Of a DNA stretch of 41,199 bases, positions 1 through 41,199 are shown piece after piece. The stretch is taken from the NCBI GenBank assembly GCA_017473905.1, contig JAFUJA010000025.1:1-41199 (forward strand). Direction: 5' to 3'. Position 1 is the stretch's first letter, and every line of letters begins with the position of its first letter. Position numbers and translations under genes: made by a program. The DNA is from Lachnospiraceae bacterium (lineage in GTDB: Bacteria; Bacillota; Clostridia; Lachnospirales; Lachnospiraceae). The notes under the pieces were generated by a model. It was not told the origin of the DNA. It saw only the letters and a list, made by a program, of their open reading frames with translations, and did no database searches.

Positions 1-47
1 AAAGCTTTTTACAATAGGGATTCGATGAGAGAAAAACAAAACAACGA

Positions 48-76
48 TTGAAATATAAAACATGGCGTGTTAAACT
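48..76 (+). promoter_or_regulatory. Toxin promoter, copy 1
   Basis: A -35 TTGAAA (48-53), a 17-nt spacer and a -10 TAAACT (71-76) preceded by TGT form an extended -10 promoter. The predicted transcript starts near 83, giving a leader of about 38 nt. Confidence 0.65.
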
Positions 77-96
77 AATTCCGTGGGAACGGTTGT

Positions 97-113
97 CCCC
101 TTGAGAAAGGGGG
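97..113 (+). promoter_or_regulatory. SD-sequestering hairpin, toxin copy 1
   Basis: CCCCTT (97-102) pairs with AAGGGG (107-112) across a GAGA loop of the GNRA class. The 3' arm is the Shine-Dalgarno sequence of the ORF that starts at 121. An alternative stem, GGGA (85-88) with TCCC (96-99), would compete for the same C run and free the ribosome site. Confidence 0.6.
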
Positions 114-120
114 AATGCCT

Positions 121-219
121 ATGGACTTTGTTACATATGAGAATCTCATACAGTTGGGATTGTTTGTGATAGCGTTAATAGGTCTTGTATACAAGATAAG
201 TCATAAAGACAAAAAATAA
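121..219 (+). CDS. Holin-like type I toxin peptide, copy 1 (32 aa)
   Basis: The ORF encodes 32 residues: a short polar N-terminus (MDFVTYENLIQ), one hydrophobic helix (about residues 11-24) and a basic tail ending KDKK. This layout is that of the putative holin-like/Fst/TxpA-type small membrane toxins of Firmicutes type I toxin-antitoxin systems, which act by inserting in the cytoplasmic membrane. A strong AAGGGGG ribosome site lies 7 nt before the ATG. The frame is supported as coding because all three base differences from copy 2 inside the ORF are synonymous. A convergent antisense RNA overlaps its 3' end. The toxin role is inferred from architecture; a regulatory membrane peptide is the alternative. 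Confidence 0.72.
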   Translation: MDFVTYENLIQLGLFVIALIGLVYKISHKDKK

Positions 220-259
220 CTGCCCCTTAGCGTAGGAAACTGAGAGCAGTTATTTTTTT
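211..259 (+). terminator. Bidirectional terminator, toxin copy 1
   Basis: AATAACTGC (215-223) pairs with GCAGTTATT (246-254), with an inner CTTAG/CTGAG stem. A-tracts on the left and T-tracts on the right make it a Rho-independent terminator on both strands, as expected for convergent toxin and antisense transcripts. Confidence 0.8.
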
Positions 260-298
260 CAGTATTCAATAGCAAGGGGTACAACTCAGTACCACCTT
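212..298 (-). ncRNA. Predicted antisense antitoxin RNA, copy 1
   Basis: Transcription from the promoter at 305-333 would start near 298 and stop at the bidirectional terminator, giving about 85 nt. The RNA would be complementary to the 3' untranslated region and the last codons of the toxin mRNA. It begins with a small hairpin, GGTAC/GTACC. In copy 2 this becomes GGTAC/GTGCC, still paired through a G-U wobble. The convergent 3'-overlap layout resembles Fst/RNAII and TxpA/RatA. The ends are estimates. Confidence 0.5.
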
Positions 299-304
299 TT
301 CTAT

Positions 305-333
305 AATGTATCACATCCCAAAGCTTTTTACAA
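305..333 (-). promoter_or_regulatory. Antisense RNA promoter, copy 1
   Basis: On the minus strand, TTGTAA (complement of 328-333), a 17-nt spacer and TACATT (complement of 305-310) preceded by TGA form an extended -10 promoter. It points at the terminator of toxin copy 1. Confidence 0.6.
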
Positions 334-366
334 TAGGGATTCGATGAGAGAAAAACAAAACAACGA

Positions 367-395
367 TTGAAATATAAAACATAGCGTGTTAAACT
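367..395 (+). promoter_or_regulatory. Toxin promoter, copy 2
   Basis: The same TTGAAA-N17-TGTTAAACT arrangement as copy 1 occurs here, with one base changed in the spacer (383). Both boxes and the spacing are intact. Confidence 0.65.
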
Positions 396-415
396 AATTC
401 CGTGGGAACGGTTGT

Positions 416-432
416 CCCCTTGAGAAAGGGGG
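416..432 (+). promoter_or_regulatory. SD-sequestering hairpin, toxin copy 2
   Basis: This hairpin is identical to the one at 97-113 and sits 8 nt before the copy 2 start codon. Its 6-bp stem with a GAGA loop covers the AAGGGGG ribosome site. Confidence 0.6.
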
Positions 433-439
433 AATGCCT

Positions 440-538
440 ATGGACTTTGTTACATATGAGAATCTCATTCAACTGGGATTGTTTGTGATAGCGTTAATAG
501 GTCTTGTATACAAGATAAGTCATAAAGACAAAAAATAA
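440..538 (+). CDS. Holin-like type I toxin peptide, copy 2 (32 aa)
   Basis: This encodes exactly the same 32 residues as the ORF at 121-219. Codons 10-12 differ (ATT/CAA/CTG here, ATA/CAG/TTG in copy 1) but give the same Ile-Gln-Leu. It has the same leader hairpin, the same ribosome site and its own terminator and antisense promoter, so both modules look functional. Preservation of the peptide while the terminator loop drifts argues for selection at the protein level. The toxin function is inferred, as for copy 1. Confidence 0.72.
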   Translation: MDFVTYENLIQLGLFVIALIGLVYKISHKDKK

Positions 539-575
539 CTGCCCTCAGCCTGGAAAACTAGAGCAGTTATTTTTT
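530..575 (+). terminator. Bidirectional terminator, toxin copy 2
   Basis: The outer stem is the same, AATAACTGC (534-542) with GCAGTTATT (563-571), but the loop is two bases shorter and diverged. A-tracts and T-tracts again flank the stem on both sides. Confidence 0.8.
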
Positions 576-613
576 AGATTTCTAGCACAAGGGGCACAAC
601 TTAGTACCACCTT
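531..613 (-). ncRNA. Predicted antisense antitoxin RNA, copy 2
   Basis: This is the counterpart of the RNA at 212-298, starting near 613 and ending at the copy 2 terminator. Because the region after the terminator has diverged, each antisense RNA may act best on its own partner, although the terminator arms are shared. The ends are estimates. Confidence 0.5.
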
Positions 614-619
614 TTCTAC

Positions 620-648
620 AATGTAACACACCCTTCCTTTTTTTTCAA
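620..648 (-). promoter_or_regulatory. Antisense RNA promoter, copy 2
   Basis: The minus strand carries TTGAAA (643-648), a 17-nt spacer and TACATT (620-625) preceded by TGT. The spacer differs from copy 1 at many positions but keeps its length and both boxes, which supports a working promoter. Confidence 0.62.
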
Positions 649-697
649 TGGGGATTCCGCATAAATTTATCATATCAGGAATAGGAGAAACACAATT

Positions 698-1042
698 ATG
701 GATAGTCGCTCAGAAAAGTTAAAAGAGATTATTTTGCAGCAGTATCCCAGCATCCGCATGTTTGCAGGTGAGGTTGGGATTCCTCACGGAACTCTGGTTA
801 GTGCCATTAACAATGGAATTGACGGTATGGCGTGGGGACGTCTGAATTTGATTTGTGAGAAATTGCAGATTAATCCGGTGGATTTGGAACCTGTCTGCAC
901 TGATGATAAACACGGTCGTGATGAGAAGAGGCTGCTTGCATATTACAAACAATTGAATCAGGAAGGGCGCGAAAAGGCGGAAGCTTACCTGAAAGATATC
1001 AGTATGATTCCTGCATATTATGATAAAAAGATAAAAAAATAG
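698..1042 (+). CDS. Small XRE-family HTH regulator
   Basis: The 114-residue protein has an N-terminal Cro/C1-type helix-turn-helix (about residues 7-62; the pattern FAGEVGIPHGTLVSAINNG is the turn and recognition helix). A C-terminal helical tail, LLAYYKQLNQEGREKAEAYL, is common in stand-alone repressors of Firmicutes mobile or accessory regions. The start is set by AGGAG (683-687) 10 nt upstream. It probably binds DNA as a dimer. Its target is not visible; the nearby toxin array or the flagellar promoter at 1115 are candidates by position only. Confidence 0.8.
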   Translation: MDSRSEKLKEIILQQYPSIRMFAGEVGIPHGTLVSAINNGIDGMAWGRLNLICEKLQINPVDLEPVCTDDKHGRDEKRLLAYYKQLNQEGREKAEAYLKDISMIPAYYDKKIKK

Positions 1043-1107
1043 ACGGGAATTCGGTTTTATAAGGAATTTTTATAAAAAAAACCGATTTTACCTTGATTTT
1101 TTCCCGT
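1043..1107 (+). terminator. Composite hairpin after the XRE gene
   Basis: An outer stem, ACGGGAA (1043-1049) with TTCCCGT (1101-1107), encloses an inner stem, TCGGTTTT (1051-1058) with AAAACCGA. TTT follows the outer arm. It probably ends the XRE transcript before the flagellar promoter. Confidence 0.55.
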
Positions 1108-1114
1108 TTTGCCC

Positions 1115-1142
1115 TAAACTTTTACTTATAATCTTCCGATAC
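1115..1142 (+). promoter_or_regulatory. Sigma-28 (FliA/SigD) promoter for flaG-fliD-fliS-flgN
   Basis: TAAA (1115-1118), 16 nt and TCCGATAC (1135-1142) match the flagellar sigma consensus TAAA-N14-16-GCCGATAT closely. The element lies 75 bp before flaG and is matched by a second copy before flagellin. Confidence 0.85.
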
Positions 1143-1216
1143 AAAACATAAGAAAGCGGAAGAACTCTGCATGTAACAGTAAAACGAGAGTACATATCAC
1201 ATGGAGGTGGATGAAA

Positions 1217-1639
1217 ATGGCAATTGAAGCATTAGGTGGTGCGATGAGTTTTCAGGCACAGCCCGTAGCGAAACCGCAGGGTACAGTTCAGCCTGCTATT
1301 GAGACCACGGAAGGTCAGCAGACACAAGCAAATCCCATGGTGGATTCCACGACTGTAGCAGTAGCACAGATTAACGGACAGCAAAGCGAGTATTCAGAGG
1401 ATAAGGGGAATCAGCAACCCACTCAGGAGCAGCTTCGTAAGGCTGTGGAAGAAATTAACAAGAAGGCGTATTCCTCAGATGTGCAGTTCGGCATTCATGA
1501 GGCAACCAACAGAGTAACAATTAAGATTGTTGACAGAGAAACCAAGAAGGTTATCAAAGAGCTTCCCCCTGAGAAGACACTTGACATGATTGCCAAGGCA
1601 TGGGAACTTGCAGGTATCCTTGTTGATGAGAAGAGATAG
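1217..1639 (+). CDS. flaG: FlaG-family flagellar protein
   Basis: FlaG proteins accompany the filament and influence filament length; the exact role is poorly defined. The 140-residue product has a low-complexity Gln/Thr-rich N-terminal half. The conserved FlaG domain (about residues 70-139) carries FGIHEATNRVTIKIVD at 91-106, IKELPPEK at 113-120 and AGILVDEK at the end. I place the start at 1217 rather than the in-frame ATG at 1211, because GGAGG at 1203-1207 sits 9 nt from 1217 but only 3 nt from 1211. It is the first gene behind the sigma-28 promoter at 1115 and lies 11 nt before fliD, so the two are probably co-transcribed. Confidence 0.88.
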   Translation: MAIEALGGAMSFQAQPVAKPQGTVQPAIETTEGQQTQANPMVDSTTVAVAQINGQQSEYSEDKGNQQPTQEQLRKAVEEINKKAYSSDVQFGIHEATNRVTIKIVDRETKKVIKELPPEKTLDMIAKAWELAGILVDEKR

Positions 1640-1650
1640 GAGGAACCATT

Positions 1651-3135
1651 ATGTCAGATGTAATGAGATTGACAGGATTAACATCCGGTCTGGATACTGA
1701 TAGCATGATTACAGCAATGGTTTCCGGACATAAAACAAAAGTGGATGAAGCAAAGCAGGACCAGACCATGTTGGAGTGGACCCAGACTGCATGGAAAGAT
1801 ATGAACAGTAAAATTTACGGATTATATTCCGGAAAGCTTTCCTCTATGAGAATGTCCAGTTCATACAGCAAAAAGGCTACCACTACTTCAAACAGTGCAT
1901 TGTCTGTTGTTGCAGGCGGTAATGCGGTAAACGGTACCTATTCTGCTAAAATTCATTCCATGGCGAAGGCAGGATATTTAACCGGTGCGGAAATTTCCAC
2001 CAAGACCGGCGGAAAAGTAACCAATTCCACCAAGCTTACTGATTTGGGTATTGCGGCAGGCGAGTCCTTATCCATCAGCTTCGGTGGTAAAAATACCAAG
2101 ATTGACATTACTTCCAATATGACCATGGGTCAGTTTGTAAATAAGTTAAAAGCAGTTGGCGTAAATGCTAATTTTGATGAAGGTAACCAGAGACTTTTCG
2201 TAAGTGCGAAAGAAACCGGAGCCTCTAAAGATTTTACTTTTACATCCGGTGACAATGCATTAAAGAAATTAGGTCTTAGTGCAAGCGTTGGTGCTACCAG
2301 AATCAAAGGTCAGGATGCAGTTCTTGAATTAAACGGTGCGAAGTTTAAGTCCAGTAGCAATAATTTTACCATCAATGGTTCTACATATGTTGTAAACGCA
2401 GAAAGCGATGAAGACATTACCATTACTACACAGAACGATACCAGCGGCATCTATGATATGGTTAAAAATTTCCTGACTGAGTACAATGATGTGATCAACT
2501 CCATGTCAGCTGCATATAACGCAGATTCTTCCAAAGGTTACAAGCCTTTGACGGAAGAGCAGATGGAACTGATGACAGAGAAGCAGATTGAAGACTGGGA
2601 AACCAAAATCAAAGATTCCCTTCTTCGCAAAGATTCTACATTGTCTACAGTAATGAGTGCTATGCGTAATGCAATGAGCACGGGTGTGGAAATTGACGGA
2701 AAGAAATATTATCTGTCCGATTTTGGTATCGGTACAGCTAACTACATGTCCGCAGAAGAAAATGAAAAGTATGCATACCACATTGACGGTGATGCTGATG
2801 ATTCAACCGTATCCGGTAAAACCGATAAGTTGAAAGCAGCAATCGCAGCAGACCCTGAACTTGTAACCAAGTTCTTCACCAAGTTATCTGCTAATGTTTA
2901 TGATGAGTTGACGGATAAAATGGCTTCTACGGATTACAGCAGTATCTACAAGGTTTACAATGATAAAAAGATGCAGTCCGAATATGATGACTATTCTAAA
3001 AAAATCAAAGACCTTGAAGCAAAGCTGAAAGAGGCTGAAGACAAGTACTACAAGAAATTTGCAGCAATGGAGAAAGCGTTATCACAGCTTAATTCCGGTG
3101 CAAATGCAATTTCCAGTCTTTTCACAATGAACTAA
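1651..3135 (+). CDS. fliD: Flagellar filament cap protein FliD
   Basis: FliD forms the cap at the filament tip that folds incoming flagellin. The 494-residue protein starts with the FliD N-terminal signature (TGLTSGLDTDSMITAMVS, residues 8-25). It has a large variable middle and ends in the C-terminal heptad-repeat helix (about 445-490, KKIKDLEAKLKEAEDKYYKK) that docks onto the filament. Length is normal for the family. GGAGG lies 8 nt before the ATG. It is the second gene of the sigma-28 operon, followed by a hairpin and then fliS. Confidence 0.96.
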   Translation: MSDVMRLTGLTSGLDTDSMITAMVSGHKTKVDEAKQDQTMLEWTQTAWKDMNSKIYGLYSGKLSSMRMSSSYSKKATTTSNSALSVVAGGNAVNGTYSAKIHSMAKAGYLTGAEISTKTGGKVTNSTKLTDLGIAAGESLSISFGGKNTKIDITSNMTMGQFVNKLKAVGVNANFDEGNQRLFVSAKETGASKDFTFTSGDNALKKLGLSASVGATRIKGQDAVLELNGAKFKSSSNNFTINGSTYVVNAESDEDITITTQNDTSGIYDMVKNFLTEYNDVINSMSAAYNADSSKGYKPLTEEQMELMTEKQIEDWETKIKDSLLRKDSTLSTVMSAMRNAMSTGVEIDGKKYYLSDFGIGTANYMSAEENEKYAYHIDGDADDSTVSGKTDKLKAAIAADPELVTKFFTKLSANVYDELTDKMASTDYSSIYKVYNDKKMQSEYDDYSKKIKDLEAKLKEAEDKYYKKFAAMEKALSQLNSGANAISSLFTMN

Positions 3136-3149
3136 GATTTAAAGAATGG

Positions 3150-3183
3150 AACTCCCTGCTTCGTGATGGAGTGGGGAGTTTTT
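3150..3183 (+). terminator. Attenuator-like hairpin between fliD and fliS
   Basis: AACTCCC (3150-3156) pairs with GGGAGTT (3174-3180), and a run of five T (3179-3183) overlaps and follows the 3' arm. It resembles a weak Rho-independent terminator inside the operon and could reduce fliS expression relative to fliD. Confidence 0.5.
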
Positions 3184-3216
3184 GCTACATATGACACGAT
3201 GAGGAGGATTTGCAAC

Positions 3217-3594
3217 ATGGCGACAAACCCTTATGCACAATACAATAACAGTAAAATTTTAACAGCCTCTCCTGCAGAGCTTACTTTAATGCTTTATGAA
3301 GGAGCAATCAAATTCGGAAATATTGCAATTCTTGCAATGAAAGAAAAAGATATCCAGAAAGCTCATGTAAATATTATCAAGGTACAGAGAATTATTACAG
3401 AATTCCGCTCCAGCCTGGACCGGAAGTATGAGGTGGCAAAGGACTTTGATAATGTATACGTATATCTTTTGCAGAGACTTTTACTGGCAAATGCAACCAA
3501 GGATCCTGAAATCATGGAAGAAGTTGTACAGCATTTAAGAAGTATGCGGGAAACTTGGATTGAAGTTATGAAAGCAAACAAAGGCGGCGTGTAG
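3217..3594 (+). CDS. fliS: Flagellin export chaperone FliS
   Basis: FliS binds the C-terminus of flagellin in the cytoplasm and prevents premature assembly before export. The 125-residue product begins with the family signature MATNPYAQYNNSKILTASPA and PAELTLMLYEGAI (19-31), followed by helices rich in charged residues. The start at 3217 is set by GAGGAGG (3201-3207) and by family length; an upstream in-frame ATG at 3163 lies within the intercistronic hairpin and is rejected. It lies between fliD and the FlgN-like gene, the usual place for late-filament chaperones. Confidence 0.95.
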   Translation: MATNPYAQYNNSKILTASPAELTLMLYEGAIKFGNIAILAMKEKDIQKAHVNIIKVQRIITEFRSSLDRKYEVAKDFDNVYVYLLQRLLLANATKDPEIMEEVVQHLRSMRETWIEVMKANKGGV

Positions 3595-3638
3595 CCTGAC
3601 AGTCGGGGGACTGTATCTAAATCGGAACGGAGTCTAAA

Positions 3639-4115
3639 ATGGAACAGAAATATATTCGTGTTATGCTGGAGAGCCTGAATAAAAAAGAAAAAGTACTTCT
3701 TCAGCTGATTAAAAAAAGTGAAGAACAGAAAGATATTTTAAGTGAAGCCAACATGAACTGGGACAGATTTGATATCAATCTGGAAGAAAAGGATATTCTG
3801 GTGCAGGAAATTCTTCGCCAGGATGAAGGTTTTCAGGGGTTGTATGATCGTATCAAAGAGCCGTTGGTAAACAAGAAAGAACTTTACCGTGAGGAAATCT
3901 CTCTTCTTCAGGAAGGGATCCGTAAGGTAACAGAGCTTGGCGCCAGACTTGAAGCAATGGAGCAGCGCAACAAGAAACTTGTGGAAGCAAGACTGGCAGA
4001 AGGACGCCAGACCATTAAGCAGTCACAAATCGGTTCCAGGGCAGCAGCAGAGTATTATCAGCGTATGAATAAAATCAACACGGTCGATCCCCAGCTCATG
4101 GATAAAAAGAGCTGA
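3639..4115 (+). CDS. FlgN/FliT-like flagellar export chaperone
   Basis: The 158-residue protein is almost entirely helical and charged, with long heptad-like stretches (about residues 8-125). It ends in a conserved-looking tail, YYQRMNKINTVDPQLMDKKS. FlgN-family chaperones for the hook-filament junction proteins end in a similar F/M-D-x-K motif, and the gene directly follows fliS. FliT is the alternative. The ribosome site GGAACGGAG lies just upstream. The family call rests on length, helicity, tail and neighbourhood, not on a strong motif. Confidence 0.62.
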   Translation: MEQKYIRVMLESLNKKEKVLLQLIKKSEEQKDILSEANMNWDRFDINLEEKDILVQEILRQDEGFQGLYDRIKEPLVNKKELYREEISLLQEGIRKVTELGARLEAMEQRNKKLVEARLAEGRQTIKQSQIGSRAAAEYYQRMNKINTVDPQLMDKKS

Positions 4116-4190
4116 AACCCAGGTAAAATCGAAGCTTTTTTATGAAAATAATAATTTTTGAAAAAAATGAAAAAAAATTCATTTTAGGTA

Positions 4191-4217
4191 TAAAGTTTTC
4201 AAAAAGAGCTCCGATAT
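4191..4217 (+). promoter_or_regulatory. Sigma-28 promoter of flagellin
   Basis: TAAA (4191-4194), 15 nt and TCCGATAT (4210-4217) match the sigma-28 consensus at 7 of 8 positions in the -10 box. Predicted transcription starts near 4224, giving a leader of about 125 nt. Confidence 0.9.
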
Positions 4218-4253
4218 ATATTACAAGTAAAACAAAGTTACTTATTAACCACC

Positions 4254-4344
4254 GTAATGAAACGAAACGGAGCGTACGGCCGGTGAGATTCATTACAACC
4301 AGTTAAGAACGAGTGGCAAGGATGCCACCGTAAATTCAAGGAGG
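4254..4344 (+). promoter_or_regulatory. Structured flagellin leader with two CsrA-type sites
   Basis: The leader has a long-range stem, GTAATGAA (4254-4261) with TTCATTAC (4289-4296). A second perfect hairpin, GTGGCA (4313-4318) with TGCCAC (4323-4328), presents AGGA in its loop. The loop context CAAGGATG (4317-4324) matches the core of the CsrA consensus, and CAAGGAGG (4337-4344) overlaps the Shine-Dalgarno sequence 20 nt downstream. Two such sites, one on the ribosome site, are the known CsrA arrangement in the Bacillus hag leader. csrA and fliW are not in this window. Confidence 0.68.
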
Positions 4345-4351
4345 AAAACAT

Positions 4352-5170
4352 ATGGTAGTACAGCACAATCTTACAGCAATGAATTCTAACAGAATGCTTG
4401 GTTTAACAGCAAGCTCACAGGCAAAGTCAACAGAGAAGTTATCTTCCGGTTACAAGATTAACCGTGCAGCAGATGATGCAGCTGGTTTGGCAATTTCCGA
4501 AAAGATGCGTAGACAGATCAGAGGTCTTACACAGGCTTCCGAAAACGCACAGGACGGTATCTCTTGTGTACAGACAGCTGAAGGTGCTTTAGCAGAAGTA
4601 CATGAAATGTTACAGAGAATGAACGAACTTGCAGTTCAGTCCGCAAACGGAACTAACATGAGTACAGACCGTGCATATTTGAACGAAGAAGTAAAAGCTC
4701 TTCAGAGTGAAATCAGCCGTATTTCTAACTCCGTTACTTTCAACGAGCAGAAATTACTTGATGGTACTTTCACAAACAAAGACCTTCAGGTTGGTGCTGA
4801 AAAGGGTGATACCATCACCATGAACATCGCCAGCATGACAGCTGAAACTCTTGGTGTTGACGCTGCTAACGTTACCATTGGTACTGTTACAGGTGCACAG
4901 GATGCTATCAAGACTATCAAGACTGCATTACAGACTGTATCTCAGCAGAGAGCAGACCTCGGTGCTATCCAGAACAGACTTGAGCATACTATTAAGAACC
5001 TCGACAACGTAGTTGAAAATACTACCGCTGCTGAGAGCCAGATTCGTGATACCGATATGGCATCTGAAATGGTTAAGTTCTCTAACAACAACATTCTTAC
5101 CCAGGCAGGTACAGCAATGTTGGCACAGGCTAACCAGTCTAACCAGAGTGTATTATCATTACTTGGATAA
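4352..5170 (+). CDS. hag: Flagellin, short Firmicutes type
   Basis: This is the structural subunit of the flagellar filament, exported by the flagellar type III apparatus. At 272 residues it is close to the minimal flagellin. The conserved N-terminal D0/D1 region covers about 1-140 ([34 protein letters not shown]) and the C-terminal D1/D0 about 185-272, ending [11 protein letters not shown]. The variable outer domain is almost absent. The TLR5-contact segment [11 protein letters not shown] lies at 87-97 with the key Arg at 89. A cysteine at residue 72 is unusual for a flagellin. AAGGAGG lies 7 nt before the ATG. Expression should be sigma-28-driven with CsrA-type translational control. Confidence 0.97.
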
Positions 5171-5192
5171 TCATTGCAAATACTATCATAAG

Positions 5193-5219
5193 AATCACGC
5201 GCTTAGGCGCGTGATTTTT
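5193..5219 (+). terminator. Flagellin terminator
   Basis: AATCACGCGC (5193-5202) pairs perfectly with GCGCGTGATT (5207-5216) over a TTAG loop, followed by T residues. It is a strong Rho-independent terminator 22 bp after the flagellin stop codon. Confidence 0.92.
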
Positions 5220-5277
5220 ATGTGGCCGTAATGAATCGGCATAAGATATTTTTAATAATAGAGCTTATGTGAATAAC

Positions 5278-5309
5278 AAAAGACCTTCCATCAATTTGGA
5301 AGGTCTTTT
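5278..5309 (-). terminator. Bidirectional terminator between flagellin and GT2-TPR genes
   Basis: AAAAGACCTTCCA (5278-5290) pairs with TGGAAGGTCTTTT (5297-5309). A-tracts and T-tracts on both sides let it end the minus-strand glycosyltransferase operon and back up the flagellin terminator. Confidence 0.88.
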
Positions 5310-5353
5310 CCTATGTTAAAGTATACAAAATATTGGAAAGCATGGTCATATTG

Positions 5354-6409
5354 TTACTGACCGGCATATTGTTTCAGTTTCGCAACCGCAGGCGGATAAT
5401 CGCCGCAGCTTTGGAAGAAGGTAACGGCATCCTTGGTATTTCCCAATGCTTCATAAATAAGTCCGATATGATAGCGGGGAAAGGTGGAATTTGTATCTTC
5501 TCTCCAGTGTTCTTCCACCGTAAGTGCCCTCATGAATTCAAGGATGGCTTTTAAAGGCTGATTGTTTCGAATATAAATAAGTCCCATCAGACATAAGAAA
5601 TCCGAAGTGGTTGCAAATTCTTCGTGAATTCCTTCAAAAAGTAACGCTTCTTCATAAAGTCCCAGTTTCAACAGAGTTTCTCCGTATCCCAGAACCATGA
5701 GCTGAACAAAGTGCAAGGAAGGATCTAAATCGTAACTGGTTCCCTTGCGATACCATTCCAACGCTTCTTCCGGCTTTCCTTCCAAAGAACACGCCTGTCC
5801 TAACTGGAAGTGAAGATAGGGATTGTCAGGGTCTGTTTTTAAACGCTCTAAAAGAAGGTTTTTATCACGGAGAGCCTTCTTTTGCTTTTCTTCCGGTGTG
5901 CCTACATATCCGTCATGAAGTACCGTAAGAGGGATGTTACAGAGAATGATCTTTTCTCCGTCTTTTCTTACCACCTGTTCGTGAATGGTTCCTTCATAAT
6001 GATACATGGTGCGGTTAAAAAGTCTTTCTACCCGGTCATTCATACATGCGGTAGTTCCCTCTGTCATATTACGACGCAGAAGAACTCCTACCATGTGGGA
6101 AAGCGTGGGGACAGTAAACTGTTTTATTTCCTCCAAGTCAAAATCTTCCACGTATTCATCGCAGTCTAAAACCAGAATCCAGTCATTGGATGCCTTGGTA
6201 AGGGAAAAATTCCTTGCTGCGGAGAAATCGTTTATCCAGGTAAAATCATAGATTTTATCCGTGTATTTGGCGGCAAGTTCCTTGGTTCTGTCCGTGGAAC
6301 CCGTATCTACTAAAATGATTTCCGCATTCATTTTAGCGGCGGCAGATAAACAACGCTCGATTCTTTTTTCTTCATTTTTTGCAATCATGCATATGGAAAA
6401 ATTACCCAT
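5354..6409 (-). CDS. GT2 glycosyltransferase with C-terminal TPR repeats (paralog A)
   Basis: This is a GT-A fold family 2 glycosyltransferase that would transfer a sugar from an activated donor in the cytoplasm. The 351-residue product starts SICMIAKNEEKRIERCL, has VDTGSTD at 34-40 and the metal-binding DCDE at 82-85. TPR-like helical repeats (about residues 205-345, such as HFQLGQACSLEGKPEEALEWY) suggest a protein acceptor. The start at 6409 is set by AAAGGAGG; upstream in-frame codons belong to the intergenic gap. It lies 23 nt after paralog B in the same operon and faces the flagellin gene. Flagellin as acceptor is an inference from position and the TPR part. Confidence 0.86.
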   Translation of the reverse strand: MGNFSICMIAKNEEKRIERCLSAAAKMNAEIILVDTGSTDRTKELAAKYTDKIYDFTWINDFSAARNFSLTKASNDWILVLDCDEYVEDFDLEEIKQFTVPTLSHMVGVLLRRNMTEGTTACMNDRVERLFNRTMYHYEGTIHEQVVRKDGEKIILCNIPLTVLHDGYVGTPEEKQKKALRDKNLLLERLKTDPDNPYLHFQLGQACSLEGKPEEALEWYRKGTSYDLDPSLHFVQLMVLGYGETLLKLGLYEEALLFEGIHEEFATTSDFLCLMGLIYIRNNQPLKAILEFMRALTVEEHWREDTNSTFPRYHIGLIYEALGNTKDAVTFFQSCGDYPPAVAKLKQYAGQ

Positions 6410-6432
6410 GGCGATACCTCCTTTTGGGGGAT

Positions 6433-7497
6433 TTATTTTAGTTGTGCAATTCGGTTTAGTGCGGGAGTGAAATCGCCGCATTTTTTATAGTAGGAGACTG
6501 CCTCTTGGACATGTCCCGTACATTCGTAAATGACGCCGATATTATAAAAAGCACGATAGGAATTGGCACCTGTAACCTTGCTGACTTTTTGTTTGGTGGC
6601 ATTGATAAATTCCCGGATTGCCTGTTCAAACATTGCATTGTTCATATAAATAAGTCCCATGAGGAAACAGAAGTCTGCGTTAATTGCAAAGGTATCATAA
6701 ACACCCTCCAATCCCAATGCCTCTTGGTAACGTTTTGTGTAAAGAAGGGCATAACCGTAGGATTCTACCATGCTTTGTACATATTCCAAACGAGGGTCTA
6801 AGTCGTAAGTAAGAGCCTTGCCGTAAGCCTCTACCGCGTTTTCGTAATCTTCCATCATAAAATATGCCTGCCCCAGCTGAAACATAAAGTATGTATCATC
6901 GGGATTATTTTGAAGCTCATTTTTTAAAAGTGTGATATTGCGAAGGGATCTTTTGGCTCTTGTTTCCAAATCCCCGGAATATGCCATATGGTCAAATTCC
7001 GCATTTAACGTAAAATAGGAAACCGGAAGAGCGGACTCATTAGGAATAATCTGCTCGTGAATACTTCCTTCGTAGTGATACAATGATTTACGAAACAGGC
7101 GGCCCATTGCTTCCCGCACCGTTCTGGTTTCTCCCTGCTGGGTATAGGTATCCGTTCTGAAGATACGACCGATTCCTCTGGGATTTTGTTTGATAAGCTT
7201 CTGATTATTTGCTTCGTCCCAGTCTGTCAGATGTTCATCACTGTCCACTGTAAGGATCCAGTCATTGCATGCATGACGGATACATTCATTCCGTGCTGCG
7301 GAGAAATCATTACACCATTCAAAGCGGAACAGTTTGTCGGTATATTTTAAAACCATTTCCGGAGTCCCGTCTGAGGAACCGGTATCCACTACCACAATTT
7401 CATGACCGAGAGGAGTCAGTCTTTTTAGACATTCCTCTAAAAGCGCACATTCATTTTTAGTGATGATACAGATGGAAACGGGGATTTTGTCAGTCAT
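6433..7497 (-). CDS. GT2 glycosyltransferase with C-terminal TPR repeats (paralog B)
   Basis: The 354-residue protein has the same plan as its neighbour: SICIITKNECALLEECL at the start, VDTGSSD at 37-43, DSDE at 85-88 and a shared NDFSAARN segment. TPR-like repeats (for example FQLGQAYFMMEDYENAVEAYGKAL) fill the C-terminal half. The two are clearly paralogs that have diverged throughout, so a tandem duplication followed by change of donor or acceptor is likely. AAAGGAGA precedes the ATG. It is the first gene of a two-gene minus-strand operon next to flagellin and is probably involved in protein (flagellin) glycosylation. Confidence 0.86.
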   Translation of the reverse strand: MTDKIPVSICIITKNECALLEECLKRLTPLGHEIVVVDTGSSDGTPEMVLKYTDKLFRFEWCNDFSAARNECIRHACNDWILTVDSDEHLTDWDEANNQKLIKQNPRGIGRIFRTDTYTQQGETRTVREAMGRLFRKSLYHYEGSIHEQIIPNESALPVSYFTLNAEFDHMAYSGDLETRAKRSLRNITLLKNELQNNPDDTYFMFQLGQAYFMMEDYENAVEAYGKALTYDLDPRLEYVQSMVESYGYALLYTKRYQEALGLEGVYDTFAINADFCFLMGLIYMNNAMFEQAIREFINATKQKVSKVTGANSYRAFYNIGVIYECTGHVQEAVSYYKKCGDFTPALNRIAQLK

Positions 7498-7606
7498 GGT
7501 TTTCTCCTTTTATCCTGTCAGAAGATAAGGTATAAAATTTCTGTTTGTATGTATAAAAATATCATATCATTTTAGTAAAAAAAATGGAAGATTCCCTTCC
7601 CATTTC

Positions 7607-7635
7607 TTGACGAAAAAGCAGAAAAAAACTATACT
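7607..7635 (+). promoter_or_regulatory. Sigma-A promoter of the DUF3880-type gene
   Basis: TTGACG (7607-7612), a 17-nt spacer and TATACT (7630-7635) form a near-consensus promoter. The predicted start near 7642 puts the ATG at 7676 inside the transcript. Confidence 0.82.
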
Positions 7636-7675
7636 TGTTTATAAGGGAAAAACAATTGGAAGAAGGCGTAGTATT

Positions 7676-8863
7676 ATGAGAATACTTTTATGTGAATGGG
7701 GTACGTTTAATGAGCCTGTCATAGAGAAGACGTTAAGGGATATCGGACATTTTGTCCGTGTTATTAAAAGGGAAGAAGCCCATAAGGATGACATAGAAGC
7801 GGAAGTGCTGTATCTTGCCAATGCGGCTAGGGAATATCATGCGGATATTTTCTTTTCCGTAGATTATTTTAATGCTTTGGCGTCTGCGGCAAAGCAGGCC
7901 GGAATTTTATATTATTCCTGGTTGTTTCATCTTCCTCAGTGGAATCTGTATTCTTATCAGGCACAGCTTCCCTGCAATCGTATTTTTATATTTGACCGGG
8001 CGCAGATTGAAGAATTGAAGCGCAGAAATGTACAGACTGCCCAGTATCTGTCATTGCCGGCTGACAAGCAGTTGTTTGAAAATGCCATGGAAGGTGCTGC
8101 TACCAAAAAGAATAAGTATCAGGCAGATGTGTCTTTTGTGGGAAGTATTTATGAAAGTGCCAACAATATATTCAACCATATGAAGCCTGAGGACAGGGAA
8201 ACAGAAACCTACAAACAGTTGGTGGAACTGATCAAAGAGAAGAAGTTTTCTTACGGAAGAGGTGTTCTGCGCAGAGGGGTTTCTGATGAAATGGTTCAGT
8301 TTCTTGCCAAGGCTACGGAGGGCGACAGAAATAATTATTTCTTTGCGGAACGGGAGGATATTGCCCTGCAGTCCGTACTTGCCCGTAAAATCACCGTAGA
8401 AGAGCGTAAAACCGTATGTCGTCTTTTGTCGCGAAAGTTTGATATGAAGGTATACACGGTTTCCAATACGGAACGATATCCGGAAATTATCAATTGCGGT
8501 CCGGTGGACTTTCAGAAGCAGGCGCCCCTGATTTTTAATCAGAGTAAAATTAACGTTTACGTGACGCCGAGAGCAATTCAGACGGGAATTCCCGGAAGAG
8601 TGCTGGAAATTATAGCCTGTCAGGGCTTTGTTCTGACCAATTATCAGGAGGATTTGGCGGCAGAATTCGAAGAGGGCAAAGAGATAGTAATGTATCGCAG
8701 CCTGGAAGATCTGGTTGCCAAAACCAATTATTATCTGACCCATGAGGAAGAACGTCAGAGCATTATCCGTGCCGGTTATGAGAAGGTTATGCGTGAATAC
8801 AATTATGCGGAGAAACTGCGTAAAATTCTGGATACCAGAAGCGGCAGCAACTTTGGATTCTAG
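7676..8863 (+). CDS. DUF3880/CgeB-like glycosyltransferase
   Basis: This appears to be a GT-B fold glycosyltransferase. The 395-residue protein starts MRILLCEWGTF, with an N-terminal Rossmann-like half as in DUF3880 proteins. Its C-terminal half resembles the Glyco_trans_1_2 domain: SKINVYVTPRAIQTGIPGRVLEIIACQGFVLTNYQ and then YRSLEDLVAKTNYYLTHEEERQ. The start at 7676 is chosen because the in-frame TTG at 7607 is the -35 box of its own promoter. It diverges from the GT2-TPR pair, so a role in the same protein or surface glycosylation is likely. Donor and acceptor are unknown. Confidence 0.78.
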   Translation: MRILLCEWGTFNEPVIEKTLRDIGHFVRVIKREEAHKDDIEAEVLYLANAAREYHADIFFSVDYFNALASAAKQAGILYYSWLFHLPQWNLYSYQAQLPCNRIFIFDRAQIEELKRRNVQTAQYLSLPADKQLFENAMEGAATKKNKYQADVSFVGSIYESANNIFNHMKPEDRETETYKQLVELIKEKKFSYGRGVLRRGVSDEMVQFLAKATEGDRNNYFFAEREDIALQSVLARKITVEERKTVCRLLSRKFDMKVYTVSNTERYPEIINCGPVDFQKQAPLIFNQSKINVYVTPRAIQTGIPGRVLEIIACQGFVLTNYQEDLAAEFEEGKEIVMYRSLEDLVAKTNYYLTHEEERQSIIRAGYEKVMREYNYAEKLRKILDTRSGSNFGF

Positions 8864-8897
8864 TCGGATAAATTAAAAAGAAAAACCATCAAACAAT

Positions 8898-8957
8898 ATA
8901 CCCCCTGTTTGTGATATGTATCCGGAATTCCGGGTACTTACCGCAGACAGGGGGTAT
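8898..8957 (+). terminator. Bidirectional terminator
   Basis: ATACCCCCTGT (8898-8908) pairs with ACAGGGGGTAT (8947-8957). The palindrome CCGGAATTCCGG (8922-8933) forms an inner hairpin. It separates two convergent genes. Confidence 0.8.
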
Positions 8958-8976
8958 CATTTTGTTGTGATTATGT

Positions 8977-9882
8977 TTATTCCGCTTTTTCCAAACCGTA
9001 AGGATTGTTTACTGTGGTATTGTATGAGTCTACAATTCCTTCGTCGCGATATATGTCGTAGCCGGTTCCTGTGTTGGAAACCACGGAATCCGAAATGCGG
9101 AGGATTGCGATTTCCGCATTATTATAAATAACCGGGTGAATTTCCGTTCCGGCGCCGGTAACAGTGCATGCGTTTAATGTCATGTCGCCGGAATTGATGA
9201 TTACAATACAGTCATCCTCACGATTGACGGTGCAGTTGTTCATAATCATTACACTTCCGCCGTTATTACTGTTCCAGATGGAAACATTGGCGGTGGTGTT
9301 TTCTACTTTTACATTATTAACGGTTAAGGTACCGTAATTTACCAGTGATTTGGAGTAATCTCCGGCAATGGTATTGCGAATGGTTCCTTCGCCGTTGATG
9401 AGGAGTTTGCCACCGCAGGTAATGGTATCGTATCCCATACCGTCCAGGGTGTAACCGTTTAAGTTGAGAACAATATCGGAATCCACGGGGGTAACACCAT
9501 ACCCGTTATAATCTGCCGTTACGTGAATGGTGTGAGTACTTCCGCTTACCGCAGCATCAAAAGCTTCCTGCATTGTAGCGTATCCGACACCGTCACATTT
9601 GAAGGGAGAGGCGGTATACTGGAAATATACATTGATAACCGTGTCTTTTGACAATTCATCGTGGGAAAGGCTCCATGTTCCTGCATCCCATACAACATTT
9701 GCTTCTTCGTTGTCACTTTCCACAGAGATAATATCATAAAAGTTCCTGTCGGGAACTGTCTCCGCTTTTATGCCGTCCACATAGTAGTAAACCGTTGCTT
9801 CCGCTTTGCCGCAACCGGTTAACAGAAAGCACATCATAAGGGACATGATAAAAGTCAGAAGGCATGTCCGTAATCGTATCAT
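8977..9882 (-). CDS. Lipoprotein with parallel beta-helix repeats
   Basis: The 301-residue product has a basic N-terminus, a hydrophobic segment and the lipobox LTGC (residues 21-24), so it should be anchored to the outer face of the membrane. The mature part contains repeating short strands rich in N, T, V and G (for example LVNYGTLTVNNVKVENT, SVMIMNNCTV, GDMTLNACTV), typical of right-handed beta-helix or pectate-lyase-like folds. No catalytic residues are recognisable; glycan binding or surface display is possible. It is a single gene with its own promoter at 9937-9965, divergent from rmlD. Confidence 0.72.
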   Translation of the reverse strand: MIRLRTCLLTFIMSLMMCFLLTGCGKAEATVYYYVDGIKAETVPDRNFYDIISVESDNEEANVVWDAGTWSLSHDELSKDTVINVYFQYTASPFKCDGVGYATMQEAFDAAVSGSTHTIHVTADYNGYGVTPVDSDIVLNLNGYTLDGMGYDTITCGGKLLINGEGTIRNTIAGDYSKSLVNYGTLTVNNVKVENTTANVSIWNSNNGGSVMIMNNCTVNREDDCIVIINSGDMTLNACTVTGAGTEIHPVIYNNAEIAILRISDSVVSNTGTGYDIYRDEGIVDSYNTTVNNPYGLEKAE

Positions 9883-9936
9883 AAGTTCATCCTTTCTTTC
9901 TAAATAAAAAACTACAAATTTTTATATCCAAGGTAA

Positions 9937-9965
9937 ACTATAACATAGAACCTTTTAAATCGCAA
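9937..9965 (-). promoter_or_regulatory. Promoter of the beta-helix lipoprotein
   Basis: On the minus strand, TTGCGA (9960-9965), a 17-nt spacer and TATAGT (9937-9942) preceded by TGT form an extended -10 sigma-A promoter. Confidence 0.65.
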
Positions 9966-9985
9966 AAAGAAAATTGTGGGAAGCC

Positions 9986-10014
9986 TTGCATAAGTTTCCA
10001 ATTGCGGATAAAAT
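9986..10014 (+). promoter_or_regulatory. Promoter of rmlD
   Basis: TTGCAT (9986-9991), a 17-nt spacer and TAAAAT (10009-10014) form a sigma-A type promoter back to back with the lipoprotein promoter. Confidence 0.65.
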
Positions 10015-10063
10015 AACATAGGATGAGAACTTATTTTAAAAAGTACAGAATGGAGATTTTGAG

Positions 10064-10912
10064 ATGATAAAATTGATTATCACCGGTGGAAACGGCCAGC
10101 TCGGACGTGCCATCAATGCATTATATAAAGACAGAGAAGATATCTGCTGTGTGAATACGGATGTGGATGATCTGGATATTACCAATCTTGAAGCAGTACA
10201 GGAATTTGTGGCGAAGGAAAAGCCTTACGCAATTATTAACTGTGCTGCCCATACCGCAGTGGATGCCTGTGAGGACCAGGTTGACCTTGCATATAAAATC
10301 AATGCAATCGGTCCCCGCAATCTGGCAATTGCAGCAAAGGCAAACGGAGCGAAGCTCATGCATATTTCCACGGATTATGTATTTGCAGGTGATGCGGATA
10401 CTCCCTACAGGGAATTTGACGAGCCCGGTCCCCAGGGCGTTTACGGAGCAAGTAAGCTGGCAGGGGAACGTTTTGTGGAGAAGTTTGCAGACAGATATTT
10501 TATTATCCGTACCGCATGGCTTTACGGCGACGGAAAGAATTTTGTGAAGACGATGCTCCGCCTTGCGGAAACCATGCCGGAGGTGGGTGTTGTCATGGAT
10601 CAGGTGGGAAGTCCTACCAGTACAACGGAGCTTGCCAAGGCGATGGATGCCCTGCTTTTTACCGACAATTACGGTACCTTCCACGGAACCTGTGAAGGTG
10701 TTTGCAGCTGGGCAGATTTTGCGGAAGAAATTTTCCGCCTTGCAGGGAAAGACACTAAGGTAAAAAGAATTACCAGCGGTGAATTTGCAGCAAAGGCAAA
10801 ACGTCCCGCATATTCCGTTTTGGATAATTACATGTTCCGTCTTACCACGGATTTTACATTTGCAGACTGGAAGGATGCAATTCGGGAATATATGGAGAAT
10901 CTTGAATATTAG
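10064..10912 (+). CDS. rmlD: dTDP-4-dehydrorhamnose reductase
   Basis: RmlD catalyses the last step of dTDP-L-rhamnose synthesis, the NAD(P)H-dependent reduction of dTDP-4-keto-L-rhamnose in the cytoplasm. The 282-residue extended SDR protein shows the nucleotide-binding GGNGQLG (8-14), STDYVF (102-107) and the catalytic YGASK (Y127, K131). Length is typical. It stands alone between its own promoter and a bidirectional terminator; rmlA, rmlB and rmlC are not in the window. It shares an upstream intermediate (dTDP-4-keto-6-deoxyglucose) with the WecE enzyme at 33713. Confidence 0.93.
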   Translation: MIKLIITGGNGQLGRAINALYKDREDICCVNTDVDDLDITNLEAVQEFVAKEKPYAIINCAAHTAVDACEDQVDLAYKINAIGPRNLAIAAKANGAKLMHISTDYVFAGDADTPYREFDEPGPQGVYGASKLAGERFVEKFADRYFIIRTAWLYGDGKNFVKTMLRLAETMPEVGVVMDQVGSPTSTTELAKAMDALLFTDNYGTFHGTCEGVCSWADFAEEIFRLAGKDTKVKRITSGEFAAKAKRPAYSVLDNYMFRLTTDFTFADWKDAIREYMENLEY

Positions 10913-10950
10913 AATATATAATCAGCGTTTGCGGATGGACAAGCGCTCGG

Positions 10951-10996
10951 ACATAAAAAAGGAACCACGGCAGACTGTCAGGGTTCCTTTTTATGT
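10951..10996 (+). terminator. Bidirectional terminator after rmlD
   Basis: ACATAAAAAAGGAACC (10951-10966) pairs with GGTTCCTTTTTATGT (10982-10996). It serves both rmlD and the convergent DUF212 gene. Confidence 0.87.
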
Positions 10997-11018
10997 GTAA
11001 TGGGAAATAAACAAATGA

Positions 11019-11513
11019 TTAAGCGGGAATTAAAAATCCCAAAGTATGCAGGTAGGGAATCAATGTGCAGTAGATTAATGCAATAATGATACCGAGAATT
11101 GCGCCGACAACAACCTGAAGAGGTGTATGTCCGACAAATTCTTTTAACTTCTCGTCGTAAGAAACATCTGCGCCGAGGCGTTCAATGATTTCTACAATTT
11201 CGTTTAAAACTGTTGCCTGAATACCTGTTTCGCGACGTACCCCGCGGGCATCGTACATAACGATGATTGCCAAAATGGCGGAAATTGCAAAGAAGGGAGA
11301 ATGGATTCCTTCGTTAATTACCACGGATACGGTCAGTGCACAAACAGTTGCGGAGTGACAGCTGGGCATTCCGCCGCTTCCTACCAGACGCTCGGGAACG
11401 AATTCCTTGGTAAGAATCAAATGTATAATGGTTTTTACAATCTGGGCGATGCCCCAGCTTAAGCCGGCGGACATCAGTATCTGATTGTTCAAAAGCTCGA
11501 TTACATAGTTCAT
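11019..11513 (-). CDS. DUF212 / divergent PAP2-family membrane protein (YuiD-like)
   Basis: The 164-residue protein has about four membrane helices. It carries the DUF212 signatures GGMPSCHSA (47-55), YDARGVRRETG (87-97) and GHTPLQVV (128-135), which resemble the phosphatase motifs of PAP2 enzymes. The family may act on a lipid phosphate, but no reaction is established. It is encoded alone with a promoter at 11577-11605. Its place beside polyprenyl-phosphate glycan genes makes lipid-phosphate recycling an attractive but unproven idea. Confidence 0.85.
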   Translation of the reverse strand: MNYVIELLNNQILMSAGLSWGIAQIVKTIIHLILTKEFVPERLVGSGGMPSCHSATVCALTVSVVINEGIHSPFFAISAILAIIVMYDARGVRRETGIQATVLNEIVEIIERLGADVSYDEKLKEFVGHTPLQVVVGAILGIIIALIYCTLIPYLHTLGFLIPA

Positions 11514-11576
11514 ATGTAGTTTATCCTCTTTTCCTTTCGGGGAACTGAATCCGATTCTTTTATATGACTAAAATGT

Positions 11577-11605
11577 ATTATAACCACTTTTAGGGGAAAA
11601 TACAA
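11577..11605 (-). promoter_or_regulatory. Promoter of the DUF212 gene
   Basis: The minus strand shows TTGTAT (11600-11605), a 17-nt spacer and a perfect TATAAT (11577-11582). Confidence 0.65.
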
Positions 11606-11607
11606 TA

Positions 11608-11636
11608 TTGTCAATCCCGGTTTTTTCTAGTAAAAT
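11608..11636 (+). promoter_or_regulatory. Promoter of the membrane protein at 11685
   Basis: TTGTCA (11608-11613), a 17-nt spacer and TAAAAT (11631-11636) form a sigma-A promoter. It starts 2 bp from the divergent promoter's -35 box, so the two probably compete for polymerase. Confidence 0.7.
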
Positions 11637-11684
11637 GACCGAGTAGATGGTTAAAATGCATAAAATGTAACAGTCGGAGTCAAA

Positions 11685-13280
11685 ATGGACAAAACTAAGC
11701 AGCAGAAAATAAAAGACGGTATTCTTGCGGGATTCATGATCGGAATCCCTGTTTTGATTGCAATTACCGTTGGAATCGTTTATTGGATAAAAACCGGACT
11801 TTTTCCGGAACCCGGTTTGAAATGGAATGATGAAGCAGCTTATTTGCAGATGATTAAAAACTGTATTACATCGGGGAATCCCGTAGGATATTGGGGATTT
11901 AACGGAAATCATGCCATTGTGGGAACCGGCGGAGCGTGGAGCCCGGCAATTATCTGGCCCTATGCTATATTTGCCTTTTTATTCCCCATTACGCCCGGAT
12001 TTGTATTCTTTGTGAATTTATTTTATATTACCCTGGCAAATGTGCTTTTTTATCTGGCTGTGAAGCCGGAAGGAAAGTATTCACTGCGTCTGATTTTAAC
12101 CCAGGCAACATCTGCAATTCTGATTCTTTATCTTTCCGTGAATATGTCGGAAATTTTCAGATATGCAATTGCAATCGTAATTGCGGGCCTGTTGTACAGA
12201 ATGTTTTTTAAGGAGTGTGCCGGATGGATTAAGTATGTGGCAACGCCCCTGTTGATTCTGGCAGCAGTGCAGGTATACGTGTTTTTTGCCTTTTGTGTGC
12301 CCGTTTATGTATTTGCGCTGATGAAGGGAAGCAAGCTTTGGAAAAAGCTCCTTGCCGGTGTCGGTGGAATGGGTGTTGTAGCCCTGGGAAGCTATTACCT
12401 GCTTCACCTGATTTCCAGTAATTATAACATTCATAAAACGGAAACCCTTTTAAATGCCGTAAAAGCCATGGATGTGACCGGAGCACTGGTGGCGTTTCTC
12501 GGTATGGTAAAACAGGGCATGAGGGAAGTATATCTTCTGTGGACATATATTTATGCAAATCCCCTGATTCCCTGGCATATTTTCTTCTGTATTGCGTTGG
12601 TTGCCGTGGCAGGTATTCTCGTATTCTTTTATTTTAAAAATAAAAAGAAGGATACGGAAGAAGCCGGAGCAGATAAAAAGCATGATGCCATCCTCGGCGG
12701 AATTGTGCTTTACAGCATCCCGTTGTTTTATTTTATGTATATGACATTGTACTCCATTGAGCCTTTTACCTTTGTGAGAGGAACACAGATTGCGGTGGTA
12801 TTTTCTCTCTGGCTTTTGTGTATGATGAAAAATAAAATTCTTTATTATGTGGTCATTGCCCTGCAGGCAATCAGTCTCTTCTTCCTGCCTGCCAATATGG
12901 ATACTTTTATGGAAAACAGGTATCAGACGCAGGAGCAAAAAGAAGAGTGGGCAGTCCTGGAAGCGGAATTTGCGGAAGTTTTTATTTTGGATGAAAACCT
13001 CGGCCCCTGGGCAAATACGGTATGTATGTTTACCATGGAGCCGAAGCCCATTTGTGCCCTGCCCGGAGGCTTTGGTGTGAATTTTATTATGGATGACGGG
13101 GTGTTTCCGGAAGAGGCGGGATATCTGTTGTTCTCCAAGGAAAATCCGGAAGATTTGAATCGGGAATGGGTGGAAAAAAGTTTTGCCGTGATTTATGAAT
13201 CCTACGGAGAACTTTTGGACCGGAATTATTCCGTGATATATGAATCGGAGGATTATGTTGTTTATCGTAAAAATAATTAG
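11685..13280 (+). CDS. Polytopic membrane protein, GT-C-like
   Basis: The 531-residue protein has about ten or more hydrophobic helices between residues 15 and 405. A soluble C-terminal domain of about 125 residues follows (FAEVFILDENLGPWANTVCMF onward). The first extracytoplasmic loop carries acidic residues (N48 D49 E50), as seen in lipid-phosphate-sugar dependent GT-C glycosyltransferases. I do not recognise a named family, so the enzyme class is an inference from topology. It is monocistronic, with its own promoter and terminator, just outside the main glycan cluster. Confidence 0.6.
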   Translation: MDKTKQQKIKDGILAGFMIGIPVLIAITVGIVYWIKTGLFPEPGLKWNDEAAYLQMIKNCITSGNPVGYWGFNGNHAIVGTGGAWSPAIIWPYAIFAFLFPITPGFVFFVNLFYITLANVLFYLAVKPEGKYSLRLILTQATSAILILYLSVNMSEIFRYAIAIVIAGLLYRMFFKECAGWIKYVATPLLILAAVQVYVFFAFCVPVYVFALMKGSKLWKKLLAGVGGMGVVALGSYYLLHLISSNYNIHKTETLLNAVKAMDVTGALVAFLGMVKQGMREVYLLWTYIYANPLIPWHIFFCIALVAVAGILVFFYFKNKKKDTEEAGADKKHDAILGGIVLYSIPLFYFMYMTLYSIEPFTFVRGTQIAVVFSLWLLCMMKNKILYYVVIALQAISLFFLPANMDTFMENRYQTQEQKEEWAVLEAEFAEVFILDENLGPWANTVCMFTMEPKPICALPGGFGVNFIMDDGVFPEEAGYLLFSKENPEDLNREWVEKSFAVIYESYGELLDRNYSVIYESEDYVVYRKNN

Positions 13281-13295
13281 AAATACAGGAAAAAT

Positions 13296-13327
13296 AAAAG
13301 AGCCTGCGGTATGCCGCGGGCTCTTTT
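13296..13327 (+). terminator. Bidirectional terminator
   Basis: AAAAGAGCC-TGCGG pairs with CCGCG-GGCTCTTTTT over a TATG loop, with A-tracts and T-tracts on both sides. It separates the convergent genes at 11685 and 13757. Confidence 0.88.
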
Positions 13328-13385
13328 TAAAGCTGACTTCTATGAGAAAATATGTTTAACATATTTCCTTTCTTCAGTATGTTTC

Positions 13386-13757
13386 TCAGCCTGCCAAATC
13401 CAGACGGATTTTGTCTGCAAGGCGGCAGATGTATTCGCTGTTGGTAGGACGGTTGCGTCCGGAAAGAGAAGAATATCCGAATAATTCTTCGAATGTGTGA
13501 GTATTTCCTCTGCTCCAGGAAACCTCAATTGCGTTGCGGATTGCCCGTTCCACCTTCTGGTCGGTGGTGTGGTAACGCTTCGCAATGGAAGGATAGAGCA
13601 GTTTTGTAACACTGGTAATAATCTCCATATCCTGTTCGGAAATCAGGATGGCTTCTCTTAAGTAGTGGTATCCCTTCAGGTGGGCAGGTACGCCCATGTC
13701 CAGCATGATTTTGGTAACGTAACGTTCCAAATCAACGCAGGTCATGTTATTTCTCAT
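13386..13757 (-). CDS. Orphan Spo0A-type effector (DNA-binding) domain protein
   Basis: The 123-residue protein is essentially the C-terminal domain of Spo0A with no receiver domain. It has MGVPAHLKGYHYLREAI (21-37), the recognition region TTDQKVERAIRNAIEVSWSR (64-83) and PTNSEYI (104-110), all hallmark stretches of the family. AAAGGAG precedes the ATG, so it is not a fragment of a longer ORF. Without a receiver domain it cannot be switched by phosphorelay. It could bind 0A boxes constitutively, or modulate full-length Spo0A. A perfect 0A box lies in its own promoter, and it diverges from the long glycan operon, which it may control. Confidence 0.9.
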   Translation of the reverse strand: MRNNMTCVDLERYVTKIMLDMGVPAHLKGYHYLREAILISEQDMEIITSVTKLLYPSIAKRYHTTDQKVERAIRNAIEVSWSRGNTHTFEELFGYSSLSGRNRPTNSEYICRLADKIRLDLAG

Positions 13758-13812
13758 GTCAATAATCTCCTTTCCATGACAAAAGTTGATAAGAAATGCC
13801 GACTACGGGGTA

Positions 13813-13841
13813 AAAATAACATATTTTGTCAAAAAAGTAAA
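13813..13841 (-). promoter_or_regulatory. Promoter of the orphan Spo0A-C gene with an internal 0A box
   Basis: The minus strand shows TTTACT (13836-13841), a 17-nt spacer and TATTTT (13813-13818) preceded by TGT. The spacer contains TTTGTCAAA on the plus strand (13825-13833), a 9/9 match to the Spo0A box TTTGTCRAA. A second, 7/9 match lies on the minus strand at 13775-13783. Binding would block this promoter. Confidence 0.6.
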
Positions 13842-13884
13842 TATTAAAAAATCGCGCGGTTTTATTTTTGCTCAAAGAAAAGAA

Positions 13885-13913
13885 GTGACTAGAAGAGGGA
13901 TATGTGTTATACT
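13885..13913 (+). promoter_or_regulatory. Promoter of the main glycan operon
   Basis: GTGACT (13885-13890), a 17-nt spacer and TATACT (13908-13913) preceded by TGT form an extended -10 promoter 36 bp before the first glycosyltransferase. The 0A box at 13825-13833 lies about 50 bp upstream of its -35. Confidence 0.68.
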
Positions 13914-13949
13914 ATGAGATAATATGCCCATTTTGTGCCCGGAGGAATT

Positions 13950-14696
13950 ATGCAGGAAAAAGTCAGTATTATCATCCCTGTCTATAATGCAGAAAAATAT
14001 ATTGCCCATACCATAAAAAGTGTACAGGACCAGACGTATCCTGATTGGGAGCTGATTCTTGTTGAAAACGGCTCTACGGATGGTTCCAAAGAGGTTTTGA
14101 AAACTTTTAAGGATGAACGAATCAAAATCATCGAGGCAGGCTCCAATGTGGGTGCCGCGCGAGCACGTAACCTGGGTATGGAAGTGGCTGAAGGCATTTA
14201 TGTCGGCTATCTGGATGCAGATGATGTATGGCGTAAGGACAAGCTGGAAAAGCAGATTGCTTTTATGAAGAATAAAAATGCTGCTTTTTGTTTTACCGGA
14301 TATGAATTCGGGGATGAGTCGGCAACTCCTTTGGGTAAAATAGTAAAAGTGCCGGAGCGTCTTACTTATAAGCAGGCGCTGGGAAATACAACAATTTTTA
14401 CATCTACGGTATTGTTTGATACCAGATTGATTTCCAAAGACCGGCTGATGATGCCGGATGTAAAAAGTGAAGACAGTGCGTTATGGTTCCGTATTTTGCG
14501 GGGCGGCGTAATTGCACAGGGGCTGAATGAAAATCTTGTCATTTACCGCAGACCCGGAAATTCCCTTTCCTCCAATAAGCTGGAAGCGGTGAAAAGAATA
14601 TGGAATTTATACCGCAAAGAAGAAAAACTCAACGTCTTTGTCAGCGCATGGCATTTTATGTTCTGGGCAATCAGAGCCGTGCTTCGCAGGGTATAA
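13950..14696 (+). CDS. GT2 glycosyltransferase (first gene of operon)
   Basis: This is a cytoplasmic family 2 glycosyltransferase of 248 residues. It begins KVSIIIPVYNAEKYI, has VENGSTDG at 38-45 and the metal-binding LDADD at 88-92. The C-terminus ends in a hydrophobic/basic segment (FVSAWHFMFWAIRAVLRRV), suggesting membrane attachment. I use the ATG at 13950 behind GGAGG (13941-13945); an in-frame GTG at 13935 has no ribosome site. It probably adds a sugar to the lipid-linked repeat unit. Donor and linkage are unknown. Confidence 0.85.
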   Translation: MQEKVSIIIPVYNAEKYIAHTIKSVQDQTYPDWELILVENGSTDGSKEVLKTFKDERIKIIEAGSNVGAARARNLGMEVAEGIYVGYLDADDVWRKDKLEKQIAFMKNKNAAFCFTGYEFGDESATPLGKIVKVPERLTYKQALGNTTIFTSTVLFDTRLISKDRLMMPDVKSEDSALWFRILRGGVIAQGLNENLVIYRRPGNSLSSNKLEAVKRIWNLYRKEEKLNVFVSAWHFMFWAIRAVLRRV

Positions 14697-14707
14697 AAGG
14701 AGCTTTT

Positions 14708-16285
14708 ATGAAAAATCTGATTACTGTGGATGATTTGTTCGGACAAATCAAATCTAAAATAAAACCGGTGTGGGTTTGTGCTTTTTTGGGCTGTGTGATT
14801 GCGGGATTTCTGATTCATCTGTATCCCATGACCAATCATTTCCTGAATAACGATTCCCTCTGGAATCAATATTCCGACCAGGATATTATTGCTTCGGGCC
14901 GGCAGTTTCTGACCTATGCCTGCTCCATCGGTTCCTATTATGACCTGCATTGGTTAAACGGTGTGCTATCCCTTCTGTATCTGGGTATTACCGCTGTCAT
15001 GCTGGTAGAAATTTTTGGAATCAAAGATAAAGTGTTTGCTGCCATTGCGGGAATTCTGCTGGTAAGCTTTCCTTCCTTCGTGGCAACCTACAGTTATGCC
15101 TATACCGTTGACGGATATATGCTTGCGGTGCTTCTTGCAACCCTGGCATATCTTCTGACGAAAAAATATAAATGGGGATTTCTGCCCGGCATGGTTTGCA
15201 TGGGCGTAAGCCTCGGTATCTATCAGGCATATTTTTCATGGACCATTTTACTTTGCATTATGGGAATGCTTCTGGAAATATTAAGAGAAGACAACATGAA
15301 AAAAATCCTTGTACACGGAATGAAATGCCTGGGAATGGGACTGGGAGGTTATGTTTTTTATGTCATAACCCTGAAACTGATGCTTCTTTTAAAGGGTGCG
15401 GAGGTTTCCGGATATCAGGGGTCTGACCGGGTACTCGGATATTCACTCTCTCTTTTGCCGAAAGGGTTACTTTCCGCAGGAAGAAGTTTCGGTTCCTTCC
15501 TTTTTGTATCCAATGTACTTACCGCCAACATTTTTATGAAGGTAGCGCTGGTGATTCTTATTGCAGTAGCGGTTGGGCTGTTCGGATATCTTTTTATAAA
15601 AAGAAAAGCCTACAGACAGGGAGGCAAAATCCTTCTTGTCGCAGTGCTCTGCGTTATGATACCCTTCGGAGCAAATCTGATTAACATTATGAATCCGGAT
15701 GTGTATTTCCACTTGTTGATGCGCTATCCCTGGGTGATTTTTTTCCTCTTTGTTCCTGTGCTTCTGGAAGAGGGGCTGCCGGAATTAAAAAGTGCTTCCG
15801 GTAAGATGAAGAAACTTTTTGCCCAAGGTGTTTTATGGGGTGGAACCCTTGCACTTGTCGTTATGATTTTCTGTTTTGCGGTAAACGGCAACATTGCATA
15901 TTTCAGCTTGAACGAAAGATATGAAAAATCCTATGCTCTGGCACTTCGTATGCTGGACCGTATGGAGGAACATCCGGATTATACGCCGGGAATGACAGTG
16001 GCTGTGTTGGGAGGATTTCCCAATAAGGATATTTTCCCCACAACCGACAATGCCAGATGGATGTTGAGAGGATATTTTGGTGATTACGGGGAATACGTGA
16101 TTGATTCCACGGACAAGTATGCGGCTTTTTGGGCACGTTACATGGGTGTTACCGTGAATTATCTCACCACACCGGAAGAACTGGAATTGGTAAAAACCAA
16201 AGAATTTGAAGAAATGGGACTGTTCCCCGCAGAGGATTGTATCCGCAAGGTTGGGGATGTCTTAATCATAAAAATTAACGAATAA
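14708..16285 (+). CDS. GtrII-family membrane glucosyltransferase (paralog 1)
   Basis: The 525-residue polytopic protein matches the glucosyltransferase GtrII family, which uses polyprenyl-phosphate sugars to decorate glycans outside the membrane. Visible marks are NNDSLWNQYSDQD (47-59), the first-loop acidic motif, then SGRQFL (63-68), YTVDGYML and SLGIYQAYFSWT. About ten membrane helices precede a soluble C-terminal domain. The start is the ATG after AAAAGGAG. It is a clear paralog of the protein at 30030. No polyprenyl-phosphate-sugar synthase is directly adjacent, so it may share one of the three encoded downstream. Confidence 0.83.
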   Translation: MKNLITVDDLFGQIKSKIKPVWVCAFLGCVIAGFLIHLYPMTNHFLNNDSLWNQYSDQDIIASGRQFLTYACSIGSYYDLHWLNGVLSLLYLGITAVMLVEIFGIKDKVFAAIAGILLVSFPSFVATYSYAYTVDGYMLAVLLATLAYLLTKKYKWGFLPGMVCMGVSLGIYQAYFSWTILLCIMGMLLEILREDNMKKILVHGMKCLGMGLGGYVFYVITLKLMLLLKGAEVSGYQGSDRVLGYSLSLLPKGLLSAGRSFGSFLFVSNVLTANIFMKVALVILIAVAVGLFGYLFIKRKAYRQGGKILLVAVLCVMIPFGANLINIMNPDVYFHLLMRYPWVIFFLFVPVLLEEGLPELKSASGKMKKLFAQGVLWGGTLALVVMIFCFAVNGNIAYFSLNERYEKSYALALRMLDRMEEHPDYTPGMTVAVLGGFPNKDIFPTTDNARWMLRGYFGDYGEYVIDSTDKYAAFWARYMGVTVNYLTTPEELELVKTKEFEEMGLFPAEDCIRKVGDVLIIKINE

Positions 16286-16310
16286 GTAACACAGAATGGA
16301 GATTTTAGTC

Positions 16311-17714
16311 ATGAGAAAAATGGAGTCGGTAAAAAGACTGGTTGTATTGCAGTTAACCACAATCGGTTTATTACTCCAGATAGCTGCATACGGAATCATG
16401 TGGTATCGCTATTACGCAGATGCAATTAAGCTTGTTTTCTGGAACAGGGGTAACTGGCTGGTAATTGCACTTTATGCCATATTGTTATTATTTTTTACTT
16501 CTACCTATGGCGGAACCAAAATCGGATATTTAAAACCTTTGGATGTATTTCTGTCCCAGGTATTTGCCCTGCTTATGGTGAATGTTTTTACCTATGCACA
16601 GGTTTCCCTGATGTGTGAATGGTTTGCGGATACCAGACCCATGCTGTTGCTGACGGGTGTACAGATTGTTTTTGCCTTTATTTGGACCTTCTGTGCGGAC
16701 ATGTTTTATAAAATGGTATTCCCTCCCAGAGAATTGCTTCTGATTCACGGCGAGCGTCCCATTGAAGATATCAAAATGAAATTTGCAGGCAGAAGCGACC
16801 GTTATCAGATTGTCAACTGTATTAACATCAGCGAAGGAATTGAAGCGGTTAAGAAAGAGGCGGAACAGCGTTACGGTGGTGTGATTTTATGGGATATTCC
16901 AACTAATACAAGAAATACGCTGCTGAAACATTTTTACAGTCAGTCCATCCGTGTATATATGATGCCTAAAATTCCTGATGTTATTATCATGGGTTCCGAA
17001 AAAATGCATCTGTTTGATACACCGATTTTGTTAACCCGTGAATATGCTCTCACCGTTGAACAAAGAATTATAAAAAGATGTATTGATTTATTCTGTGCAA
17101 TCATTCTTTTGATTCTTGCATCTCCTGTTATGCTTGTGACGGCAATTGTGATTAAAATTTCCGACGGTGGTCCCGTGTTCTACAGTCAGATAAGATGTAC
17201 CGCAGGAAATAAGGAGTTTAAAATCCTGAAGTTCCGCAGTATGCGTGTGGATGCGGAGAAAAACGGAAAGGCGAGACTTGCTTCCAAGGGAGATCCGAGA
17301 ATTACCCCTGTGGGAAGATTTATCCGTGCAGTACGAATTGATGAGCTTCCCCAGCTTTTAAATATCATAAAAGGCGACATGTCTTTTATCGGTCCCAGAC
17401 CGGAGCGTCCGGAAATCATCAAACAGTATTTGGAAGAAATGCCGGAGTTCGCATTCCGTACCAAGGTAAAAGCCGGACTTGCGGGATATGCCCAGGTGTA
17501 CGGAAAGTACAATACAACACCGTATGATAAATTAAAACTGGATTTGACCTACATCGAAAATTATTCCGTATGGCTGGATTTGAAACTGATGCTTCTTACC
17601 TTAAAGGTATTAATTACGCCGGACAGTACGGAGGGTGTGGAAGCAAATCAGGTAACAGCTTTAAAGAATGAAGAAAAATCAGATGCCTCTGATGAGGAGA
17701 ATGATTCTGAATAG
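16311..17714 (+). CDS. Polyprenyl glycosylphosphotransferase (initiating sugar transferase)
   Basis: This enzyme starts repeat-unit synthesis by moving a hexose-1-phosphate onto undecaprenyl phosphate (WbaP/WcaJ-like large phosphoglycosyl transferase). The 467-residue protein has four N-terminal membrane helices and a CoA-binding-like middle domain. Its C-terminal catalytic domain has the re-entrant helix IKRCIDLFCAIILLILASPV, KFRSMRVDAE (307-316) and DELPQLLNIIKGDMSFIGPR. The start at 16311 is preferred to the ATG at 16296, because GGAG (16298-16301) serves the former. It is followed 33 nt later by the chain-length gene. Confidence 0.93.
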   Translation: MRKMESVKRLVVLQLTTIGLLLQIAAYGIMWYRYYADAIKLVFWNRGNWLVIALYAILLLFFTSTYGGTKIGYLKPLDVFLSQVFALLMVNVFTYAQVSLMCEWFADTRPMLLLTGVQIVFAFIWTFCADMFYKMVFPPRELLLIHGERPIEDIKMKFAGRSDRYQIVNCINISEGIEAVKKEAEQRYGGVILWDIPTNTRNTLLKHFYSQSIRVYMMPKIPDVIIMGSEKMHLFDTPILLTREYALTVEQRIIKRCIDLFCAIILLILASPVMLVTAIVIKISDGGPVFYSQIRCTAGNKEFKILKFRSMRVDAEKNGKARLASKGDPRITPVGRFIRAVRIDELPQLLNIIKGDMSFIGPRPERPEIIKQYLEEMPEFAFRTKVKAGLAGYAQVYGKYNTTPYDKLKLDLTYIENYSVWLDLKLMLLTLKVLITPDSTEGVEANQVTALKNEEKSDASDEENDSE

Positions 17715-17747
17715 TTCCTGAAAGGGAAATATGACGGAGGAAGTGCC

Positions 17748-19028
17748 ATGAAAGATAATAAAACATATGCGGCAGGACTCGGAAAGGAACCCACGGACTT
17801 AAAGCTTTTGTTGCTTTATTTTATTAAAAATGTCCGTTTCGGGATTTACCTTACAATTGTTTTTACGGTTTTGTTCGCACTTGTGTATTATATGAAAACA
17901 TTTACGCTTGCCGACCAGAAACAGTATACCGCCAAAGGGGAACTTTATCTGGAATACGCTACGGATGTGCGTCTCGACAATGTGTATATCAATGATTATA
18001 CATGGCAGAATCTTGCCAAAACCGATAAGGTGACAGAATATGTTTTAGACCGGGTTTCCTTCTCTGTTACCCGGGAAGAGCTGGATGCGGCAGTGACCGC
18101 AGAACTGGTTTCTGATGTCCGTTTCGTAACGATTACGGCTACTATGGATGAGCCTGAGGAAGCGGTAGAACTCGCCCGTTTGTATCAGGAAGCCATTATT
18201 ATGATGGCAGAAGAAATGGTGGACATTAACAACGTTGTAATTTATACCGACGCAGATAATGCTTCTGCTCCGGAAGTAGAGAATAAAGTGGTCAGCATGG
18301 CCATTGTCGGAGCAATTACCGGCGTGATTCTTTCGGTATTCTTAATTATATTCTTATATCTTATGGATGATTCCGTTTATGTGCCCGTTTCGGCTGAGCG
18401 TCGCTTCGGAATCCCGGTAATCGGCGTGGTCTACCGGCGTAAGGATAAGGGAAATAAAACATCTAACGCTGACTGGGAAGCAGACAGGGAATGGACGGAA
18501 GAAGAGAAACGAGAAGATTGGGATTTGGATGCCATCAAGCAGAATTTTAAGGTTCTGTCCCGAAACTGCTCCAATGTGGCGGTTACGGATGCCTCCGTTC
18601 ATCCTGTGGGGGAATATCCTTTTGATGCATTGCTTCAGGTAAAGTTTATGCTGGAGCAGGATGAAACGTTACAGATTGCAAGAGGAGATTTAGAGGAGTC
18701 TGCCCAGCACTTTTCATCATTGAGTTATCGTCTGGATAAAAAAGACCCCATCAGCAAAAATGCCCTTGTGGCAGAAGAATGTGCCGGGTATGACGGTACG
18801 GTTCTTCTGGTTCGTGCAGGAGAGCACAATTTTAACGAAGTGGAACGCTGTATCAATCTTCTTTTAAAGCAGGGCTGCAACATTGTGGGAATTCTGCTTT
18901 ATGATGCAGATAAATGGCTGCTGGATGCATATTACTTTACTCCGGTAACACCTTTCCGTAAAAAATACGAAGAAGAAAAGAGCCGGAACGAAGAAGACGA
19001 GAATACAGACGAGAAATTTTATTTCTAA
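17748..19028 (+). CDS. Wzz/Wzc-like polysaccharide co-polymerase with degenerate BY-kinase domain
   Basis: Co-polymerases of this class set glycan chain length with the polymerase. The 426-residue protein has TM1 (about 32-49), an extracytoplasmic domain (50-182) and TM2 (about 183-206), followed by the juxtamembrane segment RRFGIPVIGVV. The cytoplasmic part keeps the BY-kinase ending (DGTVLLVRAGEH at 349-360, NIVGILLYDAD at 378-388). It has no recognisable Walker A loop and no Tyr-rich tail, only YYF and a terminal FYF. It therefore looks like a fused pseudokinase. It lies between the initiating transferase and the polymerase, as expected. Confidence 0.82.
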   Translation: MKDNKTYAAGLGKEPTDLKLLLLYFIKNVRFGIYLTIVFTVLFALVYYMKTFTLADQKQYTAKGELYLEYATDVRLDNVYINDYTWQNLAKTDKVTEYVLDRVSFSVTREELDAAVTAELVSDVRFVTITATMDEPEEAVELARLYQEAIIMMAEEMVDINNVVIYTDADNASAPEVENKVVSMAIVGAITGVILSVFLIIFLYLMDDSVYVPVSAERRFGIPVIGVVYRRKDKGNKTSNADWEADREWTEEEKREDWDLDAIKQNFKVLSRNCSNVAVTDASVHPVGEYPFDALLQVKFMLEQDETLQIARGDLEESAQHFSSLSYRLDKKDPISKNALVAEECAGYDGTVLLVRAGEHNFNEVERCINLLLKQGCNIVGILLYDADKWLLDAYYFTPVTPFRKKYEEEKSRNEEDENTDEKFYF

Positions 19029-19052
19029 AAGAAAAGCCGGAGGAACGCTGCC

Positions 19053-19853
19053 ATGGTTTTGCAGATGTTAATTTCCAGTCTTCAGGGAGAGCCGGAGAAG
19101 CTCTTAAAAGGAATGAGACCGGAATGCGGTGGTGTCCTGGTCAATCAGTGTGACAGGGATGAGGAAAAAGAATTAAATATAAACGGCAATGTTTTTACCG
19201 TTGTGTCCCGAAACGAAAGAGGTGTGGGAAGAAGCCGTAACGAGGCAATTTCCCGTGGAACGGGAGATATCCTTTTATTTGCTGATGAAGACATTGTTTA
19301 CGAGGCGGGATATGCGGCAAATGTATTGGATGCTTTTCGTACAAATCCTAAGTCGGATATTATTTTATTTAACGTAAAAGTATGTGAGGAAAGGCGTACG
19401 TATTGGAACGAGGGAATCAAAAGAATCCGCTGGTACAACTGCGGACGGTTCCCGGCATATAGTATTGCAATCCGTAAAAGTGCCCTTGAGAAGTGTAAAG
19501 TGCGCTATTCGGAGCTTTTTGGCGGAGGAGCCAGATACAGTAACGGGGAAGACAGTCTGTTTTTAAAAGAATGTGCTTCCGCCGGCTGTAAAATATATAC
19601 ATCTCCGGTTTGCATCGGAGAAGAGATTCCAAGGGAATCTACATGGTTCCATGGGTTCACGGAGAAATTTTTCTTTGACAGAGGTGTTTTGTTTTTCTTT
19701 TTATACGGAGGACTGGCACCTGTATGGTGTTTCCGTTTTGTGTTAACGAAACGTTCCATGCTCAAAGGAGAAATCGGCGCAAAGAAAGCATATCGTCTGA
19801 TTATGGATGGTATACGGGAAGGAAAACAGGTCAGGAAAGGACTTAAGAAATGA
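19053..19853 (+). CDS. GT2-like glycosyltransferase with shortened N-terminus
   Basis: The 266-residue protein lacks the usual SIIIPxYN opening. It retains the GT2 core: GVGRSRNEAISRGTGDILLF at 57-76, a metal-binding-like ADED at 77-80 and a C-terminal SNGEDSLFLKECASAG segment. GGAGG sits 10 nt before the ATG and its stop overlaps the next start (ATGA), so it is translated as part of the operon. It is probably a working glycosyltransferase with a trimmed nucleotide-binding half; donor unknown. Confidence 0.75.
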   Translation: MVLQMLISSLQGEPEKLLKGMRPECGGVLVNQCDRDEEKELNINGNVFTVVSRNERGVGRSRNEAISRGTGDILLFADEDIVYEAGYAANVLDAFRTNPKSDIILFNVKVCEERRTYWNEGIKRIRWYNCGRFPAYSIAIRKSALEKCKVRYSELFGGGARYSNGEDSLFLKECASAGCKIYTSPVCIGEEIPRESTWFHGFTEKFFFDRGVLFFFLYGGLAPVWCFRFVLTKRSMLKGEIGAKKAYRLIMDGIREGKQVRKGLKK

Positions 19854-20980
19854 CAGTTTATCTGATTCTGGCAGCCGTTACCTGCGGTCTTGCCTTTTTG
19901 GTGGTAGAAAAATGTCATACAGAATATCCTGAGTCTCCCTCTCTTTTAGAAAGGGGAAAAAGTCGGGTCCGAAGCAGAAACGCTCTGGTTCAGATTGTGA
20001 TTTTTCTCGCACTTTTTCTGGTATCTGCATGCCGCCACGGAATCGGTCATGATTATACGGAATATGTTTCCGTATTCAGTCTGATTTCCCAGAACAGATA
20101 CGTATCCACGGAAGAAGGCTTTAACATGGTAGTGCGGCTTTGCCAGTGGATTTTCGGACCGGAGAATTATATTATCATTTTTGCCCTGTTTGCATTTGTG
20201 ACCATATGGCTTTTTATGGTGGCAATGTATGAACAGTCAGAGCATTACGGCTGGACATTTTTCCTTTTTATGACGTTGGGATATTATTTGTCCACTTTTA
20301 ATACAATCCGGTATTATCTTGTGCTTGCCATAGCACTTTTCTCCATTCAGTATATTTTCAGGAAAGAATATGTGAAATTTGTGTTCTGTATTCTTGTGGC
20401 ATCCTGTTTCCACATGGCGGTATTGTTTGTGCTTCTTGCATATCCCATGGCACTGATAAAATGGAATAAAATAACCATTCCCCTTGTCGCACTTTTTACG
20501 GGAAGCTTATTGCTGTTTCCTGATTTTTACAGATGGATTATTTTTAAATTTTATCCCTTTTATGAAGGTTCCGTTTATGACACGGGTGAAACAAGCGTGA
20601 TTAACATTCTCCGCTGTGCCGCTGTGCTGGTATTTGCCCTGATTTTTTATAAAAAGGCCCTGAAAGGGAATAAAAAGAATATGTTTTATTTCAACCTGAA
20701 TCTGGAGGCATTGATTCTTTATGCATGCTGTTCCTTTATTCCGGTTATATCCCGTATCGGGTATTTCCTGAATATTTCCCAGATTCTGCTCATACCCGCC
20801 GTGCTGTCATCCATAGAGAAAAAATGGGTGAGAAGGGTGTTTACGGTGCTGGTGGTAATTGCCGGGCTGGCGTATTTTTATCTGTTTTTGGAATCCGGTA
20901 AGGACAGAGGTAATTTTATTGTGCCTTACTATAACTGGATTCTTAACTATGAAGAAACCTTGTACCGCGTGGATGTGTAA
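19850..20980 (+). CDS. EpsG/Wzy-type polysaccharide polymerase
   Basis: The 376-residue protein has about ten membrane helices. It carries EpsG-family features: SACRHGIGHDYTEY (58-71), then EEGFN and the later STFNTIRYYLVLAIALFS segment. EpsG/Wzy proteins polymerise flipped repeat units at the outer face of the membrane. It overlaps the preceding gene by 4 nt and sits just after the co-polymerase pair. This is the only polymerase candidate in the window. Confidence 0.85.
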   Translation: MTVYLILAAVTCGLAFLVVEKCHTEYPESPSLLERGKSRVRSRNALVQIVIFLALFLVSACRHGIGHDYTEYVSVFSLISQNRYVSTEEGFNMVVRLCQWIFGPENYIIIFALFAFVTIWLFMVAMYEQSEHYGWTFFLFMTLGYYLSTFNTIRYYLVLAIALFSIQYIFRKEYVKFVFCILVASCFHMAVLFVLLAYPMALIKWNKITIPLVALFTGSLLLFPDFYRWIIFKFYPFYEGSVYDTGETSVINILRCAAVLVFALIFYKKALKGNKKNMFYFNLNLEALILYACCSFIPVISRIGYFLNISQILLIPAVLSSIEKKWVRRVFTVLVVIAGLAYFYLFLESGKDRGNFIVPYYNWILNYEETLYRVDV

Positions 20981-21001
20981 TCCCGGGTAAGGAGAGCTAA
21001 A

Positions 21002-21796
21002 ATGAAATTTACAATCATAACGGTTACTTACAATGCAGGGGATAAACTTGCGGAAACCGTAAGTAACGTATTGAAACAATCATATAAGGATTTTGAACTT
21101 CTGATTAAAGACGGAATGTCCAAGGACGGTTCTGTGGACAAGCTTCCCGAGGATCCGAGAATCCGTCTGGAACGTTGCCCCGATAAGGGGATTTACGATG
21201 CCATGAATCAGGCAGTTGCAATGGCAAAAGGGGACTACGTGATGTTTATGAATTGCGGAGACTTCTTTTACGAAGAAGATGTTCTTCATAAAATTGCCGT
21301 GGCGACGGAAGAAACTCCGGACAGGGGAATTTATTACGGAGATGCTTATTTCCGTAAAGTGGGTGATGTTCTTCATATGCCGGGAGAAATTACGGACTAT
21401 GTATGTTTTTCCCATATTCCCTGTCATCAGGCCTGCGTTTTTGCAAGGAAGCTTTTTACACCGGAAGGATTTCATCTGAAGTATAAAATCCGTGCGGATT
21501 ACGAGTTCTTTTTGAGGCAGTACTATACCAACGGCGTGCGTCCTTTTTACATCGGGTGCGTAATTGCGGATTATGAGGGCGGCGGCTATTCCGAAACCAA
21601 AGAGAACCGGAAACGTGACAAAGAAGAACATCTTGAAATTGCAAACAAATATATCGGAACCGGACTTGTTAAAAAGTACAGAATGCTGATGATTGTCACC
21701 TTACAGCCTCTGAGAAGGTGGATTGCACAGGACAGTCCGTTTTCAGGCATTTACGACAAACTAAAATCAGCTTTGTACCGGAGGAAAACAAAATGA
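21002..21796 (+). CDS. GT2 glycosyltransferase (WcaE-like)
   Basis: The 264-residue enzyme begins MKFTIITVTYNAGDKL and has the characteristic DKGIYDAMNQAV motif (61-72) and NCGD (84-87) in place of a plain DxD, as in colanic-acid WcaE-type transferases. A hydrophobic/basic C-terminus may tether it to the membrane. It lies 21 nt after the polymerase gene and overlaps the following GT4 gene by 4 nt. Sugar specificity cannot be read from the sequence. Confidence 0.84.
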   Translation: MKFTIITVTYNAGDKLAETVSNVLKQSYKDFELLIKDGMSKDGSVDKLPEDPRIRLERCPDKGIYDAMNQAVAMAKGDYVMFMNCGDFFYEEDVLHKIAVATEETPDRGIYYGDAYFRKVGDVLHMPGEITDYVCFSHIPCHQACVFARKLFTPEGFHLKYKIRADYEFFLRQYYTNGVRPFYIGCVIADYEGGGYSETKENRKRDKEEHLEIANKYIGTGLVKKYRMLMIVTLQPLRRWIAQDSPFSGIYDKLKSALYRRKTK

Positions 21797-23127
21797 GAGT
21801 ATTGTGGGTATGCAACCGCATTCTTCCTGTTGTTGCCAAAGAATTGAATATGGATGCCGGAAATAAAGAAGGATGGCTTGCCGGATTGTCTGAGCGCATT
21901 CTGGAAGAAAAAAACACGGAGCTTGAGCTGGGTGTGGCTTTTCCTGCGGGAAAAGATCTTGCCAAATGGAAGGGTGAGTTTGAAGTTTCCGCCTATGCTT
22001 TTTATGAGGATGTACAGAGACCGGAGCTTTATGATGAGAATCTGGAAGTACGTATGCGGGAAATCGTAGAAGATTTCAAACCGGATTTGGTGCATATTTT
22101 CGGAACGGAATTTCCCCATACTCTTGCTATGGTGAAGGCCTTCAACAATCCCTCCAGAACACTGGTGGGAATACAGGGAATGTGTACTTTGTGCGCAGAT
22201 GCTTATCTGGAGGGGCTGCCCGAAAAAGTTGTGAAGCGGAGTACGCTTCGTGACCTTTTAAAAAATGACAGTATTTTAGAGCAGCAGAAGAAGTTTTATA
22301 AAAGAGGTGCCTATGAGCAGAAGGCGTTGTCCATGACCGGAAATGTTACCGGAAGAACAGACCTTGACCGGGAATACTCGTTGAAGTGCAATCCGAGGGT
22401 GAAGTACTTTTTTATGAACGAGACCCTGCGTTATAACTTCTATCAGGGAACATGGAATTTTAAGACCTGCGAAAAGCATTCCATTTTTGTCAGCCAGGGC
22501 GATTATCCCATTAAGGGACTGCATTATATGTTGCAGGCGTTGCCGGACATTCTGGATGAATATCCGGATACAAAGGTATATGTGGCGGGAAATTGCATTA
22601 CCGGAGATGAAAATTTAAGAAAGAGAATTAAGATTCCTTCTTACGGAAAATATCTTCGTGAACTTATGGAGAAAAATAACATTCAGGATAAGGTAATTTA
22701 TCTTGGTAATCTGAATGCGGAAGCAATGAAAAACCGTTTTCTGGAGAGTAATGTGTTTGTTTCCTGCTCAACTATGGAGAATTCACCCAATTCAGTAGGT
22801 GAGGCAATGCTTTTGGGTGTTCCTGTTGTAGCTTCTGATGTGGGCGGCGTAGCCAATCTTTTAACCGACATGGAAGAAGGAATTCTTTACGATGCGGGAA
22901 ATATTAAGGAATTAAGTCGTGCCATCATTAAAATTTTTGATGCCTATGAATATGAAGATCCGGGAAAAATGCGTCCCATGCGTGTAAAAGAAGAGGATGT
23001 TACCAAAGTTCGTTCTTTCCCCGTAAAATCCAGAGGAAGAGCATTCGAGACGCATAATCCGGGCAAGAATTACAAACGCCTTATGGAGATTTACAGCGAA
23101 ATCTGTGAAGAGAAGGACGAAACATGA
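21793..23127 (+). CDS. GT4 glycosyltransferase
   Basis: The 444-residue GT-B fold protein begins MRVLWVCNRILP and has a retaining GT4 signature: E329 and E337 in MENSPNSVGEAMLLG, followed by VPVVASDVGG. The acceptor-side half carries TGRTDLDREY (186-195). The start overlaps the preceding stop (ATGA), which fixes it at 21793. It probably adds one sugar of the repeat unit. Length is a little above the family average because of an insertion around 140-200. Confidence 0.87.
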   Translation: MRVLWVCNRILPVVAKELNMDAGNKEGWLAGLSERILEEKNTELELGVAFPAGKDLAKWKGEFEVSAYAFYEDVQRPELYDENLEVRMREIVEDFKPDLVHIFGTEFPHTLAMVKAFNNPSRTLVGIQGMCTLCADAYLEGLPEKVVKRSTLRDLLKNDSILEQQKKFYKRGAYEQKALSMTGNVTGRTDLDREYSLKCNPRVKYFFMNETLRYNFYQGTWNFKTCEKHSIFVSQGDYPIKGLHYMLQALPDILDEYPDTKVYVAGNCITGDENLRKRIKIPSYGKYLRELMEKNNIQDKVIYLGNLNAEAMKNRFLESNVFVSCSTMENSPNSVGEAMLLGVPVVASDVGGVANLLTDMEEGILYDAGNIKELSRAIIKIFDAYEYEDPGKMRPMRVKEEDVTKVRSFPVKSRGRAFETHNPGKNYKRLMEIYSEICEEKDET

Positions 23128-24311
23128 AAATAGCTTTTGTATCCAATTATATCAATCATCACCAGATTCCCATGGCGAATGTCCTTTACAGGAAGCTGGA
23201 GGGTGGGTATCGTTTTATCCAGACGGAGCCCATGGAAGAAGAACGGATCCGACAGGGGTGGAACAGCGATACCGGGAATATTCCTTATCTGCTTGTGTAT
23301 GAGAAAGAGGAAGAAGAGTGTAAAAAATGGATTGCGGAAAGTGACATTGTCCTTTTCGGTGGTTGTGAAGATGAAAGCTATATTAAACCCCGTCTTGACG
23401 CAGGCAAGATTGTCCTCCGTTACACGGAGCGGCTCTATCGGGAAGGACAGTGGAAAGCTGTTTCACCCCGGGGATTATGGAAGAAATATCATGACCACAC
23501 CAAATATAATAATGCCCCCGTTTACCTTTTATGTGCCGGTGGATATGTAGCAGATGACTTTGCCATTATCCGGGCTTATAAAGGGAAACGTTTTAAATGG
23601 GGATATTTTACGGAATTTGAACCTTTCCCCAAAGAAGAGCGCGTTGCGGCCAAGAAACATGAAATTACCCATATTATGTGGGCGGGACGTTTTATGGAAC
23701 TGAAACATTCCATGGATGTATTAAATGCCCTTCTCCTTTTAAAAGAAAAGGGAATTCCTTTCCGTATGCAGTTTGTGGGAGACGGGGAATGCAGGGAAGA
23801 AATGCAGGCATTTATCCGGGAACACAAAATGGAAGATATGGTCAGTCTTCCCGGATTTTTAAAACCGGAGCAGGTTCGTGAAGAAATGAAAAAAGCCAAT
23901 ATCTTCCTCTTTACCAGCGATTACAGGGAAGGCTGGGGAGCGGTTGTGAATGAGTCCATGAATGCAGGCTGTGCTCTTGTGGTAAGTCATGCAGTAGGCT
24001 CTGCTCCTTTTCTGATAGAACACGAAAAGAACGGTTTGATTTATAAAAGCAGGGATGTCAAAGAACTGGCAGCCTGTCTGGAAAAATTGTGTACCGACGG
24101 TGAGTTCCGGGAAAAACTGGGAGATGGGGCATATAACACCATTGAATCCCTTTGGAATCCGGAATGTGCGGGAAGCAGACTTTTAGCTCTTTGCGAAGAA
24201 CTTCTTCAGGGAAAGATGCATTTTGAAAGCTCGGGACCCTTAAGTGAAGCAAAGGTTATAAAACAACGGAAAATGTATGAATATTTAATCGGGAAAAAGC
24301 ATGAAAAATAA
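23124..24311 (+). CDS. GT4 glycosyltransferase
   Basis: The 395-residue GT-B protein begins MKIAFVSNYINHHQIPM. It has the EX7E pair E269/E277 in REGWGAVVNESMNAG and a typical HIMWAGRFMELKHSMDVLNAL donor-side strand-helix. The start overlaps the previous stop by 4 nt and its end overlaps the next start by 11 nt, indicating tight translational coupling. Role: one sugar addition in the cytoplasm; specificity unknown. Confidence 0.86.
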   Translation: MKIAFVSNYINHHQIPMANVLYRKLEGGYRFIQTEPMEEERIRQGWNSDTGNIPYLLVYEKEEEECKKWIAESDIVLFGGCEDESYIKPRLDAGKIVLRYTERLYREGQWKAVSPRGLWKKYHDHTKYNNAPVYLLCAGGYVADDFAIIRAYKGKRFKWGYFTEFEPFPKEERVAAKKHEITHIMWAGRFMELKHSMDVLNALLLLKEKGIPFRMQFVGDGECREEMQAFIREHKMEDMVSLPGFLKPEQVREEMKKANIFLFTSDYREGWGAVVNESMNAGCALVVSHAVGSAPFLIEHEKNGLIYKSRDVKELAACLEKLCTDGEFREKLGDGAYNTIESLWNPECAGSRLLALCEELLQGKMHFESSGPLSEAKVIKQRKMYEYLIGKKHEK

Positions 24312-25365
24312 TTTTGTTGAAAAAATTGTAGAAAGCGTACTTCCAAAGAAGAAAAAGACGGAAGAGACACCGGTGAAAAGGGAACTGATTACGGTTGTTA
24401 TGCCCATTTACAATGTGGAAAACTATCTGGAACGGTCTGTAGGATCCCTTTTAAACCAGACCTATGATAATCTGGAAATTATTCTTGTGGATGATGGTTC
24501 CACGGACAGAAGTCCTGCCATATGCGATGCTTTTGCAAAGAAAGATAAAAGGGTGCGGGTGGTACACAAGCCTAACGGCGGCTCCAGCAGTGCACGAAAT
24601 GCGGGTATTACCATTGCAAAAGGGGATTACATCGGCTTTTGCGACAGTGATGATTATGTGGAGCCGGATATGTATGAAAATCTCCTGCAGATTTTCAGAA
24701 AATATAAGGATGCCAAAATCGCCCAGGTTATGACCAATATTTTAAGGGAAGACGGCAGTCTGGAGCAGGGACCCTACAAGGATTCCGGTAATGTAAATTA
24801 TTTGAGCAGGGACGAGATGTTTAAACTTCTCATGCTTCATGTGGGGGACAGTTCTTATTGTACCAAGTTAATTGATGCTCCTTACATGAAACAGTTCCGT
24901 TTCGTGGAAGGGAAGTTAAATGAAGATTTTGAACTGCTGTTACGCATGCTTATGGGAGTGGATGGTATTTATTCCCTGGAGAAAGCCGGCTATAACATTG
25001 TACTTCGTGGTGTCAGCAACACCAGAGGGTGCTTTCGTACCATTATGTACAATGCCATGATAGAAAACAGCGATACCGCATATGCCCTGATGCAGGAGTC
25101 CTTCCCTCAGTTTGAAACCGAGGCGAAGCGGTTCTGGTTATACCAGAGACTGGATTACCTGCTTCATATTCCCCTGTCCATGATGACAAAGGAGAATGAG
25201 GTATGCAACGGTATTTTAAAAGATTTAAAAGCCAACCGGAAGGCCATAAAAGAAAATCCGTATTTTACCAAAAAGGAGCGGCGGAATCTGTTGATTTTAA
25301 GCCGTGTTCCCAAATTGAGTAAAAGGGTGCACGGTGTAATCATGCGCCTGAAAGGAGTACGGTAA
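24301..25365 (+). CDS. GT2 glycosyltransferase
   Basis: The 354-residue protein has a basic 28-residue leader, then ITVVMPIYNVENYLERS, VDDGSTD (63-69) and CDSDD (114-118), the canonical GT2 motifs, followed by a helical C-terminal domain ending KLSKRVHGVIMRLKGVR. It starts inside the preceding gene. It is similar in plan to the enzyme at 28259 and probably acts on the same lipid-linked acceptor. Confidence 0.86.
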   Translation: MKNNFVEKIVESVLPKKKKTEETPVKRELITVVMPIYNVENYLERSVGSLLNQTYDNLEIILVDDGSTDRSPAICDAFAKKDKRVRVVHKPNGGSSSARNAGITIAKGDYIGFCDSDDYVEPDMYENLLQIFRKYKDAKIAQVMTNILREDGSLEQGPYKDSGNVNYLSRDEMFKLLMLHVGDSSYCTKLIDAPYMKQFRFVEGKLNEDFELLLRMLMGVDGIYSLEKAGYNIVLRGVSNTRGCFRTIMYNAMIENSDTAYALMQESFPQFETEAKRFWLYQRLDYLLHIPLSMMTKENEVCNGILKDLKANRKAIKENPYFTKKERRNLLILSRVPKLSKRVHGVIMRLKGVR

Positions 25366-25397
25366 TTCCGGAAAGAAACAAGTAAGGTGTTCTGGAA

Positions 25398-26468
25398 ATG
25401 AAAGAAAGAATTTATGTGTGTCACACATTTTATCATGCATATATTTCCGTGTTAAAAGAACTGGCGTTGCCGGAGGAACAGCACGGACAGGCAACCCTTG
25501 TCCTGTCCACCATGTCCTGTAACTTTGGGGATTTTCCTGCCAGAGTGCGCAAAACAGGTTTTTTTGAAGAAGTGATTCTTTTTGATGAAAAGGCAGAGAA
25601 AGAGTTTCCTGATTTGGTGGAGCTCCGGAAAGAGAAGGGAAGCACCTTTAAAAACATGCTTGCCCGCATTACTTTTACCCGGAAATATGCGGAATATCAG
25701 GAACCCTATATTCCCGTGAATTTCAAGGAATACGGGGATATTTATGTGTTCTGTGATTCCGACCCCATCGGATATTATCTGAATAAAAAACGCATCCGCT
25801 ATCATGCGGTGGAAGACGGATTGAACTGCCTGAAAAACTTCGATGCCGCCAGATATGAAAACCGCGGACATTTTAAGTTGAAAGCTTTTCTTTCCAAGAA
25901 ACTGAACCTGATTTTTGTTCAGAACGGTTACGGAAAATATTGTAAGGATATGGAAGTAAACGATATTTCCGCGATTACGCATCCGTGCAAATATTATATT
26001 GAGGTTCCCAGAAAGCCTCTTGTGGACAGGCTTACGGAGGAGGATAAAGAGCTGATTTTTTCCATGTTTGTTTCCGATATGAAGGAACTGCGGGAAAAAA
26101 TTGCCCAGGGAAAACAGTATCCGGAGAAGGTACTGATTTTAACGGATCCTTTGTGTACCCTTGATGTAAGAGAGCGGATTTTCCGGGATATTATCGAAGA
26201 ATACGGAAAGGATGCCCAGGTATTTTTAAAACCCCATCCCAGAGATGTTCTGGATTATAAAACCTTATTTGCGGAATATCCCATGTTCGATGCGGCCATG
26301 CCTATGGAGATTCTGAATTTCTTTGATGATGTGCATTTTACCAAGGCAATCGGTGTGCTGACGGAAATGAAGGGAATCACTTTTGCGGATGAGAACATCC
26401 GTCTGGGTGCTGATTTTATGGATAAATACGAAGAGCCGGCAATTCACCGGCAGAATGAAATGATATAA
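25398..26468 (+). CDS. Sialyltransferase-type glycosyltransferase (GT52/GT38-like)
   Basis: The 356-residue protein begins KERIYVCHTFYHAYISVL. It shows both motifs shared by bacterial sialyltransferases of families GT38, GT52 and GT80: the D/E-D/E-G motif (VEDG, 138-141) and the HP motif (KPHP, 278-281). These bind CMP-activated nonulosonic acids. The gene cluster also encodes PseF, which makes CMP-pseudaminic acid, so this is a strong candidate nonulosonate transferase. The exact family is uncertain without a search. Confidence 0.72.
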   Translation: MKERIYVCHTFYHAYISVLKELALPEEQHGQATLVLSTMSCNFGDFPARVRKTGFFEEVILFDEKAEKEFPDLVELRKEKGSTFKNMLARITFTRKYAEYQEPYIPVNFKEYGDIYVFCDSDPIGYYLNKKRIRYHAVEDGLNCLKNFDAARYENRGHFKLKAFLSKKLNLIFVQNGYGKYCKDMEVNDISAITHPCKYYIEVPRKPLVDRLTEEDKELIFSMFVSDMKELREKIAQGKQYPEKVLILTDPLCTLDVRERIFRDIIEEYGKDAQVFLKPHPRDVLDYKTLFAEYPMFDAAMPMEILNFFDDVHFTKAIGVLTEMKGITFADENIRLGADFMDKYEEPAIHRQNEMI

Positions 26469-26509
26469 AACAGGTTTATAAAAGCCTGATTTACGAAAGG
26501 TAACTGATT

Positions 26510-28255
26510 ATGTTTAAGATATTAAAAAAGATGACACAGCTTCTGGACGGAAAGCAGAAAAGCTTCATGGTACTGCTGGTTTTTCTCATGTTAATCGGTG
26601 CGATTCTGGAAGCCTTCAGCGTGGCGGTTGTTGTGCCGGTGATTACTCTGGTTGTGGACAGTGAAGCAATTGCAGAAAATGCTCTTGTTTCCGCAATGTA
26701 CCGCATCTCCGGAATGGAATCGGAAAGAACCTTTGCGGTAAGTGTTATGCTGCTTCTTATTTTTGCATTTATTTTAAAAAATGTGTACTTATACTTCCAG
26801 CAGAAAATTTTATATCATTTCGTTTATACCAATCAGTTCCGTACTTCCGAACGTATGATGCGTAACTATCTCCGCCGGGGATATGAATTTTATCTGAGTG
26901 CGGATACTGCAGTGGTACAGCGCAGCATTACTTCTGACGTAAACAATATGTATGCCCTGATTCTTGCTGTGCTGCAGCTGGTTTCCGAAGGTATTATTTT
27001 CGTAACACTGGCCTGCGTTTCGCTGGTCAAAGAACCCTTGATGACACTTATTATCGCAGCGTTACTGGTCATTACCCTGCTTGTAATTAAAGTGGTTTTA
27101 AAACCCATCATGTACAAGGCCGGAAAAGAAAATCAGGATTATTACAGCGGATTATTTAAATGGATCAGCCAGACCGTAACAGGTATCAAGGAAGTAAAAA
27201 TCGGTGGCAAGGAACGGTATTTTGTAGATGCTTACAGTGCCTGCGGAAAAGGGTATGTGGGAGCGGTACAGAAGTATACCCTGTTTAATAACATGCCCCG
27301 TTTGATTATTGAAACCATGTGTGTGGCAGGTGTGGTTATTTATTTTATCATTGTGTACTTAACCGGTGGTATGACTACGGATATTTTTACAACAATTACG
27401 TTACTGGGTATTATTCTGGTACGTCTTATGCCCTGTGCGAACCGCATTAACAACCAGTTAAACAACATATCCTATTTTGAGCCCTTCTTTATGGGTGTGT
27501 CCGATAATCTGCAGGATGAAATCGATGATAAAAATGTGGACATGTCTTTTATGGAAATTCCCAAGGAGAAGCTTCCCGTAAAAAAAGAAATTACGATAAA
27601 AGATGTGCATTACAAATATCCCAATACGGAAAAATGGGTGCTTGAAGGGGCAGACCTTACCATTCCCGTGGGAAGCGCGGTTGGTATTGTAGGCTCTTCC
27701 GGTGCGGGAAAATCCACCATCGTGGATGTGATGCTGGGACTTCTTGAACTGCAAAAAGGCGATATTCTTGCCGACGGCGTAAGCATTTTAGAAAAAGAAA
27801 ATTACAGAAAATGGTTGAAGAACGTGGGATATATTCCCCAGACCATTTTTATGCTGGATGATACCATCAGACGTAATATTGCATTTGGTGTCAGTGATGA
27901 AGAAATCGATGAGGAACGTATCTGGACGGTTTTAAAAGAAGCCCAGCTGGACGAATTTGTGAAGTCTCTTCCCGAGGGACTGGATACGGGAATCGGGGAG
28001 AGGGGAATCCGTCTTTCCGGAGGTCAGCGTCAGCGTATCGGTATTGCCAGAGCTTTGTATGAAGACCCTGAAGTACTGGTGCTGGATGAAGCCACTTCCG
28101 CATTGGATAACGATACCGAAAAGGCAATTATGGAGTCCATTAACCGTCTTCACGGTAATAAAACCCTTGTCATTATCGCACATCGTCTTCAGACCATTGA
28201 GAAATGTGATGCGGTATACCGTATTGAGAACGGCAAGGCCGTAAAGGAGCGCTAG
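26510..28255 (+). CDS. PglK-type ABC flippase (half transporter)
   Basis: The 581-residue protein fuses an ABC type-1 membrane domain of six helices (about 15-310) to an ATPase domain. The ATPase has Walker A GSSGAGKST (395-403), Q444, signature LSGGQ (502-506), Walker B VLVLDE (522-527) and H558. The overall pattern resembles PglK/WlaB-type flippases that move lipid-linked oligosaccharides across the membrane. It should act as a homodimer. No Wzx-type flippase is present in the window, so this protein is the likely exporter of the repeat unit. Confidence 0.88.
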   Translation: MFKILKKMTQLLDGKQKSFMVLLVFLMLIGAILEAFSVAVVVPVITLVVDSEAIAENALVSAMYRISGMESERTFAVSVMLLLIFAFILKNVYLYFQQKILYHFVYTNQFRTSERMMRNYLRRGYEFYLSADTAVVQRSITSDVNNMYALILAVLQLVSEGIIFVTLACVSLVKEPLMTLIIAALLVITLLVIKVVLKPIMYKAGKENQDYYSGLFKWISQTVTGIKEVKIGGKERYFVDAYSACGKGYVGAVQKYTLFNNMPRLIIETMCVAGVVIYFIIVYLTGGMTTDIFTTITLLGIILVRLMPCANRINNQLNNISYFEPFFMGVSDNLQDEIDDKNVDMSFMEIPKEKLPVKKEITIKDVHYKYPNTEKWVLEGADLTIPVGSAVGIVGSSGAGKSTIVDVMLGLLELQKGDILADGVSILEKENYRKWLKNVGYIPQTIFMLDDTIRRNIAFGVSDEEIDEERIWTVLKEAQLDEFVKSLPEGLDTGIGERGIRLSGGQRQRIGIARALYEDPEVLVLDEATSALDNDTEKAIMESINRLHGNKTLVIIAHRLQTIEKCDAVYRIENGKAVKER

Positions 28256-28258
28256 GGA

Positions 28259-29299
28259 ATGAAATTAAGCATTATTGTGCCGGTTTATAATATGGCGGCA
28301 GACGGGAAACTTGCGTTCTGTCTGGATTCCCTCGTGAATCAGACCATTACCGATTATGAGATTATTGCCGTGGATGATAAGTCCACGGATAATTCACTGG
28401 AAATCCTGAAGGCATATGAGAAGAACTATCCGGATAAAGTCCGTGTCATAGCTTCGCCCGAAAACCGTCGTCAGGGCGGAGCCAAGAATTTAGGGCTGCG
28501 CGCCGTAAAAGGTGAGTGGGTAGGCTTTATTGATTCTGATGACTGGGTTACGCCGGACTTTTATGAAAAGCTGTTTGCGGAAGCAGAAAGAACGGGAGCG
28601 GATGTGGTAGGTTGTAACTACAACATCACCTATGAGCATTCTTTTGTTCCCGGTAAGCCTGCAAGAAGCAATCATCCCGGTCAGGCGGGAATTCTGGATG
28701 AAGAACATAAAAGGGAATTGATTTTAAATCCCGGCAGTATGGTACCCAAAATCTATAAGTATTCTATTTTTTATGATAACGGGCTGTGGTTTCCGGAAGG
28801 GATGTTTTATGAGGATAACTGTCTCGGTCCTTTGACACTTCTGTATGCGAAGCGTTTTGCTTATGTGGATGAGGCAAATTACTTTTACTACCAGCATTCC
28901 GCATCCACGGTACACCATATCAGCGTGGAGAAATGTAACGACCGCCTTACGACCATGGAATACTTTATGGGTGAGTGTTATAAAAGAGGTTTTCTGGAGG
29001 AATTTCCGGAGGAAATCGAGTATCGTTTTACGGAGATTTTTTATATCAACACCCTGTTTACTTATATGTTAGGGGTTCCTTTTACCAAAAGAAGGATTTC
29101 ATACGTAAAAGCGCTGCGAGACGGAATCATGGCGTATTTTCCCGAGTTTGATACCAATCCGTATTTCTACGAAAAACAGGATGCGGAAGTAAAAAAACTG
29201 ACAAAAATGCACTGTAAAAATCCTGCGTATTTTTTCTGGTATTATACGCTGCTTACCACATACAGAAAACTGCGTAAGGCAATCAGCCGGAAGAAATAA
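28259..29299 (+). CDS. GT2 glycosyltransferase
   Basis: The 346-residue enzyme begins MKLSIIVPVYN and has VDDKSTD (38-44), GGAKNLGL (73-80) and the metal-binding IDSDDW (91-96). A C-terminal helical domain follows. It starts 3 nt after the ABC gene stop and precedes PseF by 24 nt. It probably adds a sugar to the repeat unit; specificity unknown. Confidence 0.86.
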   Translation: MKLSIIVPVYNMAADGKLAFCLDSLVNQTITDYEIIAVDDKSTDNSLEILKAYEKNYPDKVRVIASPENRRQGGAKNLGLRAVKGEWVGFIDSDDWVTPDFYEKLFAEAERTGADVVGCNYNITYEHSFVPGKPARSNHPGQAGILDEEHKRELILNPGSMVPKIYKYSIFYDNGLWFPEGMFYEDNCLGPLTLLYAKRFAYVDEANYFYYQHSASTVHHISVEKCNDRLTTMEYFMGECYKRGFLEEFPEEIEYRFTEIFYINTLFTYMLGVPFTKRRISYVKALRDGIMAYFPEFDTNPYFYEKQDAEVKKLTKMHCKNPAYFFWYYTLLTTYRKLRKAISRKK

Positions 29300-29323
29300 A
29301 ACAGGATAAAACCGGAGGAAAAC

Positions 29324-30025
29324 ATGAACGCAATTGCTATTATAACCGCAAGAGGGGGAAGCAAACGCATTCCCCGTAAAAATATAAAAGAATTCTGTGG
29401 GGAACCCATTATCACCTATTCCATCCGTGCAGCTTTGGAAAGCGGTATGTTTGATGAGGTTATGGTGTCCACGGATGATGAGGAAATCAGGGAAATTGCC
29501 ATAAAAGCAGGGGCAAAGGTTCCTTTTATGAGAAGTGAAAAAACCGCTAATGACTATGCAACCACCACGGATGTTTTGCTGGAAGTGATAACAGAGTATA
29601 AAAAGATGGGTCGTGTATTTGAATTTGGTTGCTGTATTTATCCTACGGCGCCCTTTGTGACGGGAGAGAAGCTGAAACATGCAATGGAACGTCTTGCGGA
29701 ATCAGACGCAGACAGCCTGATTCCCGTGGTGCGGTTCTCCTATCCGCCCCAGCGGGCTTTTACGGAAAAAGACGGACGTCTGACCTTCCGTATGCCGGAA
29801 TATCTTGATACCCGTTCCCAGGATCTGGAACCCTGGTATCATGATGCGGGACAGTTTTACTGTTTCAGGACGGAATCCTTTGAACAAAGCCGTAAGCTTC
29901 TGGTAGGAGATATTCTTTCCTATGAGGTTTCCGAAACAGAAGTGCAGGACATTGATACCATGTCGGACTGGGTATTGGCAGAGATGAAGTATGAAAAAAT
30001 GTTGGAAGAGAATAAAACGGAGTAA
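29324..30025 (+). CDS. pseF: Pseudaminic acid cytidylyltransferase
   Basis: PseF activates pseudaminic acid with CTP to give CMP-Pse in the cytoplasm. The 233-residue protein has the nucleotide-binding loop ARGGSKRIPRKN (9-20), RSQDLEP (164-170), YHDAGQFY (172-179) and EVQDIDT (206-212). The last three are more typical of PseF than of sialic-acid NeuA. The earlier Pse genes (PseB, C, H, G, I) are not in this window and should be elsewhere. Co-location with a sialyltransferase-type enzyme at 25398 suggests that the nonulosonate enters this surface glycan. Confidence 0.87.
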   Translation: MNAIAIITARGGSKRIPRKNIKEFCGEPIITYSIRAALESGMFDEVMVSTDDEEIREIAIKAGAKVPFMRSEKTANDYATTTDVLLEVITEYKKMGRVFEFGCCIYPTAPFVTGEKLKHAMERLAESDADSLIPVVRFSYPPQRAFTEKDGRLTFRMPEYLDTRSQDLEPWYHDAGQFYCFRTESFEQSRKLLVGDILSYEVSETEVQDIDTMSDWVLAEMKYEKMLEENKTE

Positions 30026-30029
30026 ATAA

Positions 30030-31628
30030 ATGGAACAGCAGTTTCGCACAATTTGGACAAAACTGAATAAAACGAAATACCTGTGTCCTTTTTGGAGTGC
30101 AATTATTGTGGGTCTTCTGACTCACATGCCGGTAATGGTGAATAAATTCCCGAATTCCGATGCCATGACAAACTTCTGGTTTGATCAGAATATGGTTACT
30201 TCCGGAAGATGGTTTCTGGGAGTTGCCTGCGGAATATCATCTTTTTATGATTTGAACTGGATAATCGGTATTTTATCCCTTTTGTATCTGGGTGTTACCG
30301 CAGTTTTCCTTTGTGAAGTTTTAGAGGTAAGAAGCAACATAAACAGAGGATTGGTGGCAGCCCTCCTTGTAACCTTTCCCGCAATCTGCGCAACATTTGC
30401 TTATTTGTATACCCTTGACGGATATATGATAGGTCTTATGCTCAGCGTACTCGCGGTATACTTTGCCAAAAAGTCAAAGGCGGGTTTTGCGATTGGTGCT
30501 CTTTGTCTGGGATTCAGTCTGGGCATTTATCAGGCATATCTGGCGGTAACAATGCTTTTATGTGTGTTTTACCTCATAAAAATGTGCCTGACAAACCGTA
30601 GTATTAAAGAAATGTGGCTTCAGGGACTGAAGTTCTTGGGAATGGGAGTTGCCGGAGGCGGCTTCTATTATATCATGTTACAGATTTGCCTAAAACTTCA
30701 GGACAAAACCCTGGATTCTTATCAGGGAATCAGCGAAATGGGAAAAATTTCCCTTCCGGCGCTCCCCGGTATGATTGTTCATATGATACGGGATTTTGGT
30801 GCCTTTGCCCTGAAAGGGAATGTTTTGGTAAACAATGGATTTTCTTTCGTTGTTGTGGTATTATTAGGAGTGGTGGCAATTTCTGCTGCCTTATTTTGCT
30901 ACCTGAATGTGGGTGAAAAAAGAAGATGGGGAAACCTCTTGTTATTTCCTGTTTTTCTTCTTCTCTTGCCGGTGGCAACCAATGTAATCCTTCTTTTATC
31001 CGGTGATGCGTATTATCACTTGCTGATGAGGGTCCAGTGGGGGCTGTATCCCATTTTTGCCCTGTGCTTTGTTGATTATGCTTCCGGTTATATTAAAAGT
31101 GTTGAAAAGGATTTCATTAAAACGAAAAAAGGAAACATTACGAGCCGTGTAGTCCTTGTGATTTCCTGTGTGGCAGCACTTGCATCTGCCGGATTGTCCT
31201 ATTCTTTTATGGTAACGGACAATATTGCGTATTTTAACATGAATGAGCGTTATGAAAGAACGTATGCCTACTGCCTGCGGTTGTTGGATCGTATGGAGCA
31301 GACGGAAGGATATGAGCCGGGAATGAAGGTGGCTATGATAGGTGTGGTAGATGAAAATACCTTTCCAAATGCAGATATTACCTTTGAGGCTACGTCCGGT
31401 ATTTCGGGAACCGGAGGCAATTTCCTTTTATACAAGGGTTCCCAGTACGCAGCATTTATGGCGCATTACATGAATGTGACCTTCCCTGTAGTGGAAGGGG
31501 TAGAATTGGTTGAAATTTACAATTCCGATGAATACAGAGCCCTGGACACCTTTCCGGGTGAGAATTCCATGAAGGTGGTAAACGGCATTTTATATATCAA
31601 AACAGAAGCAAAAGTGGAGGATGAGTAG
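30030..31628 (+). CDS. GtrII-family membrane glucosyltransferase (paralog 2)
   Basis: The 532-residue polytopic protein parallels the one at 14708. It has PNSDAMTNFWFDQN (41-54), SGRWFL (58-63), YTLDGYMIGL and FSLGIYQAYLAVT, then about ten helices and a soluble C-terminal domain (GVVDENTFPNADITF). GtrII proteins transfer a sugar from polyprenyl phosphate to a glycan outside the membrane. It starts 4 nt after pseF and ends 3 nt before a GtrB-like gene, so the pair forms a donor-synthase/transferase module. Confidence 0.84.
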   Translation: MEQQFRTIWTKLNKTKYLCPFWSAIIVGLLTHMPVMVNKFPNSDAMTNFWFDQNMVTSGRWFLGVACGISSFYDLNWIIGILSLLYLGVTAVFLCEVLEVRSNINRGLVAALLVTFPAICATFAYLYTLDGYMIGLMLSVLAVYFAKKSKAGFAIGALCLGFSLGIYQAYLAVTMLLCVFYLIKMCLTNRSIKEMWLQGLKFLGMGVAGGGFYYIMLQICLKLQDKTLDSYQGISEMGKISLPALPGMIVHMIRDFGAFALKGNVLVNNGFSFVVVVLLGVVAISAALFCYLNVGEKRRWGNLLLFPVFLLLLPVATNVILLLSGDAYYHLLMRVQWGLYPIFALCFVDYASGYIKSVEKDFIKTKKGNITSRVVLVISCVAALASAGLSYSFMVTDNIAYFNMNERYERTYAYCLRLLDRMEQTEGYEPGMKVAMIGVVDENTFPNADITFEATSGISGTGGNFLLYKGSQYAAFMAHYMNVTFPVVEGVELVEIYNSDEYRALDTFPGENSMKVVNGILYIKTEAKVEDE

Positions 31629-31631
31629 AAT

Positions 31632-32555
31632 ATGGGTCTGATGACAGTGGTAATTCCCTCTTATAATGAAGAATCCAATATTGAACGTGCCGCGGAAGTA
31701 ATCGGCGGTGTTTTAAAAGATGCCTCCATTGACTATGAGCTGATGTTCGTCAGTGACGGTTCCAAGGATAAAACATTCGCGATTGTAAAAGAATTATCCG
31801 AAAAAGACCCTCATGTAAAAGGGATTCAGTTCAGTCGTAATTTCGGTAAGGAATCTGCAATTTTTGCAGGGCTTGAGGTGGCAAAAGGAGACTGTGTGGC
31901 AGTGATTGACTGTGATTTGCAGCATCCCCCCGCAACTCTCGTGGAAATGTACAGACTTTGGGAAGATGGTTATGAGGTAATTGAAGGTATTAAATCCAGC
32001 CGTGGAAAGGAGAGCATTTTTCATAAAATGTTCGTAGGCATCTTTTACGGTATCATGAGCAAACTGATGAAAATGGATATGAATGCCACATCGGACTTCA
32101 AACTGATGGACCGTAAGGTGGTAGATGCCCTGCTTTCCCTGACAGAGAAAAATACCTTCTTCCGTGCGCTTTCTTTCTGGACAGGATTCCGTTCCACTTC
32201 CGTTTCCTTTGATGTACAGGAGCGTGTGGCGGGAGAGAGCAAGTGGTCTTTTATGGGACTGGTAAAATATGCAATCAGCAATACTACATCCTTTACCACG
32301 GTACCCCTTCAGATAGTAACGGTAATCGGTTTTCTGATGATGATATTTTCGGTAGTGGTAGGCATCCAGACACTGGTAAACTTCTTTATGGGAGTTGCCG
32401 TGGAAGGTTTTACCACGGTTATTCTTCTTCTGCTGGTAATCGGCGGCTGCATTATGATAAGCCTTGGTATTATCGGACATTATCTTGCACGTATTTATGA
32501 AGAAGTAAAAGGTCGTCCCCGCTATATTATCAGTGAGCGGACCAAAGGCGTATAA
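31632..32555 (+). CDS. GtrB-like polyprenyl-phosphate glycosyltransferase
   Basis: The 307-residue enzyme joins a GT2 domain to two C-terminal membrane helices (about 228-290). The GT2 domain has TVVIPSYNEESNI, SDGSKDKT and DCDLQHPP (93-100). Such GtrB/DPM1 proteins make undecaprenyl-phosphate-sugar, usually glucose, on the inner face of the membrane for use by GtrII-type partners. GGAGG lies upstream and the ATG follows the previous stop by 3 nt. Its partner is almost certainly the GtrII protein just before it. No GtrA flippase is visible. Confidence 0.88.
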   Translation: MGLMTVVIPSYNEESNIERAAEVIGGVLKDASIDYELMFVSDGSKDKTFAIVKELSEKDPHVKGIQFSRNFGKESAIFAGLEVAKGDCVAVIDCDLQHPPATLVEMYRLWEDGYEVIEGIKSSRGKESIFHKMFVGIFYGIMSKLMKMDMNATSDFKLMDRKVVDALLSLTEKNTFFRALSFWTGFRSTSVSFDVQERVAGESKWSFMGLVKYAISNTTSFTTVPLQIVTVIGFLMMIFSVVVGIQTLVNFFMGVAVEGFTTVILLLLVIGGCIMISLGIIGHYLARIYEEVKGRPRYIISERTKGV

Positions 32556-32591
32556 AAGGGCGGTAATCAACTGACCCGGGAGGAAGGAAAA

Positions 32592-33716
32592 ATGGCGGAA
32601 CAGAAAAAAAGCAGACAGGCCAATATTGAACTTCTGCGTATCATAGCCATGATGATGATTATAACCCTGCATTATCTGGACAAGGGAAATATTCTGGTAG
32701 AGTTTGCCGCAGTAAACGGTTTTCAGCCGGTTTTACACCGTTTTATCCAGGTTCTTTGCATGGTTTCCGTAAATGTGTATGTTTTAATCAGCGGATATTT
32801 TCTGCTGGAGACCCGTTTTAAAATAAAAAAAGTACTTGTTTTATGGGCACAGATTCTTTTTTATGCATGGGGAATGGCAGCAGTCTTTATTCTGTGCGGT
32901 AAGGTAAGTTTATCTTCTCAGGGAATTTATGATCTGATACCCGTGGCATTGCCCGTAACGGGAAATCACTACTGGTTCGGAACCATTTATCTGATGCTTT
33001 TTGCTTTCTCACCTTTTTTAAATGTTCTGATAAAAAATATGACAAGAAAGCAGCATCTGATTGTAACCGGGGTTGCCCTTACATTCTTTTCCTTATGGAA
33101 TACGGTACTTCCGTTTACGATTCCGGTTTCCGACGGAGAGGGAATGGACCTTCCCTGGTTTGTATGTCTCTATCTTGTGGCAGCTTATATCCGGAAATAT
33201 CCGGATTGTATCAAAGTGAAAAAATGGCTTTGTCTGCTGACCTATGTAGGATGTGCGGCAGGAAGTGTGGCTCTGGGGTTGCTGGTTCTTTTTGTGGATT
33301 CCAAGGTAGGAAAGCTTGGGGGATATGCAGGAAACTTTTTCCCCTATAACAGTACTTTTACATTGATAGGAAGTATTGCACTGTTTTTATTCTTCCTGCA
33401 ACTGAATATAAAAGAAGGTGTCCTTGGAAAAATATTGGTGCGTCTGGGAGCGTGTACCTTTGGTGTATTCTTAATTCACGAGCACATGTACATGCGTTAT
33501 CTCTGGCCCACATGGTTTAAGGTTGCAGAGATGAAGGACAGCCCATGGTTACTCCTTCACCTTGCGGGAACTGTTTTGACGGTATTTCTTGTGTGTTCCC
33601 TGATTGATATGGTTAGACAGTTTATTTTTAAATATCTTTTTAACAATAAATGTATGGATGCTCTTTTAAAACCCTTTGCAAAGTTGGAAGAGAGCATTAA
33701 CGGAGGCGAAAAATGA
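32592..33716 (+). CDS. Acyltransferase 3 family membrane protein (O-acetylation)
   Basis: The 374-residue protein has about ten membrane helices. It opens with the acyltransferase-3 signature NIELLRIIAMMMIITLHY (11-28), with R16 and H27 as conserved residues. It ends HLAGTVLTVFLVCSLIDMVRQ. OafA/WecH-like enzymes put O-acyl groups on exported glycans. It overlaps the WecE gene by 4 nt. The SGNH protein at 37608 could be a functional partner. Confidence 0.87.
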   Translation: MAEQKKSRQANIELLRIIAMMMIITLHYLDKGNILVEFAAVNGFQPVLHRFIQVLCMVSVNVYVLISGYFLLETRFKIKKVLVLWAQILFYAWGMAAVFILCGKVSLSSQGIYDLIPVALPVTGNHYWFGTIYLMLFAFSPFLNVLIKNMTRKQHLIVTGVALTFFSLWNTVLPFTIPVSDGEGMDLPWFVCLYLVAAYIRKYPDCIKVKKWLCLLTYVGCAAGSVALGLLVLFVDSKVGKLGGYAGNFFPYNSTFTLIGSIALFLFFLQLNIKEGVLGKILVRLGACTFGVFLIHEHMYMRYLWPTWFKVAEMKDSPWLLLHLAGTVLTVFLVCSLIDMVRQFIFKYLFNNKCMDALLKPFAKLEESINGGEK

Positions 33717-34843
33717 TTGCTTTTAACGTTCCCCCTTATACGGGAAAAGAAATAAAATATATTGAGGAGGCAGTTGCCAATCATAAAATTTGCGGCGACG
33801 GTGCTTTTACGAAGAAATGTAATGAGTGGATTGAACAGAAAACCGGTACACCCAAAGCACTTCTTACCACATCCTGCACCCATGCAACGGAGCTGGCAGC
33901 GATTCTTGCGGATATTCAGCCCGGGGATGAAGTGATTATGCCTTCTTATACCTTTGTATCCACGGCGGATGCATTTGTGCTTCGCGGGGCAACCGTTGTG
34001 TTTGTGGACATCCGTCCGGATACCATGAACATTGACGAAAATCTGATTGAAGCTGCAATTACGGATAAAACCCGTGCCATCGTACCCGTGCATTACGCAG
34101 GTGTTTCCTGTGAAATGGATAAAATCATGGAAATTGCCAAGAAATATAATCTTTGCGTTATCGAGGATGCGGCACAGGGTATCATGTCCACATATAAGGG
34201 AAAGGCTCTGGGAACCATTGGAGATTACGGATGTTTTTCCTTCCATGAGACCAAAAACTTCTCCATGGGAGAGGGCGGTGCCATTCTGATTCAGAAGGAA
34301 GATAAAATTGAAGAAGCGGAAATTATTCGTGAAAAAGGTACCAACCGAGCAAAATTTTTCCGTGGTCAGATTGATAAATATACCTGGGTAGAAAAGGGTT
34401 CCTCCTATCTTCCCAGTGATATGAATGCGGCATATCTGTACGCACAGCTTGAACTTGCCGAGGAAATTACCGCAGACCGTATGGCGACATGGAACATGTA
34501 TCACGAAGCTTTTGAGGAACTGGAGCAGAAGGGACTTGTAGAGCGTCCTTTTATTCCTGAACATTGCACGCATAATGCGCACATGTATTATTTGAAGTGT
34601 AAGGATTTGGAAGAAAGAAGCAGTCTGATTTCTTACTTAAAAGAAAATGATATTCTTGCAGTATTCCATTATATTCCTTTGCATTCCGCACCTGCGGGAG
34701 CAAAATATTCCCGTTTCCACGGAGAAGACAAATTTACCACGGCAGAGAGCGAACGTCTGGTACGTCTTCCTCTGTACTACGGATTGAAAAAGGAAGAAGT
34801 GGAGTATATCATCGGCAAGGTGAAAGAATTTTATCTGAAATAA
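33713..34843 (+). CDS. wecE: dTDP-4-amino-4,6-dideoxygalactose transaminase
   Basis: This PLP enzyme (RffA/WecE family) aminates dTDP-4-keto-6-deoxy-D-glucose to dTDP-Fuc4N. The 376-residue sequence follows the family closely: FNVPPYTGKE, KICGDGAFTKKC, LLTTSCTHATELAA, EDAAQG (151-156) and the PLP lysine K181 in HETKN. Length is typical. The next gene is a GNAT acetyltransferase, so the pair should yield an N-acylated sugar such as Fuc4NAc. It competes with the rhamnose pathway (rmlD at 10064) for the same intermediate. Confidence 0.93.
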   Translation: MIAFNVPPYTGKEIKYIEEAVANHKICGDGAFTKKCNEWIEQKTGTPKALLTTSCTHATELAAILADIQPGDEVIMPSYTFVSTADAFVLRGATVVFVDIRPDTMNIDENLIEAAITDKTRAIVPVHYAGVSCEMDKIMEIAKKYNLCVIEDAAQGIMSTYKGKALGTIGDYGCFSFHETKNFSMGEGGAILIQKEDKIEEAEIIREKGTNRAKFFRGQIDKYTWVEKGSSYLPSDMNAAYLYAQLELAEEITADRMATWNMYHEAFEELEQKGLVERPFIPEHCTHNAHMYYLKCKDLEERSSLISYLKENDILAVFHYIPLHSAPAGAKYSRFHGEDKFTTAESERLVRLPLYYGLKKEEVEYIIGKVKEFYLK

Positions 34844-34857
34844 AAGAGGATAACAGC

Positions 34858-35397
34858 ATGACGGTAATGGAAAGCGATAAAGTACTTCTTCGCAAAATGG
34901 AATATTCCGATACGGAAAATATTGTAAAATGGCGTAATACCGACGCCGTGCGGGAACACTTTATTTATCAGGAGCTTTTTACAAAAGAAAGCCATGAAAA
35001 CTGGATTAAAACAATGGTGGAAACCGGCAAAGTGGACCAGCTGGTAATCTGTGTAAAAGAACATGACAAGGATGAAAAAGGTATTCCGGTGGGAAGCGTT
35101 TATGTGCGGGATATCGACCGTCAGCACAAGAAAGGTGAATACGGTATTTTTATCGGCGAGAGTGCTTACAGAGGGTGCGGAATCGGAAGCGAAACCGCCC
35201 GTCTGATGGTAAAATACTGTTTTGAGGTTTTAAAACTTCACAGATTGTTCCTGCGGGTATTTGCAGACAATGAACAGGCAATCCGCAGTTATGAAAAAGC
35301 AGGCTTTGTAAAAGAAGCCCTTTTAAATGACGATGTATGTATCCGGGGAGAGTACAGGGATATTGTACTGATGGGACAAATCAATCCCGAAATTTAA
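34858..35397 (+). CDS. GNAT N-acetyltransferase (sugar N-acetylation)
   Basis: The 179-residue protein is a RimJ/RimL-like GNAT domain with the acetyl-CoA binding stretch YRGCGIGSETARLMVKYCF (about 101-119) and a typical NEQAIRSYEKAGFV segment. Position 14 nt after wecE suggests that it acetylates the 4-amino group of dTDP-Fuc4N, the WecD role. A PseH-like role toward pseudaminic acid is the alternative, since pseF is in the same operon and PseH is also a GNAT protein. Confidence 0.8.
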   Translation: MTVMESDKVLLRKMEYSDTENIVKWRNTDAVREHFIYQELFTKESHENWIKTMVETGKVDQLVICVKEHDKDEKGIPVGSVYVRDIDRQHKKGEYGIFIGESAYRGCGIGSETARLMVKYCFEVLKLHRLFLRVFADNEQAIRSYEKAGFVKEALLNDDVCIRGEYRDIVLMGQINPEI

Positions 35398-35430
35398 GGT
35401 TCCGGTGTAAAAAGAGAAGAGGCATAAAAT

Positions 35431-36369
35431 ATGAGTTTAGTCAGTTTTGTAATCCCCTGCTACCGTTCCGCTAACACTATTCAGGGGGTTGTGGATGAAA
35501 TTAATACAACCATGCAGACTCTGAGCGGTTATGAGCATGAAATTATTCTGGTGAATGATTCTTCACCGGATAATACCATTGATGCCATTCGCGGTTTGTG
35601 TGAGAAGCATTCCAATATTGTGGGCATTGATCTTGCCCGTAATTTCGGACAGCATGCGGCACTTATGGCAGGTATGCGCCAGTCAAAGGGAGATATTGTG
35701 GTTTGTCTGGATGATGACGGTCAGACTCCCGCAGACGAGGTGGGAAAACTTCTTGCAAAAGTTGAGGAAGGCTTTGATGTGGTTTATGCAAGTTACGGCA
35801 AAAAGAAGCATAGCCTGTTCCGTAATTTCGGAAGTAAAGTAAATGAACTGATGACAAGAGTGATTCTGGGCAAACCCAAGGAACTCTTTATCTCCAGTTA
35901 TTTTGCGGCGAAACGTTTTGTTGTAAACGATATGCTTCGTTATGAACATTCTTATGCTTATGTAATCGGTCTGGTGCTTCGTTCTACCAAAAACATTACC
36001 AATGTTGAGGTAAAACACAGAGCCAGAACGGAAGGTACCAGCGGATATACTTTTAAAAAGCTTTTAGGATTATGGTTTAACGGTTTTACTGCATTTTCCA
36101 TCAAACCTTTGCGAATTGCAACGATTATCGGTACCATGTGTGCCTGCGGAGGCTTTTTATACGGTATTTATACCATCATCAAGAAGCTGGTGATTGTAGA
36201 GGTAGAAGCAGGGTTCTCAGCATTAATGTCCATGCTGGTATTCCTGGGCGGTATGATTATGCTGATGCTGGGTATGATCGGCGAATACATCGGCAGAATT
36301 TATATTTGTATGAATAATTCTCCCCAGTATGTAATCAGGGAAGTGATTCAGAAAGAGGAGCAGGAATAG
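35431..36369 (+). CDS. ArnC/GtrB-like polyprenyl-phosphate glycosyltransferase
   Basis: The 312-residue protein has a GT2 domain (SFVIPCYRSANTI, NDSSPDNT, LDDDGQTP at 93-100) and two C-terminal membrane helices (about 225-290). ArnC-like enzymes load amino sugars on undecaprenyl phosphate. Because wecE and the GNAT gene lie just upstream, its donor may be dTDP-Fuc4NAc (inference). The next gene, starting directly after its stop, is a polytopic GT-C-like protein that would be the user of this lipid-sugar. Confidence 0.86.
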   Translation: MSLVSFVIPCYRSANTIQGVVDEINTTMQTLSGYEHEIILVNDSSPDNTIDAIRGLCEKHSNIVGIDLARNFGQHAALMAGMRQSKGDIVVCLDDDGQTPADEVGKLLAKVEEGFDVVYASYGKKKHSLFRNFGSKVNELMTRVILGKPKELFISSYFAAKRFVVNDMLRYEHSYAYVIGLVLRSTKNITNVEVKHRARTEGTSGYTFKKLLGLWFNGFTAFSIKPLRIATIIGTMCACGGFLYGIYTIIKKLVIVEVEAGFSALMSMLVFLGGMIMLMLGMIGEYIGRIYICMNNSPQYVIREVIQKEEQE

Positions 36370-37593
36370 ATGAAGGGTTCCGGTGAGAATTGGAATAGTA
36401 TAAAAAAACGTCTGCCCCTTCTTTGTACCAGAACGGTGCTGTTTACGATTTACGGAATTTTATGTACTTATCTGTATTATATGCAGACCATGAAATTCTG
36501 TGGTTTTATTTATGAGTCCGATTTGCCCTATCATATTGAGATGGCGCTGGACGGATGGGGATATAGTCTGACGGCAATTGTATATCGGTTTTTAAACCTG
36601 TTTCCCAATATGAACTTTTTGGTGGCATTGTTTTTGATGCTTTGTACTTTGGGAGCGGTTTTGGCTACGGAAAAGGGAATTTCCCTTCTTTTGAAAAAAC
36701 CGTGGATTTCTTTTGGAATTGCGTTTTGTTCCGGCTTTGTAATGCCCTTTTTTATCGAAGCGGTGCAGTATTCCAGATATACCGGTTATCAGTCCGGCAG
36801 TATCTGGCATAATTCCACTTATATTGTTATGAAATTTCTGGCAGTGCTTGCCTTTATTTTGTACTGTGTGCTTGCCAGAAAATACGGAAAGAAACTTACC
36901 GTAAAAGAGTGGATAGCCTTTGCGGTGCTTCTGGCTCTTACCACTGCGACAAAAACCAGCTTTGTAGCTGTGTTTGCTCCGGCGGCACTTCTTATGCTGG
37001 GTGTCGATTTGTATTTAAAGGTACCCTGGAAAAAGGTACTTCTTGTGGCGCTTACCGTAGTGCCTACGATATTGATTGTTCTTCTGCAGGAGGCAGTTTT
37101 ATTCGGGGATGATACCGGAAACGGAATTGCAATTGAATTTGCCTATAATTTATATGTGGCTGCGAAAAGACCTTATTTTACGGTTCCTCTTTCCGTTGCG
37201 TTTCCACTGCTTGTTCTGGGAGTGAACCTGTATCCTGTATTACGGGATACTTTGAAGGATTTGAAAAAAAGAGAGCAGTCCTTAACCCATCGGGAGTTTC
37301 TTTTTTCCTGGCTTATGTGGGGATGCGGCTTGCTGGAATATGTGTTCCTGCGTGAAACGGGAACCCGTTCCAATGACGGTAATTTCTCCTGGGGATATGA
37401 TTTTTGTGTCTTTGTGGTTTTCACCGTCTGTATGGTTTATTTTGTAAAAAATCTCAAATCACTTTGGGAAAAGAATAAAAAAGTTCCCGCCTGTCTTTAC
37501 GGAGTTTTTGCCGGGGGCGTATTGTTGTATCATTTTTATTGTGGTTTGTATTTCTTTGCCCATCTGATGATAGGAACCACATATTTTATGTAA
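36370..37593 (+). CDS. Polytopic membrane protein, GT-C-like
   Basis: The 407-residue protein has about ten membrane helices. Its first outside loop has E49-S50-D51-L-P-Y-H55, the kind of acidic motif used by GT-C transferases that take sugars from polyprenyl phosphate. No family was recognised with certainty. Its start directly follows the stop of the ArnC-like synthase (zero spacing), implying translational coupling and a shared pathway. The enzymatic role is inferred from topology and pairing. Confidence 0.62.
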   Translation: MKGSGENWNSIKKRLPLLCTRTVLFTIYGILCTYLYYMQTMKFCGFIYESDLPYHIEMALDGWGYSLTAIVYRFLNLFPNMNFLVALFLMLCTLGAVLATEKGISLLLKKPWISFGIAFCSGFVMPFFIEAVQYSRYTGYQSGSIWHNSTYIVMKFLAVLAFILYCVLARKYGKKLTVKEWIAFAVLLALTTATKTSFVAVFAPAALLMLGVDLYLKVPWKKVLLVALTVVPTILIVLLQEAVLFGDDTGNGIAIEFAYNLYVAAKRPYFTVPLSVAFPLLVLGVNLYPVLRDTLKDLKKREQSLTHREFLFSWLMWGCGLLEYVFLRETGTRSNDGNFSWGYDFCVFVVFTVCMVYFVKNLKSLWEKNKKVPACLYGVFAGGVLLYHFYCGLYFFAHLMIGTTYFM

Positions 37594-37607
37594 AAAGAGG
37601 ATGACCT

Positions 37608-38477
37608 GTGAAAAAAGAGAGGGAAAAAGAAAAGTTCATAGTGATCGGACTTAGTGTGGCAGTGCTGCTGCTCCTTCTTTGTACCGTTTTCATCGGTCAG
37701 AAAAAATATTACCCCTTTAAAGAGGATGACCGCACGCAGGTTTTATTTCTCGGAGACAGTAATATTGCCTATGATGATGAAGGGGATTCCATTCCGGTTA
37801 TGCTGGAGAAGGCAGGATATTATACAGCCTATAACGGTGCCATCGGAGGTACCAGCGCATCCTGTATCAATCTTACGGGGAATCCTGACGGATTGACGGA
37901 TTTGTTTTGTTTTTATAATCTGGCGAAGATTATACACACCGGCGATTTGCAGGCTGTTTTGGAATTGGAAGATGATAAAACTACGGAAGATATGGGGAAA
38001 ATCGGTATGCTGACAGACCTGTATCTTGATAAAATGGACTATTTGGTGATTTCCTACGGTTTGAATGATTACACCATCGGTTGCAGGATTGAAGGGGAAG
38101 ATCCTTATGATGAAAGTACTTATTGCGGTGCGCTGCGAAGCGGGATTGAACTTCTGAAAGAAGACTGCCCCAATGCAGTTATTATTTTATCTTCCATTAC
38201 GTACTGTACGTTCGCGGAGGAAGGAAAGCCTTTTGCAGACGGTTATTCCGTGAATTGGGGAGGCGGCACCATTCAGGATTACCATGATGCCATGAAAAAG
38301 GTGGCAGAAGAGTACGAAGGAGTCGTTTTTTTCGATACACTTGAGACCATGGGTGTAAACGCAGAGAATTATGAGATTTATTTAAAGGATGATATTCACT
38401 TTAACGATGAAGGCAGAAAGCTGTATTTGGATTGCCTGATGGAACTGTTGAAAGAGAAGGAAAATAATGAAGGATAA
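37608..38477 (+). CDS. Membrane-anchored SGNH/GDSL hydrolase-like protein
   Basis: The 289-residue protein has one N-terminal membrane helix (about 9-30) and an outside SGNH domain. The nucleophile motif is FLGDSN (47-52, S51), block III is YGLND (150-154, N153) and the catalytic Asp/His lie in DDIHFND (D261/D262, H264). Such proteins remove or transfer O-acetyl groups on surface glycans. It overlaps the next gene by 11 nt. It probably edits the acylation installed by the enzyme at 32592. Confidence 0.82.
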   Translation: MKKEREKEKFIVIGLSVAVLLLLLCTVFIGQKKYYPFKEDDRTQVLFLGDSNIAYDDEGDSIPVMLEKAGYYTAYNGAIGGTSASCINLTGNPDGLTDLFCFYNLAKIIHTGDLQAVLELEDDKTTEDMGKIGMLTDLYLDKMDYLVISYGLNDYTIGCRIEGEDPYDESTYCGALRSGIELLKEDCPNAVIILSSITYCTFAEEGKPFADGYSVNWGGGTIQDYHDAMKKVAEEYEGVVFFDTLETMGVNAENYEIYLKDDIHFNDEGRKLYLDCLMELLKEKENNEG

Positions 38478-39918
38478 GCTGTGTCAATATGCCCGGCCGG
38501 TTCTGGTGTCTCTGTTTGTTGCAGGATTTGCACTTCAGGTGGTATTTGCCGGTTATTGGGCGTTTACAAACGGAAATAACGTGCAGGAGTTCTATGACAC
38601 CTCCTTTTATTTAAAAAGCGCAGGAATGTATGGCTTGGATGCATGGCATCTTCCCGGTTATGTGATGGTGATAAACATTGCACAGACTGTTTTTGGCTTT
38701 CTCGGAGATGGCTATGTCTGGGGCGTTTACCTGTTTCAGACGTTGTTCTCCCTGTTTATTTTTACGGAAGCAATCCGGAGTCTGGGACTGCATTTTTTTA
38801 AAAAAGAAATACCCTATAAGGTGGCAGTCCTCTTCGGTCTTTATATTGTTACGGTACCCATCATCTGGCAGATGCAGTTTGCGTTACTGCCGGATGCAAT
38901 CTGTCTTGCGGCAAGCTGTATTTTGTTTGCCAAAAGTCTGGAGCTGACCGCAGACAGGGCGAAGTTCCGTTGGGATTGTCTGTATGTGATTGCAGGTGGC
39001 CTTTTGGTTACCGCAACCTACGACCGTTATGCTTTTTACGGAGCTTTTTTATGGTCATTGTTCTGTTGTATTTATGTGTTCGCAGATCGTTTTATGATTC
39101 ATCCGAACAGTAAAAGAAAATTAGGTACGGCGGGGTGTATTCCTGTTCTTCTGTTGCTTGCCTGTGTCATTCATGTTTTATATCCCGGGGCGGTAAAATC
39201 AGAAGTCAATCAGGCGACCGGTTTACAGGGAGTAGTGGCAAACAGTGTTTCCTACAGCCCGGAAGCAGACCTGATGCACCGTTTTACCTTGTACGAGCAG
39301 AAAGAAGCTTCTGCATTTTATGGAGAAGTGTTACAGAAGTATTTTGATGACGGGTACTTTGCTGAGTATGAGGATACGCAAGAAGGGCTCTTTTATGTTG
39401 CGGCTCCTTTGATGGAGAAAGAGCTGGGAAGCCGGGAAGCTAAGAAGCTTTTTATGGAAATGAATCTGACCGGATTCAGGCAGAATTGGACCGGACATCT
39501 TGTTCAGATGTGGAAAGAAGTAACCGGTTATGTGTTTATGCCTGTCTCAGCGGTGAAATATATGTATAATGCAGCCAATTCCAAATACGGCTATAATTAT
39601 ACAAGAATGTGGGAACGGGAGCCTGTTCTGACCAGAGATTATATGCATACGGGAATGAACGGAGTGCTTATTTTTACCCTTGCAGCTGTAACAATTGCTT
39701 TGATTGGGGGGATAAAAAACAAGAAGAAAGGGAAGAAAATTCTTTTTTCTGCCGTAACCGGTTTGGGAGCGATTCTTGTATTTACCCTTCCCGCAATGAT
39801 TTTTGATACCATGTGTTATGACTATAGAATCGGTCTGTTTTCCTTGTGTTTATGGTTGTTTGCATCCATACTGACCATGACGGGCCTGTTAAAAAAAGGA
39901 GACTTAAAAAATGGATAA
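38467..39918 (+). CDS. Polytopic membrane protein, GT-C-like
   Basis: The 483-residue protein has N-terminal helices and an early outside loop with E41 and D44 (VQEFYDTSFYL). Many further helices follow, with a soluble insertion between about residues 250 and 390 and a C-terminal membrane bundle. This topology fits a GT-C transferase, but I recognise no named family. It overlaps the DPM1-like gene downstream by 8 nt, forming the third synthase/transferase pair in the operon. Confidence 0.6.
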   Translation: MKDKLCQYARPVLVSLFVAGFALQVVFAGYWAFTNGNNVQEFYDTSFYLKSAGMYGLDAWHLPGYVMVINIAQTVFGFLGDGYVWGVYLFQTLFSLFIFTEAIRSLGLHFFKKEIPYKVAVLFGLYIVTVPIIWQMQFALLPDAICLAASCILFAKSLELTADRAKFRWDCLYVIAGGLLVTATYDRYAFYGAFLWSLFCCIYVFADRFMIHPNSKRKLGTAGCIPVLLLLACVIHVLYPGAVKSEVNQATGLQGVVANSVSYSPEADLMHRFTLYEQKEASAFYGEVLQKYFDDGYFAEYEDTQEGLFYVAAPLMEKELGSREAKKLFMEMNLTGFRQNWTGHLVQMWKEVTGYVFMPVSAVKYMYNAANSKYGYNYTRMWEREPVLTRDYMHTGMNGVLIFTLAAVTIALIGGIKNKKKGKKILFSAVTGLGAILVFTLPAMIFDTMCYDYRIGLFSLCLWLFASILTMTGLLKKGDLKNG

Positions 39919-40849
39919 AATTGCTGTTTTAATCCCCTGTTATAACGAAGAGAAAACCATAGAAAAGGTGGTTCGGGATGCAAAAGAAGTGCTTCCCGAG
40001 GCTGTTATCTATGTGTATGATAATAATTCCACGGACCGTACCGCGGAACTTGCGGCAGCAGCGGGAGCCGTTGTACGCCATGAGTACCAGCAGGGTAAGG
40101 GAAATGTAATCCGTACCATGTTCCGGGAAATTGACGCAAAATGTTATCTTATGATTGACGGAGATGATACTTATCCTCTGGATTGTGCCCGTGAAATGGT
40201 GGATGCGGTGCTTTATCGTAAGGCAGATATGGTAATCGGAGACAGACTTTCTTCTACGTATTTTAAGGAAAACAAGCGTCCCTTCCATAATGTGGGAAAT
40301 AGTATGGTACGCGGTAGCATCAATAGAATGTTTGGCTGTAAAATCAAGGACATTATGACCGGATACCGTGCTTTCGGATATGGTTTCGTAAAGACCTTTC
40401 CTGTATTGTCAAAGGGATTCGAAATTGAAACAGAGATGACCATTCATGCAGTTTCGAATAACATGCAGCTTGAGAATGTAATTGTGGAATACAGAGACCG
40501 TCCCGAGGGAAGTGTATCCAAGTTAAATACTTATTCCGATGGTGCCAAAGTATTGTTTACAATTTTGAAATTATATAAAAATTACAAGCCTTTGGGCTTC
40601 TTTTCAGCGTTGGCATTCATTCTGGTATTGCTGGCTGCAATTTTTATGGTGCCGGTTCTGTACGATTATTTTACAACCGGACTGGTGGAAAGATTCCCTA
40701 CCTTGATTGTGTGTGGTTTTGCCACTCTGGCAGCCATCCAGTCTTTCTTCGCGGGAATGATTTTATCGGATATGTCCATAAAAAACAGAAGAGATTTCGA
40801 GTTTAGACGGAATCTTGTGGAGAAGGATGTTCCGAAGGAAGAAGAATAA
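39911..40849 (+). CDS. DPM1/GtrB-like polyprenyl-phosphate glycosyltransferase (last gene of operon)
   Basis: The 312-residue protein starts KIAVLIPCYNEEKTIEKVV, has DNNSTDRT (37-44), QGKGNVIRTMF (61-71), the metal-binding DGDDTYP (83-89) and GYRAFGYGFVKTFP. Two C-terminal membrane helices (about 232-290) follow. It should make a polyprenyl-phosphate sugar for the overlapping membrane protein at 38467. A strong terminator follows 14 nt after the stop codon, closing the operon. Confidence 0.88.
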   Translation: MDKIAVLIPCYNEEKTIEKVVRDAKEVLPEAVIYVYDNNSTDRTAELAAAAGAVVRHEYQQGKGNVIRTMFREIDAKCYLMIDGDDTYPLDCAREMVDAVLYRKADMVIGDRLSSTYFKENKRPFHNVGNSMVRGSINRMFGCKIKDIMTGYRAFGYGFVKTFPVLSKGFEIETEMTIHAVSNNMQLENVIVEYRDRPEGSVSKLNTYSDGAKVLFTILKLYKNYKPLGFFSALAFILVLLAAIFMVPVLYDYFTTGLVERFPTLIVCGFATLAAIQSFFAGMILSDMSIKNRRDFEFRRNLVEKDVPKEEE

Positions 40850-40863
40850 AGTTATATAATAGT

Positions 40864-40907
40864 AAATCATCGGTTTATCATATGTTTGGCAAGCCGGTGA
40901 TTTTTTT
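40864..40907 (+). terminator. Operon terminator
   Basis: AAATCATCGG (40864-40873) pairs with CCGGTGATTT (40894-40903), with one T-G wobble and a T run to 40907. It ends the 24-gene glycan cluster. Confidence 0.88.
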
Positions 40908-41086
40908 GTGAAATGATGTTGAGAGAGGGAAGGGGATACGTTTAATTTTTCAAGAAAAACGTGTGATGAGAGCAGGGAAATAACGTTAACATTTACATTA
41001 GATTGTATATTATGATAATATTAACAATAGTTGGTGGAATATATTTATGTTTCAAGCCTGGACTAAGTAAAAGGAGTCAGAATAAT
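40908..41086 (+). promoter_or_regulatory. AT-rich intergenic region before the last gene
   Basis: The stretch contains TTTACA at about 40993-40998 and a TAATAT-like box near 41017, spaced 18 nt, a plausible but weak sigma-A promoter. Nothing else is recognised here. Confidence 0.35.
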
Positions 41087-41199
41087 ATGGGGAATGAATT
41101 TCATGTGGATTATGTAACGCAACTTAATTACATGTCCGCATCCAATGAAAAGCTTTCACATTGGCAGAAATGTCTGGATGATATACAAAAGAAGATGCT
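41087..41199 (+). CDS. Start of an unrecognised gene, cut by the window edge
   Basis: An ATG at 41087 follows AAAAGGAG (41069-41076) at good distance. The 37 codons in the window read MGNEFHVDYVTQLNYMSASN and continue with a polar helical stretch, KLSHWQKCLDDIQKKM. The frame is open upstream to another ATG at 41012 that has no ribosome site. A helical N-terminus of this kind occurs in WXG100/LXG-type secreted proteins, but too little is present to assign a family. Confidence 0.5.
   Translation, partial: MGNEFHVDYVTQLNYMSASNEKLSHWQKCLDDIQKKM

What the first reader, a model, noticed from the sequence alone, without database searches (positions are those of the whole stretch)
121..538. Duplicated holin-like toxin peptide held constant by synonymous changes
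Seen directly: two 32-codon ORFs at 121 and 440 in a 319-bp tandem repeat encode identical peptides. The only three differences inside the ORF are synonymous. The peptide has one hydrophobic helix and a lysine-rich tail. This is evidence for protein-level selection on an ORF that standard gene calling would skip. The holin-like/Fst/TxpA toxin class is an inference from architecture.
Basis: partly seen in the sequence, partly recalled or inferred. Interest (0 to 1): 0.75.

Follow-up and report, generated by a model that had tools for sequence, protein, structure and literature searches.

The report
Repeated toxin gene with RNA antidote
A gut-type bacterium carries three copies of a tiny membrane-toxin gene, each apparently paired with a small antisense RNA that would keep the toxin off; the toxin is of a known kind, while the way the RNA's front end mirrors the toxin message looks unusual.

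Summary
In detail: two 32-codon ORFs (121, 440) in a 319-bp tandem repeat encode identical peptides with three synonymous differences. A third copy with the same peptide lies at the end of another contig of the genome. The peptide is a Hol_Tox protein (PF16935, 27.1 bits, cut-off 23.3), closest to the S. aureus type I toxin SprG1, not to Fst. Each copy looks like a type I toxin-antitoxin unit: toxin promoter, leader hairpin covering the Shine-Dalgarno (SD) site, ORF, bidirectional terminator, and a convergent ~90-nt antisense RNA with its own promoter. The layout recurs in Lachnospiraceae relatives; no Rfam family matched it. What looks new: the antisense RNA's 5' leader resembles the toxin mRNA's leader in the same sense, and resembles its own partner more than other loci's partners. 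In the window copies this likeness is short (p 0.025 and 0.015). By folding energy each copy's antitoxin prefers its own mRNA although the toxins are identical. Verdict: toxin class known, regulatory layout a probable new variant; transcription, toxicity and neutralisation untested.

The parts
48..76 (+). toxin promoter of copy 1 (TTGAAA-17-TAAACT, TG before the -10)
   Evidence: 3 promoter-like sites found in 1-700, 2.0 expected from shuffles, so weak alone; sense promoter score >=10 in 82 of 106 loci against 8.3% of composition shuffles
83..258 (+). predicted toxin mRNA of copy 1 (ends inferred)
   Evidence: promoter and terminator positions; a slightly longer stretch, 76-258, folds at -60.1 kcal/mol, z -5.3
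83..113 (+). mRNA leader GUGGGAACGGUUGUCCCCUUGAGAAAGGGGG; CCCCUU pairs with AAGGGG of the Shine-Dalgarno run (106-113)
   Evidence: alignment A3: 27 window-type sequences, two of them the window's own copies (L014, whose leader is diverged, was left out); pairs, without two-sided changes; SD mean unpaired probability 0.23
121..219 (+). toxin ORF copy 1, 32 aa, Hol_Tox
209..258 (.). bidirectional intrinsic terminator; region where toxin mRNA and antisense RNA overlap (about 48 nt)
   Evidence: inverted repeat 211-223/246-258, 100% complementary; folds on both strands; not reported by the simple terminator scan, which reports only the hairpin 278-293
211..300 (-). predicted antisense (antitoxin) RNA of copy 1, about 90 nt
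   Evidence: R2 hit 263-306 (its sequence is in R2's training set); 211-299 folds at -30.2 kcal/mol, z -4.65
273..300 (-). antisense 5' leader hairpin with a YUNR-type loop and CCCCUU complementary to the SD site
305..333 (-). antisense promoter of copy 1 (TTGTAA-17-TACATT)
   Evidence: script scan, score 9 (38.5% of shuffles also reach exactly 9, so weak alone); not reported
367..395 (+). toxin promoter of copy 2
402..575 (+). predicted toxin mRNA of copy 2 (ends inferred)
440..538 (+). toxin ORF copy 2, same peptide
529..575 (.). bidirectional terminator of copy 2
   Evidence: inverted repeat 530-545/560-575, 94% complementary
530..615 (-). predicted antisense RNA of copy 2, about 86 nt
   Evidence: R2 hit 578-621 (in R2's training set)
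620..648 (-). antisense promoter of copy 2 (TTGAAA-17-TACATT, TG before the -10)
   Evidence: (score 10)

Best explanation
Each repeat unit is a chromosomal type I toxin-antitoxin locus. A ~176-nt mRNA encodes a 32-aa single-helix membrane toxin of the Hol_Tox/SprG-TxpA group. Its leader folds so that CCCCUU covers the Shine-Dalgarno site. From a convergent promoter about 90 nt beyond the stop codon a ~90-nt antisense RNA is made that ends at the same bidirectional terminator. It pairs with the 3' end of its own mRNA over about 48 nt, and its 5' leader, a likely homologue of the toxin mRNA leader, carries a second CCCCUU that can hold the Shine-Dalgarno site in trans. Toxin is made only when the antitoxin falls behind. 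The copies share one toxin while the terminator loops differ, so each antitoxin is best matched to its own copy. Shown by sequence: family, copies, layout, recurrence in relatives, leader similarity, folding preferences. Inferred: transcription and RNA ends, toxicity, neutralisation, anti-SD action, copy specificity in vivo.
For: Hol_Tox above cut-off; profile match to the solved SprG1 peptide, E 4e-7. Toxin relatives, own genome counted, in 11 of 31 genus genomes (E<=0.01) and 122 of 397 family genomes (E<=0.001). Best antisense promoter score >=10 in 70 of 105 loci against 8.7% of composition shuffles; it lies 68-114 nt past the stop in 97 of 105. Both predicted RNAs fold better than 200 of 200 shuffles. 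Model R2 finds 9 untrained antisense leaders at E<=1e-6 in 36 sources (one, L107, is the same contig stretch as trained L035), and in the own genome its three strong hits are the three toxin copies (two of the three were trained). Model R1 over 291 Clostridia genomes: 4 hits at E<=1e-4, 3 of them 47-61 nt past a toxin match on the opposite strand. Cofolding gain -43 to -47 kcal/mol for the 3 cognate pairs against -11 to -20 for the 6 non-cognate. In 23 window-type loci the antisense leader pairs most strongly with the SD window (-16.29 against -10.95 for the shuffled window).
Against: No expression or growth data. In the window copies anti-SD complementarity is 6 bp; over 28 loci the longest helix is not clearly beyond shuffled controls (7 or more in 6 of 28 against 22% of controls; means 6.4 and 5.6), and the pairing is not locus-specific. 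Covariation in the antisense leader hairpin is moderate to weak, RNAalifold predicts no consensus pairs on A2 or A7, and the SD hairpin in A3 has no two-sided change. In the set 17 of 291 genomes hold a toxin match but only 2 of these had an R1 hit (strict filters, some of the 17 are probably chance, and the window's own type is not expected to match R1). R1's fourth hit (G487) has no toxin beside it. The cognate preference in cofolding follows in part trivially from a cis-encoded overlap. The copy-1 antisense promoter is weak by consensus.
Confidence: 0.75

Rival explanations
1. SprF1-like dual function: the antisense RNA acts only through its 3' overlap, and its purine-rich 5' leader binds ribosomes rather than the toxin SD.
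For: SprF1 acts through its overlapping 3' end and has a purine-rich 5' stretch that binds ribosomes (passage of PMC10579593); the antisense leaders here begin AAAAGGUGG or AAAGGGAAAG in many loci; the 3' overlap gives most of the predicted pairing energy, and in the predicted complex the two leaders do not pair.
Against: The leader also keeps the pyrimidine CCCCUU/CCCUC part and resembles the toxin mRNA leader, which ribosome binding alone does not predict.
Confidence: 0.3
2. The two leaders are alike because both bind one protein or other third partner, or because gene conversion between inverted repeats keeps homogenising them, without direct leader-leader function.
For: The similarity is same-sense, not complementary (28 of 66 same-sense at p<=0.01, 0 of 66 complementary); own partner closer than the nearest relative's partner (36 better, 19 worse, 10 ties; p 1.3e-4).
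Against: Neither a protein nor a conversion tract was looked for or shown; in the window type both leaders keep an SD-complementary CCCCUU.
Confidence: 0.3
3. Decaying or inert repeat: a relic kept similar only by recent duplication.
For: Tandem copies 98% identical over 225 bp; a decayed toxin with an intact antisense element exists in L032 1-260.
Against: pN/pS 0.13-0.50 against 11 relatives; leader, ORF and terminator are intact in three copies; the same layout recurs in many relatives.
Confidence: 0.07

Closest known systems
SprG1/SprF1 (S. aureus) and TxpA/RatA (B. subtilis) type I modules
   Same: Short single-helix peptide with lysine tail; sequence match to the solved SprG1 peptide; convergent antisense RNA overlapping the 3' end (passages of PMC10579593, and PMC4147584).
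   Different: 29.2 bits against a cut-off of 70 for the NCBIfam PepG1 equivalog; antisense leader resembles the toxin mRNA leader, a feature not mentioned in the passages read (the SprG1 and TxpA loci themselves were not compared here); tandem array.
par of pAD1 (Fst, RNA I/RNA II)
   Same: Convergent promoters, shared bidirectional terminator, 5' stem-loop hiding the SD site, antisense complementary near the SD, a YUNR loop (compared with passages of PMC7472228).
   Different: Toxin lacks the PXXXG motif; in par, DNA direct repeats make the RNAs complementary, while here the leaders are alike in the same sense, with only a 6-nt AAGGGG direct match in the window copies; the YUNR loop sits in the antisense leader, not in the toxin RNA's terminator.
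C. difficile type I modules (CD0977.1-RCd11 and others)
   Same: Convergent antisense RNA, duplicated copies, cognate specificity of antitoxins (passages of PMC7699646).
   Different: The paper says its toxins show no sequence homology to other modules; there one antitoxin (RCd12) still works on a duplicate with at least three mismatches, so copy specificity in the window is open.
PF16935 Hol_Tox family
   Same: Window peptide 27.1 bits, cut-off 23.3; 11 of 17 aligned genus-level peptides, the window's among them, match at E<=0.01.
   Different: The family model covers only the peptide and says nothing of the RNA regulation.

Membership tests
PF16935 Hol_Tox | profile score above gathering cut-off | tested here: met
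   27.1 against 23.3 bits; own-genome search over cut-off at all three copies (25.2 bits)
NCBIfam PepG1 equivalog | score above curated cut-off | tested here: not met
   29.2 against 70 bits
Type I toxin-antitoxin (SprG/TxpA group) | convergent antisense RNA overlapping the toxin mRNA | tested here: inconclusive
   promoter, terminator and element predicted and recurring; no transcript data
Type I toxin-antitoxin (SprG/TxpA group) | peptide toxic on expression | not testable with these tools
   needs a growth assay
Type I toxin-antitoxin (SprG/TxpA group) | antisense RNA neutralises the toxin | not testable with these tools
   needs co-expression
Fst/par | PXXXG motif in the toxin | tested here: not met
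   no proline in the peptide; motif from PMC7472228
Fst/par | convergent promoters and bidirectional terminator | tested here: met
   sequence level only:
Fst/par | direct repeats DRa/DRb giving 5' complementarity | tested here: not met
   complementary similarity of the leaders at p<=0.01 in 0 of 66; a 6-nt AAGGGG direct match remains in the window copies
Fst/par | 5' stem-loop sequestering the SD | tested here: met
   prediction only:

The most novel reading that the evidence does not exclude
A mirror-leader type I system: the antitoxin gene arose by inverted duplication of the toxin's own promoter and leader, the two leaders still change together, and regulation works by exchange between their hairpin strands (each RNA's CCCCUU can occupy the other's purine strand), while tandem copies keep one toxin but split into separate antitoxin specificities.
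Probability: 0.3. Interest if true: 0.7.

Novelty: new variant of a known kind. Interest (0 to 1): 0.5.

Why it matters
Toxin relatives of this peptide occur in 122 of 397 sampled genomes of the window's family, which the named loci show to be Lachnospiraceae, a major gut family. Two searches of the held library listed no paper that by title, abstract start or, for the one candidate opened (PMC11318856), passages describes such a system there. The predicted antitoxin RNA matched no Rfam family. Mirrored leaders would offer a simple origin for an RNA antitoxin, inverted duplication of the toxin's own leader. The array gives a direct test of whether copies with one toxin can carry separate antitoxin specificities.

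Tried and rejected
Fst membership: rejected (no PXXXG). Known RNA family: 0 hits in the window at gathering, 9 hits below their families' gathering scores at E<=5 in 1-700, and in 15 relatives one unrelated c-di-GMP-I riboswitch.

Long-range pairing of the mRNA leader with the stop/terminator arm looked attractive by eye but is not locus-specific (own -13.05, other -13.03), so I do not use it. The antisense leader x stop arm is not locus-specific either (own -10.06, other -9.86; 648 of 5000 permutations as good). Anti-SD pairing by helix length is not clearly beyond composition-shuffled controls, and antisense leader x SD is not locus-specific. Leader complementarity in trans is weakly locus-specific (z -2.9, 22 of 5000). 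A control (reverse complement of the antisense leader x SD) was itself locus-specific (z -3.6, 3 of 5000), as expected if that strand shares sequence with the leader, so it is no clean control.

I considered that tandem paralogues diverge specially in the antitoxin half (leader/ORF/3' identity: window .98/.97/.81, L138 .95/.99/.88, L136 .98/.99/.82 with its first two copies identical in all three parts, L137 1/1/.88; the fifth array, L139, the same stretch as L095 and parsed for 2 of its 3 copies, goes the other way.32/.73/.83). But 23 pairs of loci with ORF identity >=0.95 also average .883 in the 3' part, so faster 3' change is general. The 96% 3' identity of copy 2 with L004 (gaps left out) is an exception, not a rule.

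Phage and plasmid origin: no match for the peptide at E<=0.01 in either collection.

Rows dropped: of 129 loci, 4 did not parse (L103, L106, L111, L123); L116, L124 and L050 were parsed wrongly or over-long and dropped; L001, L002, L003 and L020 were mis-parsed and replaced by W1, W2 and C26; identical stretches were merged, leaving 107. 105 had enough 3' sequence, 96 passed the promoter-distance and leader-length filters, and 65 were kept as representatives. My regex put L012 in the window type although its antisense leader is of another type; it is not in A2 but stays in the W counts, where it is one of the 3 W loci at p<=0.01. Of the 29 window-type loci listed, A2 holds 28 (without L012) and A3 holds 27 (without L012 and L014); A4 holds 40 of the other 42 (without L053 and L089). 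The 28 loci of the YUNR count were selected on GGTACT, so only the last letter of YUNR is informative there.

Full report
OBSERVATION. Searching the window's own genome (1.72 Mb in 33 contigs, 71% complete) gave three matches to the peptide, the third ending 90 nt before the end of contig C26; Pfam's Hol_Tox model found the same three, over its cut-off. Since C26 ends and the window contig C25 begins inside a repeat unit, the assembly may have broken in an array of at least three units (inference; long reads would settle it). The 45 nt before the ORF are identical in all three copies, the ORFs 96-99% and the 3' parts 79-89% identical with gaps left out.

WHAT THE PEPTIDE IS. It matches PF16935 Hol_Tox above its cut-off (27.1 against 23.3 bits) and, below the equivalog cut-off, NCBIfam PepG1 (29.2 against 70). 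Its one credible relative with a solved structure is 7ns1 (E 3.7e-4 with the single peptide; 4e-7 with a profile of 17 aligned peptides, where the only other row has E 1.2). The entry's molecule name is odd, but the aligned part agrees with the SprG1 peptide printed in a passage of PMC10579593, whose abstract start and passages report growth inhibition, membrane depolarisation and death on overexpression. Relatives occur, own genome counted, in 11 of 31 genus genomes (E<=0.01), 122 of 397 family genomes (E<=0.001) and 17 of 291 Clostridia genomes (E<=0.001; several are partial matches inside long frames, probably chance). No match in the phage or plasmid collections at E<=0.01.

SELECTION. Among the three copies the pairwise counts are 3, 1 and 4 synonymous changes and 0 nonsynonymous. 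Against 11 relatives of equal length pN/pS runs from 0.13 to 0.50. So the peptide is constrained, but so is the RNA around it.

THE ANTISENSE RNA. Scripts looked at 107 distinct rows from 129 loci (rows dropped are listed under Tried and rejected). In 105 with enough sequence, the best sigma-A-like promoter on the opposite strand scored >=10 in 70, against 8.7% of composition shuffles, and lay 68-114 nt past the stop in 97. In the window it is TTGTAA-17-TACATT for copy 1 (score 9, not remarkable alone) and TTGAAA-17-TACATT for copy 2 (score 10); only the second is also reported by the standard scan, where 3 promoter-like sites stand against 2.0 expected. The predicted RNA folds into a 5' hairpin and a terminator (211-299, z -4.65); the toxin mRNA folds with z -5.3. 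A covariance model of window-type antisense leaders (R2, 28 sequences) recovered 9 further leaders at E<=1e-6 in 36 sources, including the C26 copy in L002; one of the nine, L107, is the same contig stretch as trained L035, and one, in L032, stands beside a decayed toxin. In the own genome R2 had three strong hits, all at the toxin copies (two of them trained), and three at E 0.2-0.6 elsewhere. A model of the other leader types (R1, 40 sequences), run over 291 Clostridia genomes, gave 4 hits at E<=1e-4; 3 lie 47-61 nt past a toxin match on the opposite strand (G665, and G052 twice), and the fourth, behind an unrelated gene in G487, is probably chance. Of the 17 genomes of that set with a toxin match, R1 rang in only 2; the search used strict filters, and window-type leaders are not expected to match R1. 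No Rfam family covers the element in the window or in 15 relatives.

MIRRORED LEADERS. The antisense leader resembles the mRNA leader in the same sense. Local similarity reached p<=0.01 in 28 of 66 loci (22 of 37 F, 3 of 24 W, 3 of 5 G; one of the 3 W loci, L012, is misfiled) and complementary similarity in 0 of 66. In the window copies it is short, GUUGU(A)CCCCUUG, p 0.025 and 0.015. Partners in one locus match better than partners drawn from other loci (0 of 5000 permutations as good, 65 loci), also within the window type (10 of 5000, 23 loci) but not shown in the 5 G loci (493 of 5000). They match better than the partner of the nearest relative by ORF (36 better, 19 worse, 10 ties; Wilcoxon p 1.3e-4) and of the nearest by leader (30 better, 20 worse; p 0.003); still, the own partner ranks first in only 8-9 of 65 loci, median rank 9-13. 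R1, trained only on antisense leaders, had 14 untrained hits up to E 1 in 56 sources: 4 antisense leaders, 8 mRNA leaders in the same sense (E 0.026-0.86) and 2 others, of which the one in L060 lies at a hairpin away from any listed toxin. R2 gave 6 weak hits (E 0.06-0.39), of which 4 are mRNA leaders. In 28 window-type loci chosen by GGTACT the antisense loop fits YUNR in all 28; the role of such loops is from passages on par and recall.

HOW IT PROBABLY WORKS. In the mRNA alone the Shine-Dalgarno run is mostly paired (unpaired probability 0.23) and becomes free when 20 nt are removed from the 5' end (0.93). The antisense RNA is complementary to the mRNA's last ~48 nt, and its CCCCUU can pair with the SD: in 23 window-type loci the interaction energy peaks there (-16.29 against -10.95 for the shuffled window). 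Against this, helix lengths are not clearly beyond shuffled, the pairing is not locus-specific, and the predicted minimum-energy complex of copy 1 joins only the 3' ends, each leader staying folded on itself. Cofolding of the three mRNAs with the three antisense RNAs gives -43 to -47 kcal/mol for cognate and -11 to -20 for non-cognate pairs, so the copies may not fully cross-neutralise although their toxins are identical. This is a prediction; in C. difficile a duplicate antitoxin still worked with at least three mismatches (passage of PMC7699646).

COVARIATION. A4's inner helix, also predicted by RNAalifold, has one pair with 9 two-sided changes (GC to AU; 0 of 500 shuffles reach 9), but slides of -3 and +1 columns score higher on the covariation score (0.194 and 0.204 against 0.165). 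A7 has two such pairs with 8 cells (0 of 500), yet the count of pairs is reached by 347 of 500 shuffles and the +3 slide has 9 cells; A7 is fitted to the model, and RNAalifold predicts no consensus pairs on A2 or A7. Support for the leader structure is therefore moderate at best.

COMPARISON. par of pAD1 has convergent promoters, a bidirectional terminator, an SD-hiding 5' stem-loop and DNA direct repeats that make the RNAs complementary (passages of PMC7472228). The present units share the first three by prediction but have mirrored leaders instead of direct repeats, and the toxin is not Fst. SprG1/SprF1 and TxpA/RatA share the toxin type and 3' overlap (passages of PMC10579593 and PMC4147584). 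Searches: 'holin-like toxin' with type I toxin-antitoxin and antisense (1 paper, a finder of small membrane proteins, passages seen, no such layout); Hol-Tox with toxin-antitoxin and antisense RNA (0); PF16935 (1, on streptococcal prophages, listing only); Lachnospiraceae with type I toxin-antitoxin (4, of which PMC11318856 reports SymE-like type I toxins in prophages, passages; the others by listing only); 'putative holin-like toxin' (9, by listing only); tandem and cross-talk terms (7, one opened). The Clostridia review PMC6563280 was searched for six terms and one passage seen. None of what I saw describes this layout; this covers only the held open library, and most of it only as listings.

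Noticed in passing
window 698-1042: A small HTH-like protein (weak HTH_26, below cut-off) follows the toxin unit; relatives 63-74% identical follow the unit in L004, L022, L025 and L027 too, with differing upstream sequence (L022 and L025 alike) by eye. Its start lies close to the antisense -35 box.
   Followed up: partly
L032 1-260: An antisense element and terminator beside a decayed toxin frame, in a locus that also has an intact unit: an antitoxin apparently kept after its toxin was lost.
   Followed up: partly
L055 1824-1900: A c-di-GMP-I riboswitch lies about 230 nt past a toxin ORF; in C. difficile a c-di-GMP riboswitch is tied to a type I antitoxin (passages of PMC7699646).
   Followed up: no
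L136, L137, L138, L139 (= L095): Other tandem arrays of two or three toxin units in four other genera of the family; in L136 two units are identical over leader, ORF and 3' part.
   Followed up: partly
window 1211-5170: Flagellar genes (FlaG, FliD, flagellin) follow the array, and many of the later ORFs look like glycosyltransferases by eye; the C26 copy follows a CDP-glycerol glycerophosphotransferase-like gene.
   Followed up: no
L100 1399-1448: A weak R1 hit (E 0.73) on the strand opposite to the toxin mRNA, at the place of its leader.
   Followed up: no
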